In this document: positions 1-64,000 of the stretch, piece after piece
How positions within the stretch are numbered: the first letter of the stretch is position 1
How the letters are laid out: every line of letters starts with the position of its first letter
Source: Rhizobium sp. Q54
GTDB lineage: Bacteria; Pseudomonadota; Alphaproteobacteria; Micropepsales; Micropepsaceae
Length of the DNA stretch: 64,000 nt
Assembly: GCA_945882615.1 (NCBI GenBank)
Contig: CAMCWK010000011.1
Span: 1 to 64,000 of the forward strand
Direction: 5' to 3'
The notes under the pieces: model-generated
Told to the model about the DNA's origin: nothing
The model's database searches: none
The model's input: only the letters and a program-made list of their open reading frames with translations
Position numbers and translations under genes: made by a program

Positions 1-2
1 CT

Positions 3-3000
3 GGCGGTTTTGGCGGCGCGGGCGGCCTGGGCGGCGCCGGCGGCACGGCCACTGTCTTCGTGCTGGGCGGCTCGACCCCCGGCGGCGGCGGCAACACCCC
101 CAACATCATCATCAACGCCAACTCCGACGCCTCGGGCGCCTCGGTGGGCGACACCACCTCGGCGGCGACGGGCGGCAACTCGACCAACGATAACGACAAT
201 GACAACCGCGCCACGGGCGGCAACGGGACCGGCGGCAATGCCACCGCGAACCCGACCGTCACCGCCAATGGCGGCACCGGCAACGGTTTTGGCGGCGCCG
301 GCGGCTTCGGCCAGGGCGGCAATGGCGGCAACGCCAATAGCGGCGGCAACACCTTCACCGCCAGCCCCAGCTTCACTGCCAATCCGAGCTTCGCGTCCAA
401 CCAGACGGCGAACCCGACCCAGACCAACAACAACAACCAGACCACCACGCCGACCGTCACGGTCTTTGTGATCGGCGGCACCGGTCCGGGCGGCGGCGGC
501 TCGACTCCGCTGACGCTGGACATCGACAATTCGGCCGACAATTCCAACGCCAACACTGCGGCGGCGGCGTCCACCACCGGCGACAACACCCAGACCCAGA
601 CAGCCAATCCGACCAACACCGCCACCGGCGGCACGGGCGGCCGTGCCACGGGCGGCAACGCCACCGGCGGCACCGGCAACGGCTTTGGCGGCGCGGGCGG
701 CAATTCGACCAACACGGTCAGCCCGACCCTCACCATCACCTCGACCGGCGGCGCAGGCGGCTTCGGCGGCAGCGTCGGCGACACCAGCGCGACCGGCGGC
801 ACCGCAAATCCGAACATCGTCCTGGCCCAGACCAACGACCAGGATCAGGACCAGCGCACCCGCACCGGCGATGTCACCGCCACGGGCACTGGCACCGGCA
901 CGGGCGGCAATGGCACGGGCGGCAACGCCACCAATGGCGACGTCACCGGCACCAACACATCCAATTTCAATCCGCAGTTCAACCCGACGTTCAATCCGAA
1001 CTTCGCGCCGAACAACACCAACACGCCGACCAACACCAACAACAACAACGTCAACCCGACCTCGACTGTCTTCATCATCGGCGACACGACCCCGGGCGGC
1101 GGCGGCTCGACGCCGAGCTTCAGCCTGACGCTGGACAATATTGGCAACGCCCAGGCGACCGGCGGCAACTCCGCCGCCACCACGGGCGACCAGACCGCGA
1201 CCAACAACGCCACCAACTCCGCCACCGGCGGCCGCGGTGGCGACTCCAGCGCCACCGGCGGCGCGGGCGGCTTCGGCGGTTCGTCCAGCGTTGGCGACAC
1301 CAGCGCCTTTGGCGGCACCGGCTTTGGCGGTACGGCCAACCCCACCATCACCGTCAACCCGACCCTGTCGGCGACCGGCGGCGGCGGCTTTGGCGGCAGC
1401 GTCGGCGACACGTCTTCGAACAGCACCGGCACCGGCGGCTCGACCGGCCCGATCACCCTGGACCAGACCAACGATCAGACCAACGACCAGGATCAGCGTC
1501 AGCGCCAGGATGGCGGCGCGGGCGGCGGCAGCTTCCCGCCGATCAGCATCACCAATGCCGGCGCCACCGCGAATGCCAATGGCAATGGCGGCAGCGCCAC
1601 CAATGGCGACAACACCAACACCGCGGCCGGCGGCAACGCGGCGGCGACCAACACCGCCAACGCCCAGGGCGGCCGTGGCGGCAACGCTGCTGGCGGCGCC
1701 GGCGGCAACTCGACCAACACGCTGAATCCGACCATCTCCGTCACCCCGACCATCACGGCATCGGGCACCGGCGGCGCGGGCGGCTTCGGCTTCGGCGGCA
1801 GCGTTGGCGATACCAGCGCGACCGGCGGCAACAGCGGCGGCAACAGCTTCACCGCCAACCCGACCCTGACCGGCGGCGACCAGAACGCGACCAACACCAA
1901 CGGCGACACCACGCTGTCGGCGTCGCAGGCCGCCACCCAGGCCCAGACCAACGACAACAACCAGAACCAGACCGCGAACCCCTCGTTCACGGCGAACCCC
2001 AGCTTCACGGCCAATCCGTCACTGACGTCGAACCCGACGCAGAACAACAACCAGACGGCCAACCCGACCTACACCTCGACGGTGTTCGTCTTGGGCGGCT
2101 CGACGCCGGGCGGTGGCGGCGGGACCCCGACCATCAACCTGACACTGGACAATTTCGGCAACTCGTCGGCCACGGGCGGCGCAGCCACCAACGGCGACAA
2201 CACCAACACTGCGGCTGGCGGTGCGGGCGGCAATGCCACCGGCGGCGCCGGCGGCTTTGGCGGCGCGGGCGGCAACGCCACGGCCAACCCGACCTTTAAT
2301 CCGACCCTGACTTTCAATCCGACCAACTCCGCCACCGGCGGCGCGGGCGGCTTCGGCGGTTCGTCCAGCAATGGCGCGATCACCGTCACCGGCGGCGACT
2401 CCACCTCCAGCGGCACCGGCACGGGCGGCTCGACCGGCCCGATCACGCTGGCCCAGACCAACGACCAGGATCAGCGCCAGCGCGGCGGCGACAACACCGC
2501 CAATGGCGGCTCGGGCACCGGCACGGGCGGCAACGCCACCGGCGGCGCGTCCAGCGTCGGCAACACCAGCGCCACGGGCGGCGCGGGCGGCAGCGCCACC
2601 AACGGCAATGTCACGGGCACCAATACTGGCACCAACACCAACGACAACCGCTTCAATCCGACGTTCAACCCGACGTTCAATCCGAACAACACCAACACAG
2701 CGAATCCGACCAACACCGCCAATCCCACCAACACCACCACGGCCTATGTCATCGCCGACAGCGGCTCGGGCTCGGGCGGCACACCGTCGTTCAGCCTGAC
2801 GCTGGACAATATCGGCAACGCCACCGCCACTGGCGGCGCGGGCGGCACGGGTACGGGCACCGGCACGGGCGGGAACGCCACCAATGGCGACCAGACCTCC
2901 ACCAACACCGCTGCTGGCGGCGCGGGCGGCTTCGGCGGCAGCGCCACCGGGGGCAATGCGGCGAGCACGGCCAACCCGACCATCACCTTCAACCCGAACA

Positions 3001-6000
3001 TCACGACCTCGGGCGGCAACAGCGGCGGCAATAGCTTCACCGCCAATCCGACCATTACCGATGGCGATAACACGCTGACCGGCGGCGACCAGACTGCGTC
3101 CAACAGCAACGGTCCGATCACCCTGGCCCAGACCAACGATCAGCGTCTGCGCACCGGCAACACCACCGCCAATGGCGGCACGGGCACTGGCGGCAATGCG
3201 ACCGGCGGTGCGGGTGGCACGGCCAATCCGACCATCACCTTCAATCCGAACCTGACCACCACCGCCGCGGGCGGCGCTGGCGGCTTCGGCGGCAGCGTCG
3301 GCGACACCACCGCCACGGGCGGCTCGAACGGTCCGATCACGCTGACGGGCGGCGACAACAGCGCCACCGGCGGCACTGGCACTGGCACGGGCACGGGCGG
3401 CAACAGCGGCGGCAACAGCTTCACCGCCAATCCGACCCAGAGCCAGACGGCCAACCCGACCCAGACCAACAACAACAACCAGACCACCACGCCCACCCAG
3501 ACTGTGTTCGTGATCGGTGACAGCGGCACGGGCGGCGGTGGCTCCACACCGCTCAATCTGACGATCGACAATTCGGCCAATAACTCCAACACCGACGGCG
3601 ACAACACGCTGACCGGCGGCGACCAGACCCAGACGGCGAGCAACAGCGCGGCCGGCGGCCGTGGCGGCAATGCCACCGGCGGCAGCAGCAACGCGACCGG
3701 CGGCGCCGGCGGCTTCGGCGGCGCGGGCGGCACCGGCGGTTCGTCCAGCGTTGGCGACACCAGCGCGTTCGGCGGCAGCGGCTTCGGCGGCTCGTCGACG
3801 GCCAACCCGACCATCACCTTCAATCCGAACATCACTTCGGCTGGCGGCGCGGGCGGTTTCGGCGGCAGCGTCGGCGACACCAGCGCCAACAGCGGCGGCA
3901 ACACCATCACGGCCAACCCGACCCTGACCGGCGGCGACCAGACCAACAACCAGGATCAGCGCACCCGCACGGGTGACGTTACGGCGACGGGCACCGGTAC
4001 GGGCGGCGCGGGTGGCAACTCGACCTCGACGTCGAACCCGACCTTCAATCCGACCCTGACCTTCAACCCGACCAACTCCGCCACCGGCGGCGCGGGCGGC
4101 TTCGGCGGCAGCGTCGGCGACACCAGCGCGACCGGCGGCTCCTCGACGGCCAACCCCGTCATCACCCAGACCAACGACCAGGATCAGCGCCAGCGCCAGG
4201 ACTCCAGCGGATCGGGCGGCGGCGGTTTCCCTGCCATCACCATCACCAATGCCGGCGCGACCGCGAACGGCAATGGCGGCAATGCCACCAATGGCAACAA
4301 CACGCTCACCGGCGGCGACAACAGCGCCACCGGCGGCAATGGCGGCAGCGCCACGGCCAACCCGACCGTCACCGCCAATGGCGGCAGCGGCTTTGGCGGC
4401 GCGGGCGGCAACAGCACCAACACGCTGAACCCCACCATCAACGTCAATCCGACGCTGACGGCCAATGGCGGCAACGCCACCGGCACCGGCACGGGCGGCA
4501 ATGTGGGCGACACCACGGCCACAGGCGGCAACAGCGGCGGCAACAGCTTCAGCGCCAATCCGACCATCACCCAGGCGCAGAGCAACGACAACGCCCAGAC
4601 CCAGACGGCCAATCCGACGCTGACGTCGAACCCGACCCTGACGGCCAATCCGACCTTCACGGCCAATCCGAGCCAGACCCAGACCGCCAGCCCGACCTAC
4701 ACCTCGACGGTGTTTGTGCTGGGCGGCTCGACGCCTGGCGGCGGCGGCGGCACGCCGACGATCAACCTGACGCTGGACAATATCGGCAATGCCACCGCCA
4801 CCGGCGGCGCGGGCGGCACCGGCACGGGCACCGGCGGCAACGCCACCAATGGCGACAATACCAACACCGCCACCGGCGGCGCCGGCGGCTTCGGCGGCTC
4901 GTCCAGCGTTGGCGACACCACCGCCACCGGCTTTGGCGGCGCGGGCGGCTTCGGCGGCGCGGGCGGCAATGCCACGGCCAATCCGACCATCACCTTCAAT
5001 CCGACCATCACCTCGTCGGGCACCGGCGGCAATATCGGCGATGTGTCGTCGAACAGCGGCGGCAACACCCAGGCCCAGACCAACAATCAGGATCAGCGCC
5101 AGCGCCAGGACTCCAGCGGATCGGGCGGCGGCGGTTTCCCCGCCATCACCATCACCGCCAATCCGACTTTGGCGGCGACCCAGACCACGGGCGACAACAC
5201 CTTCAACGGCGGCACCAACAATGCCACCGCGGCGGGCGGCGCCGGCGGCAACGCCACGGGCGGCAATGCTCGCAACGGCAACGTCACCGGCACCAACACC
5301 AACGCCAACACGGTCAGCCCGACGATCAATCCGACCATCACGGCGGCCGGCGGCGCGGGCGGCTTCGGCGGCAACAGCGGCGGCAACACCTTCACGGCGG
5401 CGCAGACCACGGGCGACACGACCGCCACGGGCGGCACCGGCTTTGGCGGCGCGGCGACCTCGAACGCCCAGGGCGGTCGCGGCGGCAATGCCACCAACAA
5501 CGCCAACCAGACGCAGAACCCGACGCTGACGGCCACCGGTGGCAACAACACCAACACCCTGCGCGGCGGCGATCAGACCCAGACCAACGCCCAGACCCAG
5601 AATCCGACCATCACGGCGAACGGCGGCAATGCCACCAACGCCAACACCCTGGATGTTCGCGCCACGGGCGGCAACAACACCAACACCGCCACCGGCGGCT
5701 TCGCCACCGCGACCGGCACCGGCGGCAATGCCACCAACGACAACACCAACAACAACACGGCCACCGGTAACGGCTTCGGCGGCAACGCCACCGCGACGGG
5801 CACGGGTACGGGCGGCAACGCCACGGCCAACGGCTTCGCCACCGCGACCAACAACAATACCAGCACCAACAACAACACCAGCAACGCCACCAGCAACGCA
5901 ACCAACAACAACACCAGCACGAACAACAACAACAATACGGCCAACAGCAACGCGACGTCGAACAGCACCTCGAATGCGACCGCGACGGGCACTGGCACTG

Positions 6001-7373
6001 GCGTGGGCGTGGGCGTGGGTATTGGTTCGGGCTCGGGCTCGGGCGACGGCGGCGGCACGCCGGGCAACAACACGTTCAATATCGCGCAGAACCAGAACCA
6101 GGCCCAGAACCAGAGCCTGAACAACGTCAACAACAACAATCAGAACCAGAATCAGACGAACAACAACGTCAACAACAACTTCAACAACCAGAATCAGAAC
6201 CAGAATCTGGTCAACAACAACAATCAGAACCAGACTCAGAACAACTTCAACAACAACAACAATTTCAACAACCAGAACCAAAATCAGAACCAGTTCCAGA
6301 ACAACTTCAACCAGAACCAGAATTTCAACCAGAACCAGAACCAGAACTTCGACGACAACAGCAACTTCAACAACAACCAGAACTACTTCAACGCCTACAA
6401 CAACAATCAGAACGCCAACAACAACAACTTCGCGACGCGCTATTCGAACTTCGCCAGGGCGCCGTACGGCTATAAGCCCGGCGACGGCTCTGAAGGCGCC
6501 GGCTTCGCGGGTGGCTATGGCGAAGCTTATGTTGCGCCGGGCGAAGGTGCGTATGGCTATGGCACGAAGGGCGGCTATGGCGCCGCGCAAGGCGGTTATG
6601 GCGCCGCGCAGGGCGGCTATGGCACCGGCCAGGGCTATGCCCAGGGCTATGGCCAGCAGCAAGGCGGTTCTGGCTATGGATACTACCAGCCGGGCGGCCC
6701 GGAAGGCGCCTATGGTTATGGCCGCATGGTGCAGACCGGTCGCCCCGCCGTGGCGCAGGGTTCGGGCGCGGCAGTTGCGCAGAGCGCCGCCGCTGCCAGC
6801 GGCGCCGTCGCCGGCGGCCAGTGCCGCTGGGCCGACACCACCGTGATCAAGGCGGTGCACGCCATCTGCCTGGGCCGCGATGGCCGCCAGTTCCCCGCCG
6901 CGCGCATGATCGGCGACACCTGGATCAACTCGGGCTATGAAGGCGAGATCCTTCGCTGCCTGCCCGGCTCGACCCTGCGCGTCATGGTCGGCTCGGTGAT
7001 GATGGGTGCTCAGGGCATGGCGGTGTCGATGAACGATCCGCAAATTCTGTCCTGCGCGCCCGGCCAGGCCGTGCGTCACTACAAGGACGGCATGCTGAAA
7101 TGCGCGCTGGCCGAGAAGGTCGTGGACTGCACCGAGCGCAACAACATGCGCAAGTGGGGCACCGGCGACATGTTCTTCACCTATGTCACCCGCGTCTGTC
7201 TGGACCAGAAGCGCGAGATGGTCGGCGGTCAAAGCCGGGTCAGCTCGTCCTACAGCTACTCCATGACCACGCAACAGCGGGACTTGGCGGCGGCGGCGGC
7301 ACAGTCCAAGGCGCGCGAACTGCGCCTGTCGGGCATGAGCCTGAATGGCGGGGTCGGCCAAGGCGCTTACTAA
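3..7373 (+). CDS. Giant Gly/Asn/Thr repeat protein, 5'-truncated by the window
   Basis: The frame is already open at base 3. The GTG at 60 is only a valine inside a repeat, so the real start and any signal peptide lie outside; about 2456 residues are visible. Nt 3-5980 encode Gly/Asn/Thr/Ala repeats with recurring AGGFGG, GDTSATGG, TANPT and NDQDQRQRQD elements, plus seven blocks of the type TVFV(L/I)GG..GGGG.TP near 51, 459, 1065, 2079, 2739, 3504 and 4707. Nt 5985-6060 is a Gly/Val/Ser hinge, 6064-6435 almost pure Asn/Gln, 6440-6722 Gly/Tyr-rich with GGYGAAQ repeats, and 6815-7210 a normal-complexity domain with seven Cys. I see no Cys or Lys before the Tyr-rich part, no RTX nonapeptides and no LPXTG. 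I do not recognise the family. A secreted or surface matrix/adhesin role is inference from composition. Confidence 0.85.
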   Translation, partial: GGFGGAGGLGGAGGTATVFVLGGSTPGGGGNTPNIIINANSDASGASVGDTTSAATGGNSTNDNDNDNRATGGNGTGGNATANPTVTANGGTGNGFGGAGGFGQGGNGGNANSGGNTFTASPSFTANPSFASNQTANPTQTNNNNQTTTPTVTVFVIGGTGPGGGGSTPLTLDIDNSADNSNANTAAAASTTGDNTQTQTANPTNTATGGTGGRATGGNATGGTGNGFGGAGGNSTNTVSPTLTITSTGGAGGFGGSVGDTSATGGTANPNIVLAQTNDQDQDQRTRTGDVTATGTGTGTGGNGTGGNATNGDVTGTNTSNFNPQFNPTFNPNFAPNNTNTPTNTNNNNVNPTSTVFIIGDTTPGGGGSTPSFSLTLDNIGNAQATGGNSAATTGDQTATNNATNSATGGRGGDSSATGGAGGFGGSSSVGDTSAFGGTGFGGTANPTITVNPTLSATGGGGFGGSVGDTSSNSTGTGGSTGPITLDQTNDQTNDQDQRQRQDGGAGGGSFPPISITNAGATANANGNGGSATNGDNTNTAAGGNAAATNTANAQGGRGGNAAGGAGGNSTNTLNPTISVTPTITASGTGGAGGFGFGGSVGDTSATGGNSGGNSFTANPTLTGGDQNATNTNGDTTLSASQAATQAQTNDNNQNQTANPSFTANPSFTANPSLTSNPTQNNNQTANPTYTSTVFVLGGSTPGGGGGTPTINLTLDNFGNSSATGGAATNGDNTNTAAGGAGGNATGGAGGFGGAGGNATANPTFNPTLTFNPTNSATGGAGGFGGSSSNGAITVTGGDSTSSGTGTGGSTGPITLAQTNDQDQRQRGGDNTANGGSGTGTGGNATGGASSVGNTSATGGAGGSATNGNVTGTNTGTNTNDNRFNPTFNPTFNPNNTNTANPTNTANPTNTTTAYVIADSGSGSGGTPSFSLTLDNIGNATATGGAGGTGTGTGTGGNATNGDQTSTNTAAGGAGGFGGSATGGNAASTANPTITFNPNITTSGGNSGGNSFTANPTITDGDNTLTGGDQTASNSNGPITLAQTNDQRLRTGNTTANGGTGTGGNATGGAGGTANPTITFNPNLTTTAAGGAGGFGGSVGDTTATGGSNGPITLTGGDNSATGGTGTGTGTGGNSGGNSFTANPTQSQTANPTQTNNNNQTTTPTQTVFVIGDSGTGGGGSTPLNLTIDNSANNSNTDGDNTLTGGDQTQTASNSAAGGRGGNATGGSSNATGGAGGFGGAGGTGGSSSVGDTSAFGGSGFGGSSTANPTITFNPNITSAGGAGGFGGSVGDTSANSGGNTITANPTLTGGDQTNNQDQRTRTGDVTATGTGTGGAGGNSTSTSNPTFNPTLTFNPTNSATGGAGGFGGSVGDTSATGGSSTANPVITQTNDQDQRQRQDSSGSGGGGFPAITITNAGATANGNGGNATNGNNTLTGGDNSATGGNGGSATANPTVTANGGSGFGGAGGNSTNTLNPTINVNPTLTANGGNATGTGTGGNVGDTTATGGNSGGNSFSANPTITQAQSNDNAQTQTANPTLTSNPTLTANPTFTANPSQTQTASPTYTSTVFVLGGSTPGGGGGTPTINLTLDNIGNATATGGAGGTGTGTGGNATNGDNTNTATGGAGGFGGSSSVGDTTATGFGGAGGFGGAGGNATANPTITFNPTITSSGTGGNIGDVSSNSGGNTQAQTNNQDQRQRQDSSGSGGGGFPAITITANPTLAATQTTGDNTFNGGTNNATAAGGAGGNATGGNARNGNVTGTNTNANTVSPTINPTITAAGGAGGFGGNSGGNTFTAAQTTGDTTATGGTGFGGAATSNAQGGRGGNATNNANQTQNPTLTATGGNNTNTLRGGDQTQTNAQTQNPTITANGGNATNANTLDVRATGGNNTNTATGGFATATGTGGNATNDNTNNNTATGNGFGGNATATGTGTGGNATANGFATATNNNTSTNNNTSNATSNATNNNTSTNNNNNTANSNATSNSTSNATATGTGTGVGVGVGIGSGSGSGDGGGTPGNNTFNIAQNQNQAQNQSLNNVNNNNQNQNQTNNNVNNNFNNQNQNQNLVNNNNQNQTQNNFNNNNNFNNQNQNQNQFQNNFNQNQNFNQNQNQNFDDNSNFNNNQNYFNAYNNNQNANNNNFATRYSNFARAPYGYKPGDGSEGAGFAGGYGEAYVAPGEGAYGYGTKGGYGAAQGGYGAAQGGYGTGQGYAQGYGQQQGGSGYGYYQPGGPEGAYGYGRMVQTGRPAVAQGSGAAVAQSAAAASGAVAGGQCRWADTTVIKAVHAICLGRDGRQFPAARMIGDTWINSGYEGEILRCLPGSTLRVMVGSVMMGAQGMAVSMNDPQILSCAPGQAVRHYKDGMLKCALAEKVVDCTERNNMRKWGTGDMFFTYVTRVCLDQKREMVGGQSRVSSSYSYSMTTQQRDLAAAAAQSKARELRLSGMSLNGGVGQGAY

Positions 7374-7428
7374 ACAAGCCGGAAGGCTTCACGGAATCCG
7401 GAGCATTAGGGGCTCTGGATGGTCAGGA

Positions 7429-7461
7429 AAGGCGTCCCGTCTGCACAGCGGGGCGCCTTTT
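7429..7461 (+). terminator. Rho-independent terminator after the giant repeat gene
   Basis: An 11-bp stem AAGGCGTCCCG / CGGGGCGCCTT (one G-T wobble) encloses a 9-base loop and runs into four T. It lies 55 bases after the stop codon of the giant gene and upstream of sucC, separating the two transcripts. Confidence 0.75.
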
Positions 7462-7493
7462 CATTTGTGCCTTGGTGCGGGCCATCTGCCGCG

Positions 7494-7521
7494 TTGCACA
7501 ATGCCGGCCCCCTGCTATTGT
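7494..7521 (+). promoter_or_regulatory. Candidate sigma-70 promoter for sucCD
   Basis: TTGCAC (7494-7499), a 16-base spacer and TATTGT (7516-7521) lie just after the preceding terminator and about 45 bases before the sucC ATG. The match is moderate and is judged only by spacing and position. Confidence 0.4.
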
Positions 7522-7565
7522 GCGCCCGCTTTCCATTCCGCCTCTGTTTTTCGAGAGCTAACCCC

Positions 7566-8734
<1,169 letters not shown>

Positions 8735-8735
<1 letters not shown>

Positions 8736-9613
8736 TGGCTATTCTGGTCGACAAGAACACCAAGGTCATCTGCCAGGGCTTCACCGGCAACCAGGGCACC
8801 TTCCACTCCGAACAGGCCATCGCCTATGGCACCAAGATGGTCGGCGGCACCACGCCGGGCAAGGGCGGCTCCACGCATCTGGGGCTGCCGGTGTTCGATA
8901 CCGTGCGCCAGGCCAAGGAAAAGGTCGGCGCCGATGCGTCCGCCATCTATGTCCCGCCGCCGTTCGCGGCCGACGCCATCTTGGAAGCGATCGATGCGGA
9001 GATTCCGCTGATCGTCTGCATCACCGAAGGCATCCCGGTGCTGGACATGGTCAAGGTCAAGCGCGCGCTGTCGGGCAGCAAGTCGCGCCTGATCGGACCC
9101 AACTGCCCCGGCGTCATCACGCCCGGCGAATGCAAGATCGGCATCATGCCCGGCCACATCCACAAGCGTGGCACGGTCGGCATCGTGTCGCGCTCCGGCA
9201 CCCTCACCTATGAAGCCGTCTGGCAGACCACCGCGGTCGGCCTGGGCCAGACCACCTGCATCGGCATCGGCGGCGATCCGGTCAAGGGCACCGAGCATAT
9301 CGAGGTGCTGGAAATGCTGCTGGCCGATCCGGAAACCCAGAGCATCATCATGATCGGCGAAATCGGCGGCACCGCCGAGGAAGACGCCGCCGACTTCATC
9401 AGGCGCTCCAAGGTGAAAAAGCCGATGGTCGGCTTCATCGCCGGCGTCACCGCCCCGCCGGGGCGCCGCATGGGCCATGCCGGCGCCATCATCTCGGGCG
9501 GCAAGGGCGGCGCCGACAGCAAGATCGAGGCAATGAAAGAAGCGGGCATCCGCGTGTCGCCGAACCCGGCTGCGCTGGGCACCACCCTGGTCGAGCTGCT
9601 GAGCGGTAAATAA
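8735..9613 (+). CDS. sucD: Succinate-CoA ligase subunit alpha
   Basis: 292 residues, typical SucD length. The CoA-binding Rossmann motif [15 protein letters not shown] sits near residue 15, and the phosphorylated histidine is about H248 in MGHAGAII. It forms the alpha-beta complex with SucC. It starts on the last base of the sucC stop codon. The gene is followed by a small inverted repeat and then a terminator-like hairpin, so sucCD appears to be its own transcript ahead of sucAB. Confidence 0.97.
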
Positions 9614-9638
9614 GCAATCGACGTCAAACTGTCGCCGG

Positions 9639-9658
9639 AATGGTCCAATAAGACCATT
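9639..9658. other. Perfect 7-bp inverted repeat (operator-like or small hairpin)
   Basis: AATGGTC, six bases, GACCATT. The core TGGTC..GACCA resembles sites bound by FadR/PdhR-type GntR regulators. It lies between the sucD stop and the terminator hairpin, so it may equally be part of the sucD 3' end. Confidence 0.35.
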
Positions 9659-9672
9659 GCCATGCACGCGCG

Positions 9673-9694
9673 GCGGGGCCCTACCCCCGCTTTT
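9673..9694 (+). terminator. Terminator-like hairpin after sucD
   Basis: GCGGGG, loop CCCTAC, CCCCGC, then TTTT: a short but fully paired GC stem with a T run, 60 bases after the sucD stop. The remaining 143 bases to the sucA start hold no other feature I can support; sucA must have its own promoter there or depend on read-through. Confidence 0.55.
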
Positions 9695-9837
9695 GCCGTG
9701 CAAATACGGGCTATTGAGCCCATATTAACCGCATTCAGCGTTGAATCGGCTGACAGAAGCAGTTACCACGCAGCGCCGTAAACGACGCGGCACCAGGAAG
9801 GGCCAGAGCCCAACAAGCTCAGCCACAAGCGTTTGAA

Positions 9838-12798
9838 ATGACTGAGCAATCTTCCCCAGACCGGTTGAACCGCGCCTCGAACGATATCTTCGAAGCGACC
9901 TCTTTCCTCAACGGCACCAACGCCGCCTATGTCGAACAGATGTATGCCGCCTGGCTGGCCAACCCCAATTCCGTCGATGAAGGCTGGCAGGCCTATTTCG
10001 CGCAGGCCGGCGAGCAGAATCTGTCGCCCACCCAGCTGGGCCGCGGCCCGGCCTGGAAGCGCGATCAGAAAGTTGCGCACGCCAGCGGCGACCTGATCGC
10101 CGCGCTTACGGGTCAGGAACCGCCGGCGGCTCCCAGCAAGCCCGGTAAAGGCAAGCCCGCTGCCGCGCCCGCCGCCGACAGCACCGAAGCCGCCAGGGCC
10201 TCGATCCATGCCGTCCAGATGATCCGCGCGTTCCGCATGATCGGCCATCTGGAAGCAGACCTGGATCCGCTGAAAATCACGCCCACCACGCCCCAGGCGA
10301 TGCTGGACCCCGGCTTTTACAATTTTGACGGCGCCGCGATGGATGCGCCGGTGTTCGTGAACGGCATTCTCGGCCTGGACATGACCACGCCGCGACAGCT
10401 GGTTGACACGCTGCGCGGCATTTATTGCGGCCGCATCGGCTATGAATTCATGCACATCAACGATGCCGAACAGCGATTCTGGCTGCAGCGCCGCATCGAA
10501 GGCGCGGAAAACGCCATCCAGTTCACGCCGGAAGGCAAGAAGGCGATCCTCAACAAGCTGATCGAAGCCGAAGGGTTCGAGAAGTTCTCCTCCAACCGCT
10601 TCGTCGGCACCAAGCGTTTCGGCCTGGACGGCGGTGAGGCCACCATTCCGGCGCTGGAGCAGATCATCAAGCGCGGTGGCCAGCTCGGCGTGAGCGAAAT
10701 CGTGCTGGGCATGGCCCATCGCGGCCGTCTCAACGTTCTGGTCAATGTGATGGGCAAGCCCTATCGCCAGCTGTTCCACGAATTCCAGGGCGGCGCCGCC
10801 AATCCGTCCGACGTCGAAGGCTCGGGCGACGTCAAATACCATCTGGGCGCTTCTTCCGACCGCGAGTTCGACGGCCACAAGGTGCACCTGTCGCTCACCC
10901 CCAACCCTTCGCATCTGGAGATCGTCAATCCGGTGGTGCTGGGCAAGGCGCGCGCCAAGCAATGGCAACTGCGCGACATCGATGCGCGCACCAGCGTGCT
11001 GCCGATCCTGATCCATGGCGACGCGGCGTTCGCGGGCCAGGGCGTGGTGGCCGAATGTTTCGCCATGTCGGGCATCAAGGGTTTCCGCACCGGCGGCACC
11101 ATGCACTTCGTGATCAACAACCAGATCGGCTTCACCACCGCGCCGATGTTCTCGCGCTCCTCGCCCTATTGCACCGACATCGCCCTGATGGTGCAGGCCC
11201 CCATTTTCCACGTGAATGGCGACGATCCCGAAGCGGTGGTCCATGCCACCCGCATCGCCACCGAATTCCGCCAGAAGTTCAAGAAGGACGTCGTGCTCGA
11301 CATGATCTGCTATCGCAGGTTTGGGCATAACGAGAGCGACGAACCGGCCTTCACCCAGCCCCTGATGTACCGGGTGATCAAGGACCATCCCTCCACCCTG
11401 CAGCTTTATACCAGCAAGCTGGTCAAGGAAGGCACGCTGACCCAAAGCGAGGCCGATGCCATGGCCGATGGCTTCGTCCAGACGCTGGACCAGGAATTCG
11501 AGGCCTCCAAGTCGCATCTGCCCAACCGCGCCGACTGGCTGGATGGCCGCTGGCAGGGCCTGGAAACGGCGCCCAAGAACAGCGACCGCCGCGGCGAAAC
11601 CGGCGTGCCCGAAAAGATTCTGCGCAAGGTCGGCAAGGCGCTGACCACCGCGCCGGAAAACTTCAATCTGCACAAAACCATCGCGCGCCAGCTGGAAGCC
11701 AAGGCCAAGATGTTCGAGACCGGCGAAGGTTTCGACTGGGCGACCTGTGAAGCGCTGGCGCTGGGCAGCCTGCTGGACGAAGGCTCCTATGTCCGCTTTT
11801 CTGGCCAGGATTCCACGCGCGGCACCTTCAGCCAGCGCCATGCCGCTTTGGTCGATCAGCAGACCGAGGAACGCTATTACCCGCTTGCGCACATCGACAA
11901 GGATCAGGGGTGCTTTGAGATCATCGACACCCTGCTGTCGGAAGAAGCCGTGCTGGGCTTTGAGTATGGCTATTCGACCGCCGAACCCAAGGCGCTGGTG
12001 TTGTGGGAAGCCCAGTTCGGCGACTTCGCCAACGGCGCCCAGGTGGTGATGGACCAGTTCATCGCTTCGGGCGAAATGAAGTGGCTGCGCATGTCGGGCA
12101 TAACCCTGCTGTTGCCGCATGGCTATGAGGGCCAGGGGCCGGAACATTCCAGCGCGCGTTTAGAACGCTACCTCCAGTTATGCGCGCAGGATAATATGCA
12201 GGTCTGCGTGCCGACCACGCCGGCCAACTATTTCCACATCCTGCGCCGCCAGATGCATCGCAGTTTCCGCAAGCCGCTGATCGTGCTGACGCCCAAGTCG
12301 CTGCTGCGCCACAAGAAGTGCACCAGCTTCCTGTCGGACATGGTTCCGGACACCTCGTTCCACCGCGTGCTGCGCGACCAGGCCGAAGTCGTGCCCGGCG
12401 CCACCACGGTCAAGCTGGTGGAGGATGCCAAGATCAAGCGTGTCATCCTGTGCACCGGCAAGGTCTATTTCGACCTGATGGAAGAGCGCGAGAAGCGGGG
12501 CGAGAACCGCATCCAGATCCTGCGCCTGGAACAGCTCTATCCCTTCCCCGAAAATGTCCTGGCCCAGGAGCTCAACCGCTTCCCCAAGGCCGAGATCGTC
12601 TGGTGCCAGGAAGAGCCGCAGAACCAGGGTGCCTGGCATTTCGTCCGCTCACGGCTCGAAGACACGATCGCCAAGCTGGGCGGCAAGGGCAGCCCGCGCT
12701 ATACCGGCCGCCCCGAATATGCCTCCACCGCGGCGGGCCTGATGAAGCAGCACCTGGCCGAACTGGCCAAATTCCTCGATGACGCGCTTACGCTTTGA
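9838..12798 (+). CDS. sucA: 2-oxoglutarate dehydrogenase E1 component
   Basis: 986 residues, full length for the thiamine-diphosphate E1 subunit. The N-terminal E2-interaction segment FLNGTNAAYVEQMYAAWLAN is present around residues 24-43, followed by an Ala/Pro/Lys linker. HRGRLNVL and the GDAAFAGQGVV region belong to the transketolase-like core, and a pyrimidine-binding domain follows. It decarboxylates 2-oxoglutarate and passes the succinyl group to SucB. A four-copy 15-base tandem repeat begins inside its last codons and includes the stop. Confidence 0.97.
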   Translation: MTEQSSPDRLNRASNDIFEATSFLNGTNAAYVEQMYAAWLANPNSVDEGWQAYFAQAGEQNLSPTQLGRGPAWKRDQKVAHASGDLIAALTGQEPPAAPSKPGKGKPAAAPAADSTEAARASIHAVQMIRAFRMIGHLEADLDPLKITPTTPQAMLDPGFYNFDGAAMDAPVFVNGILGLDMTTPRQLVDTLRGIYCGRIGYEFMHINDAEQRFWLQRRIEGAENAIQFTPEGKKAILNKLIEAEGFEKFSSNRFVGTKRFGLDGGEATIPALEQIIKRGGQLGVSEIVLGMAHRGRLNVLVNVMGKPYRQLFHEFQGGAANPSDVEGSGDVKYHLGASSDREFDGHKVHLSLTPNPSHLEIVNPVVLGKARAKQWQLRDIDARTSVLPILIHGDAAFAGQGVVAECFAMSGIKGFRTGGTMHFVINNQIGFTTAPMFSRSSPYCTDIALMVQAPIFHVNGDDPEAVVHATRIATEFRQKFKKDVVLDMICYRRFGHNESDEPAFTQPLMYRVIKDHPSTLQLYTSKLVKEGTLTQSEADAMADGFVQTLDQEFEASKSHLPNRADWLDGRWQGLETAPKNSDRRGETGVPEKILRKVGKALTTAPENFNLHKTIARQLEAKAKMFETGEGFDWATCEALALGSLLDEGSYVRFSGQDSTRGTFSQRHAALVDQQTEERYYPLAHIDKDQGCFEIIDTLLSEEAVLGFEYGYSTAEPKALVLWEAQFGDFANGAQVVMDQFIASGEMKWLRMSGITLLLPHGYEGQGPEHSSARLERYLQLCAQDNMQVCVPTTPANYFHILRRQMHRSFRKPLIVLTPKSLLRHKKCTSFLSDMVPDTSFHRVLRDQAEVVPGATTVKLVEDAKIKRVILCTGKVYFDLMEEREKRGENRIQILRLEQLYPFPENVLAQELNRFPKAEIVWCQEEPQNQGAWHFVRSRLEDTIAKLGGKGSPRYTGRPEYASTAAGLMKQHLAELAKFLDDALTL

Positions 12799-12850
12799 GG
12801 CTCGGCGCTTTGAGCCTGGGCGCTTTGAACCTTGGCGCTTTTGATTTTGG
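12791..12850 (+). repeat. Four tandem 15-bp units spanning the sucA stop codon
   Basis: Units at 12791, 12806, 12821 and 12836 begin CGCTTTGAGGCTCGG, CGCTTTGAGCCTGGG, CGCTTTGAACCTTGG and CGCTTTTGATTTTGG. The first contains the last sucA codons and TGA, so the repeat looks like serial duplication of the 3' end of sucA with divergence. Most of the 77-base gap to sucB is made of it. Confidence 0.85.
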
Positions 12851-12875
12851 CCCTCCAATTTGAGTAGAGTCGCTT

Positions 12876-14084
12876 ATGACCATTGAAATCAAAGTCCCCG
12901 CGATGGGCGAGTCCGTCACCGAAGCCACCATCTCCAAATGGTTCAAGAAGGAAGGCGACGCGGTCAAGCGCGACGAGCCCCTGCTGGAGCTGGAGACCGA
13001 CAAGGTGACGGTGGAAGTGCCCTCGCCCGCCGACGGCGCGATTGAATCCATCAGCGCCCAGGCCGGCGCCACCGTCCAGGTCGGCGCGCTGCTCGGCGCC
13101 ATTGCCGAAGGCAAAAGCGGTTCGGCCCCGGCCGCCAAACCCGCCGCCGCCAAGACGGAAGCGCCCAAGCCTGCCGCGGCTTCGGCGCCCGCCGCACCCA
13201 AGAGCGATACCCCCGCCATGCCCTCGGCCAAGCGCATTGCCGCCGAATCCGGCATTGCCGCCTCCTCCGTTGCCGGCACCGGCAAGGACGGACGCGTCAC
13301 CAAGGGCGACATGCTGGGCGCGCTCGCCGCCCGCTCGTCGGCGCCGCAGCCCGCCGCCGCCCCGTCCGGTCCGCGCCACAATGAAGCGCGCGAGGAACGC
13401 GTGCCGATGACGCGCCTGCGCAAGACGATCGCGCTGCGCCTAAAGGAATCGCAGAACACCGCCGCCCAGCTCACCACCTTCAACGAGGTGGACATGACGG
13501 CGGTGATGGGCCTGCGCGCCAGCTACAAGGACGTGTTCGAGAAGAAGCATGGCGTGAAGCTGGGCTTCATGGGCTTCTTCGCCAAGGCCGTGGTCGCGGC
13601 GCTGAAGGAATTGCCCAACGTCAATGCCGAGATCGAAGGCGACAATATCGTCTACAAGAACTATTTCGACATCGGCATCGCGGTTTCCACCGAGCGCGGC
13701 CTGGTCGTGCCGGTGGTGCGCGACGCCGATCACCTGTCGCTGGCCGATATCGAAAAGGCCATCATGGATTTCGGCACCCGCGCCCGCGACAACAAGCTGA
13801 AGCTGGAAGAGCTGCAGGGTGGCACCTTCTCGATCACGAATGGCGGCGTGTTCGGCTCGCTGATGTCCACCCCGATCCTGAATTCCCCCCAGTCGGGCAT
13901 TCTGGGCATGCACAAGATCCAGCCCCGCCCCATGGCGATCGGGGACAAGGTCGAAATCCGCCCCATGATGTATCTGGCCCTGTCCTATGATCACCGCATC
14001 GTGGATGGCCGCGAAGCCGTCACCTTCCTGGTCAAGGTCAAGGAAAATCTGGAAGATCCCCAGCGCCTGTTGCTGGAAATCTGA
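12876..14084 (+). CDS. sucB: Dihydrolipoyl succinyltransferase, E2 of 2-oxoglutarate dehydrogenase
   Basis: 402 residues. The lipoyl domain (about 1-77) carries the lipoyl-lysine K43 in ETDKVTVEV. An Ala/Pro-rich linker follows, then a subunit-binding domain (about 112-145, [12 protein letters not shown]...GRVTKGD), a second linker and the catalytic domain, with the active-site histidine near 372 in SYDHRIVDG. It transfers the succinyl group to CoA. No E3 gene (lpd) follows in the window, although one often does; a terminator comes directly after sucB. Confidence 0.96.
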
Positions 14085-14100
14085 GGGTTCCCAAATTGCG

Positions 14101-14129
14101 AAAAAGGCGGCCTCGGCCGCCTTTTTTTA
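14101..14129 (+). terminator. Rho-independent terminator after sucB
   Basis: AAGGCGGC, CTCG tetraloop, GCCGCCTT and a run of seven T begin 17 bases after the sucB stop. This is a strong canonical terminator. Confidence 0.92.
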
Positions 14130-14195
14130 TTGTCGGACCTTGTCGGATCGGAGGAGGCTGAGCCGTCCTTGGGACGAAACCACGGGAGATCAGCC

Positions 14196-14549
14196 ATGGC
14201 TTATGTTGACGGTTTTGTACTGGCAGTACCGAAAGCCAACCTGGAGGCCTACAAGAATATGGCGCGCACATGCGAGCCGATCTGGCGGGAATGTGGCGCC
14301 ATCGATTATGTCGAATGCGTCGGCGATGACACGCCTTATGGCGAAGTGACGTCCTTTCCCCGCGCGGTGCTGGCCAAGGAAGACGAGGTCGTGATCTTTT
14401 CCTGGATTGTCTATCCGTCCAAGGAAATCCGCGACGCCTGCAACAAGAAGGTGATGGAAGATCCCCGCCTGAAGGGCATGGATAAAGATATGCCGTTCGA
14501 CGGCAAGCGCATGATCTATGGCGGGTTTGTGCCGTTCCTGGGACTTTAA
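14196..14549 (+). CDS. DUF1428 family protein (YbaA-like)
   Basis: 117 residues starting MAYVDGFVLAVP with a GGGAG-like ribosome site upstream. It matches the DUF1428/YbaA family along its length: YVDGFV at the start, FSWIVYPSKEIRDACNKKVM in the middle, and the hallmark MPFDGKRMIYGGF near the C-terminus. The fold is expected to be a ferredoxin-like dimeric alpha/beta barrel; no enzymatic role is established. Its stop overlaps the convergent fliX stop by four bases. Confidence 0.9.
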   Translation: MAYVDGFVLAVPKANLEAYKNMARTCEPIWRECGAIDYVECVGDDTPYGEVTSFPRAVLAKEDEVVIFSWIVYPSKEIRDACNKKVMEDPRLKGMDKDMPFDGKRMIYGGFVPFLGL

Positions 14550-15001
14550 GCCAGGCCCTTGTCGAGCACTTCCAGTTTCGCCAGCTCGACATGGGCGCGA
14601 AGCTCGATCTGGTCCAGCACATCCTGAAGCTTGGGATCGGCAAAGGCTTCATGGCGGCGGGTCACCGCGGCGGCCAGCTTGTTTAAAGTTGCACGGGGAA
14701 TCCCGCCAGCCAGCAGGCCGTCGCGCACCGAATCCAGCAGGTCCAGCAGCTGCTCGCCATGGGCCAGCGCCTTGGATTTACCCTGGGTTGAATCATCAAG
14801 ACCCTGCAACATCAGAATGGAATCCAGCGCCGCGATGGGCCCAGGGCCGGCGACAATCTGGGGCTGAGCCTCGGCCGCACCGCCCACGCTGAAGCCGCCA
14901 CTGGAAGCGCTGGCGGGTGCCTTGCGCTTTATGGCGGCTGTTTCAACGCGGCCAGGGCCTTTGATTTCCAAGCGGAGTGTCCCACTGCGACACACCAGCA
15001 T
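14546..15001 (-). CDS. fliX: FliX-like class II flagellar assembly regulator
   Basis: 151 residues. A variable N-terminus (LEIKGPGRVETA..) and an Ala/Gly linker precede a conserved helical C-terminal half: ALDSILMLQG, GEQLLDLLDSVRDGLL, IPRATLNKLA and the diagnostic DQIELRAHVELAKLE. FliX works with the FlbD enhancer-binding protein to couple flagellar assembly to class III/IV transcription in Caulobacter. Start choice is uncertain: the ATG at 15001 has its G run directly against it, and a TTG eleven codons in would give LEIKGPGRV, closer to known starts. No flgI or other flagellar gene is nearby, although fliX usually adjoins flgI. Confidence 0.8.
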   Translation of the reverse strand: MLVCRSGTLRLEIKGPGRVETAAIKRKAPASASSGGFSVGGAAEAQPQIVAGPGPIAALDSILMLQGLDDSTQGKSKALAHGEQLLDLLDSVRDGLLAGGIPRATLNKLAAAVTRRHEAFADPKLQDVLDQIELRAHVELAKLEVLDKGLA

Positions 15002-15117
15002 CCCCCCTTATGGTTAAGGAAGGGTTAGGCCGTGCCGGAGCAGGACGTTAAAGGCGGCCCCGGGCTGGCATGGGGCTTGAAGGGGTTCTCCCGTAATTTG
15101 AAGGAGAAGGTTGCCCC

Positions 15118-15552
15118 ATGCACGGCGATCATACGTTTGACGAACGCAAAAAGCCGTATGGCCTTTTGGGCCTGCTGCTGGTGTCACTGCTGGTTCTGGC
15201 CGGCGTAGCCTATTGGAAATTGAGCAAGCCCGAAATGGGGCCCTATGGTGCCATCGCGCTGTCGGACTCCTCGCTGACCTATGGCGGCGCATGGGGCTAT
15301 GCCGATCCGATCGACGCCTATAAGCGCTCCATCGCCGAATGTAACAAGGCGGCCGGCGGCAAGGATTGCGTGGTCAAGGTTTCGCTCAAGGACAATTGCG
15401 GCGCGCTGGCGATCAGCGTCGAACGCAACGCTTCCTTCCTGGTGCAGGGCCGCGATCAGGTCACCGCCACCCAGACAGCCATGGCCCAGTGCCAGGAGAC
15501 CGGCGCCAGTGACTGCGCCATTCACGAGAATATCTGCTCCAGCGCTTCGTAG
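15118..15552 (+). CDS. Membrane-anchored DUF4189 protein
   Basis: 144 residues with an AAGGAG ribosome site. A short basic N-terminus precedes one membrane segment at about 14-33 (YGLLGLLLVSLLVLAGVAY), followed by a periplasmic DUF4189 domain: YGAIALSDSSLTYGGAWGY, a Cys pair region (AECNKAAGGKDC) and CGALAISV. Six cysteines lie in the exported part, suggesting disulfides. The function is unknown. It is divergent from fliX and convergent with rlmH, with hairpins in between. Confidence 0.8.
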   Translation: MHGDHTFDERKKPYGLLGLLLVSLLVLAGVAYWKLSKPEMGPYGAIALSDSSLTYGGAWGYADPIDAYKRSIAECNKAAGGKDCVVKVSLKDNCGALAISVERNASFLVQGRDQVTATQTAMAQCQETGASDCAIHENICSSAS

Positions 15553-15589
15553 TTCTTTCTGGCCCCCTCCGGCCTTCGCAACTTTGCTC

Positions 15590-15621
15590 AACGCGCCCTT
15601 GTGAAAACAAGGGCGCGTTTC
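15590..15621 (+). terminator. Strong hairpin after the DUF4189 gene
   Basis: A perfect 12-bp stem AACGCGCCCTTG / CAAGGGCGCGTT has a TGAAAA loop and is followed by only three T. It is probably the terminator of the DUF4189 gene. Confidence 0.7.
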
Positions 15622-15655
15622 GCGTTGCTACGTTCGTACGCTGACGCTACTCACC

Positions 15656-15691
15656 CTCCCCCGTCCGCGTGCTAACGCACGCACGGGGGAG
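15656..15691. repeat. Long GC-rich palindrome, REP-like
   Basis: CTCCCCCGT and ACGGGGGAG (9/9) flank an inner pairing of GCGTG with CACGC. It lies between the DUF4189 gene and the convergent rlmH end, with no T run, so it resembles an intergenic palindromic element more than a terminator. No second copy was noticed in the window. Confidence 0.45.
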
Positions 15692-15710
15692 ACTGCCCTG
15701 CGATCGCTCA

Positions 15711-16193
15711 CTAGGCCCGGTGATAAGGATGCCCGGCCAGGATGGTCAGGGCGCGATAGACCTGTTCGGTCAGAAGCGCGCGGGCCAGAAGATGCGGCCA
15801 GGTCTGCGGACCGAAAGCCAGGCTGCGGCCCGCCTTCTTGCCCGGCAGCGGCGCCAGGCCGTCCGGCCCACCAATGACAAAGGCCATGTCCTTGGTGCCG
15901 ACATCGCGCAGGCTTCCCAGCATTTCCGCGAAGTCCTCCGATGTCATGCCCTTGCCGCGGGCATCCAGCAGCACGATATGCGCCCCGTCCGGCAGCCGCG
16001 CCGACAGGCGTTCGGCTTCGTCTTTCATCCGGGCCGCTGTGTCACGGTGTTTGCTGACGGGAAGTTCCTCCAGCGCCACGGCGGATAATCCCATATTGCG
16101 ACCCAGCTTGCGGGCCCGGTCGCAGAAATCCTCGCACAGCTGGCCTTCGGGCGTGCCGCGCATGTGACCGATGGCGTAGATCCAAAGACGCAT
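15711..16193 (-). CDS. rlmH: 23S rRNA pseudouridine-1915 N3-methyltransferase RlmH
   Basis: 160 residues, full length. It is a SPOUT-fold methyltransferase: the SAM-binding region has IVLLDARGKGMTSEDFA, then FVIGGPDGLAP, and the typical C-terminal LLTEQVYRALTILAGHPYHR. It methylates pseudouridine 1915 in helix 69 of 23S rRNA on 70S ribosomes. It is the last gene of the obgE-proBA-nadD-rsfS-rlmH set, and its start touches the rsfS stop. Confidence 0.95.
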   Translation of the reverse strand: MRLWIYAIGHMRGTPEGQLCEDFCDRARKLGRNMGLSAVALEELPVSKHRDTAARMKDEAERLSARLPDGAHIVLLDARGKGMTSEDFAEMLGSLRDVGTKDMAFVIGGPDGLAPLPGKKAGRSLAFGPQTWPHLLARALLTEQVYRALTILAGHPYHRA

Positions 16194-16627
16194 TACTTAC
16201 GGCTGCCGACCGACCACATGCCTTCCAGGTCGTAATAGTCGCGCACTTCGGGGCGGAAGAGATGGACGATGACATCGCCCGCATCCACCAGCACCCAGTC
16301 GCCCTGCCCTTGGCCGCTGATCGGACGGGTGCCGTAGCCGCCCTCTTTCAGCTTGCGCGCCAGATGATCGGCCATGGCGGCGACGTGGCGGGACGAACGC
16401 CCCGACGCGACCACCGCCGCATCGCACAGCGACGAACGGCCTGCCAGATCGATGGTCACGATATTCTCGGCCTTGTCGTCATCCAGCGAAACCAGAATGC
16501 GATTCAGCAGATCGCTCTGCGGCGCGGATTTGGGCGCGACCGCCTTTGGGGCGACTTTCTTAGCCGGCTTCTTGGCGGGTTGCTTCGCGGGTTTTTGGGC
16601 GGCTTTTTTTGCCGGAGCCTTCGCCAC
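16193..16627 (-). CDS. rsfS: Ribosome silencing factor RsfS with a long Lys/Ala/Pro N-terminal tail
   Basis: The RsfS core is the last ~105 residues (LLNRILVSLDDDKAENIVTIDL, SGRSSRHVAAMADHLARKL, GQGDWVLVDAGDVIVHLF, YYDLEGMW). RsfS binds uL14 and blocks subunit joining. Before the core is a histone-H1-like tail of AKKPAKK repeats. The start given is GTG at 16627 (144 aa), but the frame stays open back to the nadD stop with the same composition. A CTG at 16720, preceded by AAAGGA seven bases away, would give 175 aa. The true start is therefore uncertain; the core call is firm. Confidence 0.93.
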   Translation of the reverse strand: MAKAPAKKAAQKPAKQPAKKPAKKVAPKAVAPKSAPQSDLLNRILVSLDDDKAENIVTIDLAGRSSLCDAAVVASGRSSRHVAAMADHLARKLKEGGYGTRPISGQGQGDWVLVDAGDVIVHLFRPEVRDYYDLEGMWSVGSRK

Positions 16628-16738
16628 CTTCTTCGCGGGTTTCGCGGTCTTCTTGGCGGCAGGCTTTTTTGCGACAGCCTTCTTGGTGGCTTTTTTCGCG
16701 GGCTTTTTGGCGGATTTCAGGGCGTTGTCCTTTTGCGG

Positions 16739-17344
16739 CTAGGGGGTCAGGTTTAGCACGGCCTCGGCAGCCGCACCAAGGGCCTGTTCGCGCAGCCGTG
16801 TCGAGCTTTCCAGGCTGCGCGGACCGTCCAGAACCACCAGCGAAGGAGCATGGCCCAACCGGCGCGAAACCCCGATCCGCCGCGCCAAAGGCGCATGCAG
16901 CGATGCCAGTACGGAACCCGGCCGGCGCACCACCGCGATCGGAATACTGTCCGCGATCTGCTGCCAGCGCCGCCAGCGGGAGAATTGTTCCAGATTGTCA
17001 CTGCCCATCAGCCAGACGAAATCCACCTGGGCGAACCGCTTGCGCAGCGCCGCCACCGTATCAACGGTAAAACGGGTTCCCGTTCCGGCTTCGATATCAG
17101 TGACGAAAATGTGCGCGTCCCGGGCGGCATTGCGGGCCCGTGCCAGCCGCACCGCGAGAGGCTGGGGCAGCGGCTTGAGGGGATTGCCGGGCGAAACCAG
17201 CCACCAGACATAGTCCAGCTTGAGCGCTTTGCGCGCGATATTGCTGACATAGAGATGGCCGCCATGGGCAGGATCGAAGGAGCCGCCCAGCAGCCCGATA
17301 CGCAGGCCATCGCTGACGGGGCCGGGCGGCCGGATCCAGCCCAT
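16739..17344 (-). CDS. nadD: Nicotinate-nucleotide adenylyltransferase
   Basis: 201 residues. The nucleotidyltransferase motif GGSFDPAHGGHL (HxGH type) lies at about 20-31 and the second signature SSTRLR near the C-terminus, with FVWLMGSDNL between. It makes deamido-NAD from NaMN and ATP. The ATG directly follows the TGA of the GFA-type gene with no gap. An internal start nearer LRIGLLGG is possible, because the first ~14 residues are not conserved. Confidence 0.94.
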   Translation of the reverse strand: MGWIRPPGPVSDGLRIGLLGGSFDPAHGGHLYVSNIARKALKLDYVWWLVSPGNPLKPLPQPLAVRLARARNAARDAHIFVTDIEAGTGTRFTVDTVAALRKRFAQVDFVWLMGSDNLEQFSRWRRWQQIADSIPIAVVRRPGSVLASLHAPLARRIGVSRRLGHAPSLVVLDGPRSLESSTRLREQALGAAAEAVLNLTP

Positions 17345-17698
17345 TCAGTCGGCGATCCCATTGTGGAAATTCAACTTCAGGGCCCGCGGATCGATGCCCT
17401 CGACGCAGCGCAGATTGATCGCGACCATCTTGTTGCCCTTGGGGTCGGTGCCGTCGGAGAAGGGCGCGGTGCCGCAGGTTGGGCAGAAGTGATGGTTGAT
17501 CACATGCTTGTTGAAGCGGTAGGTCGCGACATTCTCCTGCGGTGTCTTCAGAGTGAAGGCCGAGGCCGGAATGAAATGCATGATCACACCCTTGCGGGCG
17601 CAGATAGAGCAGTTGCATTCCAGCCCCTCGGTGATCGGTCCGCTTTCAAAGGAATAAGCGATCTTGCCGCAATGGCAGCTGCCAATGTGGGTGGTCAT
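17345..17698 (-). CDS. GFA-family (Mss4-like zinc fold) protein
   Basis: 117 residues from an ATG with a clear GGAG site. Zinc ligands fit the glutathione-dependent formaldehyde-activating (GFA) family: C8-x-C10, C28-x-C30-x-x-C33 and C72-x-x-C75 in FCPTCG. Members bind zinc through a beta-tent fold; most are not proven to act on formaldehyde, so no substrate is assigned. It sits between proA (11 bases) and nadD (0 bases) inside an otherwise conserved housekeeping operon, where it is not a usual member. Confidence 0.9.
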   Translation of the reverse strand: MTTHIGSCHCGKIAYSFESGPITEGLECNCSICARKGVIMHFIPASAFTLKTPQENVATYRFNKHVINHHFCPTCGTAPFSDGTDPKGNKMVAINLRCVEGIDPRALKLNFHNGIAD

Positions 17699-17709
17699 GG
17701 TTGCTCCTT

Positions 17710-18986
17710 TTACGGGCGGGTTTGGCCGTTGCCGCGCACCACATATTTGAAGGTGGTGAGCTGTTCGGCGCCGACGGGTCCGCGGGCGTGCATCTTGCCG
17801 GTGCCGATGCCGATTTCCGCGCCCATGCCGAATTCCCCGCCATCGGCGAACTGGGTCGAAGCGTTCCACAGCACGATGGCGCTGTCGACGCTGTTCATGA
17901 AGCTTTCAGCGGCGGCGGCGTCCTCGGTGATAATGGAATCGGTGTGATGCGAGCCGTAATGCTCGATATGCTGGATGGCCTGTTCCAGGCCGTCCACCGC
18001 GCGCACGGCGATGATGGCTTCGAGATATTCGGTCTTCCAGTCTTCCTCCGTGGCGGCTTTGGCAGACGGAAACACACCGCGCACCGCCTCATCACCGCGA
18101 ATTTCGCAGCCAGCTTTCGCCAGATCTTCCAGCACCGGAACACCATGGGATTTCAGGACGCTGCGGTCGATCAGCAGCGTTTCCGCCGCGCCGCAGATGG
18201 AGGTGCGACGCATCTTGGCGTTCAGCGTGATGCTGCGCGCCTTGTCCAGATCAGCCTTGTCATGGATGAAGACATGGCAAAGCCCTTCCAGATGCGCCAG
18301 AACCGGCACGCGCGCCTCGTTGATGACGCGCCCCGTCAGGCCCTTGCCGCCGCGCGGAATGATCAGGTCGACGGTGCCGCCCAGCCCTTCCAGCATCAGG
18401 CCGACCGCGGCGCGGTCGGTGCTTTTGATCACCTGAATCGCGGCCTCCGGCAGACCGGCCGCCTTCAAGCCTTCGCTCATCGCCGCCTGGATGGCGCCGG
18501 CTGAGCGGATGGAATCAGAGCCGCCGCGCAGGATGGCGACATTGCCCGACTTCAGCGCCAGCGCCCCGGCATCCGCCGTCACATTGGGGCGGGATTCATA
18601 GATGATGCCGATCACGCCGATGGGGGTGGCGATACGGGCGATGTCCAGGCCATTGGGCCGCGACCAACGCGCCAGCTCGCGCCCCACCGGATCGGGAAGC
18701 GCCGCAACCACCTCAATCCCGGCGGCCATGGCTTCGATGCGCGCGTCATTCAGCATCAGCCGGTCCACCATGGGGGCGGGCATGTTGTTCGCCTGGGCGG
18801 CTTCGATGTCGCCTTTGTTGGCGGCGAGGATTTCGACGGCGCGGCTGCGGATCGCGGCGGCGGCGATGGTCAGTGCCTTGGTCTTGGTTTCGTCGCTCGC
18901 CTCGCGCATGGCGCGGGCCGCCTCGCGCGCCGCGGCGCCGATGGTCATCATCTCGGCCGCAAGCGCGTCGCTGGAATTGTGGACCG

Positions 18987-18990
<4 letters not shown>
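17710..18990 (-). CDS. proA: Glutamate-5-semialdehyde dehydrogenase (gamma-glutamyl phosphate reductase)
   Basis: 426 residues. This aldehyde-dehydrogenase-fold enzyme has [20 protein letters not shown] and [15 protein letters not shown] in the NADPH domain, and the catalytic cysteine near residue 260 in [12 protein letters not shown]. The C-terminus has [17 protein letters not shown]. It carries out the second step of proline synthesis. The start overlaps the proB stop by four bases (ATGA), giving a coupled proB-proA pair. Confidence 0.96.
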
Positions 18991-21996
<3,006 letters not shown>

Positions 21997-22031
21997 GTCA
22001 TTCCCCGCTCGTTCCTTTCGATGCGAGGAAT

Positions 22032-22059
22032 AAAAAAGGGAGATGGCGGACCATCTCCC
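22032..22059 (-). terminator. Terminator of the rplU-rpmA operon
   Basis: On the minus strand GGGAGATGG, loop TCCG, CCATCTCCC and six T: a perfect 9-bp stem about 50 bases after the rpmA stop and upstream of the GNAT gene. The GNAT-obgE genes therefore likely have their own promoter or rely on partial read-through. Confidence 0.92.
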
Positions 22060-22108
22060 TCGCACATAACGGGCCGCCAATTTCTTGGCGGCCTATGTCT
22101 TCAGCCGC

Positions 22109-22393
22109 CTATTCTGCCGCGATCTTCGCCGCCGGATTCGCGGCCGAGACTACGGACACGAAAGTACGGCGCTTGTAACCGGTCTTGAACGAGACGCGGC
22201 CTTCGCGAAGGGCGAACAGGGTATGGTCCTTGCCCATGCCAACGCCTTCGCCCGCATAGAATTTGGTGCCGCGCTGGCGAATGATCACGTTGCCGCCCGC
22301 GACGGCTTCGCCGCCGAACAGTTTCACGCCCAGCATTTTGGGGTTCGAGTCGCGACCGTTGCGCGAAGAACCGCCTGCTTTTTTGTGTGCCAT
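22109..22393 (-). CDS. rpmA: 50S ribosomal protein bL27
   Basis: 94 residues: [19 protein letters not shown] with the full bL27 core ([29 protein letters not shown]). The N-terminus reaches toward the peptidyl-transferase centre. It lies 12 bases after rplU. The C-terminal stretch after FVSVV is Ala-rich and a little longer than average. Confidence 0.97.
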
Positions 22394-22405
22394 ACGACTA
22401 GTCCT

Positions 22406-22717
22406 TTAACCGGCGGTGATGCCCAGCACCTTCACCTTGGTGAAGTGCTGGCGGTGGCCACGCTTGCGGTGGGTGTTCTTGCGGCGCTTCTTCTTGAAGG
22501 CGATGACCTTCTCGCCCTGGCCGTGCTCGAGGATCTCGCACTGGATGGAGGCGCCCTTGACCAGCGGCGCGCCGATCTTGGGGGCATCGCCGCCCAGCAT
22601 CAGGACGTCGCCGATGGTGAGCTTGGAGCCCACATCGCCCGCCAGGCTTTCGACCTTCAGGACCATGTCCTTGGCCACTTTATACTGTTTTCCGCCTGTG
22701 CGGACGACCGCGTACAT
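22406..22717 (-). CDS. rplU: 50S ribosomal protein bL21
   Basis: 103 residues: MYAVVRTGGKQYKVAKDMVL, then FKKKRRKNTHRKRGHRQHFT near the C-terminus, both diagnostic for bL21. It is the first gene of the rplU-rpmA operon, with a good promoter 60-90 bases upstream. Confidence 0.98.
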   Translation of the reverse strand: MYAVVRTGGKQYKVAKDMVLKVESLAGDVGSKLTIGDVLMLGGDAPKIGAPLVKGASIQCEILEHGQGEKVIAFKKKRRKNTHRKRGHRQHFTKVKVLGITAG

Positions 22718-22777
22718 GGTCTAAATCCTTGAAAGTAAATGGTTTTCCGCAAACCTGAGTCTGGCGGAGAGCGGCGG

Positions 22778-22805
22778 AATATACGCAAAGGCGCTCTAGG
22801 GTCAA
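22778..22805 (-). promoter_or_regulatory. Promoter of rplU-rpmA
   Basis: Minus-strand TTGACC (22805-22800), 16-base spacer, TATATT (22783-22778). The sequence GCGCCTTTGC(G)TATATTCCGCC around the -10 is nearly the same as at the cytochrome-oxidase IV/pnt promoter (33400-33427), which supports it as a strong housekeeping promoter of this genome. The leader is about 54 bases. Confidence 0.7.
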
Positions 22806-22815
22806 GCGCCGGTTT

Positions 22816-23364
22816 TTACGGGGTTTTCAGGCGCTTCTTTTGGCGCTCCTGAACCCGGGCCAGCACGGCTCCCAGCAGCATGACCACCCCCAGCATGATC
22901 GCCATCATCTTGGCGTTGGAGATGGTCAGGGCGATGCGGGCAAGATTGTCGCTGGCCCCCGACAGCATCATGAAAAGCTGCAGCGCGTTCTCCAGCATGT
23001 CCAGCATGGCGCCCGCCACAGGCACCGCCGCCAGCATGGTCATAATGCGGTGAAACCGGGTTCCGGCGGGAGCAAAGGCCTCGCGGGCGATAATGGCCGA
23101 ATAGAAGAAGGAGGCCGCATAGAGCGGCATCAGCAGATAATCCAGCCCCCAGTTGAAACCCGCGCGCACGGCATAGATCGAGGGCCACACCATGAAGGCG
23201 GCGTTATATTGCTGGGCGGTGGAAAAGCGCTGCAGGTCGGCGGTGCCGAACCCCGACAGGGCCTCCAGCCTGAGATCGGACGCCGCCAGGACGGCGAAAA
23301 CAAGGATCGCCAGCAGGGTGGAAATGGCCCAGCGCCGCACCAGCAGCTGTTTGGTAATTCGCAT
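22816..23364 (-). CDS. Hypothetical four-helix membrane protein
   Basis: 182 residues from MRITKQLLVRRW. Hydrophobic segments lie at about 13-28 (ISTLLAILVFAVLAAS), 75-95 (LLMPLYAASFFYSAIIA), 108-130 and 150-170 (MMAIMLGVVMLLGAVLA), with a basic C-terminal tail. The layout suggests an inner-membrane protein with four spans. I do not recognise a family and see no catalytic motif. It is divergent from the phosphatase gene, with only 33 bases between the two start codons. Confidence 0.6.
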   Translation of the reverse strand: MRITKQLLVRRWAISTLLAILVFAVLAASDLRLEALSGFGTADLQRFSTAQQYNAAFMVWPSIYAVRAGFNWGLDYLLMPLYAASFFYSAIIAREAFAPAGTRFHRIMTMLAAVPVAGAMLDMLENALQLFMMLSGASDNLARIALTISNAKMMAIMLGVVMLLGAVLARVQERQKKRLKTP

Positions 23365-23397
23365 CGTGTCCGCCGAAAAATGCTCTAAATTCAGTCT

Positions 23398-24018
23398 ATG
23401 CGAAGCCTGGGCGACATTCTCTACAATTTTCACTGGGTGGTGCCGGGCGAGGCGTCGCGGGCGATGCAGGCTTGGGCCGGCGGCCTGGGCGCATTCCTCA
23501 GGGTGCGCGGCATCCGCGCCATCATCAATCTGCGCGGCCGCAATGACGATCTGTCCTGGTGGAAAAAGGAGACCGCGACCGCGCAAACCCACGGCATCGC
23601 CCATCTCGACGCCATGCTGGATTCGCGCAAGCTCCCCAGCCGCGAGATGCTGGCGCGGCTGATCGAAAGCTTCAACACCGCGCCCAAGCCCTTCATGCTC
23701 AAATGCTCAGGTGGGCAGGACCGTACGAGTTTCGCGGCGGCGCTGTATCTGATCTATCGCGACGGCTGGGACGCGCTGCCAAAGGCACGGGCCCAGTTCG
23801 CACGCTATCCCTATCTGCATTTTCCCAAGCGGCAGCAGCGCTGGCTGAAAGCGTTTGTGGATTTTGCGATTGAGGATTCCGGCGGCCTGCCGCTGGAACA
23901 GTGGATCGCACAGCGTTATACGCCGGAAGATCTGAAAGCCTGGCTGGACAGCCATGGTCTTGAGGATGGTTATGCCGCGATCTTCACCGCGCCCACGCGC
24001 AGTCCCTATCAATGGTAA
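23398..24018 (+). CDS. Cysteine-based tyrosine/dual-specificity phosphatase-like protein
   Basis: 206 residues. The CX5R active-site loop is C103-SGGQD-R109-TS, with INLRGRNDD (about 43-51) in the place of the strand before the general-acid loop, as in atypical dual-specificity phosphatases. The usual His before the Cys is replaced by Lys (LKC). Substrate unknown. No ribosome site precedes the ATG and the divergent gap is 33 bases, so a leaderless or very short-leader mRNA is possible. Its 3' end overlaps alkB. Confidence 0.75.
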   Translation: MRSLGDILYNFHWVVPGEASRAMQAWAGGLGAFLRVRGIRAIINLRGRNDDLSWWKKETATAQTHGIAHLDAMLDSRKLPSREMLARLIESFNTAPKPFMLKCSGGQDRTSFAAALYLIYRDGWDALPKARAQFARYPYLHFPKRQQRWLKAFVDFAIEDSGGLPLEQWIAQRYTPEDLKAWLDSHGLEDGYAAIFTAPTRSPYQW

Positions 24019-24640
24019 GCCGCCCCTGGGCAATTCGCTGACAATTGCGCCGGGCGTGTTGTTGTTGCGCGAGAGATTCTCGCCGCTCCAGCAACAGGCG
24101 TTGCTGGCGGATGTGCTGGAACGCCTCAAGCTGGCGCCGCTGTACCGTCCGGTCATGCCGGGCACCGGCAAACCCTTCTCAGTAGAGGAAAGCAGTTTCG
24201 GCGCCCTGGGCTGGGTGGCGGACAAGGCGGGCTATCGCTATCAGCCGACCCATCCGGTGACAGGCAAACCCTGGCCCGCGATTCCGCCGGCGCTGCTGGC
24301 GCTCTGGCGCGAGATCAATGACGGCCCCGCGCCGGAAAGCTGCCTGGTCAATTTCTATGGCGCGGGCGCCAAGATGGGGCTGCATCAGGACCGGGATGAG
24401 AAAGACACCAGCGCCGCGGTGATCGGGATTTCGCTGGGCGACACCGCTCTTTTCCGCATCGGCGGCACAGCACGTAGCGGCAAGACGGTGAGCGTCAGCC
24501 TCGCCTCGGGGGATGTGATCGTGTTCGGCGGCCCGTCGCGGCTGGCCTATCACGGCATCGACCGCATCAGGCCCGGCACGTCGCGCTTGGTACCGGGCGG
24601 GGGACGAATAAGTCTGACCCTGCGGCGGGTGACGGTTTGA
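23972..24640 (+). CDS. alkB: AlkB-type DNA/RNA oxidative demethylase
   Basis: About 222 residues. It is an Fe(II)/2-oxoglutarate dioxygenase: iron ligands in LHQDRDE (HxD) and YHGIDR, and the 2-oxoglutarate arginine motif RISLTLRR at the end; NFYGAGAKMGLHQD is typical of AlkB. It repairs 1-methyladenine and 3-methylcytosine. In-frame ATGs at 23954, 23966 and 23972 all lie inside the phosphatase gene. I chose 23972 because GAGG stands six bases before it, giving a 47-base overlap and likely coupling. Confidence 0.92.
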   Translation: MPRSSPRPRAVPINGKPPLGNSLTIAPGVLLLRERFSPLQQQALLADVLERLKLAPLYRPVMPGTGKPFSVEESSFGALGWVADKAGYRYQPTHPVTGKPWPAIPPALLALWREINDGPAPESCLVNFYGAGAKMGLHQDRDEKDTSAAVIGISLGDTALFRIGGTARSGKTVSVSLASGDVIVFGGPSRLAYHGIDRIRPGTSRLVPGGGRISLTLRRVTV

Positions 24641-24650
24641 GACGATGGCC

Positions 24651-24683
24651 AAAAAAAAAGCCCCCGGCGCGAGGCCGGGGGCT
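24651..24683 (-). terminator. Strong terminator facing the minus strand
   Basis: On the minus strand AGCCCCCGGC, a five-base loop, GCCGGGGGCT, then nine T. The 10-bp GC stem and long T run mark a transcript end more than 200 bases after the nearest minus-strand gene, which is why a separate small RNA is suspected. The hairpin also follows alkB on the plus strand, but without a T run there. Confidence 0.9.
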
Positions 24684-24793
24684 AATGCGCTTAAATGCGC
24701 GAGAAGCTGCCGGGAGGGGATGACCGGGAGCCTCAGCGAAGACGGGAGCTGAAAGCGAGCGGGGGGCAGTGCCAGCAGCTCAAGGCCGTCTTC
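24651..24793 (-). ncRNA. Candidate structured small RNA, about 143 nt
   Basis: In the 268-base gap between alkB and the PuuD-like gene, the minus strand has a promoter-like pair (24829-24801), a transcript with nested pairing, and a strong terminator. From 24793, GAAGACGG pairs with CCGTCTTC (24745-24738), GAGCTG inside it pairs with CAGCTC, then come unpaired TCATCCCCTCCCGG, a small GCGC-ATTTAA-GCGC hairpin and the terminator stem. The C-rich TCCCCTCCC could pair with Shine-Dalgarno sequences. It lacks conserved SRP and 6S features I could recognise and has no convincing ORF. It could instead be the 3' UTR of the PuuD-like gene. Confidence 0.5.
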
Positions 24794-24800
24794 GAGGAGT

Positions 24801-24829
24801 AAACTATGCAAGAATAGAACATGTTTCAA
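24801..24829 (-). promoter_or_regulatory. Candidate promoter of the small RNA
   Basis: Minus-strand TTGAAA (24829-24824), 17-base spacer, TAGTTT (24806-24801), inside a markedly AT-rich stretch (24795-24905). The spacer end and -10 (TTGCATAGTTT) are identical to those of the rpmJ promoter at 43313-43341. Confidence 0.5.
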
Positions 24830-24908
24830 GAAAATTCGAACTTAAGAAGAATTACATCATTTTTAGAGTGACAATTACATTTATGCCACATTCGTTCGCA
24901 GTAAAAAC

Positions 24909-25655
24909 CTAGCGATTCCGCCTTTGGCGCGGCTGACGCAGGGCATCGCCAAAGGCCGCAAACAGGGCCCGGCTGAGGCCATCCTCCGCCCAGCGCCATT
25001 CCGGATGCCATTGCACCCCCAAGAGGAAGCCCGCCGCCCCCGGCATGGAAACCGCTTCGATCTGGCAGTCGGGCGCGGTCGCCTCGGCTTCCAGCCCCAG
25101 CGCCAGGCGGTCCACGCCCTGATGATGCAGCGAATTGACCATCACCTCCTCCAGCCCCGACAGACGCGCCAAGAGGCCGCCGGGCGCCAGTCGCACGGCA
25201 TGGGCTGCGGCATATTCCTGGTCGCGCGAGGCGTTCTGCGGCTCGCGGTGATCCAGGCGGCCGGGAATCTCATGGACGTGCTGGTGGAGCGTGCCGCCCA
25301 AGGCGACATTGAGTTCCTGAAAACCGCGGCAGATGGCCAGCACGGGAACGCCGTGGGCAATCGCAGCTTTGAGCAGGGGAAGCGTGGTCGCATCGCGCGC
25401 GCCATCCAGCTCGGTGCCGGCACGCAGGCTGCCGCCATAGTGGGACGGGGCGACATTGGAGGGGGCGCCGGTGAACAGCAGCCCGTCCACCGCAGCCAAT
25501 ATGTCGTCCACTGCCAGCGGCGTGTCTGTTGAAGGGATCAGAAGCGGCAGGGCGCCGGCACCATCGCGAATGGCGGTGACATATTCGTCATTGACCTGAT
25601 GCGTGGGCATGTCGCCCGACATGCGACGGTCGGTCACCAGCCCCGCGACCGGCAT
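24909..25655 (-). CDS. Class I glutamine amidotransferase-like hydrolase (PuuD / peptidase C26 type)
   Basis: 248 residues. The nucleophile is C109 in AICRGFQELN, and the His/Glu of the triad lie in QWHPEW near 223. LHQHVHEIPG and VNSLHHQGVD match gamma-glutamyl-GABA hydrolases (PuuD). Relatives cleave gamma-glutamyl amides; no other polyamine gene is present, so the substrate is open. The start ATG overlaps the lolA stop (TAATG). The C-terminus ends in a basic RQPRQRRNR tail. Confidence 0.88.
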   Translation of the reverse strand: MPVAGLVTDRRMSGDMPTHQVNDEYVTAIRDGAGALPLLIPSTDTPLAVDDILAAVDGLLFTGAPSNVAPSHYGGSLRAGTELDGARDATTLPLLKAAIAHGVPVLAICRGFQELNVALGGTLHQHVHEIPGRLDHREPQNASRDQEYAAAHAVRLAPGGLLARLSGLEEVMVNSLHHQGVDRLALGLEAEATAPDCQIEAVSMPGAAGFLLGVQWHPEWRWAEDGLSRALFAAFGDALRQPRQRRNR

Positions 25656-26296
25656 TATCTGCTGCTTTGCTTGATCTTGACGGCCTTGGCCGGCACGGCG
25701 AACAGCGCCTGGTCCAGGCTGCCGCCGGTTTGCGCGCCCTGCAGCGCCACGGTGGTGACGCCGCCCTGATTGTCCTTCACCGTCCATTGCCGCAGTTCGA
25801 TGACGGGCGCGGAAAAGACCAGCGTGATGTTGGAAGTGTTGCGGTTGGTGCTGGTGCGGGCGCGCACGATCAGTGCGCCGTCCTGCTCGGTGACGCCCAG
25901 CACGGCCCGGTTGCGCGCCAGGTCCACCTTCGCATTCAGCAGCAGCCCCAGCGGCGTGTCGTCGAGATCATAATTGTCGACCGTATTGAGCCGGGCATTT
26001 TTCACATAGATCCGGCCGCCCGTGGCGACGATGCTGACCGGATTGGGGGCGCGGAAGGCAAAGCGGATGCGACCGGGCTTTTCGAGATAGAGTTCGCCCT
26101 GGTCGGCATTGCCGTCCGGCCGGATCTGGACGAATTCGCTGCGCAGCGTGCGGATGCTGTTCAGATAGGCGCTGATGCGGTCGAGATGGGCTTTCTCCTG
26201 CGCGCTGAACGACTGGAAAATGCGCTGGGGAACCTGGCCGGCGCCGGTCAGGCAGACGATGGAGAAGGCGGCGATCAGAAGTGGAAAACGGCGCAT
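25655..26296 (-). CDS. lolA: LolA-like outer-membrane lipoprotein carrier
   Basis: 213 residues with an N-terminal signal peptide (MRRFPLLIAAFSIVCLTGAG). The LolA fold is visible: a helical start (RISAYLNSIRTLRSEFVQ), then GELYLEKPGRIRFAF, RIYVKNARLNTVDNYDL and TPLGLLLN. LolA carries lipoproteins across the periplasm. The frame is open further upstream, but the signal peptide fixes the start. It is paired with the PuuD-like gene and divergent from gpsA. Confidence 0.85.
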   Translation of the reverse strand: MRRFPLLIAAFSIVCLTGAGQVPQRIFQSFSAQEKAHLDRISAYLNSIRTLRSEFVQIRPDGNADQGELYLEKPGRIRFAFRAPNPVSIVATGGRIYVKNARLNTVDNYDLDDTPLGLLLNAKVDLARNRAVLGVTEQDGALIVRARTSTNRNTSNITLVFSAPVIELRQWTVKDNQGGVTTVALQGAQTGGSLDQALFAVPAKAVKIKQSSR

Positions 26297-26411
26297 CTTG
26301 GGAGGCTCACACGGCAATGGGGAGAAAATCGGGCAATTTGCGCCGCATCCGGCTTTGCGGCCATACAGGGGCAAGATAGGGTCTCAAGCTGAATAAACAA
26401 CCAACGAATTG

Positions 26412-27392
26412 ATGTCTGTATCCCCCTTTTCCCATATCGCGGTGCTGGGCGCGGGCGCCTGGGGCACCGCCCTGGCGCTGGCGTCGCTGGCGGCGGGACG
26501 CAAGACCACGCTCTGGGTGCGCGAAGAGGACGTGCTGGCCACCATCCATGCGCGCGGCGAAAACCGTTTCCTGCCGGGCGTGTCCTTGCCGAAAACATTG
26601 ATTGCCACCGGCGATCTGGCTGAGGCCGCCAAGGCCGACGTCCTGCTGCTGGTGGTTCCGGCGCAGGTGCTGCATGGCTTTGCCGACCGGCTGAAACCGC
26701 TGATTGCGCCCGGCACGCCACTGGTGATCTGCGCCAAAGGCATCGAACAGGGCAGCGGCAAGCTGGTCACCGAAGTGCTGGAAGAGGCCGCGCCGCAGGC
26801 TGAGGCCGCGATCCTGTCGGGACCATCCTTCGCGCGCGATGTGGCGCGCGGTCTTCCCACCGCCGTCACCATCGCCGCGAAAATCGATCTGGCGGGCAGG
26901 CTGCAGGCCAGTCTGGGGTCGGCCAGCTTTCGTCCCTATGCCAGCGATGATCTCACCGGCGTGGCGCTGGGTGGGGCGGCCAAGAATGTCTATGCGATTG
27001 CCTGCGGCGTGGTCGAAGGCATGGGTCTGGGCGAAAATGCCCGCGCCGCGCTGCTGGCCCGCAGCTTCGCGGAGCTGGCGCGGTTGGGCGAAGCCTTGGG
27101 CGCCAGGCGCGAAACTTTGATGGGGCTTTCCGGGCTGGGCGATCTGGTGCTGACCGCCACCAGCAAATCCTCACGCAATTTTTCCTTCGGCGTGGCGCTG
27201 GGCGAAGGCAAGGCGCCGTCAGGTGCGCTGGCCGAGGGCGTGGATACCGCGCCCGCGCTGGTGGCGCGCGCCAAAGCGGTGAATGTCGAAATGCCGATCG
27301 CCGAAGCCGTGGCCGATCTTCTCAGCGGCGCGTTGCCGCCGGGCGAGGCGGTGATGCGGCTGATGGGACGGCCCCTGAAAGCCGAGAAATAA
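26412..27392 (+). CDS. gpsA: Glycerol-3-phosphate dehydrogenase (NAD(P)+)
   Basis: 326 residues. The Rossmann motif is AVLGAGAWGTALA near residue 10, with CAKGIEQGSGKL, SGPSFARDVARGLPTAVTIA, the catalytic-lysine region GGAAKNVYAIACGVVEGMGLG and MGLSGLGDLVLT. It makes sn-glycerol 3-phosphate for phospholipids. The start was chosen at ATG 26412 rather than the adjacent TTG. The gene is 11 bases from the next one and likely cotranscribed with it. Confidence 0.96.
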   Translation: MSVSPFSHIAVLGAGAWGTALALASLAAGRKTTLWVREEDVLATIHARGENRFLPGVSLPKTLIATGDLAEAAKADVLLLVVPAQVLHGFADRLKPLIAPGTPLVICAKGIEQGSGKLVTEVLEEAAPQAEAAILSGPSFARDVARGLPTAVTIAAKIDLAGRLQASLGSASFRPYASDDLTGVALGGAAKNVYAIACGVVEGMGLGENARAALLARSFAELARLGEALGARRETLMGLSGLGDLVLTATSKSSRNFSFGVALGEGKAPSGALAEGVDTAPALVARAKAVNVEMPIAEAVADLLSGALPPGEAVMRLMGRPLKAEK

Positions 27393-27403
27393 GGGCGGAC
27401 GTG

Positions 27404-27820
27404 ATGGCGTACTGGCTGTTCAAGACCGAAGCGGAAACCTTCTCCTGGGAGATGCAGAAGAAGAAAGGCGCCAAGGGCGAACCCTGGAGCGGCGTGCGCA
27501 ACTGGACCGCCGCCGGCAACATGAAAGCGATGAAGAAGGGCGATCTGGGCTTTTTCTATCACACCGGCGACGAGAAGCGGATCGTGGGCATCGTGGAAGT
27601 GATCGGCGAATACCGGCCCGATCCCACCGACGAGGCCGGCAAGTTCGGTCTCGTCGTCGTCAAGGCGATCAAGGACATGCCCAAGCCGGTAACGTTGGCC
27701 GAGGTGAAAGCCAATCCCAAACTGTCCGAGATGAGCCTGGTCAAAAGCTTCCGCCTGTCGGTGCAGCCGGTGCGCGACAATGAATGGAAAGAGATCAGTC
27801 GTATGGGCGGGCTGAAATAA
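27404..27820 (+). CDS. EVE domain protein (THYN1-like)
   Basis: 138 residues, the complete EVE/PUA-like fold: MAYWLFKTEAETFSW, WSGVRNWTAAGNMKAMKKGDLGFFYHTGDEKRIVGIVEV and the C-terminal RLSVQPVRDNEWKEISRMGGL. EVE domains read modified bases (for example 5-methyl- or hydroxymethylcytosine); the role of stand-alone bacterial members is unsettled. It follows gpsA by 11 bases with GGGCGGA upstream. Its stop abuts the stop of the convergent SMR gene, with no terminator between. Confidence 0.92.
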   Translation: MAYWLFKTEAETFSWEMQKKKGAKGEPWSGVRNWTAAGNMKAMKKGDLGFFYHTGDEKRIVGIVEVIGEYRPDPTDEAGKFGLVVVKAIKDMPKPVTLAEVKANPKLSEMSLVKSFRLSVQPVRDNEWKEISRMGGLK

Positions 27821-28135
27821 TCACGCCGACAGCTTCATCAGCGTCAGCCCGCTGACGATCAGACCCGCCGCCGCAAGGCGCATTGCGGTTACCGGTTCCC
27901 CCAATAGCGCGATGCCCAAAACAAATGTGCCGACCGCCCCGATCCCGGTCCAGATCGCATAGGCGGTGCCCAGCGGCAGGGCGCGCAGCGATAGCGATAG
28001 GAACAGCAGGCTTCCCACCAGCGATGCCAGCGTGATCAATGTGGGAACGGTTCGGGTAAAGCCCTGCGATTGCTTCAGGTAATAAGCCCAGACGATTTCC
28101 AGGACGCCCGCGAGCAACAGATAAAACCAGGCCAT
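27821..28135 (-). CDS. gdx: SMR-family guanidinium exporter (Gdx/SugE type)
   Basis: 104 residues with four predicted membrane spans. The essential proton/substrate glutamate is E13 in LAGVLEIVWAYYLK. The SugE/Gdx signature is LPLGTAYAIWTGIGAVGT, which separates it from EmrE-like multidrug pumps. Gdx proteins exchange guanidinium for protons. The call is reinforced by two ACGR-loop hairpins of a guanidine-II riboswitch in its leader. It may also be read from the MFS-GNAT genes just upstream. Confidence 0.93.
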   Translation of the reverse strand: MAWFYLLLAGVLEIVWAYYLKQSQGFTRTVPTLITLASLVGSLLFLSLSLRALPLGTAYAIWTGIGAVGTFVLGIALLGEPVTAMRLAAAGLIVSGLTLMKLSA

Positions 28136-28203
28136 GACGGCTCTCCGAAAAAGAGCCGGGCCGTCCCGGTCGGTGTGCGGCGAAATGCAGGGTCGTCCCC
28201 GCA
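28136..28203 (-). promoter_or_regulatory. Guanidine-II (mini-ykkC) riboswitch
   Basis: On the minus strand two hairpins each carry the ACGR tetraloop that defines the class: TGCGGGG-ACGA-CCCTGCA (28203-28186) and CCGGG-ACGG-CCCGG (28169-28156), with a 16-base linker. Directly after, CGGCTCT and AGAGCCG form a stem that hides the GGAGAG ribosome site two bases before the gdx ATG region. Its left arm shares bases with the second aptamer hairpin, so guanidinium binding would free the ribosome site. Confidence 0.85.
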
Positions 28204-28232
28204 CCCCCAACTTAGGCCATCAGGCCCCGGCT

Positions 28233-28709
28233 TCAAGACAGATAGCGGCGCATCATCACTGTGTAGGGCGCATAGCCCGCGCCTTCATAAGACCGGATGG
28301 CGCGGGCGTTCCCGGCAAGGACGCTGATGGTCAGCAATTGATGGCCCCGCGCCCGCGACCAGTCTTCACAAGCGCCGATCAGGGCGCGGCCCAGTCCCTT
28401 GCCGCGCGCCTCAGGCATCACAAAGATTTCCGCCAGGAAGCCGTGGCGGCGTTCCGGCTCGGCGATAAAAAGTTCGCCATGTTCCTCATAGGCGAAGGCC
28501 CAGCCCACCGCTTTGCCCGCATCTTCCGCAATCAGCATGATGCCGTGCTTTTCGGCGCAGCGCTCCTGGGCGTCACGCCAGTGATCGGCGGCAAAGGCCG
28601 GATCGCGGCGGCGATTGGGTTCGAACGCGGCCTCGTAATCCTGCAGCCCGTTGATGAAGGACAGGATGGCCGGTTCGTCAGCGGGAAGCCTGGCTTCTCG
28701 TATCGTCAT
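28233..28709 (-). CDS. GNAT-family N-acetyltransferase
   Basis: 158 residues from MTIREARLPADEPAIL. The acetyl-CoA site is VMPEARGKGLGRALI, followed by the SVLAGNARAIRSYEGAGYAPYTVMMRR end. Substrate unknown. The start overlaps the stop of the upstream MFS gene by four bases (ATGA), so the two are translated together, and the riboswitch-gdx unit begins 30 bases after its stop. Confidence 0.9.
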   Translation of the reverse strand: MTIREARLPADEPAILSFINGLQDYEAAFEPNRRRDPAFAADHWRDAQERCAEKHGIMLIAEDAGKAVGWAFAYEEHGELFIAEPERRHGFLAEIFVMPEARGKGLGRALIGACEDWSRARGHQLLTISVLAGNARAIRSYEGAGYAPYTVMMRRYLS

Positions 28710-30349
28710 GCATCGATATTGGCATGGCGGGTTTCGCGAATGAAGAACAGCCCGATCACGAAGGTGAGCCCCGCCACGATCACCGGGTACCACAACCCGT
28801 AGAAGATATCGCCGCTGGCGGCCACCATGGCAAAGGAGGTGGTCGGCAGGAAGCCGCCGAACCAGCCATTGCCGATGTGATAGGGCAGACTCATCGAGGT
28901 GTAGCGGATGGCTGCGGGGAACATCTCCACCAGCATGGCGGCGATGGGGCCATAGACCATGGCGACATAGATCATCAGCACGGCGAGAATGGCGATCACA
29001 GCAGGCTTGTTGACGGTCGCGCTGTCGGAAGCGGCCGGGTAGCCGGCCGCTGTCAGCACGGCGGAAGCCTGCGCCTCCCAGGCGGCGCGGCGCGTGGCCA
29101 GTTGGCCTTTGTCCAGTATATGGCCGTCGAACGAGGCCAGGGTGGTGGCTTCACCCACCGTCACCCGCGCCAGCGTGCCGGCGGGGGCGGCTTCATTGCG
29201 ATAGGGCAGACCGGCGCGCGCCAGATAGGATTTGGCGATGTCGCAGGAGGAGTTGAACGCGGCCTTGCCGACCGGATCGAACTGGAAGGCGCACGCGTTT
29301 GGATCGGCAATGACGGTGATGGGCGCGCGCTGCGACGCCGCCGCCAGGCCGGGATTGGCCGCCGCGGTCAAAGCGTGGAACAGCGGGAAGTAGGTCAGCG
29401 CCGCCAGCAGACAGCCGCCCAGGATGATGGGCTTGCGCCCGATCTTGTCCGACAGCCAGCCGAACAGGATGATGAAGGGGGTGCCGATGGCCAGGCCGCA
29501 GGCGACCAGCTGGTTGGTCAAGGCCCCGTCCACCTTCAGGATCTTCTCCAGGAAGAACAGGGCGTAGAACTGGCCGGTGTACCAGACCACCGCCTGCCCG
29601 GCCGTCAATCCGGCCAGCGCCAGGATCACCAGCTTGAGGTTCCGCTTGTTGGCAAAGGCTTCGGTCAGCGGCTTTTTCGAGGTCTTGCCTTCCTTGACCA
29701 GCTTCTGGAACACCGGGCTTTCATTCAGCCTGAGCCGAATCCACAGCGACACGCCCAGCAGCACGCCCGACAGCAGGAAGGGCAGCCGCCAGCCCCAGTC
29801 GGAGAAATCCTGCGCACCCAGCTGGGTGCGGGTGGCCAGGATGACGATCAGGCTGAGAAACAGCCCCAGCGTGGCGGTCGTCTGAATCCAGCTGGTGTAA
29901 AATCCGCGCCGTCCCGGCGGCGCATGTTCGGCAACATAGGTGGCCGCGCCGCCATATTCCCCGCCCAGCGCCAGGCCCTGGAGCAGGCGCAAGCTGACCA
30001 GCGCGATCGGCGCGATCACCCCGACACTTTCATAGGACGGCAAAAGTCCGACGGCGAAGGTGGACACGCCCATCAAGAGCATGGTCACCAGGAAGGTGTT
30101 CTTGCGGCCCCACATATCGCCCAGCCGGCCGAAGATCAGCGCCCCGAAAGGACGCACCGCAAAACCGGCGGCGAAGGCCAGCAGCGCGAAGATATAGCCG
30201 GTGGTCTCGTTCACCCCGGAAAAGAAGTGCCGGGTGATATAGGTGGCGAGCGACCCGTAGAGATAGAAGTCATACCATTCGAACACGGTGCCGACGGACG
30301 CGCCGCCGATGACCATCGCGTCCTTGCGATCGACCTTATGCCTCGCCAT
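28706..30349 (-). CDS. MFS transporter of the metabolite:H+ symporter (MHS) family with a large loop insert
   Basis: 547 residues, about 100 longer than typical ProP/ShiA-like relatives. The family start GTVFEWYDFYLYGSLA, the loop motif GRLGDMWGRKNTF, GLALGGEYGGAATYVAEHAP in span 4 and FGWLSDKIGRKPII are all present. The extra length is a hydrophilic insert at about 345-440, between spans 8 and 9, with two Cys (NACAF, SSCDI). The substrate is probably an organic acid or osmolyte, unproven. It lies 16 bases after pntB. Confidence 0.88.
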   Translation of the reverse strand: MARHKVDRKDAMVIGGASVGTVFEWYDFYLYGSLATYITRHFFSGVNETTGYIFALLAFAAGFAVRPFGALIFGRLGDMWGRKNTFLVTMLLMGVSTFAVGLLPSYESVGVIAPIALVSLRLLQGLALGGEYGGAATYVAEHAPPGRRGFYTSWIQTTATLGLFLSLIVILATRTQLGAQDFSDWGWRLPFLLSGVLLGVSLWIRLRLNESPVFQKLVKEGKTSKKPLTEAFANKRNLKLVILALAGLTAGQAVVWYTGQFYALFFLEKILKVDGALTNQLVACGLAIGTPFIILFGWLSDKIGRKPIILGGCLLAALTYFPLFHALTAAANPGLAAASQRAPITVIADPNACAFQFDPVGKAAFNSSCDIAKSYLARAGLPYRNEAAPAGTLARVTVGEATTLASFDGHILDKGQLATRRAAWEAQASAVLTAAGYPAASDSATVNKPAVIAILAVLMIYVAMVYGPIAAMLVEMFPAAIRYTSMSLPYHIGNGWFGGFLPTTSFAMVAASGDIFYGLWYPVIVAGLTFVIGLFFIRETRHANIDA

Positions 30350-30365
30350 TTTCGCCCCCGCGCTG

Positions 30366-31775
30366 CTAGTGATCCAGCGCCTTGACGATTTCTTCCGTCA
30401 TCTTCTTGGCGTCGGCGAACAGCATCATGGTGTTGTCGCGGAAGAAGAGTTCGTTCTCCACGCCGGCATAGCCGCTGCCCATGCCGCGCTTGATGAACAG
30501 CACGGTCTTGGCCTTTTCCACGTCCAGGATCGGCATGCCGAAGATGGGCGACTTGGGATCGGTCTTGGCCGACGGATTGGTGACGTCATTGGCGCCGATC
30601 ACATAGGCGACATCGGCCTGGGCGAACTGGGAATTGATGTCTTCCAGTTCGAAGACTTCGTCATAGGGCACATTGGCTTCGGCCAAGAGCACGTTCATGT
30701 GGCCCGGCATACGGCCCGCCACCGGATGGATGGCGTAGCTGACCTTGACGCCTTCCTTCTTCAGCTTGTCGGCCATTTCGCGCACCGCATGCTGGGCCTG
30801 GGCGACCGCCATGCCGTAACCGGGCACGATGATCACCGAAGCCGCATTCTTCATGATGAAGGCCGCGTCATCCGACGAGCCCTGTTTGACGGGGCGGGTT
30901 TCCGCGGGCCCGGCCGCGGCACCGCCGGTATCGCCGCCGAAGCCGCCCGCGATCACGCTGATGAAGCTGCGGTTCATGCCCTTGCACATGATGTAGGACA
31001 GGATCGCGCCGGAGGAGCCCACCAGCGCGCCGGTGATGATCAGGGCGGTGTTTTCCAGAGTGAAGCCCAGCGCGGCGGCGGCCCAGCCCGAATAGGAGTT
31101 GAGCATCGAGACCACCACCGGCATGTCGGCGCCGCCGATGGGGATAATCAGGGTAATGCCGAACACGAAGCTGAGGATGGTGATGGCCCAGAACATCCAA
31201 TAGGCCTGGTCCAGGGCGAACCAGCCGACCAGCCCGATGATGGCGACGAAGATCAGCAGGTTGAGCAGGTGGCGCGCGGGCAACATAATGGGCGCGCCGG
31301 ACATGTTGCCGTTGAGCTTGGCGAAGGCGATGACCGAGCCGGAAAATGTGATGGCGCCGATGGCGACGCCCAGGCTCATCTCGATCAGGCTCTGGACATG
31401 GATGGCGCCGGGGGCGCCGATGCCGAAGGTTTCGGGCGAATAGAGCGCCGCGCCCGCGGTCAGCACCGCGGCCATGCCGACGAGGCTGTGGAACGCCGCC
31501 ACAAGCTGGGGCATGTCGGTCATGGCGATCTTCTTGGCCATCACCGCGCCGATCAGCCCGCCGATGCCCAAACCGCCGATCACCAGCGCCCAGGTCACCA
31601 GATCGCTGACGCCTGAAATCCACAGCGTGGTCAGGACCGCGATGGTCATGCCGATCATGCCGTTGCGGTTGCCCGCGCGGCTGGAGGCCGGTGACGACAG
31701 GCCCTTCAGCGCCAGAATGAAAAGCGAGCCGGCGACGAGATAGAGGAGCGCGGCGATATTGGGATTCGCGCTCAT
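30366..31775 (-). CDS. pntB: NAD(P) transhydrogenase subunit beta
   Basis: 469 residues. Eight or nine membrane spans fill the N-terminal ~260 residues (including ISGVSDLVTWALVIGGLGIGGLIGAV). The C-terminal NADP-binding dIII domain has VIIVPGYGMAVAQAQHAVREMADKL, GRMPGHMNVLLAEA and VIGANDVTNPSA. It uses the proton motive force to reduce NADP with NADH. Its ATG overlaps the pntAB stop (ATGA). Confidence 0.97.
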   Translation of the reverse strand: MSANPNIAALLYLVAGSLFILALKGLSSPASSRAGNRNGMIGMTIAVLTTLWISGVSDLVTWALVIGGLGIGGLIGAVMAKKIAMTDMPQLVAAFHSLVGMAAVLTAGAALYSPETFGIGAPGAIHVQSLIEMSLGVAIGAITFSGSVIAFAKLNGNMSGAPIMLPARHLLNLLIFVAIIGLVGWFALDQAYWMFWAITILSFVFGITLIIPIGGADMPVVVSMLNSYSGWAAAALGFTLENTALIITGALVGSSGAILSYIMCKGMNRSFISVIAGGFGGDTGGAAAGPAETRPVKQGSSDDAAFIMKNAASVIIVPGYGMAVAQAQHAVREMADKLKKEGVKVSYAIHPVAGRMPGHMNVLLAEANVPYDEVFELEDINSQFAQADVAYVIGANDVTNPSAKTDPKSPIFGMPILDVEKAKTVLFIKRGMGSGYAGVENELFFRDNTMMLFADAKKMTEEIVKALDH

Positions 31776-32086
31776 TTCTTCTCTTTCTTCTTGTACATCG
31801 CCAGCATGCGGCTGGTGACCAAAAAGCCGCCAAAGATGTTCACCGACGCCAGGATCAGGGCGAAGAAGCCGAGCCCCTTGGATATCCAGGATTCGTCATT
31901 GATGACCGGCACCGCCACCGCGATCAGGGCGCCCACCACGATCACCGAGGAAATCGCGTTGGTCACCGCCATCAGCGGGGTGTGCAGCGCGGGCGTCACG
32001 CCCCAGACCACGAAATAGCCGACGAAAATCGCCAGCACGAAAATGGAAAAGCGGAAGACGAAAGGATCGATGGCCACGGCTTCCAT
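31772..32086 (-). CDS. pntAB: NAD(P) transhydrogenase subunit alpha part 2 (membrane part)
   Basis: 104 residues with three membrane spans (PFVFRFSIFVLAIFVGYFVVWG, ISSVIVVGALIAVAVPV, LGFFALILASVNIFGGFLVT) and a Lys/Glu-rich C-terminus. The split of the alpha subunit into a soluble and a membrane protein is the arrangement found in Rhodospirillum. It lies two bases after pntAA and overlaps pntB. Confidence 0.95.
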   Translation of the reverse strand: MEAVAIDPFVFRFSIFVLAIFVGYFVVWGVTPALHTPLMAVTNAISSVIVVGALIAVAVPVINDESWISKGLGFFALILASVNIFGGFLVTSRMLAMYKKKEKK

Positions 32087-32088
32087 GT

Positions 32089-33204
32089 CTAGCCCCCCTG
32101 CACCGGCGCACCGGCGACGGCAGCGCCCTTGATGATCTCGTCATTCCAGTCGATCGCGAGCGCGCCGGACTTCTTGTCCACGATCAGCGACACGAAATTG
32201 AACAGGTTGCGGGCATAGAGAGATGAGGCGTCGGTCGACAGCCGCCCCGGCAGGTTGGTGTAACCCATGATGGTGACGCCATGGACCTCGACCACCTCAT
32301 CGGGCTTCGACAAGGGCGTGTTGCCGCCCGCGCCCGCCGCCAGGTCCACGATCACCGAGCCGGGCTTCATCGATTTGATCATCTCTTCGCTGACCAGGAT
32401 CGGCGCCTTGCGGCCCGGGATCAGCGCGGTGGTGATGACGATGTCCTGCTTCTTGATGGTTTCGGCCGTGAGCGCGGCCTGCTTGGCCTGATACTCGGCC
32501 GACATTTCCTTGGCATAGCCGCCGGCGGTCTGGGCATTCTTGAATTCCTCGTCCATCACCGCGACGAAGGTGCCGCCGAGGCTCTCCACCTGCTCCTTGG
32601 TGGCGGGACGCACATCGGTGGCGCTGACGATGGCACCCAGACGCTTGGCGGTGGCGATGGCCTGAAGCCCCGCCACGCCCACGCCCATCACCAGCACGCG
32701 CGCCGGGGCGATGGTGCCCGCCGCCGTCATCATCATCGGCATGGCACGGCCGAACTGGGCGGCGGCGTCGATCACCGCCTTGTAACCGGCCAGGTTGGCC
32801 TGGGACGACAGCACGTCCATCGCCTGAGCGCGGGAGATGCGCGGCAGCAGCTCCATGGCAAAAGCGATGACGCCCTGGGAGGCCAGCGCGGCGATGGCGT
32901 CCTTTTCGGCATGGGGAGACAGCAGCGCGGCCAGTACCGCGCCCTTTTTCATCTGGGAAATTTCGCTGCTCTCTGCCCCGCGAACCTTCAGGACAATGTC
33001 AGCGTCCTTCAGGGTGCCGGCCGCATCGGGCGCGATCACAGCCCCCGCGGCGGTATAATCGGCATCACTGATGCGCGCGCCTGCACCCGCCCCCGCCTGT
33101 ACCACCACATCCAGCCCAAGAGCCTTGAACTTCTTGACGGACTCCGGGCTCGCGGCTACCCGCGTCTCGCCCGCTCGTGTTTCCTTGGGGACCGCGAGCC
33201 GCAT
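32089..33204 (-). CDS. pntAA: Re/Si-specific NAD(P) transhydrogenase subunit alpha (NAD-binding part)
   Basis: 371 residues: MRLAVPKETRAGETRVAASPES at the start, the NAD-binding fold VLVMGVGVAGLQAIATAKRLGAIV near 170-193, and TALIPGRKAPILVSEEMIKSMKPGSVIVDLAA. It is the soluble dI domain. The gene starts 16 bases after the small cytochrome oxidase subunit IV gene, with which it probably shares a promoter. Confidence 0.97.
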   Translation of the reverse strand: MRLAVPKETRAGETRVAASPESVKKFKALGLDVVVQAGAGAGARISDADYTAAGAVIAPDAAGTLKDADIVLKVRGAESSEISQMKKGAVLAALLSPHAEKDAIAALASQGVIAFAMELLPRISRAQAMDVLSSQANLAGYKAVIDAAAQFGRAMPMMMTAAGTIAPARVLVMGVGVAGLQAIATAKRLGAIVSATDVRPATKEQVESLGGTFVAVMDEEFKNAQTAGGYAKEMSAEYQAKQAALTAETIKKQDIVITTALIPGRKAPILVSEEMIKSMKPGSVIVDLAAGAGGNTPLSKPDEVVEVHGVTIMGYTNLPGRLSTDASSLYARNLFNFVSLIVDKKSGALAIDWNDEIIKGAAVAGAPVQGG

Positions 33205-33220
33205 CGTCAGGTGCGCGCGG

Positions 33221-33367
33221 CTAGTTGGTGCGGAAAATGGCGAGGAAAATCATGATCAGCATGATCCCCGCAAACGACCACTTGCTGAATGTGAGAAAAC
33301 CCGCATACGCCTTCTTGTGCTGGCTGATGTCCATGGAACCGATGTGGTAATCGTTCTCGTGCGCCAT
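33221..33367 (-). CDS. aa3-type cytochrome c oxidase subunit IV
   Basis: 48 residues from an ATG with GGGGAG seven bases upstream. The N-terminus HIGSMDISQHKKAYAGFLTF is the family hallmark, followed by a single membrane span (WSFAGIMLIMIFLAIF). This small subunit accompanies alphaproteobacterial aa3 oxidases. No catalytic cox genes are in the window; its position as first gene of the pnt operon links two proton-coupled membrane enzymes. Confidence 0.93.
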   Translation of the reverse strand: MAHENDYHIGSMDISQHKKAYAGFLTFSKWSFAGIMLIMIFLAIFRTN

Positions 33368-33399
33368 TTCGGCTCCCCAACTGTCTTGAAAGTGGGCGG

Positions 33400-33427
33400 A
33401 ATATAGCAAAGGCGCAGGGCACGGCAA
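33400..33427 (-). promoter_or_regulatory. Promoter of the coxIV-pnt operon
   Basis: Minus-strand TTGCCG (33427-33422), 16-base spacer, TATATT (33405-33400), with the same CGCCTTTGC..TATATTCCGCC context as the rplU promoter. The leader is about 25 bases. Confidence 0.65.
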
Positions 33428-33618
33428 CGGGCTTTATTAAGCCTTTGTTACCCGCGTCTGGCGGCGCATTCTGCGGCCCTGCCCTGTAGATTTGCGCCGA
33501 TTCAGCTTTGCTTAAGCATCGAATCGCCGGTCTGGCTGTACCGGATAAGGACAGGCTTAAACGCCACATTTACCTGTGCCGACCACAATGCGGGCTTCAC
33601 TCCTGGAAGGCCCTAGTC

Positions 33619-35139
33619 ATGGCGCAGACCATTCTTGTCGTGGACGACGATCCGGTGCAGCGGCGCTTGCTGGAAACAGCAATCACCCGCAGCGGCATGC
33701 AGGTGGTGACCGCGCCGGGCGGCCAGCCCGCGCTCGACCTGATCGGCGGCCCGCGCGGCGACCAGATCACGCTGGTGATGCTGGACCTGGTGATGCCTGA
33801 CATGGGCGGCCTGGACGTTCTGGCCAAGCTGCGTCCGACCAATCCCGACCTGCCGGTGATCGTCCTGACCGCCAAGGGCGGCATCGATTCCGCCGTCGAA
33901 GCCATGCGCGCCGGCGCCAACGACTTCCTGGTCAAGCCGGCCAGCCCGGAACGCATCGCGGTCTCCATCCGCAACCAGCTCAAGATCGGCACCCTGTCGG
34001 GTGAAGTGAAGCAGCTCAAGAAGAAGGCCGACAACAAGCTGACCTTCGACGACCTGGTCGCCACCTCGCCGGAAATGAAGCAGGTCTTCCGCCTGGGCAC
34101 CCGCGCGGCCCAGTCCGATATCCCGGTCTTGATCGAAGGCGAAAGCGGCGCCGGCAAGGAACTGATCGCCCGCGCAATCCAGGGCACGTCGGGGCGTTCG
34201 GGCAAGCCCTTCGTCACCGTCAATTGCGGCGCGATTCCGGAAAACCTGATCGAAAGCATCCTGTTCGGGCATGAAAAGGGCTCGTTCACCGGCGCCTCCG
34301 ACAAGCATCTGGGCAAGTTCCAGGAAGCCGATGGCGGCACGCTCTTTTTGGACGAAATCGGCGAACTGCGCCTGGACATGCAGGTCAAGCTGCTGCGCGC
34401 CCTGCAGGAAGGCGAAGTCGATCCGGTCGGCTCCAAGCGTCCGGTGAAAGTGAATGTGCGCATCGTCGCCGCCACCAACCGCGATCTTGGCCAGATGGCC
34501 AAGGAAGGCACCTTCCGCGAAGACCTTTATTACCGCCTGAACGTATTCCCCGTGATGGTGCCGGCCTTGCGCGAACGCACCGGCGACATCGCGCCGCTGT
34601 CCCGCCACTTCATCGAGCGTTTCGCGGCGGAAGAGAACAAGCCGGTTTCGGGCCTCACCCCACAGGCCAGCCAGCTGCTGGAACAGTTCAACTGGCCAGG
34701 CAATGTGCGCCAGCTGGAAAACACTATCTTCCGCGCCGTCGTCTTGTGCGATGGTTCCCTGCTGGATGTCTGTGACTTTCCGCAAATTGCCGCTGCGCTT
34801 GGCGTGGACGCGCTGGTGCGCCAGGCCGCGCCGGCGCCCGCCGCGTCTGGTTATGCGCCTGCCCTACCCGCCGGTTCCGCCTATGCGCTCAGCACCACCG
34901 ATGGCGCCGGCCATATCCGCAAGTTCGAGGAACTGGAATCGGAAATCATCCGCATGGCGATTGCGCGTTACGAAGGCCATATGTCCGAAGTCGCCCGGCG
35001 CCTGGGCATCGGCCGCTCGACGCTCTATCGCAAGCTGAAGGAATTCGGCTTGGAGCCGGAACTGCAGAACGAGCCGATGGCGGGCGTGGCGCTGGACACC
35101 GATGAGTCGGTCCAGCCGGCGGTTCGCAAGGCGGGCTAG
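33619..35139 (+). CDS. Sigma-54-dependent response regulator (NtrC-type)
   Basis: 506 residues. The receiver domain (about 1-120) has D9-D11, the phospho-acceptor D56 and the KPAS lysine. The AAA+ domain has Walker A GESGAGKE at 174-181 and GSFTGA at 221-226, where the sigma-54-contacting loop is normally GAFTGA. A C-terminal Fis-type helix-turn-helix ([22 protein letters not shown]) ends the conserved part. The start was chosen at ATG 33619, nine bases after GGAAGG, although the frame is open earlier. No partner kinase is adjacent, so its signal is unknown. The 250-base upstream gap shows no clear operator. Confidence 0.93.
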
Positions 35140-35154
35140 CACCGGTCAGAAACA

Positions 35155-35190
35155 AAAACGGCCCGCTCGTGAGAGTGGGCCGTTTTCTTT
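35155..35190. terminator. Bidirectional terminator
   Basis: AAAACGGCCCGCTC / GAGTGGGCCGTTTT, a 14-bp stem with a GTGA loop and T/A runs on both sides, between the convergent response regulator and gapR. Confidence 0.92.
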
Positions 35191-35202
35191 TGTGCCGCGA
35201 CT

Positions 35203-35445
35203 TTAGCGCATATCCATGGCCGTTAAATAAAGGTCGAGCATCGCTTCCTGTTCCTGGAAATCGGCCTTGTCGAGTTTCCGCATCCGGATCACCTGGCGCA
35301 TGATCTTGGTGTCAAAGCCGGTGCCCTTGGCCTCGGAATAGACTTCGCGGATATCGGCGCTGAGCGCCGCGCGTTCTTCTTCCAGCCGCTCGATGCGGTT
35401 GATGAAGGATTTGAGCTGGTCCTTGGCGAAGCCGGATTTGGCCAT
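35203..35445 (-). CDS. gapR: GapR-like nucleoid-associated protein (DUF2312)
   Basis: 80 residues, fully matching DUF2312: LKSFINRIERLEEERAALSADI, then KGTGFDTKIMRQVIRMRKLDKAD and QEQEAMLDLYL. The coiled-coil N-terminal helix and basic middle fit GapR, which binds overtwisted, AT-rich DNA ahead of polymerases in Caulobacter. The start MAKSGF is chosen; the longer open frame upstream has no homology. Strong marker of Alphaproteobacteria. Confidence 0.93.
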   Translation of the reverse strand: MAKSGFAKDQLKSFINRIERLEEERAALSADIREVYSEAKGTGFDTKIMRQVIRMRKLDKADFQEQEAMLDLYLTAMDMR

Positions 35446-35512
35446 AATGGAACTCGATTTTGAAAAGCGGCGGACCCTAGCCCGCCCGCGCGAAGCGGCG
35501 CAACGCGTAAAA

Positions 35513-36250
35513 TCAGGACCGGCTGTGCATATCGCAAAGCGCCGCGTCCAGTATGGGTTTGAGGCGCAACGCAAAACCTTGTGCGTCACCCTCGGTCGCA
35601 ATCAAGTCCTGCCGCATCTCGATCAGCACATGCGGCAGATTGCGCATCGTCCCATGGGTATACAGCGTGTCGCCTTCCAGCGCGCCGGTATAGGGCTCGT
35701 TGTCCCCCACGGTGAAACCGGCCTCGGCCAGCCTTATCATCAGTGGCGCCGACAGGCGGGTGTCGCGGTCATACAGGATTCCAACCTCCCAGATGCGCGG
35801 CACGGTCTTCCAGGCCGGCGTGAAGCTGTGCATCGAGATCACCACCGCGTCTGGACCAATCCGGTCCAGTTCGCCTGTGATGGCGGCATGGTAAGGCGCG
35901 TGGAACTGCGCGATGCGTCGCGCCACGTCATCGGCATCCGCATCCCGGTTGCCCGGAATGATGGCGCCATCCGACAGCTTCATCACCAGGGTCGGATCTT
36001 CAGGGCCGCGGTTGAGATCGATCAGGAGCCGCGACCAGCGCCCCAGCAGGGCCGGCGCGCCGTAGGCGGCGGCCAGGGCGCGCGTCACCGCGGCGGCGCC
36101 AATGTCATAGGCGATGTGGGTAGCGAACAGAGCAGGGTCCAGGCCCAGCGTGCCGAAACCCGGTGGCAGGGCGTTGGAGGCATGGTCGCACAGCAGCAAA
36201 AGCCGCGATTTTGCGTTGCCCGGCAAGGCTTCAAAGGCGTTGTCCGTCAT
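35513..36250 (-). CDS. N-formylglutamate amidohydrolase family protein
   Basis: 245 residues from MTDNAFEALPG. Family motifs: LLLLCDHASNALP near the start, THIAYDIGAAAVTRAL, SRLLIDLNRGPED, VVISMHSFTPAW and GILYDRD. The fold is related to HutG-type zinc hydrolases, which cleave N-formylglutamate in histidine breakdown; stand-alone members may have other substrates. No hut genes are near. It is divergent from the DUF1036 gene, with a 64-base gap. Confidence 0.88.
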   Translation of the reverse strand: MTDNAFEALPGNAKSRLLLLCDHASNALPPGFGTLGLDPALFATHIAYDIGAAAVTRALAAAYGAPALLGRWSRLLIDLNRGPEDPTLVMKLSDGAIIPGNRDADADDVARRIAQFHAPYHAAITGELDRIGPDAVVISMHSFTPAWKTVPRIWEVGILYDRDTRLSAPLMIRLAEAGFTVGDNEPYTGALEGDTLYTHGTMRNLPHVLIEMRQDLIATEGDAQGFALRLKPILDAALCDMHSRS

Positions 36251-36314
36251 CAGCCTGCCATATAGGGCCGCGCCCGTTGACGGCCAAGCGGTTTCGCGCC
36301 AAACCGGGAAACCG

Positions 36315-36716
36315 ATGCGTCGCACGACCCTCCTTCTGGCTGTGACCATGACCCTTTTCGGGGCCGCCCCGGCGCTCGCCGCCTTCAATGTCTGCAACAA
36401 GACCAGCCTGCCCACCCGCGTCTCGATAGGCCGCTTTGACGGCACCAGCTGGACCTCCGAAGGCTGGTGGACGGTCAAGCCCAAAAGCTGCGCCGGCATC
36501 CTGACGGGCCCCTTGCAGGGACGCTTCTATTACCTCTATGCCACCGATGGCGGCGCCGGGACCTGGGAAGGCAAGACATTCTTCTGTGTCGCCCCCGACA
36601 GCCGTTTCAAGTCCGCGGGGCGCGGCAACTGCGCCAAGCGCGGCTTCGACCGCCGCGGATTCTTTGAAGTGGACACGGGCCAGAAAGCCGATTGGACTCA
36701 AAATCTTTCCAACTAG
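36315..36716 (+). CDS. Secreted DUF1036 protein
   Basis: 133 residues. A signal peptide (about 1-22, TTLLLAVTMTLFGAAPALA) precedes a DUF1036 domain: FNVCNKTSLPTRVSIGRFDG, SEGWWTVKPKSCAGIL and GRFYYLYATDGG. Four Cys in the mature part suggest two disulfides. Function unknown. The gene is 11 bases upstream of pyruvate kinase, with AGGA in between, so both may be on one mRNA. Confidence 0.88.
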   Translation: MRRTTLLLAVTMTLFGAAPALAAFNVCNKTSLPTRVSIGRFDGTSWTSEGWWTVKPKSCAGILTGPLQGRFYYLYATDGGAGTWEGKTFFCVAPDSRFKSAGRGNCAKRGFDRRGFFEVDTGQKADWTQNLSN

Positions 36717-36727
36717 GACCTTTTCGC

Positions 36728-38152
36728 ATGCGCCGCCGCCGAAAAACAAAAATCCTGGCCACGCTTGGTCCGGCATCCAACACCCGGCCCATGATGCGGG
36801 CGCTGTTCGACGCCGGCGTCGACGTCTTCCGCATCAATATGAGCCACACCGGCCATGACATGCTCAAGCAGATGGTGGGAGATTTGCGCGCCCTGGCGGA
36901 CGAGGTGGGGCGGCCGATCGGCATCCTGTGCGATCTGCAGGGTCCCAAGATCCGGCTGGGCAAGCTGTGTGGCGGGCCCCGCATGCTGAAGGAAGGCGAG
37001 CAGATCAAGCTGATCCTGGGCGAGACCAGCGACAGACCGGAAGAGGTGCCGATCCCGCATCCCGAAATCTTCCAGGCCATCAAGCAGAAGCACGCGCTCC
37101 TGATCGACGATGGCAAGGTGCGTCTCAGGCTGCTGCGCAAGGCCGACACCTTCGCCGAGGCGATCGTGGAAGTGGCGGGCGAGATCAAGGACCGCAAGGG
37201 CGTCAACATGCCCGATACGCTGCTGCCGATGTCGGCCATGACGCCCAAGGACCGCGCCGACCTCGACGCGGCGCTGGAGCTGGGCGTCGACTGGATCGCG
37301 CTGAGCTTTGTCCAGCGGCCCGAGGACGTGGCCGAGCTGAAGAAGATCGTGGCAGGCCGCGCCGGCGTCCTGGCCAAGATCGAAAAGCCCAAGGCGCTGT
37401 CGTCGCTGGCCGGCATCCTGGAACTGGCGGATGCGCTGATGGTGGCGCGCGGCGATCTGGGGGTGGAAATGCCGCTGGAGCGGGTGCCGGGGCTGCAAAA
37501 GCAGATCACCCGCGCCGCGCGCAAGGCCGGCAAGCCGGTGGTGGTCGCCACCCAGATGCTGGAATCGATGATCGCCTCGCCGGTTCCCACCCGCGCCGAA
37601 GTGTCGGACGTGGCGACGGCGGTGTTCGACGGCGCCGATGCGGTGATGCTGTCGGCGGAATCGGCGTCCGGTTCCTGGCCGGTGGAAGCGGTGCAGACAA
37701 TGGACCGCATCGCTACCACGGTCGAAGACGACGAGCTGTACCAATCCTATATCGAGGCGCAGCGCGGCACGCCGGAAAAGACCACGCCGGACGCCATCAT
37801 GGCGGCGGTGCATGAAGTGACCGCGACCATCGAGGCGCGCGCCATCGTCTGCTGGACCAAGTCGGGCCTCACCGCCATGCGCGCCGCGCGCGAGCGTTCG
37901 TCGGCGCCGATCATCGCACCGACCCCCAGCATTGAGACGGCGCGGCGGCTATGCCTGGTATGGGGCACCCACAGCGTGCTGACCGAAGACATCCGCGATT
38001 TCGACGACATGGTGAAGCGGGCTTCGCTGATCGCGCGGCAGGAGGGCTTCGCCGTGGCGGGCGAGCGTATCGTCATCACCGCGGGCGTGCCCCTGGGCAC
38101 CACCGGCGCCACCAACATGCTGCGGGTGGCGTTCGTGACGGATGAGGACTAG
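36728..38152 (+). CDS. pyk: Pyruvate kinase
   Basis: 474 residues. TKILATLGPASNTRPMM at the start, the substrate region FRINMSHTGHDM, the catalytic-lysine signature VLAKIEKPKAL, the metal-binding VARGDLGVEMPLE and KPVVVATQMLESM. The C-terminal regulatory domain ends TTGATNMLRVAFV. It makes pyruvate and ATP from PEP. The start at 36728 (MRRRRKTKI) is preferred over upstream in-frame ATG 36692. Its last four bases overlap the convergent secreted-protein gene. Confidence 0.96.
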   Translation: MRRRRKTKILATLGPASNTRPMMRALFDAGVDVFRINMSHTGHDMLKQMVGDLRALADEVGRPIGILCDLQGPKIRLGKLCGGPRMLKEGEQIKLILGETSDRPEEVPIPHPEIFQAIKQKHALLIDDGKVRLRLLRKADTFAEAIVEVAGEIKDRKGVNMPDTLLPMSAMTPKDRADLDAALELGVDWIALSFVQRPEDVAELKKIVAGRAGVLAKIEKPKALSSLAGILELADALMVARGDLGVEMPLERVPGLQKQITRAARKAGKPVVVATQMLESMIASPVPTRAEVSDVATAVFDGADAVMLSAESASGSWPVEAVQTMDRIATTVEDDELYQSYIEAQRGTPEKTTPDAIMAAVHEVTATIEARAIVCWTKSGLTAMRAARERSSAPIIAPTPSIETARRLCLVWGTHSVLTEDIRDFDDMVKRASLIARQEGFAVAGERIVITAGVPLGTTGATNMLRVAFVTDED

Positions 38153-38556
38153 CTGATCAGGTCGCAGGGCGGCATCTGGAAATTGTCCGGTACGCGCCGC
38201 GCCTCATAAGCGAAATTGGTCCGCAGATAGACATAACGCTGCTTCTGCGCATCCATCGACACCAGGCGGTAAACGTCGGTGCGCGGGTTGGACTCGCCAT
38301 CCACGGTCTGGATATTGATGGTGAAGCCGTCCGCGGTTTTCGACCAGCGCCCGGCGGCATGCTGGTCGAAGGGCTTGCCCTTGATGCAGGTGCGATGATG
38401 CACCCGGAAGGTGCCGTCGGGCAGCATCCTGTCCAGATACATCGCGCCCTTGTCATCGGGCTGGCCATAGCCGAACCAGTTTCCCACCAGCGACGGCTGC
38501 GCGAAAGCCGCGCAAGGCGACAGCAGCAGCACCAGACACGCCACCAGACGCCGCAT
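38149..38556 (-). CDS. Small secreted protein, possible lipocalin-like fold
   Basis: 135 residues. The signal peptide (MRRLVACLVLLLSPCAAFAQ) is followed by SLVGNWFGYGQPDDKGAMYLDRM and alternating beta-type segments, a pattern like lipocalin-type stress proteins, though I cannot assign a family. Two Cys remain in the mature part (RTCIKG, PPCDL). It starts three bases after the TPR gene, so it is probably the last gene of the rpmJ-glcDEF-TPR run. Confidence 0.7.
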   Translation of the reverse strand: MRRLVACLVLLLSPCAAFAQPSLVGNWFGYGQPDDKGAMYLDRMLPDGTFRVHHRTCIKGKPFDQHAAGRWSKTADGFTINIQTVDGESNPRTDVYRLVSMDAQKQRYVYLRTNFAYEARRVPDNFQMPPCDLIS

Positions 38557-38559
38557 GTG

Positions 38560-39150
38560 TCAGATATCCTGGCCTTCGACGGCGCGGGTGAGTTCGCGGA
38601 TACGGCGCTCGGCGCCTTCCATCTGCGGATTCAGCGCCGCCGCCTGGCGATAGAGCTTCAGCGCCTGGGCCTTGTCGCCATATTCCTGCAGCATATCGCC
38701 CAGCTCGACCATCGCCATGAAATGGCGCGGGTTTATCTGCACGGTCTTTTGCAAGCTGACCATCGCCGCGGCGTCATCGCCGGCGGCGGATTCCAGCGCG
38801 GCGCGGGTGCGCCAGCCCTCGGCATAGCGCGGCGCAATATTGGTGACGGCATTGATCAGTTTCTTCGCCACCGCCTTGTCCGAGGCAGCGACAGCGATCC
38901 GGACCCGGGTCATCAGCAGATCGATGCTGGGGCTGCCGGAGACGCGGTACAGTCCGGCCAGCTTTTCCTCAATCGGCTTTGCGGCTTCCGGCGAGTCCGC
39001 CTTTTTCAACTGCTCCAGCAATTGCGCTTCGGTGAGCGGCTTTTGCGGCTGGGCGGGTTTGGCCGCAGGTTTCGCGGCGGGCTTGGGCGCCTGCGCAGCG
39101 GCAGCCATGCCGGACAGCAGCAAAAGAGAAAGGGCCAGCTTCAAGCGCAT
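38560..39150 (-). CDS. Periplasmic TPR-repeat protein
   Basis: 196 residues. A signal peptide (MRLKLALSLLLLSGMAAAAQA) and an Ala/Pro/Lys linker (about 20-38) precede helical repeats; two clear TPR units lie near 112-178 (GWRTRAALESAAGDDAAAMVSL and HFMAMVELGDMLQEYGDKAQAL). It probably acts as a scaffold in the periplasm. It lies 32 bases after glcF. Confidence 0.8.
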   Translation of the reverse strand: MRLKLALSLLLLSGMAAAAQAPKPAAKPAAKPAQPQKPLTEAQLLEQLKKADSPEAAKPIEEKLAGLYRVSGSPSIDLLMTRVRIAVAASDKAVAKKLINAVTNIAPRYAEGWRTRAALESAAGDDAAAMVSLQKTVQINPRHFMAMVELGDMLQEYGDKAQALKLYRQAAALNPQMEGAERRIRELTRAVEGQDI

Positions 39151-39182
39151 GGCAGCAGTCTAATGCCGCCAATGTGGCAATT

Positions 39183-40472
39183 CTAGGCGCGGGGCAGATC
39201 CAGATTGGCGGGCTTGGGGCCGCCTTCGGCCCAATCCAGAAGCTCCGCCAGATGCAGTATCGGCTGGTGCAGGCCCTCGCCCGCCGCCAGATGCTGCAGG
39301 CAGCCGATATTGCCGCTGACCAGGACATCGGGCTGGGCGGCGGCGATATTGCCCAGCTTGCGTTCCCGCAAGGTGCCGGAAAGTTCCGGCTGCAGGATCG
39401 AATAGGTGCCGGCCGAACCGCAGCACAGATGCGATTCCAGGAACGGCGTCAGCGTAAAGCCGGCGGCTTCCAGCATCGCCTCGCCCACGCCGTTCAGCTT
39501 CAGGCTGTTCTGCAGGCTGCAGGCCGGATGATACGCCACGCGCAGAGGCTTATTTGATTCAAGAGGGGGCGGCGTCACCGCCAGCGGCGTGCAGAGTTCG
39601 GCAAAGTCGCGGGCGGCGGCGGCGAATTTCGCGGCGCGCGGTTCCCACACCGGGTCCCCGGCAAACAGGTGGGCATAATCCTTCATCGCCGAGGAACAGC
39701 CGGTGGCGGTGATCAGCACCCCGTCATACTGGCCCTGTTCATAGGCGATGATCGCCTTCCTGGCCCATGCCTTGGCCTCATCGTCGCGGCCCATATGGTG
39801 GGGCAGCGAGCCGCAACAGCCCGCCCCTTCGAGGGCCACCAGCTCGATGCCACGCCGCGCCAGCACCCGGCCCACCGCGGAATCGATCTGCGGCGCCAGC
39901 GCGCCCTGCACGCAGCCCGGCATGATGGCGACACGCTGTTTGACGACAGCCGGCTTGGGAAAATGCAGCGGTTCGGGACCTTGGGGCCGGGCCATCAAGC
40001 CCATCTTGGCCATGGCGCCCAGCCGTCCCGGCAGAATGGTGGCGATCGGCGCACCGATCTTGGCCAGCAGCAAGCCGATGCGCACCAGTTTGGGGCGCGT
40101 CATCACCTTGGCGAGGGTCCAGCGCAACAACCGCTCGCCCAGCGGGCGACGATAATGTTCCTGGATATGGACACGGGCTTGATCCACCAGCCGCTGGTAA
40201 TTGACGCTGGAGGGACACGCCGTCTTGCAGTTCAGACAGGACAGGCAGCGATCGATGTGATGCACCGCTTCGGCGCTGGGGGCGCCGCCATTTTCCAGCA
40301 TGTCCTTCATCAGCACGATGCGGCCGCGCGGGCTATCGCGCTCGTCGCCCAGCACCACATAAGTCGGACAGGTGGCGGTGCAGATGCCGCAATGGACGCA
40401 GGAACGCACCGCCTTGGCGGCGGGACCAAGCTGCGGATCGGCGAGCTGCTCAGGCGTGAACGCGTATTTCAT
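39183..40472 (-). CDS. glcF: Glycolate oxidase iron-sulfur subunit
   Basis: 429 residues. Two ferredoxin-type 4Fe-4S clusters: CVHCGICTATCPTY (about 26-39) and CLSCLNCKTACPSS (about 77-90). Two CCG-type domains follow (GAGCCGSLPHHMG and ESHLCCGSAGTYS). It passes electrons from the GlcD/GlcE flavoproteins toward the quinone pool. One base separates it from the glcE stop. Confidence 0.95.
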   Translation of the reverse strand: MKYAFTPEQLADPQLGPAAKAVRSCVHCGICTATCPTYVVLGDERDSPRGRIVLMKDMLENGGAPSAEAVHHIDRCLSCLNCKTACPSSVNYQRLVDQARVHIQEHYRRPLGERLLRWTLAKVMTRPKLVRIGLLLAKIGAPIATILPGRLGAMAKMGLMARPQGPEPLHFPKPAVVKQRVAIMPGCVQGALAPQIDSAVGRVLARRGIELVALEGAGCCGSLPHHMGRDDEAKAWARKAIIAYEQGQYDGVLITATGCSSAMKDYAHLFAGDPVWEPRAAKFAAAARDFAELCTPLAVTPPPLESNKPLRVAYHPACSLQNSLKLNGVGEAMLEAAGFTLTPFLESHLCCGSAGTYSILQPELSGTLRERKLGNIAAAQPDVLVSGNIGCLQHLAAGEGLHQPILHLAELLDWAEGGPKPANLDLPRA

Positions 40473-40473
40473 C

Positions 40474-41613
40474 TTACAGACGGCCCGGGTTGAACAGCGA
40501 CAGCGGATCGAAGGCCGCCTTGACGCTGCGGTTCAGCGCCGCCAAAGCGGGCGGCTGCGGCGCGTAAAGGCCGTGCGTTGCGCGCACTTCGGCGCTGGCG
40601 CGCAGCAGCATGGCTTGCCCGTTCGCGGCAGCGGCGATCTTGCGGATACGGGCGCCTTCCGAGGATGGCGCAGCCACCCACAACAGACCGCCGGCCAGGT
40701 CACCCAGCCAATATTGCGCGCCCAGTTCCTTGGCGATACGCGGCGCGTCGGAGGGCGCGATCATCACCCGCCAGACATCGCCTTCCACCCGTGCGAATTT
40801 TTCGCCATTGCCGATGGTGGGGAATGGATCCTCACCATCGAACCGCACCACAGCGCTGCCCAGCAGCCCGTGCGCCAGGGCGATCTTTTCCTCCAGCGGC
40901 TGGCTGGCGCCTTCCAGGCGGATCAGCGCCGAGCCCTGGCCCGTGCCCGGCGCGATGTTGCCGGGCAGATAGGCCAGCCCAGCGGGCTCCAACGCGCTTT
41001 GAGCGATCTTGCGCAGGTGCGCGAAACCGATTTCCGGCGACACATCCGGCAAGGCCAGCACCGCGAAATGGGTGGGGCGCGGATAAACGCGGAAAGTGAG
41101 TTCGGTCAGCACGCACAAGGTGCCATAGGCGCCGCAGACCAGTTTGGGCAGGTCAAAACCGGTGACGTTCTTTACCACCTTGCCGCCGGCGCGGAACGAC
41201 GCGCCCAATCCATTCACGCCATGAAAGCCCAGCAGCGAGTCCCGCGCCCCGCCGTGACGCAAGCGCCCCGAACCCGACGCGTCGCAGGACACCGCGCCCG
41301 CCAACGTCGTCACGCCATTGCTGCCCAAAAGCTGTGACCAGTCGGCGGGATCAAATCCCAGACGCTGGTTCTTGGCCGCCAGCACACTGACGATTTCGGC
41401 CAGCGGCGTGGACGGCGCGGCGGTGAGGATCAGCTCCTCCGGCTCGTATTTCAGGATGCCCGACAGGCCGGAGACATCGAGCTTCGGAATGGCACCGAGC
41501 GGACGGCCGACAGCGCGGCGGGTGCTGCCCGCCACGATCTCGAACGGCGATCTGTCGGCGCGCGCGGCGCGCACGAAGTCGACGATCTCGGATTCTTTGG
41601 ACATCGCGCTCAT
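40474..41613 (-). CDS. glcE: Glycolate oxidase FAD-binding subunit
   Basis: 379 residues. The FAD-binding type 4 (PCMH) fold carries LGFDPADWSQLLGSNGVTTLAGAVSCDASGS, with the GSGRLRHGGARDSLLG loop and NVTGFDLPKLVCGAYGTLCVL. The C-terminus KAAFDPLSLFNPGRL is typical. It is the second flavoprotein of the GlcDEF complex. The start (41613, or 41604 at the second Met) abuts the glcD stop. Confidence 0.94.
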   Translation of the reverse strand: MSAMSKESEIVDFVRAARADRSPFEIVAGSTRRAVGRPLGAIPKLDVSGLSGILKYEPEELILTAAPSTPLAEIVSVLAAKNQRLGFDPADWSQLLGSNGVTTLAGAVSCDASGSGRLRHGGARDSLLGFHGVNGLGASFRAGGKVVKNVTGFDLPKLVCGAYGTLCVLTELTFRVYPRPTHFAVLALPDVSPEIGFAHLRKIAQSALEPAGLAYLPGNIAPGTGQGSALIRLEGASQPLEEKIALAHGLLGSAVVRFDGEDPFPTIGNGEKFARVEGDVWRVMIAPSDAPRIAKELGAQYWLGDLAGGLLWVAAPSSEGARIRKIAAAANGQAMLLRASAEVRATHGLYAPQPPALAALNRSVKAAFDPLSLFNPGRL

Positions 41614-43095
41614 CTAGAAGCGCGGCAGGTGCGGATGGGGCAATTGCGCGCCATGGACATGGATATGGCCCTGCTCGACACAGGCCGAAAGCGTTGGAAA
41701 CACCTTGCCGGGATTGAACAGGCCCTGGGAATCGAAGGCGCATTTGATCCGGTGCTGCTGGTCCAGGTCGGCCTCGCTGAACATTTCGGTCATCAGATCG
41801 CGCTTTTCGATGCCCACGCCATGCTCGCCCGACAGCACGCCGCCGACCTTGACGCACAGGCGCAATATGTCCGCGCCGAAGGCTTCGGCGCGCTCGAACT
41901 CGCCTTCCTTCATCACGTCGAAAATGATCAGCGGATGCAGGTTGCCGTCGCCGGCATGGAACACGTTGCAGAAGCCCAAGCCGTATTGTTCCGAGAGCTT
42001 CTCCATCTCCTGCAAGACCTGCGGCAGGGCATGGCGGGGAATGGTGCCGTCCATGCAGATCATGTCGGGGGCCAGCCGCCCCATGGCGGCAAACGCTGCT
42101 TTGCGGCCAGACCAGATGCGCGCGCGTTGCTTTTCGTCAGTCGCTTCAACCGACTTGCCGCCGCTTTGGGCGACAATCTCGACGATGCGCGACACGGCAT
42201 AGGAAACGTCGGCCTCCACGCCATCGGCGTCGATGATCAGGATGGCTTCGGCGCCGGCGGGATAGCCGGGCTGGTTGTAGGATTCGATGGCGGCGGCGGC
42301 GCGGCCATCCATGAACTCCATCGCGGCGGGCACGACACCATCGGCGATGATGGCGGCAACGCAGGTGCCGGCCGCCTGGACGGTGTCGAACGACGCCATC
42401 AGGGTGCGCGTCACCGGCGCCTTGCGCAGGATCTTGACCACCACTTCCACCACGATGCCGAGCAAGCCTTCCGAGCCGGTGACCAGGCCCAGCAGGTCAA
42501 GTCCGCCCTGCGCGCCGCATTTGCCGCCCATTGTGACGATCTCGCCGCCTGGCAGGACAATAGTTACGCCGAGTAAATTGTTTGTGGTGAGACCGTATTT
42601 CAGGCAATGCAGCCCGCCCGAATTCTCCGCCACATTGCCGCCAATGGTGCAGGCGATCTGGCTGGAGGGATCGGGCGCGTAATAGAAACCCTGGGCTTCC
42701 ACCGCCTTGGTGATGTTGAGGTTGGTGACGCCGGGTTCGACCACGACGCAGCCATTTTCGTAATCGATCTCGAGGATGCGCTTCATGCGCCCCATGCCGA
42801 TTAGGATGCCGTCCTCGCGCGGCAGCGCGCCGCCCGACAGCGAAGTGCCCGCGCCGCGCGGCACGATGGGAATGCCCTCGGCGCTCGCATATTTCAGGAC
42901 TTCGCTGACCTGATGACGGTCGGCCGGCAGCACGCAGACCAGCGGCATCTGGTGATAGGCGCTGAGCGCATCGGAATCGAAGGTGGAGAGACCGGATTTG
43001 TCCGAGACCACGCCGCCGGGAACGATTGTCTCCAGCGCCGCAACGATGTCCGCGCGGCGGGCGACAATTTTGGAATCGGTAACCGGAAGAAGCAT
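41614..43095 (-). CDS. glcD: Glycolate oxidase FAD-linked subunit
   Basis: 493 residues. The FAD domain has VPRGAGTSLSGGALP and CTIGGNVAENSGGLHCLKYG. The oxidase C-domain has FCNVFHAGDGNLHPLI, GVLSGEHGVGIEKRDLM and FDSQGLFNPGKVFPT. It oxidises glycolate or D-lactate to the 2-oxoacid. It is the first gene of glcDEF, 33 bases downstream of rpmJ. A His-rich C-terminal tail (HIHVHGAQLPHPHLP) is unusual. Confidence 0.95.
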   Translation of the reverse strand: MLLPVTDSKIVARRADIVAALETIVPGGVVSDKSGLSTFDSDALSAYHQMPLVCVLPADRHQVSEVLKYASAEGIPIVPRGAGTSLSGGALPREDGILIGMGRMKRILEIDYENGCVVVEPGVTNLNITKAVEAQGFYYAPDPSSQIACTIGGNVAENSGGLHCLKYGLTTNNLLGVTIVLPGGEIVTMGGKCGAQGGLDLLGLVTGSEGLLGIVVEVVVKILRKAPVTRTLMASFDTVQAAGTCVAAIIADGVVPAAMEFMDGRAAAAIESYNQPGYPAGAEAILIIDADGVEADVSYAVSRIVEIVAQSGGKSVEATDEKQRARIWSGRKAAFAAMGRLAPDMICMDGTIPRHALPQVLQEMEKLSEQYGLGFCNVFHAGDGNLHPLIIFDVMKEGEFERAEAFGADILRLCVKVGGVLSGEHGVGIEKRDLMTEMFSEADLDQQHRIKCAFDSQGLFNPGKVFPTLSACVEQGHIHVHGAQLPHPHLPRF

Positions 43096-43128
43096 GCGCG
43101 CCTATAACCCAACGCGGCGCAGTATGTC

Positions 43129-43254
43129 TTAGCCCTGACGGGCTTTGAACCGCGGATTCTTCTTGTTGATGACGTAGACGCGGCCCTTGCGGCGGATCAC
43201 GCGGCAATCCTTGTCGCGCTTCTTGAGCGAACGGAGGGAATTGCGAACCTTCAT
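43129..43254 (-). CDS. rpmJ: 50S ribosomal protein bL36
   Basis: 41 residues starting [17 protein letters not shown] and ending [12 protein letters not shown], the alphaproteobacterial form of bL36. Only one Cys is present, so it is the zinc-free type. An AAAAAGG site lies seven bases upstream of the ATG. A consensus promoter is 60-90 bases upstream, and the glcDEF genes follow without an obvious terminator. Confidence 0.96.
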
Positions 43255-43312
43255 GACACGCCTTTTTCAGCCAAAATGCGGCCCAAAGGCCGGGTTTTCT
43301 TAAGAGGCGCGG

Positions 43313-43341
43313 AAACTATGCAAGCACCCCCACCCTGTCAA
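43313..43341 (-). promoter_or_regulatory. Promoter of rpmJ
   Basis: Minus-strand TTGACA (43341-43336, a perfect -35), 17-base spacer, TAGTTT (43318-43313). The -10 context TTGCATAGTTT is the same as at the small RNA promoter. Confidence 0.7.
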
Positions 43342-43409
43342 CCCGCCACACTGGGACAAAAATGGCGGTTTTCCGCCAAAAAAGCCACAAATGGGGCTAT
43401 GATGACGGC

Positions 43410-44708
43410 ATGACGCGGTGGTTTAACGCCCTGACCGGCCTGCACCGCTTGGCGGCCCTTTGCGGGACGCTGGCGGTCGTGGCGTGCGCCACCACCGCAC
43501 CCAAGCCCACCCCGCCCGTACCGCCGGCCGTTTCCATCCCCGTCCAGCCGCCCAAGCCCATCTCCGGCAACACCAAATTCGATGCCTTTCTGGAGGGCGC
43601 CCGCAACGCCGCGCTCGCCCAGGGCATCCGCGCCGAAGTGTTCGACAGCGCCACGGCGGGACTGGCGCCGATTCCCTCCATCACCAATGCCAATGCCAAC
43701 CAGCCGGAATTTTCCCGCCCCGTCTGGAGCTATCTCGACAGCGCGGCCTCAAAGCGCCGCGTCAATGACGGCAAGATCATGCTGGCCCGTCACGGCGACA
43801 TGCTGGAACGGATCGCGGCGCAAAGCGGCGTGGCGAAGGAAATCCTGGTGGCGATCTGGGGTATCGAGACCGACTATGGCGCCGCCAAGGGCAGCCACAA
43901 CCTGTTCGCGGCGCTGGCGACATTGGCCTATGACGGCCCGCGCACATCGTTTGGCGTGCCGGAATTCCAGGCCGCGCTGAGGATCTATCAGGAGCGGCAA
44001 TATCCGCTGAGCGAGATGATTTCCTCCTGGGCGGGCGCTTTCGGCCAGACCCAGTTCACGCCCACCACCTTCCTGAGATTTGCCAGCGACGGCGATGGCG
44101 ACGGCCAGATCAATCTGTGGCGCAGCGCGCCCGATGCGCTGGCTTCGGCGGCAACCTTGCTGGGGCGGCAGGGATGGAAGAGCGGCCAGCCCTGGGGCTA
44201 TGAAGTGCGGCTGCCCGCGAAGTTTTCTTACCAGGATGCCGACACCAACACGCAAAAGCCCTTGCGGGAATGGCGCGCGCGCGGCGTGACGACAGCGGCG
44301 GGCAATGCGCTGCCCGCGTCCGATGAAAGCGCCGCCATCTACCTGCCGGCGGGCGCGCGCGGTCCGGCCTTTATCCTGTTTTCCAATTTCAGCGTCATCC
44401 TGAAATACAACAATGCCGCGTCCTATGCCCTGGCCGTGGGATTGCTGGCCGACCGCATCACGGGCGGCGGGGTCATCAAGCGCTCCTGGCCGCGTGACGA
44501 GCGGCCTTTGTCGCGTGACGAGCGGGTGCGCTTCCAGACCAATCTGACGCGCGCAGGCTTTGATCCGGGCGAACCCGACGGCGTGCTCGGACGGCGCACC
44601 CGCGCGGCGCTGCGCCAATATCAGATAGCGCGCGGCGTCACCGCCGACGGCTTTGCCACCGCCGCCCTGCTGGAGCGGCTGGACAAGGAAACGGTAAAGA
44701 GCCCCTGA
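43410..44708 (+). CDS. Lytic murein transglycosylase (MltB family) with peptidoglycan-binding domain
   Basis: 432 residues. The lipoprotein signal has a lipobox-like VVAC at about 27-30. The SLT_2/MltB domain (about 60-350) has the catalytic E153 in WGIETDYGAAKGSHN, then SWAGAFGQTQFTPTTFLRFA. A C-terminal peptidoglycan-binding domain (about 372-430) ends the protein (LTRAGFDPGEPDGVLGRRTRAAL). It cleaves glycan strands from the outer membrane side. The start MTRWF is chosen because it begins a signal sequence. Confidence 0.92.
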   Translation: MTRWFNALTGLHRLAALCGTLAVVACATTAPKPTPPVPPAVSIPVQPPKPISGNTKFDAFLEGARNAALAQGIRAEVFDSATAGLAPIPSITNANANQPEFSRPVWSYLDSAASKRRVNDGKIMLARHGDMLERIAAQSGVAKEILVAIWGIETDYGAAKGSHNLFAALATLAYDGPRTSFGVPEFQAALRIYQERQYPLSEMISSWAGAFGQTQFTPTTFLRFASDGDGDGQINLWRSAPDALASAATLLGRQGWKSGQPWGYEVRLPAKFSYQDADTNTQKPLREWRARGVTTAAGNALPASDESAAIYLPAGARGPAFILFSNFSVILKYNNAASYALAVGLLADRITGGGVIKRSWPRDERPLSRDERVRFQTNLTRAGFDPGEPDGVLGRRTRAALRQYQIARGVTADGFATAALLERLDKETVKSP

Positions 44709-44710
44709 CA

Positions 44711-44782
44711 TCACCCTTCGACAGGCTCAGGGTGAGGACTGAAAAAGTATCCTCATGCTGAGCTTGTCGAAGCATGAGGATC
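44711..44782. repeat. Paired palindromic intergenic repeat (REP/BIME-like)
   Basis: The arm CTTCGACAGGCTCAG (from 44716) is repeated in inverted orientation as CTGAGCTTGTCGAAG (to about 44772), 14 of 15 bases matching. Each arm is itself imperfectly palindromic (CACCCT..AGGGTG; CCTCATGC..GCATGAGG). This motif is known to me as a dispersed intergenic element in many proteobacterial genomes. It fills the space between the convergent mltB-type and pbpC genes and may terminate both. Confidence 0.75.
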
Positions 44783-46871
44783 ACCGCATTTTCTTGAAGC
44801 GGATTTCGCTGGTGGCGCTGCGGCCATCGGCATCCACCACCGTCACCCGCGCAAGCCCTTCACCCTCCGGCGTGTAAAGCGCGGGCGCGAAACGGTCGAA
44901 GCTGCCCAGCGGTGCGCCGTTCACCAGCCAGGTCAAGGGCGCGCGCCCGCCATCAGCTTTAAATTGCAGCGTAGGGTCTTTGGCCGACACCTCAGGCAAC
45001 GGCACCACCGCGCCATTGGGCGGAAAGGCGATGGAGGGCGGCGGCACCTGCACCGTCTGGGGCGCGGCCGGCGCTTCCGCCTGACGGCGGAAGTTGCGCA
45101 AGGCGGGCGGCAATTCGTCGGTGCCTCGCACCAGCAGCGCGCCCGCCGGCACCGGCGGCGCGGCGCGGCGGTCGGGCGGCAACTGGCCGAACATCTTGAG
45201 CAGGATCGGCGCGCCCGCCTCGCGGCCGACATGACCGGGACGCGGCGTGCCGTCGGCACGGCCCACCCACACCGCCACGGTGTAATCGTTGGAGAATCCC
45301 ACCGCCCAGGCATCGCGATAGCCGTAGGAGGTGCCGGTCTTGAAGCCGATGCTGCGCTTTTTCAAAAGCCCCTGCCCCATCGCCCAGCCGTCCGGCAGCG
45401 CCACACCGCTCAGCACCTCGCGCAGATAGTAGGCCGCGACGGGGCCGAACATCCGATGCGCGGGCTGGTCGGGCGCATGTTTGATCGTGCGCAGGCCCCG
45501 CGCCGTGCCGCCTTCGGCGATGCCGGCATAGAGCATCGCGACATCGGACAGCGGAACGCCCAATCCACCCAGCGCCACCGGCAGGCTGGGCGCATCGCTG
45601 GTGGGAAAGGCCAGACGCGCGCCGGCATTCTGCAACGACATGGTGAAGGCCAGCGGCCCCACCCGGTCCAGGATCATCACGGCCGGAATGTTCAGCGACA
45701 TCTGCAGCGCATCGCGCGCCGTCACCGCGCCCAGATAGGTGCCATCGAAATCCTTGGGGGCATAGTCGCCGAAGTTGGTGGGCACATCCTCCATCCGGCT
45801 GGCGGGATGCAGCAGAAGATTGTCGAAGGCCAGGCCATAGATGAACGGCTTGAGCGCCGAACCGGGCGAGCGGTTGCGGGCGGCAAGATCGACCTGCCCG
45901 GCGCGGCCCCAGTAATCGGTGCCGCCGACATAGGCGACGACATTGCGGGTCTTATTCTCCACCACCACCAGCGCGACATCGGCGCCGTCGTCGAAATAGG
46001 CGCGCTCCTGTTTGGCCAGGCGTTCGGCGGCCGCCTGGATGCCGGCATCCAGCGTCGTCGTGATCTGCGTGTTCCTGTGTTTCAGCACCAGCCGCTGCGC
46101 CAGATGCGGCGCGTTCAGCGGCATGGGCTGTCGGGCAAACGGCACGCCGTCCTGCATGGCGACGCGCGCGTCGCCCGCGCTGATCACGCCCGCATCCACC
46201 ATGCGGCTGAGCACCTTGTCGCGTCCCGCCTTCGCGGCGCGGGCATGGCGGTCGGGACGCTGGCGAGTGGGTGATTGCGGCAACGCCACCAATAGCGCGG
46301 CCTGGCCCAGATCCAGCGCCGCCGGCTCCTTGCCGAAATAGGACAGCGACGCGGCGCGCACCCCTTCCAGGTTGCCGCCCATCGGCGCCAACGTCAGGTA
46401 GAGAGAAAGGATTTCGTCCTTGCTGTAGCGAAGCTCCAGCTGAACAGCGCGAACGATCTGCAGAAACTTGTAAGGGAGCGAATGCGGGTTGGGCTCGAGC
46501 AGCCGCGCCACCTGCATGGTCAGGGTGGACCCGCCCGACACGATACGCCCGGCGCTGAGGAATTGCAGGCTGGCGCGCGTCAGGGCCGCCACATCCACGC
46601 CCCAATGGCGCTCGAAACGCTTGTCTTCATAGGCGCGCAGCATGGCGAGATAGCGCGGCCCCACTTGCTCCGGCTTGGTCTTGATCCGCCAGGCACCATC
46701 CTTGCTGAGAAAGGCGCGCAGCAGGGTGCCGTCACGCGCCGTCACTTCCGGCGACAGCGTCTCGGCGCGGGTCATGTCGGGCGGATTGGCGCGGTCGGCC
46801 GCCGCCAGCGCGCACAGGAACCCGAAGGCGCCAAAGCCGCCGACGATCAGGCGATGGCGCCAGCGGTTCAC
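44781..46871 (-). CDS. pbpC: Penicillin-binding protein 1C
   Basis: 696 residues with one N-terminal membrane segment. The glycosyltransferase (GT51) domain has AYEDKRFERHWGVD and GGSTLTMQVARLL. The transpeptidase domain has the active-site serine in SPGSALKPFIYG and the FKTGTSYGYRDAWAVG motif. A C-terminal PBP1C-type domain ends it. The start is GTG, overlapping the alpha-2-macroglobulin stop (GTGA). Pairing of pbpC with a bacterial macroglobulin gene is a known arrangement in which the two guard the periplasm. Confidence 0.94.
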   Translation of the reverse strand: MNRWRHRLIVGGFGAFGFLCALAAADRANPPDMTRAETLSPEVTARDGTLLRAFLSKDGAWRIKTKPEQVGPRYLAMLRAYEDKRFERHWGVDVAALTRASLQFLSAGRIVSGGSTLTMQVARLLEPNPHSLPYKFLQIVRAVQLELRYSKDEILSLYLTLAPMGGNLEGVRAASLSYFGKEPAALDLGQAALLVALPQSPTRQRPDRHARAAKAGRDKVLSRMVDAGVISAGDARVAMQDGVPFARQPMPLNAPHLAQRLVLKHRNTQITTTLDAGIQAAAERLAKQERAYFDDGADVALVVVENKTRNVVAYVGGTDYWGRAGQVDLAARNRSPGSALKPFIYGLAFDNLLLHPASRMEDVPTNFGDYAPKDFDGTYLGAVTARDALQMSLNIPAVMILDRVGPLAFTMSLQNAGARLAFPTSDAPSLPVALGGLGVPLSDVAMLYAGIAEGGTARGLRTIKHAPDQPAHRMFGPVAAYYLREVLSGVALPDGWAMGQGLLKKRSIGFKTGTSYGYRDAWAVGFSNDYTVAVWVGRADGTPRPGHVGREAGAPILLKMFGQLPPDRRAAPPVPAGALLVRGTDELPPALRNFRRQAEAPAAPQTVQVPPPSIAFPPNGAVVPLPEVSAKDPTLQFKADGGRAPLTWLVNGAPLGSFDRFAPALYTPEGEGLARVTVVDADGRSATSEIRFKKMR

Positions 46872-49744
46872 GGATTGACGTTGAGCTGTCCCACCGAGGT
46901 CCGCGCCCGGATGGCGGGGGCATACATATCCTCGGCATGGGCGGCCGGCAGCGCGAACCGCCCCACCGACACAGCGCGGGCGATATAGGCGATGCGGAAG
47001 GTCGGTGTCGGCTCCGGTGTCTTGCGATTGGCGGGGCGATAGCGCTCGCCGATATCGAAGGCGGCGATATAGCGGTCATCCCGCGCCGTCTGGCGGCTGG
47101 TGTCGGTGAGACCGCCCAGGAAGGGATAGGCCTTGGCGTCATTACCCACCAGCGGCTGCTCGATCTCCAGGCCTGCCGGCAGCAAGTCGATCACCCCCAT
47201 CTGGCGATAGATGCCATTGGGCATCTGCCCCGTTATCTGGATGATCACGCGGTCGTTCTGGCGCAGGCTGGACACATCGGCGGGCGACCCCGACATGGTC
47301 CAGATGCTCTTGCTCAGGATGAGACCATTGGCCATCGCCGGCAAGGTTGCATTGGGCGTGCCGGTGACGGCGGTGGAGCGCCAGACCGTGCCGCTGCCGC
47401 GATTGGCAAAGGTGATGCCGGCATCGAGCTGCGCCACGCTCGGCGTCAACCGCACCGCGCCGGCGCGCGGAGCCGCGGGCGCACCATTGACGGTGACGTT
47501 GAGCGGCAGCTTCTGGCGGGTCAGCGCATGGGCGGCGCGCAGCATCCAGCCCTTTTCCTGGGTGGTGGTGTCTTCGATCTTGCTGCTGAGGGTCTTGGTC
47601 TTGTCGAGGAACTGCGGCACCAGGTCGGCCTTGCCGTTTTCCGCCGCCAGCGCCAGCGCGCCCGACAGGTCGCGCAGCAGCGAGCCATAGACGTCATGCG
47701 GATAGCTGGCCGGATTGGCACTGGCGATCAGATCGCGCGCCTTGCGGAAGCCGTATTCGGCGCGGGACCGGTCGCCCACCTGCGCCGCCGCCGCGCCCGT
47801 CAGCGCCGCGGCCAAGGCCGAGCGCATCGCCGCCACCTTGGTGTCGCTGAAGTAGCGCAGGTCGGAGACATTGGCCTGACCCTGCTGCGCCAGCACATAG
47901 AAGGCATAGGCGCGGGTGAGATCGTCGCTGCCTTCGGAGGCCCCCGATGTCTTCAGCCAGTTGGTGCCGCGGGTCAGCGCGTCGTTGCCCACCACGTAAT
48001 TGCGGGCCTTGGCCTGGTAGAGGAAGTCCAGCGCATAGACGCTGAGGAAGGCATCAGCCTCGCTGCCCGGACCCCACATGCCGAAATTGCCGGCATAATT
48101 CTGCATGTCCAGCACCTGGTCGATCGCCTGCTGGACGCGCGGGCGCAAGCCATTGTCGCGCGGCAGACCGGCCAGATCGGCGACGTCGTTGAACAGCAGC
48201 AGCGGCTGGGCGCGGCTGACGGTCTGTTCGAGGCAGCCATAGGGATACTTGTCCAACCACTTCAGGAGGCCGGCGACATTGTTATAGCTGTGCGCCGCCG
48301 AGACGCTGATGGTTGCGCTGGCGGTGGACGCCACCAGGTCAGCGATGATGGCGCGGCCCGCCGTATAGCTGCCGTTCGCAGGAAGCGGCAGTTCCTCTTC
48401 GCGCGACACATCCAGTTGCGAGGCCCGCACCTGGATCGGCCAGCCATGGCTGACCTTGAAGCCACCCGGCCCGGTCACATCCAGGGTGATGTTGGCGATG
48501 CCGAGCCCTGCGCCGCGCAGCTGCACCGGCAGCAGCACGCGCTGCTTGCGGTTCAGGCTCTGGGTCAGCACTGTCTGGCTGCCGGACGCCAACGACACCG
48601 GCCCGCGGGTGCGGATGGTGGCGGTGTAGCTGCCCGCAGCGCCCTCGACATTGTCGAGGTTGAGCGCCGCGCCGATGGTATCGCCGGGCGCCAGGAAGCG
48701 CGGCAGGACAAGGTCGGCCACGACGGAATCGCGCACGATCAGCATGCGGTCGGCATGGCCCAGCTTGTCGGCGCTCCAGGCCACCGCCATCAGCCGCAGG
48801 CTGCCGTTAAAGTCGGGAATCTCCAGCACGATGTTGGCGGTGCCGTTGGCGTTCAGTTTTACGATGCCGGAGAACAGCGCGACCGTGCGCTGCGGCACCA
48901 CCGACAGGCTGCGCCCGCCAAAGCCGTCGCCGCCTTCGCGCATCGCGCCCACCGCGCCGCGCTCGGCACGGATCAGCCGGCCGTAATCGTCGCGCATCAA
49001 CACGCCCAGGCGCCGCTTGCCGAAATAATGGCTGACAGGATCGGGCGATTTGAAATCGGTGAGTTGCAAAATCCCCTCGTCCACCGCCGCCAGCGTGACA
49101 AAGGCTTGCTCATTGCCCAGGCCCTTGATGGTCAGCGGCAGGGTCACCTTCTGGCGCGGGCGGATCTTCTCGCCCCCGCCGATGGCGATGCTCAAGGTAC
49201 GGGGCGCATTGTCCACGCCCAGCCAGGCCAGGCCGATGCTGCGCACCGGCTCGCGCCCCTTTACATTGGCGAGTGGACGGTAAGCGGTCACCAGCACATA
49301 AGCGCCCGCGCCCCATTCGGCGGACACCGGGATGTCGACCGTGGTGCCGCCCGCCGGTGTATCGATCAGCCGGGACGAGAAGATGCGGTCGCCCGCCACC
49401 ACCACCAGCGCCTTGCCGCTGGCATCGGGCTTGATGCGCACCCGCGCCACCGAGCCCGGCGCATAGGACGGCTTGTCGGCGGCAACGGGAATGCGGTCGG
49501 GCCGGTCGCCGGCGCTCGAGGCCGACCAGCCGGAATAAAAGCGCACGGAAGAGGCCGCGCCGGACTTGGGATCGCTGATGGTCAGGCGATAGGTGCCATA
49601 GGGCAGCGCCTGTTCCAGCCGCGCGGACGCATTGCCGGCCACGCTCATGCCGCCGCTGGTGATCAGCCGGCGCGGGTGGTGGATTGATAGCGCCATTCGC
49701 CATTGGTCTGGAACCACTGGTAATTGGTGTCTTCCCGCACCCAA
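46868..49744 (-). CDS. Alpha-2-macroglobulin family protein, C-terminal part (frameshifted)
   Basis: Continuation of the macroglobulin gene in another frame. Homologous sequence begins about where the N-terminal part stops (RLITSGGMSVAGNASARLEQ). It contains the A2M core domain (VVPQRTVALFSGIVKLNANG, VRDSVVADLVLPRFLAPGD), the thioester motif CLEQ in YPYGCLEQTV near 48235 and the thioester-domain helices. The residues before the join read out of frame and are spurious. It could restart at ATG 49648, but would lack the export signal. Its stop overlaps the pbpC GTG. Confidence 0.85.
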   Translation of the reverse strand: MGAGRHQLPVVPDQWRMALSIHHPRRLITSGGMSVAGNASARLEQALPYGTYRLTISDPKSGAASSVRFYSGWSASSAGDRPDRIPVAADKPSYAPGSVARVRIKPDASGKALVVVAGDRIFSSRLIDTPAGGTTVDIPVSAEWGAGAYVLVTAYRPLANVKGREPVRSIGLAWLGVDNAPRTLSIAIGGGEKIRPRQKVTLPLTIKGLGNEQAFVTLAAVDEGILQLTDFKSPDPVSHYFGKRRLGVLMRDDYGRLIRAERGAVGAMREGGDGFGGRSLSVVPQRTVALFSGIVKLNANGTANIVLEIPDFNGSLRLMAVAWSADKLGHADRMLIVRDSVVADLVLPRFLAPGDTIGAALNLDNVEGAAGSYTATIRTRGPVSLASGSQTVLTQSLNRKQRVLLPVQLRGAGLGIANITLDVTGPGGFKVSHGWPIQVRASQLDVSREEELPLPANGSYTAGRAIIADLVASTASATISVSAAHSYNNVAGLLKWLDKYPYGCLEQTVSRAQPLLLFNDVADLAGLPRDNGLRPRVQQAIDQVLDMQNYAGNFGMWGPGSEADAFLSVYALDFLYQAKARNYVVGNDALTRGTNWLKTSGASEGSDDLTRAYAFYVLAQQGQANVSDLRYFSDTKVAAMRSALAAALTGAAAAQVGDRSRAEYGFRKARDLIASANPASYPHDVYGSLLRDLSGALALAAENGKADLVPQFLDKTKTLSSKIEDTTTQEKGWMLRAAHALTRQKLPLNVTVNGAPAAPRAGAVRLTPSVAQLDAGITFANRGSGTVWRSTAVTGTPNATLPAMANGLILSKSIWTMSGSPADVSSLRQNDRVIIQITGQMPNGIYRQMGVIDLLPAGLEIEQPLVGNDAKAYPFLGGLTDTSRQTARDDRYIAAFDIGERYRPANRKTPEPTPTFRIAYIARAVSVGRFALPAAHAEDMYAPAIRARTSVGQLNVNP

Positions 49745-51771
49745 CTGAATGTCAGGCCCGATAGCGCGATGCGCTTGCCCTCCGCATCCAGCGCAACCAC
49801 CTCAAATCCGGCGCGGCCGTTTTCCGGTACCGATCCGCCCTCGAACATCGGGCGGATGCCGATGGCGACATCGTGGGTACGAATGGGGATGTCGATGGAG
49901 CGGTCGGTGGTGCGCCCGCCCGGCTCGTGGATCGAAATGCGCACAGCGGCTTTCAGCGGCAGGGTGGTATCGGCCAGCGCCCCGGTATTGCCGGTGATGG
50001 TGGTGATACCCGCCGCGTCGGTGTTCGGAACCGTCAGGCTGACCTTGGTTTCCGCGAAACTGTCGTCCACCCGCCCGAACTGGAAGGTGCGAAACTGCGG
50101 ATAGGGATTGCTGTCGGCGCTGATGGTGGCTTCGCCATCACCGCTCAGGTTCGAAGCCGGCGCCCCATAGAGGAACTGGCTGTCGGCCCGCACCCGGAAA
50201 TCGCCGCCCGGCCTGATGCTCTTGTCCAGCGCGCTCAGCGTCACTTTCAGGCGCTGGGGCACGAAGTCGGCGACGTCAAACTGCACGCGGCCCACTGCCG
50301 GCGCCTTGGGATCGATGTAAGCAGCGATCTGCCAGCGGCCATGCGGTGCGCTTTGCGATAGCGGCAGGGTCCATTGGGCGCTGCCGGCGGCCAGCCTGTC
50401 GCCGGCCACGGTGATGCGGCCCACTTCCAGTCCGTCGGGGCGCTGTGCCACCAGCGTCAGGGGTGCGGTGACGGCGGCGCCGATGCGGTCGCGCAGCATC
50501 GCTGTCGCATAAACCGTTTCGCCGGGGCGATAGATGCCGCGCTCGGTATAGACATAAGCATCCACGGGCCCGGGCGAAGCGCGCCCGCCGACGCCGCGAT
50601 CGGTGAGATCGAAGGCCGAGCGGCGCAGGTCGAGGAAGCTGAAATCGCCTTCGCGGCCATAAGCCATAACCATCACCGGCTCGTCGCCGCCGGTGGCGCG
50701 CAGCAGGCCGGAATCGAAATCGGCGCGGCCATTGCCATCTGTGGTGACAGAAGCAAGCTGGTTGTTGTTGCGGGCGATCAGGGTCATGCGCACACCAGAA
50801 ATCGGCGTGGCGCGGTTGTAGGAGCGGGCGAAGACGCTGAGGCCCGCGCCCGACGCGACATTGGCGCTGGTAAAGCTGGTCAGGGCGATATCGGAATCCA
50901 CCACCCACTGCATCGCCAGCTGCTCGCTGGAATAATCATTTTCGTCGACGGGCTTCTTGGCGGCATCCTGGGCGATCAGCACATAGGCCCCGGGCTTCCT
51001 GTTCTTGAGAAGGTCGCGGATCGGGATCAGCGTCACCACGCTGTCATTCTTCACACTGTCCACGGCCATGCTGCCCTGCCACACCAATGCGCCCTGGTTG
51101 TTCTCGAGCTGCCTGCTGTCCCAGGAATAGAGCGTGGTCTGGTCCACCATGCCGGTCTCGATCTGCGACAGAAGGCGGTCGCCGACGCGGATGATCTTTA
51201 CCGTCAGCCGGTCGATATTGACGGTGGTGACCGGCACGCCCGCCAGATTGTCACGCGGCAGGATGATGCCGCCGGAGAAACGCACGAGTGAAGGCTTGTC
51301 GCGTAATTCCACCGGCACGGTTTCTTCCGAGGCCAGCTTTTCGCCGTTGGCGGCCAGCAGGCCCGTCTTGAGCGTGACGTTGTAGGTCTTGTCGAAGGCC
51401 AGGCCCGACAGGCACAGGCGCGTATCCACCACGCGGGTGGCGATGCGCACTACCGGATCGAGGGTGAGATAATCCTCGTAACGGGTCTTACCGCTGGTAT
51501 CCAGGGAACGGGTGAAGACCAGGCAGGCTTCGGGCTGCGCCTTGGAGACGTCGATATCCAGGCGGCGGAAAGCGAAGTCGCGCGCCGTTTCCCTTGGCGG
51601 CGGGGCCAGCCTGCTGGTGACGTTGCTGAGACCGCTGCGCAACCGGGCGAACATGCCGACATCCGGATCGCCGCCGCGTGCCCCCAGCAGCCAGACCGCT
51701 GCCAGGACCATGACCAAAACGGCGGCGGCCGCGCCACCGGCCATGAGCAAAAGCCGCTGATTCTTGTTCAT
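49663..51771 (-). CDS. Alpha-2-macroglobulin family protein, N-terminal part (frameshifted)
   Basis: 702 residues ending at a premature TGA. It has an N-terminal membrane/signal segment (LLLMAGGAAAAVLVMVLAAVWLL), then macroglobulin-like MG domains (AYVYTERGIYRPGETVYATAMLRD is the typical MG1-MG2 sequence). It breaks off after SWVREDTNYQW..QSTTRAG. Restoring one C in the GCC-GGC context gives TTRARLITSGG and a continuous protein of about 1634 residues, close to E. coli YfhM. The family traps proteases in the periplasm, anchored to the inner membrane. Confidence 0.85.
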   Translation of the reverse strand: MNKNQRLLLMAGGAAAAVLVMVLAAVWLLGARGGDPDVGMFARLRSGLSNVTSRLAPPPRETARDFAFRRLDIDVSKAQPEACLVFTRSLDTSGKTRYEDYLTLDPVVRIATRVVDTRLCLSGLAFDKTYNVTLKTGLLAANGEKLASEETVPVELRDKPSLVRFSGGIILPRDNLAGVPVTTVNIDRLTVKIIRVGDRLLSQIETGMVDQTTLYSWDSRQLENNQGALVWQGSMAVDSVKNDSVVTLIPIRDLLKNRKPGAYVLIAQDAAKKPVDENDYSSEQLAMQWVVDSDIALTSFTSANVASGAGLSVFARSYNRATPISGVRMTLIARNNNQLASVTTDGNGRADFDSGLLRATGGDEPVMVMAYGREGDFSFLDLRRSAFDLTDRGVGGRASPGPVDAYVYTERGIYRPGETVYATAMLRDRIGAAVTAPLTLVAQRPDGLEVGRITVAGDRLAAGSAQWTLPLSQSAPHGRWQIAAYIDPKAPAVGRVQFDVADFVPQRLKVTLSALDKSIRPGGDFRVRADSQFLYGAPASNLSGDGEATISADSNPYPQFRTFQFGRVDDSFAETKVSLTVPNTDAAGITTITGNTGALADTTLPLKAAVRISIHEPGGRTTDRSIDIPIRTHDVAIGIRPMFEGGSVPENGRAGFEVVALDAEGKRIALSGLTFSWVREDTNYQWFQTNGEWRYQSTTRAG

Positions 51772-51858
51772 GCCATGGCCTTCAGATTCGCGCGGCCAAA
51801 GCCTAGCCCGGGCAACCCCGCGAATCGCGGTGGGGACGAAGACAAAGCGGTGGGTAGA

Positions 51859-53112
51859 TTAGCGAGGGCAGTCCACCCGGGGCGGCTTGCCGCTGCTGGC
51901 GTCGGCGAAACGGCATTGCCGCGTCGGACGGCCATCCGAATCATACAGGTCGAGGGTCCAGCCGCCTTCACCCTTGGTCATCAGCATGAAGCCGAAGCCG
52001 TCGACCGACAGGCCATCCAGGACCCGGACGCGGGATTCGCCCATGAACACGGCGCCCCACAGATTTTGCGGCGTGGCATGCAGATTGTCGCCACCGTTCC
52101 CGGCCACAATCTGGGGCGGCACGGATTTGTCATAGTTGAGTGACTGGAAACTGTGGATGTGCCCCGACAATTGCAGCTCCACGGTTGGCGGGATCAGCGG
52201 CTTGCCGGCCGCCTCCGCGGTCATCGCGGCCGCGATCAGGGTGCGGTTGCCGCCGGCGGGAATGCCCAAGGGCCCGGTGATCGCCGCCCAGATGGGGCGG
52301 TGATGCACAAACCAGACCGGCGCTGGGATGTTGGCCAGGCGGGCAATCTCGGAGGTATAGGCCGGCAGGTCCGTCCTGTTGACCGAGGTTTCCGGCGCGC
52401 TGGCGTCATCCATCACCGCCAGCCGCACCGCGCCGATGTCCAGGGTGAAGAGCGGCTCATGCGGAGTACAGGCAGGCGAGAAGGCAAAAGCCGAGAGCGC
52501 GCGCTGCCAGCCCTGCCAGGCGCGGTTGCAGTCCTCGTGATTGCCGCGCACCAGCAGGATCGGCGCGGCTGAGAGAAGCGGCGCGGCAGGGGTGAAGAAA
52601 TCCGCCTGCCAGGTGGGCCAGTTGTCGCCGAAAGGCGAACCCGCACAGCCCGCGAAACTCGGCGGACAGGGGCTTTCGCGATAGTGATAATCGCCCACAT
52701 GCACCACCAGGTCGGGCTTCAGCTTTGCGGCGGCCGCCGCCAGGGTGGCGAAAGGCCATTGCACGGGATCGTTGCAGGCCTGCAGCGCCGCGCCCTGGAT
52801 GCGGCAGCCGGTATCGCCCAGCACCAGAATACGTTCAGGCTTTGCCACCGGCAGCGGCAGGGCCTGTCCGGCAATGCTGGCGGTGCGCGCGCCCTGCGGA
52901 ACCGGCGCCGCGCAAACCAGCGGGAAATTTTGATCAGCGGCGGCGCGCACCGTCATCGCCACCTCGCCGGCATCGGTGTTTAGCGCGGGACAGGTGGCAG
53001 CGGCGGTCGCGATGCGCGCTTCATAGCCGCTGGCCGTGGCCTGCACCCACACCGATTCGGCATCGGCCGGGGGCACGACAAGGATCAGGAAAACAGGCGC
53101 CAGCCATTTCAT
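51859..53112 (-). CDS. Secreted calcineurin-like metallophosphoesterase
   Basis: 417 residues with signal peptide MKWLAPVFLILVVPPADA. The five metal-binding blocks are visible in order: LGDTGC, VHVGDYHYR, VRGNHEDC, VHHRP and SGHIHSF. About ten Cys suggest a disulfide-bonded periplasmic enzyme resembling purple acid phosphatase-type hydrolases. Substrate unknown. It lies between the TonB receptor (28 bases) and the macroglobulin gene (87 bases), all on one strand. Confidence 0.87.
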   Translation of the reverse strand: MKWLAPVFLILVVPPADAESVWVQATASGYEARIATAAATCPALNTDAGEVAMTVRAAADQNFPLVCAAPVPQGARTASIAGQALPLPVAKPERILVLGDTGCRIQGAALQACNDPVQWPFATLAAAAAKLKPDLVVHVGDYHYRESPCPPSFAGCAGSPFGDNWPTWQADFFTPAAPLLSAAPILLVRGNHEDCNRAWQGWQRALSAFAFSPACTPHEPLFTLDIGAVRLAVMDDASAPETSVNRTDLPAYTSEIARLANIPAPVWFVHHRPIWAAITGPLGIPAGGNRTLIAAAMTAEAAGKPLIPPTVELQLSGHIHSFQSLNYDKSVPPQIVAGNGGDNLHATPQNLWGAVFMGESRVRVLDGLSVDGFGFMLMTKGEGGWTLDLYDSDGRPTRQCRFADASSGKPPRVDCPR

Positions 53113-53140
53113 GGCGGCGAGCCTAGCGGCGTGGCCTCAC

Positions 53141-55516
53141 CTAAAAAAGACGCTTCAATGTCACTTTCCACACACGCCCCAGTCCCGGCAGGGCGCCGAG
53201 ATTGGCATAGGTGTCGGCATTGGGGGTGAAATAGCGCGCATCGGCCAGATTGTTCACGTTCACCCCGGCTTCCCACACATCCCATTGCGCGAAAGCCGAA
53301 GCGTTCACCGTGACATAGGAGGGAAACACAATCGGGTTCGGGACGGTCTGTTGTGTCTTGCCGACATAGGTGCCCCCCAGGCTGGCACCCCAAGTTGTCT
53401 GTCCAAGGGGGCCCCAAGCCTGCGGATCGCTGGTGAAGGTCACATAGGGGCTGATCACCGCATGCGGGATCAGCGTGTCTTCATAATCGCCGCCCTTGCC
53501 CGGCAGGGTGGAGAAATCGAACACCATGTAGCCGCCGCCGAAACCGTCCTGCGGCGAGATGCCGAAGCTGCGCGCCGGCAGATAGGCGAAGCTGCGGTCC
53601 GGGCCCTTGATGGTGGTGTGCTGCTGGCTGGCGGCCAGTGTCAGGCTGACATTGGCGCTGACGACATAGCGCAATTCCAGTTCCGCGCCCTTGGCGCGGG
53701 TGCCGACCACATTCACCACCCCGCCGCCCTGCTGCAGCCGGGTGCGGTTCTGGACATACCAGTCCAAGCTGCCCTGCAACCGGTCGTCCAGCAGGCTGAA
53801 CTTCACACCGACTTCGTTGAGAAACGAATTCGACAACCAGCCCCGATTGGCAAGAAGGCTGGTGGAGACCTGGCTGGCCTGGCTGATTTCGACAGCGGAA
53901 TTCTTGGCGGTGGTGAGATACGGCACCAGGCCCCAGGGCGTGGTGTAGGCCAGACTGGCGGAATAGGTGAAGCGGCCGGCATTGCCGCGCCCCTGCGCCG
54001 GCGCATAGGCCAGCACGCCGGAATCGGTGGAACGCACGTTATAAGCGTCGTAGCGGCCGCCCAGCGTCAGGTCAAAATTGTTCCACACCGCATTGCTGGT
54101 GATGAAGGCGCCGGCATTGCTGGTGTTGGTCTGGACATTGTTTTCCCATCCCATGCCGACGCTGCCGGGCGGATCAATGTTGAAAGGCGAATCGATAATG
54201 TCGTTGGCGCTGGCGCCCTGGCTGATATCGCGCCGGTCCAAAGCGATGACGCCGCTGTTGAAGCTTTCCCGCCCGATGGCATGGACATAACGGGTGGACA
54301 CACCCGTGACGGTCTGGGTTTTCACGGCGCCAAAGTCGCGCGCAAAGTCATAGCGCAGCCGCGCTTCAGCAATCTGGGTGCGATAGGAACCGGGAAAGCC
54401 ATAGGAAACAAAGCGCTCGTTGAACAGCGTGTCGCCGAACAGTTGCAGCCGCAGGGTGCCATCGCCCAGCGGGCGCGCGGCTTCCATCAGCGCGGTGTGG
54501 GTGTTGGTATTGGAGAAATCCACGTTCCTGGCGATATAGACGGTGCGCGGGTCCAGCTGGGTGGTGCCCAAGCCCGCATCCAGCCGGTGCGCCGCATCAA
54601 CGCAGCCGACACAGGCCAGCGCCTGAAAGCCCGGATCGAAGAAATAGGGATTGCCGCCCAGTTCATTGAGCGTCAGGCGGCCATTGCCGTCGGCATCACT
54701 CAGCGAGGTGTTGCGGCCGGTGATGTAGGTCCCGTTATCGATCAGGTTCTGGGTCAGGCGGTTCCAGCCCGGCGTCTGCACCTGGCCGCTGGAACGAAAA
54801 TACATATAGTCCGCCGACAGCCGCCAATCGCCCGCGTTCAGCGTGCCCGACAGTTGCAGCAGCTGATGGCTGGGATGCAGCCCGCGATAGAAGCTGTAGG
54901 AGTCGTCGATCTCGCCATAGGCATGGACGCCGCCGGAAGCCTCGCCCAGCGTGATCGGCGCATTGATCTGGCCGGTGAGCTTGCGCTTGGAATAGCTGCC
55001 ATAGCTGAGCGTGACTTCGCCGCCAAAGGCGTCATTGGCGCCAGCCGTCTTGGGCAGGAAATTGACCAGCCCGCCGACCTTGCCCGCGCCATAAATGGGC
55101 GATGGTGGCCCGCGCAGTATTTCAAGCCCCGCCGCATTGGCCAGCGGCGTGGAATAGGTGCCGCGGTTTTCCGCCCGCTTGAAGCCGCGGAAATAATTCT
55201 CCGCCAGGGTGCCCCGCAAGGATACCGCGCCTTCAACGCCATAAAAGCTGGCGGTATAGGCGCTCGGCGTGATGGCGGTGAGATCGTCCAGGCCTTCGAC
55301 GCCATAACGCGCGATGGTGGTGTCGCTGATCAGGGTGACGGCGCGCGGGGTTTGCAGCAGGGGCTTGTTCAGTCCGAAGGCCGCGCTATTCGCGCCGGCC
55401 TGCAGCAGGCGCACCACGTCTTCGGTGACGGTGACGGACTCGATGTCCTGCGCCGAGGCGGGAGCCCCCCAGCAGGCGGCGGACAATAGGGCAGCTATGG
55501 TCAGGCGGGTGCGCAT
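53141..55516 (-). CDS. TonB-dependent outer-membrane receptor
   Basis: 791 residues. Signal peptide to about residue 22, a TonB-box-like ESVTVTED directly after, a plug domain (about 45-160: TPRAVTLISDTTIARYGVEGLDDL, SLRGTLAENYFRGFKRAEN, GLEILRGPPSPIYGAGKVGGLVNF) and a beta-barrel ending in Phe (VTLKRLF). The plug resembles siderophore receptors, but no siderophore genes are close. No Shine-Dalgarno sequence precedes the start; an inverted repeat occupies that place. It follows the hydrolase/monooxygenase/MFS genes by 71 bases. Confidence 0.93.
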   Translation of the reverse strand: MRTRLTIAALLSAACWGAPASAQDIESVTVTEDVVRLLQAGANSAAFGLNKPLLQTPRAVTLISDTTIARYGVEGLDDLTAITPSAYTASFYGVEGAVSLRGTLAENYFRGFKRAENRGTYSTPLANAAGLEILRGPPSPIYGAGKVGGLVNFLPKTAGANDAFGGEVTLSYGSYSKRKLTGQINAPITLGEASGGVHAYGEIDDSYSFYRGLHPSHQLLQLSGTLNAGDWRLSADYMYFRSSGQVQTPGWNRLTQNLIDNGTYITGRNTSLSDADGNGRLTLNELGGNPYFFDPGFQALACVGCVDAAHRLDAGLGTTQLDPRTVYIARNVDFSNTNTHTALMEAARPLGDGTLRLQLFGDTLFNERFVSYGFPGSYRTQIAEARLRYDFARDFGAVKTQTVTGVSTRYVHAIGRESFNSGVIALDRRDISQGASANDIIDSPFNIDPPGSVGMGWENNVQTNTSNAGAFITSNAVWNNFDLTLGGRYDAYNVRSTDSGVLAYAPAQGRGNAGRFTYSASLAYTTPWGLVPYLTTAKNSAVEISQASQVSTSLLANRGWLSNSFLNEVGVKFSLLDDRLQGSLDWYVQNRTRLQQGGGVVNVVGTRAKGAELELRYVVSANVSLTLAASQQHTTIKGPDRSFAYLPARSFGISPQDGFGGGYMVFDFSTLPGKGGDYEDTLIPHAVISPYVTFTSDPQAWGPLGQTTWGASLGGTYVGKTQQTVPNPIVFPSYVTVNASAFAQWDVWEAGVNVNNLADARYFTPNADTYANLGALPGLGRVWKVTLKRLF

Positions 55517-55517
55517 T

Positions 55518-55540
55518 TGAAAATGTCATGTAACATTTCA
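55518..55540. promoter_or_regulatory. AT-rich inverted repeat directly upstream of the TonB receptor
   Basis: TGAAAATGT, six bases, ACATTTCA: eight paired bases with one bulge, one base from the ATG at 55516. It is much more AT-rich than its surroundings and lies where a ribosome site is expected, so it could be an operator or an RNA hairpin controlling translation. Confidence 0.4.
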
Positions 55541-55587
55541 CAGAAAATGGCCAGCGCGACGGGCAGTCGCAGCCTATCCATCTGTTT

Positions 55588-56226
55588 CTAAATGGTATTT
55601 TCCCACGCTTGGGCGAATTGCGCGGTGGTGCCGACAATTGCGCCGCTCATTTCCAGGGCCCTGAGCGTCTCCTGATGCAGGCTGTCCTCATAGGCGGCGC
55701 AGGCATCCGAGGCGATGAAAATATGCAGATCACGTTCGAACGCATCCCAGGCCGAGGACGCCACGCAGCATTCCGTTGTGAGCCCCGCCAGCACCACCGT
55801 GTCGATCTTCTGACTGTGCAGCTGTTCGCCCAGGCCGGTACGGGTGAAGGCGCTGAAATGGGTTTTGGAGATAACCGCTTCGCCGGGCGCGGGCTGCGGC
55901 CCGATGAAATCGGCGCCATGCGTGCCTTCCACGCACAGATCAGGCTCATCCTTGCCATGACGCGCGCGCGCCTCGCTGGCGACCGGACTTTCACCGCCGG
56001 GATGATTGAGTAGCCGAACGAACACCACACGCACCCCTGCCCCGCGCGCCGCTTCCGCCAGCACTTGCGCCCGGGCAACCGCCGCCTGCGCCGGCTTCAC
56101 ATCGGCGCCGCGCTGGGCCATCTGGCCGTCGGATGCGCCGAAGTCCACCTGCATGTCGATCAGGATCAGCGCGGTGCGAGGGGGGGCGACCCATTCGGGC
56201 TGCAAGGCTGGTTCCTTGTCGGTCAT
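55588..56226 (-). CDS. Isochorismatase-family cysteine hydrolase (RutB-like)
   Basis: 212 residues. The triad is placed at D24 (LILIDMQVDF), the lysine of EAVISKTHFSAF and the cysteine of AGLTTECCVASS. The order and spacing fit RutB and related amidohydrolases; RutB releases carbamate from ureidoacrylate. Its ATG overlaps the RutA-like stop (ATGA), so both are made together. Other isochorismatase-type enzymes (biuret, N-carbamoyl substrates) cannot be excluded. Confidence 0.85.
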   Translation of the reverse strand: MTDKEPALQPEWVAPPRTALILIDMQVDFGASDGQMAQRGADVKPAQAAVARAQVLAEAARGAGVRVVFVRLLNHPGGESPVASEARARHGKDEPDLCVEGTHGADFIGPQPAPGEAVISKTHFSAFTRTGLGEQLHSQKIDTVVLAGLTTECCVASSAWDAFERDLHIFIASDACAAYEDSLHQETLRALEMSGAIVGTTAQFAQAWENTI

Positions 56227-57263
56227 GCAAAAGCTTTGCGAAGAGCAGGCAGAATTTCCTGCCCGGTAACGCGCAAACCCTTCTGATAGTCGTCAAAAAT
56301 AAACATCAGCCCGTCTATCTCGCAGTCCCGCAGGAACTGTTCGATTTTGGACGCACAGGTGGCGGGCGAGCCCACCACCGTCTGGGTCATGAAAGCGTTC
56401 TTCGACCGCTCGGTCATGGCATTGCCGGTGAGGCCATAGCTTTCCAGCATGCCCCGCACCGCGCCCTCGTCCAGGCCTTCGCGATAGGTCTGCGCCCGCG
56501 CTTCGGCGTCGGCATCCGTCTCGCCGGTAATCACCGTCATCATGCAATAGGTCTTGATGGGTTTGCCCAGCCCTTTTGCCAGCGCCTTGGCGCGCAGCGA
56601 GGCAGCCCGGGTCTCTGCCGCGTCGGCGCCGCCGATAAAACAGCCGTCGCATTCGCGCACCGAAAATTCAAAGCCCCGCGCCGACATGCCGGCACAGATC
56701 AGAAATGGGGAGTTGAGCGGCTTGGGCTCGCTGACACAGTCCCTGAAAGTAAAATACTTGCCGTCCAGACTGACGCTGGACTCGGTCCAAAGCCGCTTGA
56801 GAAGTTGCGTCCATTCCTCGGTCAAGTCGTAACGCTGGTCATGGGAGAGATACTCGTCCCAGGCATCCATCTGCTCGAACTCGCCGCGATAAGCCCCCGC
56901 CACGATGTTCAGCCCGGCCCGCCCCCCCGAAATATGATCCAGCGTGGCGATCATCTTCGCCGCCACCGCCGGGTTGTGCAGGATGGTGTGCAGCGTGGCC
57001 CATACTTTGACCTTGCTGGTGACGGCGGCGATACCCGCCATCATGGTGATGGCCTCCAGCGACGTGCCCCAATGGGATGTGTCGCCGCCAAAGCCGCGCC
57101 ATTTTCCCATCGCCATCACGAAATCAAAGCCTTGCGATTCCGCCAGCAGCGCAGCATCGCGGTTCTGCGCCCAGCCGCCGTCCAGCACCGGTGTAGCGCG
57201 GCTGACAATCCAGCCACCATTCGCCACTGGCAAGAACACGCCATATTCCTTGGGTCCGCTCAT
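56223..57263 (-). CDS. LLM-class flavin-dependent monooxygenase (RutA-like)
   Basis: 346 residues from MSGPKEYGVFLPVANGGW; the longer open frame upstream is the other reading of the MFS gene. It parallels RutA closely: GFDFVMAMGKWRGFGG, LEAITMMAGIAAVTSKVKVWAT, ATLDHISGGRAGLNIVAGAY, EEWTQLLKRLW and FLICAGMSARGFEFSV. RutA opens the uracil ring with FMNH2 and oxygen. The reductase rutF and genes rutCDE are absent, so the ring substrate may differ. ATGA overlaps at both ends. Confidence 0.87.
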   Translation of the reverse strand: MSGPKEYGVFLPVANGGWIVSRATPVLDGGWAQNRDAALLAESQGFDFVMAMGKWRGFGGDTSHWGTSLEAITMMAGIAAVTSKVKVWATLHTILHNPAVAAKMIATLDHISGGRAGLNIVAGAYRGEFEQMDAWDEYLSHDQRYDLTEEWTQLLKRLWTESSVSLDGKYFTFRDCVSEPKPLNSPFLICAGMSARGFEFSVRECDGCFIGGADAAETRAASLRAKALAKGLGKPIKTYCMMTVITGETDADAEARAQTYREGLDEGAVRGMLESYGLTGNAMTERSKNAFMTQTVVGSPATCASKIEQFLRDCEIDGLMFIFDDYQKGLRVTGQEILPALRKAFA

Positions 57264-58444
57264 GCGGCCCTCTTGTGCGGCGGGCGCATCATCAGCACTG
57301 CGAGCAGCACCAGACCGGTCAGCAGCGTCAGCGCCAGGAAAAACGGTACAAACCCGCCGGTCTGGTCGCGGGTGAAGCCCGCCAGCGCCGGCGCCACCGC
57401 GCCCACGGTCGAGATCAGGTTCACGGTGGCGAACAGTTCCAGATAGGGACGGCGGCCGAAATAATCCAGCAGCAGAATGGTGGAGGCAAAGAAGGTCAGG
57501 CCATAGCCGATGCCGACGCCGGTGGCATAGACCAGCATCATCGGCATGTCGCGTGCCACACCCAGCGCCAGCAGGCCGACCATCAGCGAGCCCAGCCCGA
57601 TGGCCAGCAGCAGCCGCGCGCTGACAAAGCGGATCAGGATGCCCCCGGCCAATCGCGCGCCTGCGTTCAGCAGGGCTTCCAGGCTCATCATGCTGCCCGC
57701 CGTCACCGCCGCCACGCCCATCTGCGTCAGATGCGCCACCGAAACCGAATTGGCGGTGATGCCGCAGATCAGGAAGGCGCTGTAGGCGGCGGCCAGAATC
57801 CAGAATTGCGGCGTCTGCAATGCGGCGCGTAGGTCCCAGCTTTCGGTGGAGATCTCCGGGTCGGTTTCTTCGGCGCGCGCTACGTCGGTCTGGCTGTCGA
57901 CCAGAAGCGCCGCGATGATGCCTGTCAGCACCACCAATATCCCGGCCACCACCCAATAGCTGCGCCAGTGCCCGGTCACGCCCATCACCGCGAAATAGAG
58001 CAGCGGCCCGGCAACCCCGCCCAGCCCGCCGAGCGTGAAATAGAGTCCGAAGGCAAAGGATGGCCGCGCGAACAGGCGCGACAGCAAATAGGTGCCAGGC
58101 ACGGTTGCCAGCAGCGTAAAGCCCAGGCCGGCCAGAGACGCGCCGATGAAATAGGTGATGACGCTGTGGGCCTGCGCGAAACAGAGGAACGCCGCCGCCA
58201 TCACGCCCGAACCCGCCAGCAGGCAAGCGCGCACGCCGAAACGGCGGATCAGAACCGCGGGCACGGTGCTGGTGATGCCGCAGAAGATCGCCAGCAGGCC
58301 AAAACCGGTGCCGGCTTCGGTCCAGCTCCAGCCCAGTTCGGTCACCATGGCAGGCAGCACCACGCCCAGACTGGTGAAGGTGGCGGCGGTAATAATGAAG
58401 AACAACGCGCTCATCAGCGCCAGCGTCAGCCAGGCCCGGTTCAT
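57260..58444 (-). CDS. MFS transporter (OFA/monocarboxylate-like)
   Basis: 394 residues, 12 predicted spans in two halves joined by a hydrophilic loop with DVARAEETDPEISTESWDLRAAL (about 195-217). TFTSLGVVLPAMVTELGWSWTEAGTGFG at the start is like oxalate/monocarboxylate-type MFS carriers. It probably imports the substrate of the monooxygenase/hydrolase pair, with which it is translationally coupled. Confidence 0.87.
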   Translation of the reverse strand: MNRAWLTLALMSALFFIITAATFTSLGVVLPAMVTELGWSWTEAGTGFGLLAIFCGITSTVPAVLIRRFGVRACLLAGSGVMAAAFLCFAQAHSVITYFIGASLAGLGFTLLATVPGTYLLSRLFARPSFAFGLYFTLGGLGGVAGPLLYFAVMGVTGHWRSYWVVAGILVVLTGIIAALLVDSQTDVARAEETDPEISTESWDLRAALQTPQFWILAAAYSAFLICGITANSVSVAHLTQMGVAAVTAGSMMSLEALLNAGARLAGGILIRFVSARLLLAIGLGSLMVGLLALGVARDMPMMLVYATGVGIGYGLTFFASTILLLDYFGRRPYLELFATVNLISTVGAVAPALAGFTRDQTGGFVPFFLALTLLTGLVLLAVLMMRPPHKRAA

Positions 58445-58454
58445 CGCACCTTAT

Positions 58455-58508
58455 CCACTCAGCGCCCTTCCTCCACTTAGCGCCCTTCCCCCACTTAGCG
58501 CCCTTCCA
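58455..58508 (-). repeat. Three tandem 18-bp units spanning the GntR stop codon
   Basis: Plus-strand units CCACTCAGCGCCCTTCCT, CCACTTAGCGCCCTTCCC and CCACTTAGCGCCCTTCCA start at 58455, 58473 and 58491. The last one holds the final codons and TAA of the GntR-type regulator. As with sucA, the 3' end of a gene seems to have been serially duplicated into the intergenic space. Confidence 0.85.
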
Positions 58509-59187
58509 AAGTGCGCTTCATCTCGGCGGGAAAGTCGCCCAGAACCTTGAACATCTCGGCGCGGGCGGGCGCCACATCGCGGCTGGCGATGGCATCGGCC
58601 AAAGCGCGATGCTCGTTCAGCGCGGCATAGCTGTCCTCATTGGTGGGACCCTTCATGGCATAGAGCCAGTAGCGCGCGGTCTGGTGATGCAGGGTCACCA
58701 CCATCTTGGCCAGCGCGCGGTTGCCGCTGGCGGCGGCGACCGCGACATGAAACGCCTCGTCCATCGCGGCCAGCGCGGCGGAGTCATTGTGGGCCACGGC
58801 CTGTTCGCCGTCCGCCAGCGTGGCGCGGATCGCGGCGATCTGCGCCTCGCTGGCATGGGCGGCGGCCAGGCCCGCACATTGCACCTCGATCAGGCAGCGC
58901 GCCTCAAAGGCTTCTCGGGCGCCGACAAGGTCGAGCGGCGCCACCGAGGTGCCGACCCGGGCGCGGCGCACCACCAGGCCTTCCAGCGCCAGACGCGCTA
59001 AGGCCTCGCGGATGCCGGCCAGCCCGCCGCCATAGCGCTTGGCCAGCGCGTTTTCGTCCAGCTGTTCGCCCGGGGCCAGTGACCCGATAATGATGTCCAC
59101 CAGCAGACGCTGGTACAGGCGCGACTTCAAAAGCCGCGGCGACCATTCGTCCAGCCTTTCGGCATCCGTTTCGCGGGGACCAGCCAT
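58495..59187 (-). CDS. GntR-family regulator, FCD (FadR) subgroup
   Basis: 230 residues from MAGPRETDAERL with AGG six bases upstream. The winged-helix domain (about 18-85) has LYQRLLVDIIIGSLAPGEQLDENALAKRYG and REALARLALEGLVVR. The FCD ligand domain has the metal/ligand positions in DEAFHVAV and LNEHRALADAI. It probably regulates the MFS-rutAB-like-TonB genes that follow. A tandem repeat containing its stop separates it from the MFS gene. Confidence 0.92.
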   Translation of the reverse strand: MAGPRETDAERLDEWSPRLLKSRLYQRLLVDIIIGSLAPGEQLDENALAKRYGGGLAGIREALARLALEGLVVRRARVGTSVAPLDLVGAREAFEARCLIEVQCAGLAAAHASEAQIAAIRATLADGEQAVAHNDSAALAAMDEAFHVAVAAASGNRALAKMVVTLHHQTARYWLYAMKGPTNEDSYAALNEHRALADAIASRDVAPARAEMFKVLGDFPAEMKRTLEGR

Positions 59188-59251
59188 TGCCTGCCTTTCG
59201 GGCGAGGACAATGGTTTGCGCACCCCGCCCTTGGCAAGGTCTCGGCAAGCC

Positions 59252-60169
59252 TCAGACGAAATTGATCTCGAAAACATAGCCGGCGGAGGGGCTTCCCGTG
59301 CCCTCAAAGCCGGGCGGGCCGACCCCCGCGTCGCAGGAGATCAACTTGCCATTGTACATGTCCAGGCCATGCGCGTCGGCGGAGCCTTGCGCGAATTCCG
59401 CGGTCTCCAGCAACTGGCCGGTTGTGGCGTCATACTTCACCAACCCCACGGTGGTGGTGTGCTTCAGCGTGCCGTCGGGCTGGCGGATGAAACGGTTGAC
59501 CTCCGAGGTGCCCGTGATCATCCACATGGCGCCGCCCGGATGGCTGCTGTCCCAGGCCGAGCCATGCCAGCGCGCGGCGCTGAAGGGAATCATGAATTCC
59601 GGCGCCCAGGTCTTGGGATCCACCCGCAAAATCCCCCGCAGGCGGTTGGAGACGATCCAGAGCTTGCCATTGGCCCAGGTCAGGCCATGGCAGCCGGAAC
59701 CATTGTCCTTCGGACCCAGCGGAATCTGACGATGCGAAACCGTCTTGCCGTTCATGTCGACTTCATAGATGCCCTGTGGCCCGCCATTGGCCCCCATCCA
59801 GAGATGGCCATTGCCGACCGCGAAACCCGACGTGTTGTAGGAGTCGGTCATCACGGTTTTGAGCTTGTTGCCCTTCCAGTCGAACAGCCAGGCGGCTTCT
59901 TTCTCATGCTTGCCGCTCTGGCCATAACCGGCGGCCTTCTGCTCGGCGACCCACACGCCTTCGGGCACCACCGCTACGCCGTTGGGATAACCGCCGGGCA
60001 CCTTGAACAGGTTGCGGGTCGTGACCTTGCGATGGGGAATTTTGCGCGGCGGCGGCGGCGGCACCGCGCCCAGGTCTTTGCCCTTCGGTGCTGCCTGGGC
60101 CAGTGCATGGCTGATGCCGGCGGCGGTCAGTCCAAGCCCGGCGAGAAATTCCCGTTTGCGCAAATTCAT
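59252..60169 (-). CDS. Exported beta-propeller (SMP-30/NHL-like) protein
   Basis: 305 residues with GGGAGG six bases upstream. The N-terminus MNLRKREFLAGLGLTAAG is Tat-like, with KR instead of RR, followed by a Pro-rich linker (VPPPPPRK). The mature part has repeats such as GHLWMGANGGPQGIYEVDMNGK, GKLWIVSNRLRGILRVD and GAMWMITGTSEVNRFI, typical of six-bladed gluconolactonase/NHL propellers. It may handle lactones made by the PQQ dehydrogenase just upstream (inference). A terminator separates the two. Confidence 0.75.
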   Translation of the reverse strand: MNLRKREFLAGLGLTAAGISHALAQAAPKGKDLGAVPPPPPRKIPHRKVTTRNLFKVPGGYPNGVAVVPEGVWVAEQKAAGYGQSGKHEKEAAWLFDWKGNKLKTVMTDSYNTSGFAVGNGHLWMGANGGPQGIYEVDMNGKTVSHRQIPLGPKDNGSGCHGLTWANGKLWIVSNRLRGILRVDPKTWAPEFMIPFSAARWHGSAWDSSHPGGAMWMITGTSEVNRFIRQPDGTLKHTTTVGLVKYDATTGQLLETAEFAQGSADAHGLDMYNGKLISCDAGVGPPGFEGTGSPSAGYVFEINFV

Positions 60170-60230
60170 CAAAGCCTCCCAGCGGTTCTTGTTGGCGCCA
60201 GCATGGCGCAAACACCCCCCTGGCAAAAGC

Positions 60231-60266
60231 AAAAACGCCCGCCGGTTTCCCGGCGGGCGCCTTTTT
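60231..60266. terminator. Terminator after the PQQ dehydrogenase
   Basis: CGCCCGCCGG, TTTC loop, CCGGCGGGCG: a perfect 10-bp stem with A5 on the left and T5 on the right, functional on either strand; on the minus strand it follows the PQQ dehydrogenase gene. Confidence 0.9.
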
Positions 60267-60286
60267 CGAAAAATGACAGTTTGTCT

Positions 60287-62230
60287 TCAGCTCGGCAGTG
60301 CGAACGCCACCAGCTGATCGGACAGACGGGGTGTCAGGATGCCGTTGCCGCCGACCGCGAACACCACATACTGCTTGCCCTTGTAGGTATAGACCGCCGG
60401 TTGCGACACCGCCGGCGCATCCACGATGTGCTTCCACAGCACATCGCCGGTCTTCAGGTCGATGGCGCGCACGCGGCTGTCCATCGAAGCGCCGATGAAG
60501 ATCAGCCCCGACTTGGTGATGACCGGCGCGCCGATGGTGATCGAGCCCCAGCTTTCGGGCATGTAGAAGCCCCATTTCTGGACTTGGCCGAACGGCTTCT
60601 TCCAGAGTTGCTTGCCGGTGTTCATGTCATAGCTGTGCAGCGTGCCATAGGGCGGCTGCCAGCAGGGCATGCCCCACATGTTGAGGAAGTTCTCCAGCTT
60701 GAAGCCATAGGCCGAGCCTTCCTGGGCGGAATAGCCGCCGGGACCGCGCGGATCCTTGCCATAGAGCTTGTCGGCATCGGCGCGCGGCACCAGCGTGTAG
60801 ATCTGCGGCACGATGTTGGAGTTCACCACATAGGTGTTGGTGGTGGGATCGACCGCACCGCCGCCCCATTCCACACCGCCCAGCGTGGCCGGCCAGGAGA
60901 TCGAGCCGCGAATGGACGGCGGTGTGTAGCGCCCCTCGTCCCGCAAACGCGCCTTCCAGCGACTGCACTCGCCGAAGCTGACAAAGTCGGCGAATTTGGA
61001 GACCGGCGGCGTGGCGTCCGGAATCGTCGGCTCCGGATAGGGCACATAAGGCTGAGTCTTGGCCGCAACCTCGCCCTTCACATCGGAGGCCGGATAGGGG
61101 CGTTCCTCGATCGGCCAGACCGGCTCGCCGGTGTTGCGGTTAAGGACGAAATGAAAGCCCATCTTGGTCGCCTGGATCAGCGCCGGGATGACCTGCCCAT
61201 CCTTCTTGATGTCCAGCAAGGTGGGCGCGGAGTTGGTATCAACGTCCCAGATGTCGTGATGCACCAGCTGGCGGCTCCACACCACTTCGCCGGTTTCCGC
61301 CTTCACGGCCACGGTGGCAGTGGCGTAAGGCATCTCCTTCAGACGGTCGCCGCCATAATAGTTCGGGCTGGGCGATGAGGTCGGCAGGAACGCGAGGCCC
61401 GTTTCCGGATCGACCGAGATCCCGGCCCAGACATTGGCGGTGCCGGTCTGGTTCTCCATGTCGGGCGGGATGATGTTGAAGGTCCATTTGAGGGCCCCCG
61501 TGCGCGCGTCGATGCCGAACACGGTGCCGGGATTTTCCGTCTTGTAGACCCAGTCCAGGCCGGCCCAGCCCAGGATCAGCGTGTCTTTATAGACGGCCGG
61601 CGGCTGGATCAGGCCGAGCTTGAACTTCTTGTTCTTGGTCGACCAGGCATCGACATTGACGACACCGTTATTGCCGAAGCCGGCGCAGCGCTTGCCGGTA
61701 TCGGCATCCACGCCATGCAGTTCCCCATTCTGGGTGCCGACATAGACCATCTTCTGGCAGGCCTGGCCGGCCTCGGGCAAAGCGGCCGCCCAATAGGCGA
61801 CGCCGCGGCTCTTCAGACCCTGATTTTGCGGCGGACCTTCGGCGCCGCCGGCGGCATAGACCCACTTGGTTTTGCCCGTGTCCGGCTCCACCGCGAAGAT
61901 GCGGTACCAGGGGGTGCCGACATAGACCGTGTCGTTGACGAACAAGGGCGTGGCGCCCCAGGTGGTGGAACGCCGGCCGCTGGAAACGTCACCGGTATGG
62001 ATGCTCCAGGCGCGCTTGAGGTTCTTCACATTGTCGGGCGTGATCTGGGTGGCGGTGGAGTATTTCTGCGCCTGCTGGTTGCCGCCGAAGGCATCCCAGA
62101 CCTGGTCGGAGCCACCGGCCATCATCATCATCGAATTCTGCGCCGTCGCGCCGAAGGGCGACAGATAGATGGCGGCGGCGGCGGCAGCGCCCAGCGCCAC
62201 AAGAGCCGCGGTTTTGACCTTAGTCTTCAT
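60287..62230 (-). CDS. PQQ-dependent quinoprotein dehydrogenase (glucose dehydrogenase-like), exported
   Basis: 647 residues; ATG 62230 was chosen because GAGG stands six bases before it. A signal peptide (about 1-34, ALVALGAAAAAAIYLSPFGATAQ) replaces the multi-span membrane domain of classic membrane glucose dehydrogenases. The propeller follows: WDAFGGNQQAQKYSTATQITPDNV, HHDIWDVDTNSAPTLLDI, LGGVEWGGGAVDP and W-motif blades to the DQLVAFALP end. It oxidises a sugar or alcohol in the periplasm using PQQ. The start overlaps the small membrane protein gene by 11 bases. Confidence 0.9.
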   Translation of the reverse strand: MKTKVKTAALVALGAAAAAAIYLSPFGATAQNSMMMMAGGSDQVWDAFGGNQQAQKYSTATQITPDNVKNLKRAWSIHTGDVSSGRRSTTWGATPLFVNDTVYVGTPWYRIFAVEPDTGKTKWVYAAGGAEGPPQNQGLKSRGVAYWAAALPEAGQACQKMVYVGTQNGELHGVDADTGKRCAGFGNNGVVNVDAWSTKNKKFKLGLIQPPAVYKDTLILGWAGLDWVYKTENPGTVFGIDARTGALKWTFNIIPPDMENQTGTANVWAGISVDPETGLAFLPTSSPSPNYYGGDRLKEMPYATATVAVKAETGEVVWSRQLVHHDIWDVDTNSAPTLLDIKKDGQVIPALIQATKMGFHFVLNRNTGEPVWPIEERPYPASDVKGEVAAKTQPYVPYPEPTIPDATPPVSKFADFVSFGECSRWKARLRDEGRYTPPSIRGSISWPATLGGVEWGGGAVDPTTNTYVVNSNIVPQIYTLVPRADADKLYGKDPRGPGGYSAQEGSAYGFKLENFLNMWGMPCWQPPYGTLHSYDMNTGKQLWKKPFGQVQKWGFYMPESWGSITIGAPVITKSGLIFIGASMDSRVRAIDLKTGDVLWKHIVDAPAVSQPAVYTYKGKQYVVFAVGGNGILTPRLSDQLVAFALPS

Positions 62231-62606
62231 CTTCGACCTCATCCGTCTCGACGCTGCGCTCGGCGGCGTTGCTGATCACATTGACAAGCCAGCCCACCAG
62301 GGCCAGCGCCTGCGCGGCCATGATGACGGGGCTTTCCAGGAAATAGCCGGCAACTGACGAACCGATAATGTCCAAGAGAATGGACACGGTCAGGAAGGTC
62401 TGCAGCAGCGCGCCCCGGTTCGGCATTATGGCCATAACCAGCGACGCCAGGAACATCAGCACCGCGGCGCCCGCCACCAGGATCACACCGCCGCTGCCGA
62501 TCAGACCGGTCTCGGGCGTATAGTAATCATAGACACAGATGGCGACCGTGATCAGCGATGCCAATACGATCAGCCACGCGCCGCGCGTGGAATGTGGTTG
62601 AGTCAA
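62220..62606 (-). CDS. Small four-span membrane protein, probable anchor for the PQQ dehydrogenase
   Basis: 128 residues from a TTG start with GGGGAGGGG just upstream. Four membrane segments at about 10-28, 38-60, 68-88 and 93-112, then an acidic tail (SVETDEVEDED). It overlaps the PQQ dehydrogenase start and thus is made with it. The layout resembles the N-terminal membrane domain of membrane-bound glucose dehydrogenases, here a separate gene. The anchor/quinone-binding role is inference. Confidence 0.65.
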   Translation of the reverse strand: MTQPHSTRGAWLIVLASLITVAICVYDYYTPETGLIGSGGVILVAGAAVLMFLASLVMAIMPNRGALLQTFLTVSILLDIIGSSVAGYFLESPVIMAAQALALVGWLVNVISNAAERSVETDEVEDED

Positions 62607-62714
62607 CGTCCCCTCCCCAAAGCTTGTCGGTATTTGGCCGCGATCCTAGCGGGGGTTCCAGCCGGACGCAAAGCAAGTCCGCCTTCGCACTAGCAGCAAA
62701 CCAATGGCTTTTTG

Positions 62715-63650
62715 TCAGCCCGGCTGGGCGGGATCGCGACGTGTCCAGCGATAGATGGCTTGCGAATTGCGCCAGAAGTATTTCTCCGCCTGCGCGCGTG
62801 GGCGGCCCGCGAAATAGTCCTGCATCAGCCTCAGCGCTTCGGGGATCGTTGCGGTGCCGACGCTGTTGGGCCAGTCGGTGCCGAACATCACGCGGTCTTC
62901 GCCGAAGGCAGTCATGAGATAGTCCAGCCGTTCGCGCGGCGCCGTAACTGTGAGGTTATCGGCATCCTTGTGCATCACCTGCGACAGCTTGATGAAGAAA
63001 GTGGGACGCTGTGCCAGTTCGGCGATCAGGGAATTGTACAGTGCCTGGGTGGCCGGCGCAGGGCCCAGCGAGGGCATGTGGTCCATCACCACTTTCAGAT
63101 CGGGCGCCGCGTCCATGGCCAGCAGCGCGCCGCGCAGGAGATCGAAGGAGGGATTGGCCATGTCGAGCGTCTGGCCTGTTGCCGCCAGGCGCCTCAACCC
63201 ATCGGCCATGCCGGGCTTGAGAATCGGCTTGCCGCTTTCCATCGTCCAAACGCGGGCATAGCGGATGCCGCGCCACAGCGGATGCTTGGAGAAACGTTCA
63301 AGATAGGCTGGGAATTCCGGGTGTGAAGGATCGAGACTTCCCACCACGCCCACGAACAGCGGATCGGACTGGGCGCGTTCCAGAATCCACAGATTGTCCT
63401 CGATCCAGGGACTGGCCTCAACCACGATCGCGCCAGTGATGCCGGTGCCTGCTATCCGCGGCCGATAAGTTTGCGGCAACGCGATCTGGGGCGGCTGGCC
63501 CCTGGGCCCCGACCAGGGCACACCTTGCGGGCGACGCGGGTCCACCAGATGGAGATGGGCATCGATCACGGGAATAGCGGAATCGGCAAACGCCGGCGTC
63601 GCGGCCAGAGCCGCCGCGCCCGCCAGAAAAGCCCTGCGCCGCATCGCCAT
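62715..63650 (-). CDS. Exported amidohydrolase family 2 (TIM-barrel) protein
   Basis: 311 residues with AGG seven bases before ATG 63650; ATG 63644 is another possible start. Tat-type signal MRRRAFLAGAAALAATPAFA. The amidohydrolase-2 fold has the metal motif IDAHLHLVD, then MDHMPSLG and the conserved FGTDWPNS near the end. Relatives act on lactones, aromatic acids or L-fucono-lactone-type substrates; an export signal is uncommon in this family. It is on the same strand as the PQQ dehydrogenase genes, 108 bases upstream of them. Confidence 0.85.
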   Translation of the reverse strand: MAMRRRAFLAGAAALAATPAFADSAIPVIDAHLHLVDPRRPQGVPWSGPRGQPPQIALPQTYRPRIAGTGITGAIVVEASPWIEDNLWILERAQSDPLFVGVVGSLDPSHPEFPAYLERFSKHPLWRGIRYARVWTMESGKPILKPGMADGLRRLAATGQTLDMANPSFDLLRGALLAMDAAPDLKVVMDHMPSLGPAPATQALYNSLIAELAQRPTFFIKLSQVMHKDADNLTVTAPRERLDYLMTAFGEDRVMFGTDWPNSVGTATIPEALRLMQDYFAGRPRAQAEKYFWRNSQAIYRWTRRDPAQPG

Positions 63651-63779
63651 CACTTCGCCTGCCCTGCCGCCGCATAGGGCTGGCTCAGACCGCGCGCGTC
63701 AATGCCCCCAATCGCCCCGTGGGGGAACTTCAAGTCCATGCCAGACGTTGAGCTGGGTAATACGAAAAGGACATTCATC

Positions 63780-63860
63780 ATGCGATCTGGTTGTCTCTGG
63801 CTTCTCGGCGTGCCGATTCCCATCATCATCCTGCTGTGGTTCCTGACGGGCAGCCCTTGA
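63780..63860 (+). CDS. 26-residue membrane peptide
   Basis: The ATG has AAAAGG nine bases upstream. It encodes MRSGCLWLLG followed by VPIPIIILLWFLTGSP: one hydrophobic span with a basic N-terminus. The TGA overlaps the TTG start of the next gene (TTGA), so it may be a small membrane protein or a leader coupling translation of the transporter. Confidence 0.5.
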   Translation: MRSGCLWLLGVPIPIIILLWFLTGSP

Positions 63861-64000
63861 GCGAACTTGTTGTGGGCTATGCGGCCGCGATCCTGTCAAC
63901 CGTCAGTTTCGCACCGCAGGCCTGGAAAATAATTCGCTCGGGCAAGACCCAGGACATCTCGCTGGGCATGTATGTGCTGACCGTCGCGGCCTTTGCGCTA
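63857..64000 (+). CDS. SemiSWEET-type sugar transporter, cut by the window end
   Basis: The first 48 residues are visible. LSELVVGYAAAILSTVSFAPQAWKII contains the PQ motif of the first helix, followed by RSGKTQDISLGMYVLTVAAFAL of the second, matching bacterial SemiSWEETs (about 85-95 residues, three spans, working as dimers). The start is TTG 63857 overlapping the upstream peptide stop; GTG 63872 is an alternative. Confidence 0.85.
   Translation, partial: MSELVVGYAAAILSTVSFAPQAWKIIRSGKTQDISLGMYVLTVAAFAL

Follow-up and report, generated by a model that had tools for sequence, protein, structure and literature searches.

Introduction

The closest described system to the locus that I will discuss here is RusT (CCNA_R0199) of Caulobacter crescentus, a 118-nt Hfq-bound RNA encoded between lolA and xth (Vogt et al., 2024; PMC11005374). 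In the passages of that paper drawn on here, RusT folds into four stem-loops, the last of which is its terminator, it is contacted by Hfq at stem-loop 3 and depends on Hfq for regulation, and its stem-loop 2 carries a conserved stretch (nt 45-57), with C53 tested by mutation; compensatory mutation was restorative for two targets, CCNA_00210 and ompW, but not for a third, CCNA_02895. The targets of RusT include TonB-dependent receptors and OmpW, its promoter is occupied and repressed by NtrX, its inducers are iron starvation and zinc, and a rusT deletion strain grows normally under both of these stresses (PMC11005374). The same paper reports that homologs occupy this position in those Caulobacteraceae that are close relatives of C. 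crescentus (PMC11005374). A second Caulobacter sRNA, GsrN, exposes a cytosine-rich 5' loop and has predicted targets that are G-rich, as described in part of the paper on it (PMC5869019).

The window, by which I mean the whole 64,000-nucleotide stretch of DNA that was analysed (contig CAMCWK010000011.1, from Rhizobium sp. Q54), holds an element on the minus strand between an alkB-like and a PuuD-like gene, where a sequence-only reading had placed a candidate small RNA. That element is best read as a small RNA (sRNA) gene that has a promoter and a terminator of its own, and the sequence analyses described below support this. I consider it likely that this predicted sRNA is a free-standing, trans-acting ortholog of RusT, with its own sigma-70-type promoter, an intrinsic terminator and C-rich loops that would act on G-rich ribosome-binding sites. 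RusT itself is already known from Caulobacteraceae, and with the window sRNA most likely being its ortholog, the new part is a class-wide family and an extra C-rich loop; the literature search, which covered an open library only, found no description of this RNA outside Caulobacter.

The predicted gene and its fold

Read directly from the minus-strand letters, the promoter TTGAAA-N17-TAGTTT lies at 24829-24801 as first proposed, with the -35 hexamer TTGAAA at 24824-24829, the -10 hexamer TAGTTT 17 nt away at 24801-24806, and the predicted transcription start at 24793 on the same strand. A strict sigma-70 scan of window positions 24300-25300 called no promoter, because TAGTTT is a poor match to TATAAT. 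The predicted transcript (24651-24793, minus strand) is a 143-nt sRNA of the RusT type with four stem-loops, as judged by its fold, model matches and covariation. Its computed fold of -70.1 kcal/mol (z -5.82) was equalled by 0 of 200 shuffles (mean -49.4 kcal/mol, sd 3.55), and this prediction agrees with the structured 143-nt transcript that had been claimed.

All four stem-loops are predicted on the minus strand. Stem-loop 1 (SL1), the 5' hairpin, spans 24738-24793 and is seen in the single fold, in the folds of relatives and in the cross-family alignment A6; stem-loop 2 (SL2), the probable seed hairpin with the loop TCATCCCCTC, spans 24703-24734 (fold and A6); stem-loop 3 (SL3), with a GCGC stem, spans 24687-24700 and is paired in 100% of its cells in A6; and stem-loop 4, the intrinsic terminator, spans 24651-24683, from strand reading, terminator scan and A6. 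In the terminator scan a stem of 10 pairs, 9 of them GC, is called at 24683-24659, and a T9 run is read at 24659-24651 of the minus strand, so that both the ten base pairs and the nine T first described are found. The covariance models R1, R2 and R3 match the window from 24654 or 24655 to 24794.

Conservation and covariation within the genus

When 61 genomes, the window's own included, were searched at the DNA level, 30 loci (L001-L030) were returned, all from the same genus, and both C-rich loops are kept in all 30, as are the terminator and the four stem-loops. Eight representatives that were taken from other genomes and folded one by one form essentially the same four stem-loops with z-scores of -4.9 to -8.4. 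An alignment made from sequence only (A1) gave a poor consensus structure in which SL2 was missing, because helix lengths vary, and it was replaced by model-fitted alignments. The covariance model R1, built from seven sequences, recovers the 30 genus loci and the window, plus a weak false row from the minus strand of L021 at 23.3 bits, and on whole genomes it finds a match in 35 of the 37 members of the genus; G006, which has no R1 match, carries the sRNA according to BLAST (L009), and in the genus member G001, a 93% complete genome, neither R1 nor BLAST found the sRNA.

Alignment A4 comprises 31 distinct rows, the false L021 row included, and in it 95.6% of the cells are paired, and both partners have changed in 35 of the 42 pairs. 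Counts of this kind are favoured by the fitting of both A4 and A6 to the structure. None of 500 shuffles reaches any of five measures computed on A4, and pairing falls to 35-47% when the partners are slid by 1-3 columns.

Spread across Alphaproteobacteria

Matches of R1 in other families of the class show the same form in G039, G044, G051 and G037; a further match, G047 at E 0.02, does not show it and was rejected. Broader models were built from 42 sequences (R2) and 45 sequences (R3), and at E<=0.01 R2 matches 61 of 386 genomes of the class, 56 of them outside the genus, and R3 matches 57 of 386, 52 of them outside the genus, so the broader model brought no gain in genomes found. A contig scan by a 16-base pattern yielded 119 stretches, of which 84 were put to a model; R1 at E<=1e-8 found five members among them (L088, L117, L083, L078, L068) and R2 three further ones (L147, L151, L176), and all eight are from alphaproteobacterial metagenome-assembled genomes, among them UBA1301. 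In A6, the alignment across families (45 rows, of which 44 are distinct), 94.9% of the cells are paired, with changes on both sides in 39 of 42 pairs. The sequence-only reading had named a covariance search and compensatory changes in relatives as ways to check it, and both have now been run with strongly positive outcomes (A4, A6 and R2).

In a sample of the phylum, R2 matched 18 of 249 genomes, and the five outside the class are all Pseudomonas P15 (RF00627; L212-L216, five genomes of one family) at 34-39 bits. P15 is probably a structural look-alike and was rejected: it is without C-rich loops like those of the window sRNA, and in three of three loci checked no homolog of lolA, xthA or any other marker was found nearby. 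A Streptosporangium stretch, L140 (R1, 30.1 bits, E 0.0016), was likewise taken as a chance match. Given P15 at 34-39 bits with R2 and Streptosporangium at 30 bits with R1, score alone is not to be trusted below about 45 bits.

The locus and its neighbors

On the minus strand of the window the order is LolA, PuuD-like gene and sRNA, followed by convergent AlkB-like and phosphatase-like genes, in keeping with the position between alkB-like and PuuD-like genes first assigned to the element. The locus marker is a LolA-family gene at 25655-26374 (minus strand; Pfam PF03548, 4.8e-25), and between it and the sRNA lies a PuuD-like glutamine amidotransferase gene at 24909-25787 (minus strand; Pfam Peptidase_C26, 2.3e-69), which as listed overlaps lolA and whose start was probably called too early. 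The AlkB-like 2OG-Fe(II) oxygenase gene (23954-24640, plus strand; Pfam PF13532, 6.3e-54) runs toward the sRNA and ends 10 nt from its terminator.

Gene order was surveyed with HMMs for LolA, ExoIII, PuuD-like, aminotransferase, AlkB-like and phosphatase-like proteins in up to 5 kb on each side of 60 matches, and 50 of these are not from the genus (45 of the 56 R2 matches that lie outside it and five of six additional class matches); G039, G044, G153, G170, G173, G245, G250, G253, G314, G388, G405 and G630 were left out of this survey. Among the 50 non-genus loci, LolA is encoded upstream within 5 kb on the sRNA strand in 37 and ExoIII (xthA) downstream in 34, with both in 27 and either in 44, and in 20 of the 50 both are present with no adjoining PuuD-like or aminotransferase homolog. 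Neither marker was found within the examined stretch in the remaining six, namely G412 (aminotransferase only), G361, G132, G197, G086 and G107. Of the 27 R2 matches below 45 bits, 23 lie at the lolA-xthA locus; by chance, a genome-wide search would not be expected to land there, and gene order is independent of the structure-fitted alignments. In the ten genus loci surveyed, LolA is upstream in six, ExoIII (xthA) was found downstream in none, and the downstream side has the convergent phosphatase-like gene in all ten and the AlkB-like gene in eight; a PuuD-like gene is present at the sRNA locus in several other families too. Through structure and gene order the sRNA can be traced through 28 families, of which 27 are represented in the 44 syntenic loci and one is the family of the window; its common place is downstream of lolA and, in most of the other families surveyed, ahead of xthA. 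Judged by these sequences it is a conserved sRNA kept by many alphaproteobacterial families at the same chromosomal place as RusT.

Comparison with RusT and other RNAs

The window sRNA resembles RusT, as far as the cited passages describe the latter (PMC11005374), in being on the lolA strand with LolA upstream, a placement shared in that 44 of the 50 non-genus loci have lolA and/or xthA, in having four stem-loops of which the last is an intrinsic terminator, and in presenting a conserved cytosine seed in the loop of stem-loop 2; C53 of RusT would fall within the CCCC run, as inferred from its position and not from the RusT sequence. Its SL3 is the counterpart of the RusT stem-loop that Hfq contacts (PMC11005374), and a role for SL3 in Hfq binding is by analogy only. 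The two RNAs differ in length (118 nt for RusT and about 143 nt in the window), in SL1, where the window sRNA has an extra conserved C-rich loop unseen in two Caulobacter-like loci, and in their surroundings, since in the window the PuuD-like gene separates lolA from the sRNA, which has no xthA next to it. Orthology is thus argued from locus, architecture and the loop-2 seed, and not from a sequence identity computed against RusT.

Caulobacteraceae were marked among 60 genomes by a search for the holdfast protein HfaA, which identifies the family by inference only: the family f61 scores 136.5-143.1 bits in three genomes and 27 bits in a fourth (G098), G261, G249 and G330 of two other families are also above the cut-off at 72-87 bits, and Caulobacter alone was positive among 14 control genomes. 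Another candidate marker, the RNA CC2171 (RF01867), matched 21 of 77 genomes and was abandoned as too unspecific, HfaA being the better one. As a separate observation, CC2171 is over its cut-off in five of the 77 genomes (G105, G119, G127, G298 and G604), which belong to four families of the class, a distribution wider than one genus. In the two Caulobacteraceae-like genomes G604 and G298 of f61 (HfaA 137.7 and 143.1 bits), the sRNA model matches between lolA and xth, and these loci hold UAUCCCCUCCC or CAUCCCCUUCCC. The scores are weak, at 37.1 (R2) and 41.0 (R3) bits for G604 and 30.4 (R2) and 31.5 (R3) bits for G298, the latter dropping out with R3 at E<=0.01; the model search gave no sRNA match in G098. 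The predicted stems 1-3 of G604 and G298 differ from the four-hairpin form, and no SL1 C-rich loop was seen in either locus.

These two loci speak for another origin of the gene, in which a distinct C-rich anti-Shine-Dalgarno sRNA that does not descend from RusT came to occupy the locus independently: they are alike to the window sRNA in little beyond loop 2 and the terminator, they score no higher than 30-41 bits, and their SL1 differs. I regard such a coincidence as unlikely, since there is agreement in locus as well as in the order of elements, and the matches grade from 146 down to 31 bits, mostly at one locus, and descent shared with RusT remains the preferred reading.

The sequence-only reading had found no known RNA family for this element, and this stands for Rfam and fails for RusT, a known sRNA at the same locus in Caulobacter (PMC11005374). 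None of the 4227 families of Rfam 15 reaches its gathering threshold at the sRNA, be it in the window, at 10 other loci or at 15 further loci of the class, and at a permissive threshold nothing appears at the sRNA except look-alikes of its 3' part: alphaproteobacterial ar14 (RF02344; 20.6 bits against a threshold of 58.8), suhB/mmgR (RF00519; 23.8 against 41) and Burkholderia anti-hemB (RF02837; 29.4 against 49.5). What these three have in common with the window sRNA is a C- and U-rich single strand ahead of a strong terminator. The 6C RNA of Actinobacteria has two hairpins with C runs in their loops; it differs in phylum and layout, and the Rfam scans give no match to it at the sRNA. GsrN is similar in its exposed C-rich loop (PMC5869019), but its homologs have a sigma-EcfG promoter and lie mostly at a general stress locus, whereas the window sRNA has TTGAAA/TAGTTT and the lolA-xthA locus, and identity with GsrN was rejected on account of that locus and of the promoter, which is of sigma-70 type in all 30 genus loci.

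Elsewhere in the window a Guanidine-II riboswitch (RF01068, 47 bits) was recognized at 28156-28204 on the minus strand, at the start of a frame for an SMR-type exporter (27821-28210, minus strand; SMR from reading the translation), whose listed TTG start is probably too early. A guanidine riboswitch with an SMR exporter is the usual arrangement for guanidine export.

Two C-rich loops

The exposed C-rich sequence pointed out earlier, CATCCCCTCCC, is indeed present in the SL2 loop (24712-24722, minus strand) and is the probable target-pairing seed: the loop core ATCCCCTCC is invariant in the 30 genus sequences, and CCCC is present in loop 2 in 45 of the 45 rows of A6. The exposure of cytosines is double and goes beyond the single loop first described, the apical loop of SL1 being C-rich as well (GCACTGCCCCCCGCTCGC, 24755-24772, minus strand), with a core that is invariant in the genus alignment. 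The SL1 loop is mostly of the form GCRYUGCCCCC..GCUNGC, and TGCCCCC is found in it in 38 of the 45 rows of A6, from seven families, and is missing or altered in the remaining seven. This conservation of sequence suggests that the SL1 loop is a second seed or a protein site.

On a rival reading the molecule would be a protein-binding RNA, a sponge or scaffold that acts through its conserved C-rich loops with no mRNA pairing, and the strong conservation of about 18 nt of SL1 loop in the seven A6 families, longer than one target site demands, speaks for it. I think this improbable, given that loop 2 of RusT pairs with the ompW and CCNA_00210 mRNAs by compensatory mutation (that for CCNA_02895 failed), as reported in the cited passages (PMC11005374), and that C-rich sRNA loops are known seeds in the portion of the GsrN study drawn on here (PMC5869019). 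An sRNA that pairs with mRNAs is the reading retained below.

Promoter and upstream element

The pattern TTG-N5-TGT is found at the promoter position in 30 of 30 genus loci, and bases that this pattern does not fix are also held at the same spacing, namely a G at the end of the spacer in 29 of 30 and a C in 30 of 30, together with the first T (29 of 30) and the second A (30 of 30) of the -10 hexamer at the same distance. These counts bear on whether the structure could be a cis element of the PuuD-like gene, such as its terminator or a structure in its 3' UTR. That gene is upstream on the same strand in the window, and terminators occur in such places anyway; with a promoter of its own in every genus locus, and with an upstream neighbor that varies (PuuD-like, LolA, aminotransferase) as the RNA stays, a cis element is very unlikely. 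A short protein-coding gene, the 216-aa TTG-started frame at 24179-24829, can practically be dismissed, for the frame is open but runs antisense through alkB, and the region varies by compensatory pair changes and indels with its loops constant.

Upstream of the promoter of this predicted sRNA gene, the genus shares the consensus TGTGGCA-n-A-n-TT-nnn-ACTGTCATTAAAAA, read in the window as TGTGGCA...TTGTCACTCTAAAAA at 24861-24890 (minus strand), and this candidate element is likely an operator, to judge from its conservation. In 23 of the 30 genus loci an exact CTGTCA is present either at -46/-45 or at -35/-34 relative to the -35 box, two distances that differ by one helical turn, against one locus of 30 over the following 70 nt; the window itself has the variant TTGTCA. 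A related repeat, TGTGGC-N5-TGCATA, conserved in the genus, occupies the promoter spacer (window 24823-24801, minus strand). By analogy with RusT, NtrX as the factor of this operator is only a suggestion.

Proposed mechanism and targets

Modelled on RusT, metal or envelope stress would cause a repressor such as NtrX to leave the promoter region and transcription to rise, the sRNA would be held by Hfq through SL3 and the U-tail, and loop 2 (CAUCCCCUCCC) would block translation by pairing with G-rich sequence that lies at ribosome-binding sites or close to them, the main targets being mRNAs of outer-membrane transporters, for example TonB-dependent receptors. The conserved C-rich loop of SL1 might serve as a second seed, a step with less support than the others. 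The genome encodes Hfq, and by this analogy the sRNA probably silences mRNAs through C-rich loops on ribosome-binding sites; its mode of action would be anti-Shine-Dalgarno, and C-rich loops as seeds fit the RusT results in the cited passages (PMC11005374).

The complement of the seed, GGGAGGGGATG, resembles a Shine-Dalgarno sequence and the start that follows it, and with one mismatch it has 25+22 matches in the genome of the window, one of them being the opposite strand of the sRNA itself, against 10+11 for a control. Few of the 30 near-matches to the seed complement that were inspected are at plausible starts, and the best placed of them is L311. At this place, the sequence GGGAGGGGTTG immediately precedes the ATG start codon for an NHL-repeat protein that is predicted to be exported (about position 1500 of L311, minus strand; C1:186316-186326 of the same genome).

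The same genome yielded 12 TonB-receptor genes, and GGGG precedes a candidate start in six of these 12 and in 15 of the 91 ORFs that served as controls (one-sided p 0.015), the controls being unverified frames that include those of the window, which itself holds one receptor gene. Duplex energies of loop 1 or loop 2 with the TonB-receptor genes showed no difference from control (p 0.17 and 0.13), and these comparisons give only a hint of TonB-receptor targeting.

Discussion

Base-pairing sRNAs are mostly seen as fast-evolving and limited to a genus or family, and here one sRNA has been followed through 28 families of one class with no Rfam entry. What was a Caulobacter-only regulator thereby becomes open to comparison throughout the class, in its targets, its use of Hfq and its response to metals. 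I would give an even chance to a broader proposal, in which an ancient sRNA that controls the cell envelope became fixed next to lolA, the gene for the lipoprotein carrier, in much of Alphaproteobacteria, and RusT is a branch of it. The main form would have two independent C-rich seeds, one in each of its first two hairpins, and the Caulobacter branch would have lost or reshaped the first seed. If this is true, one RNA with two seeds could silence two sets of G-rich ribosome-binding sites. The covariance model is available to annotators for a gene that automatic annotation with Rfam would miss.
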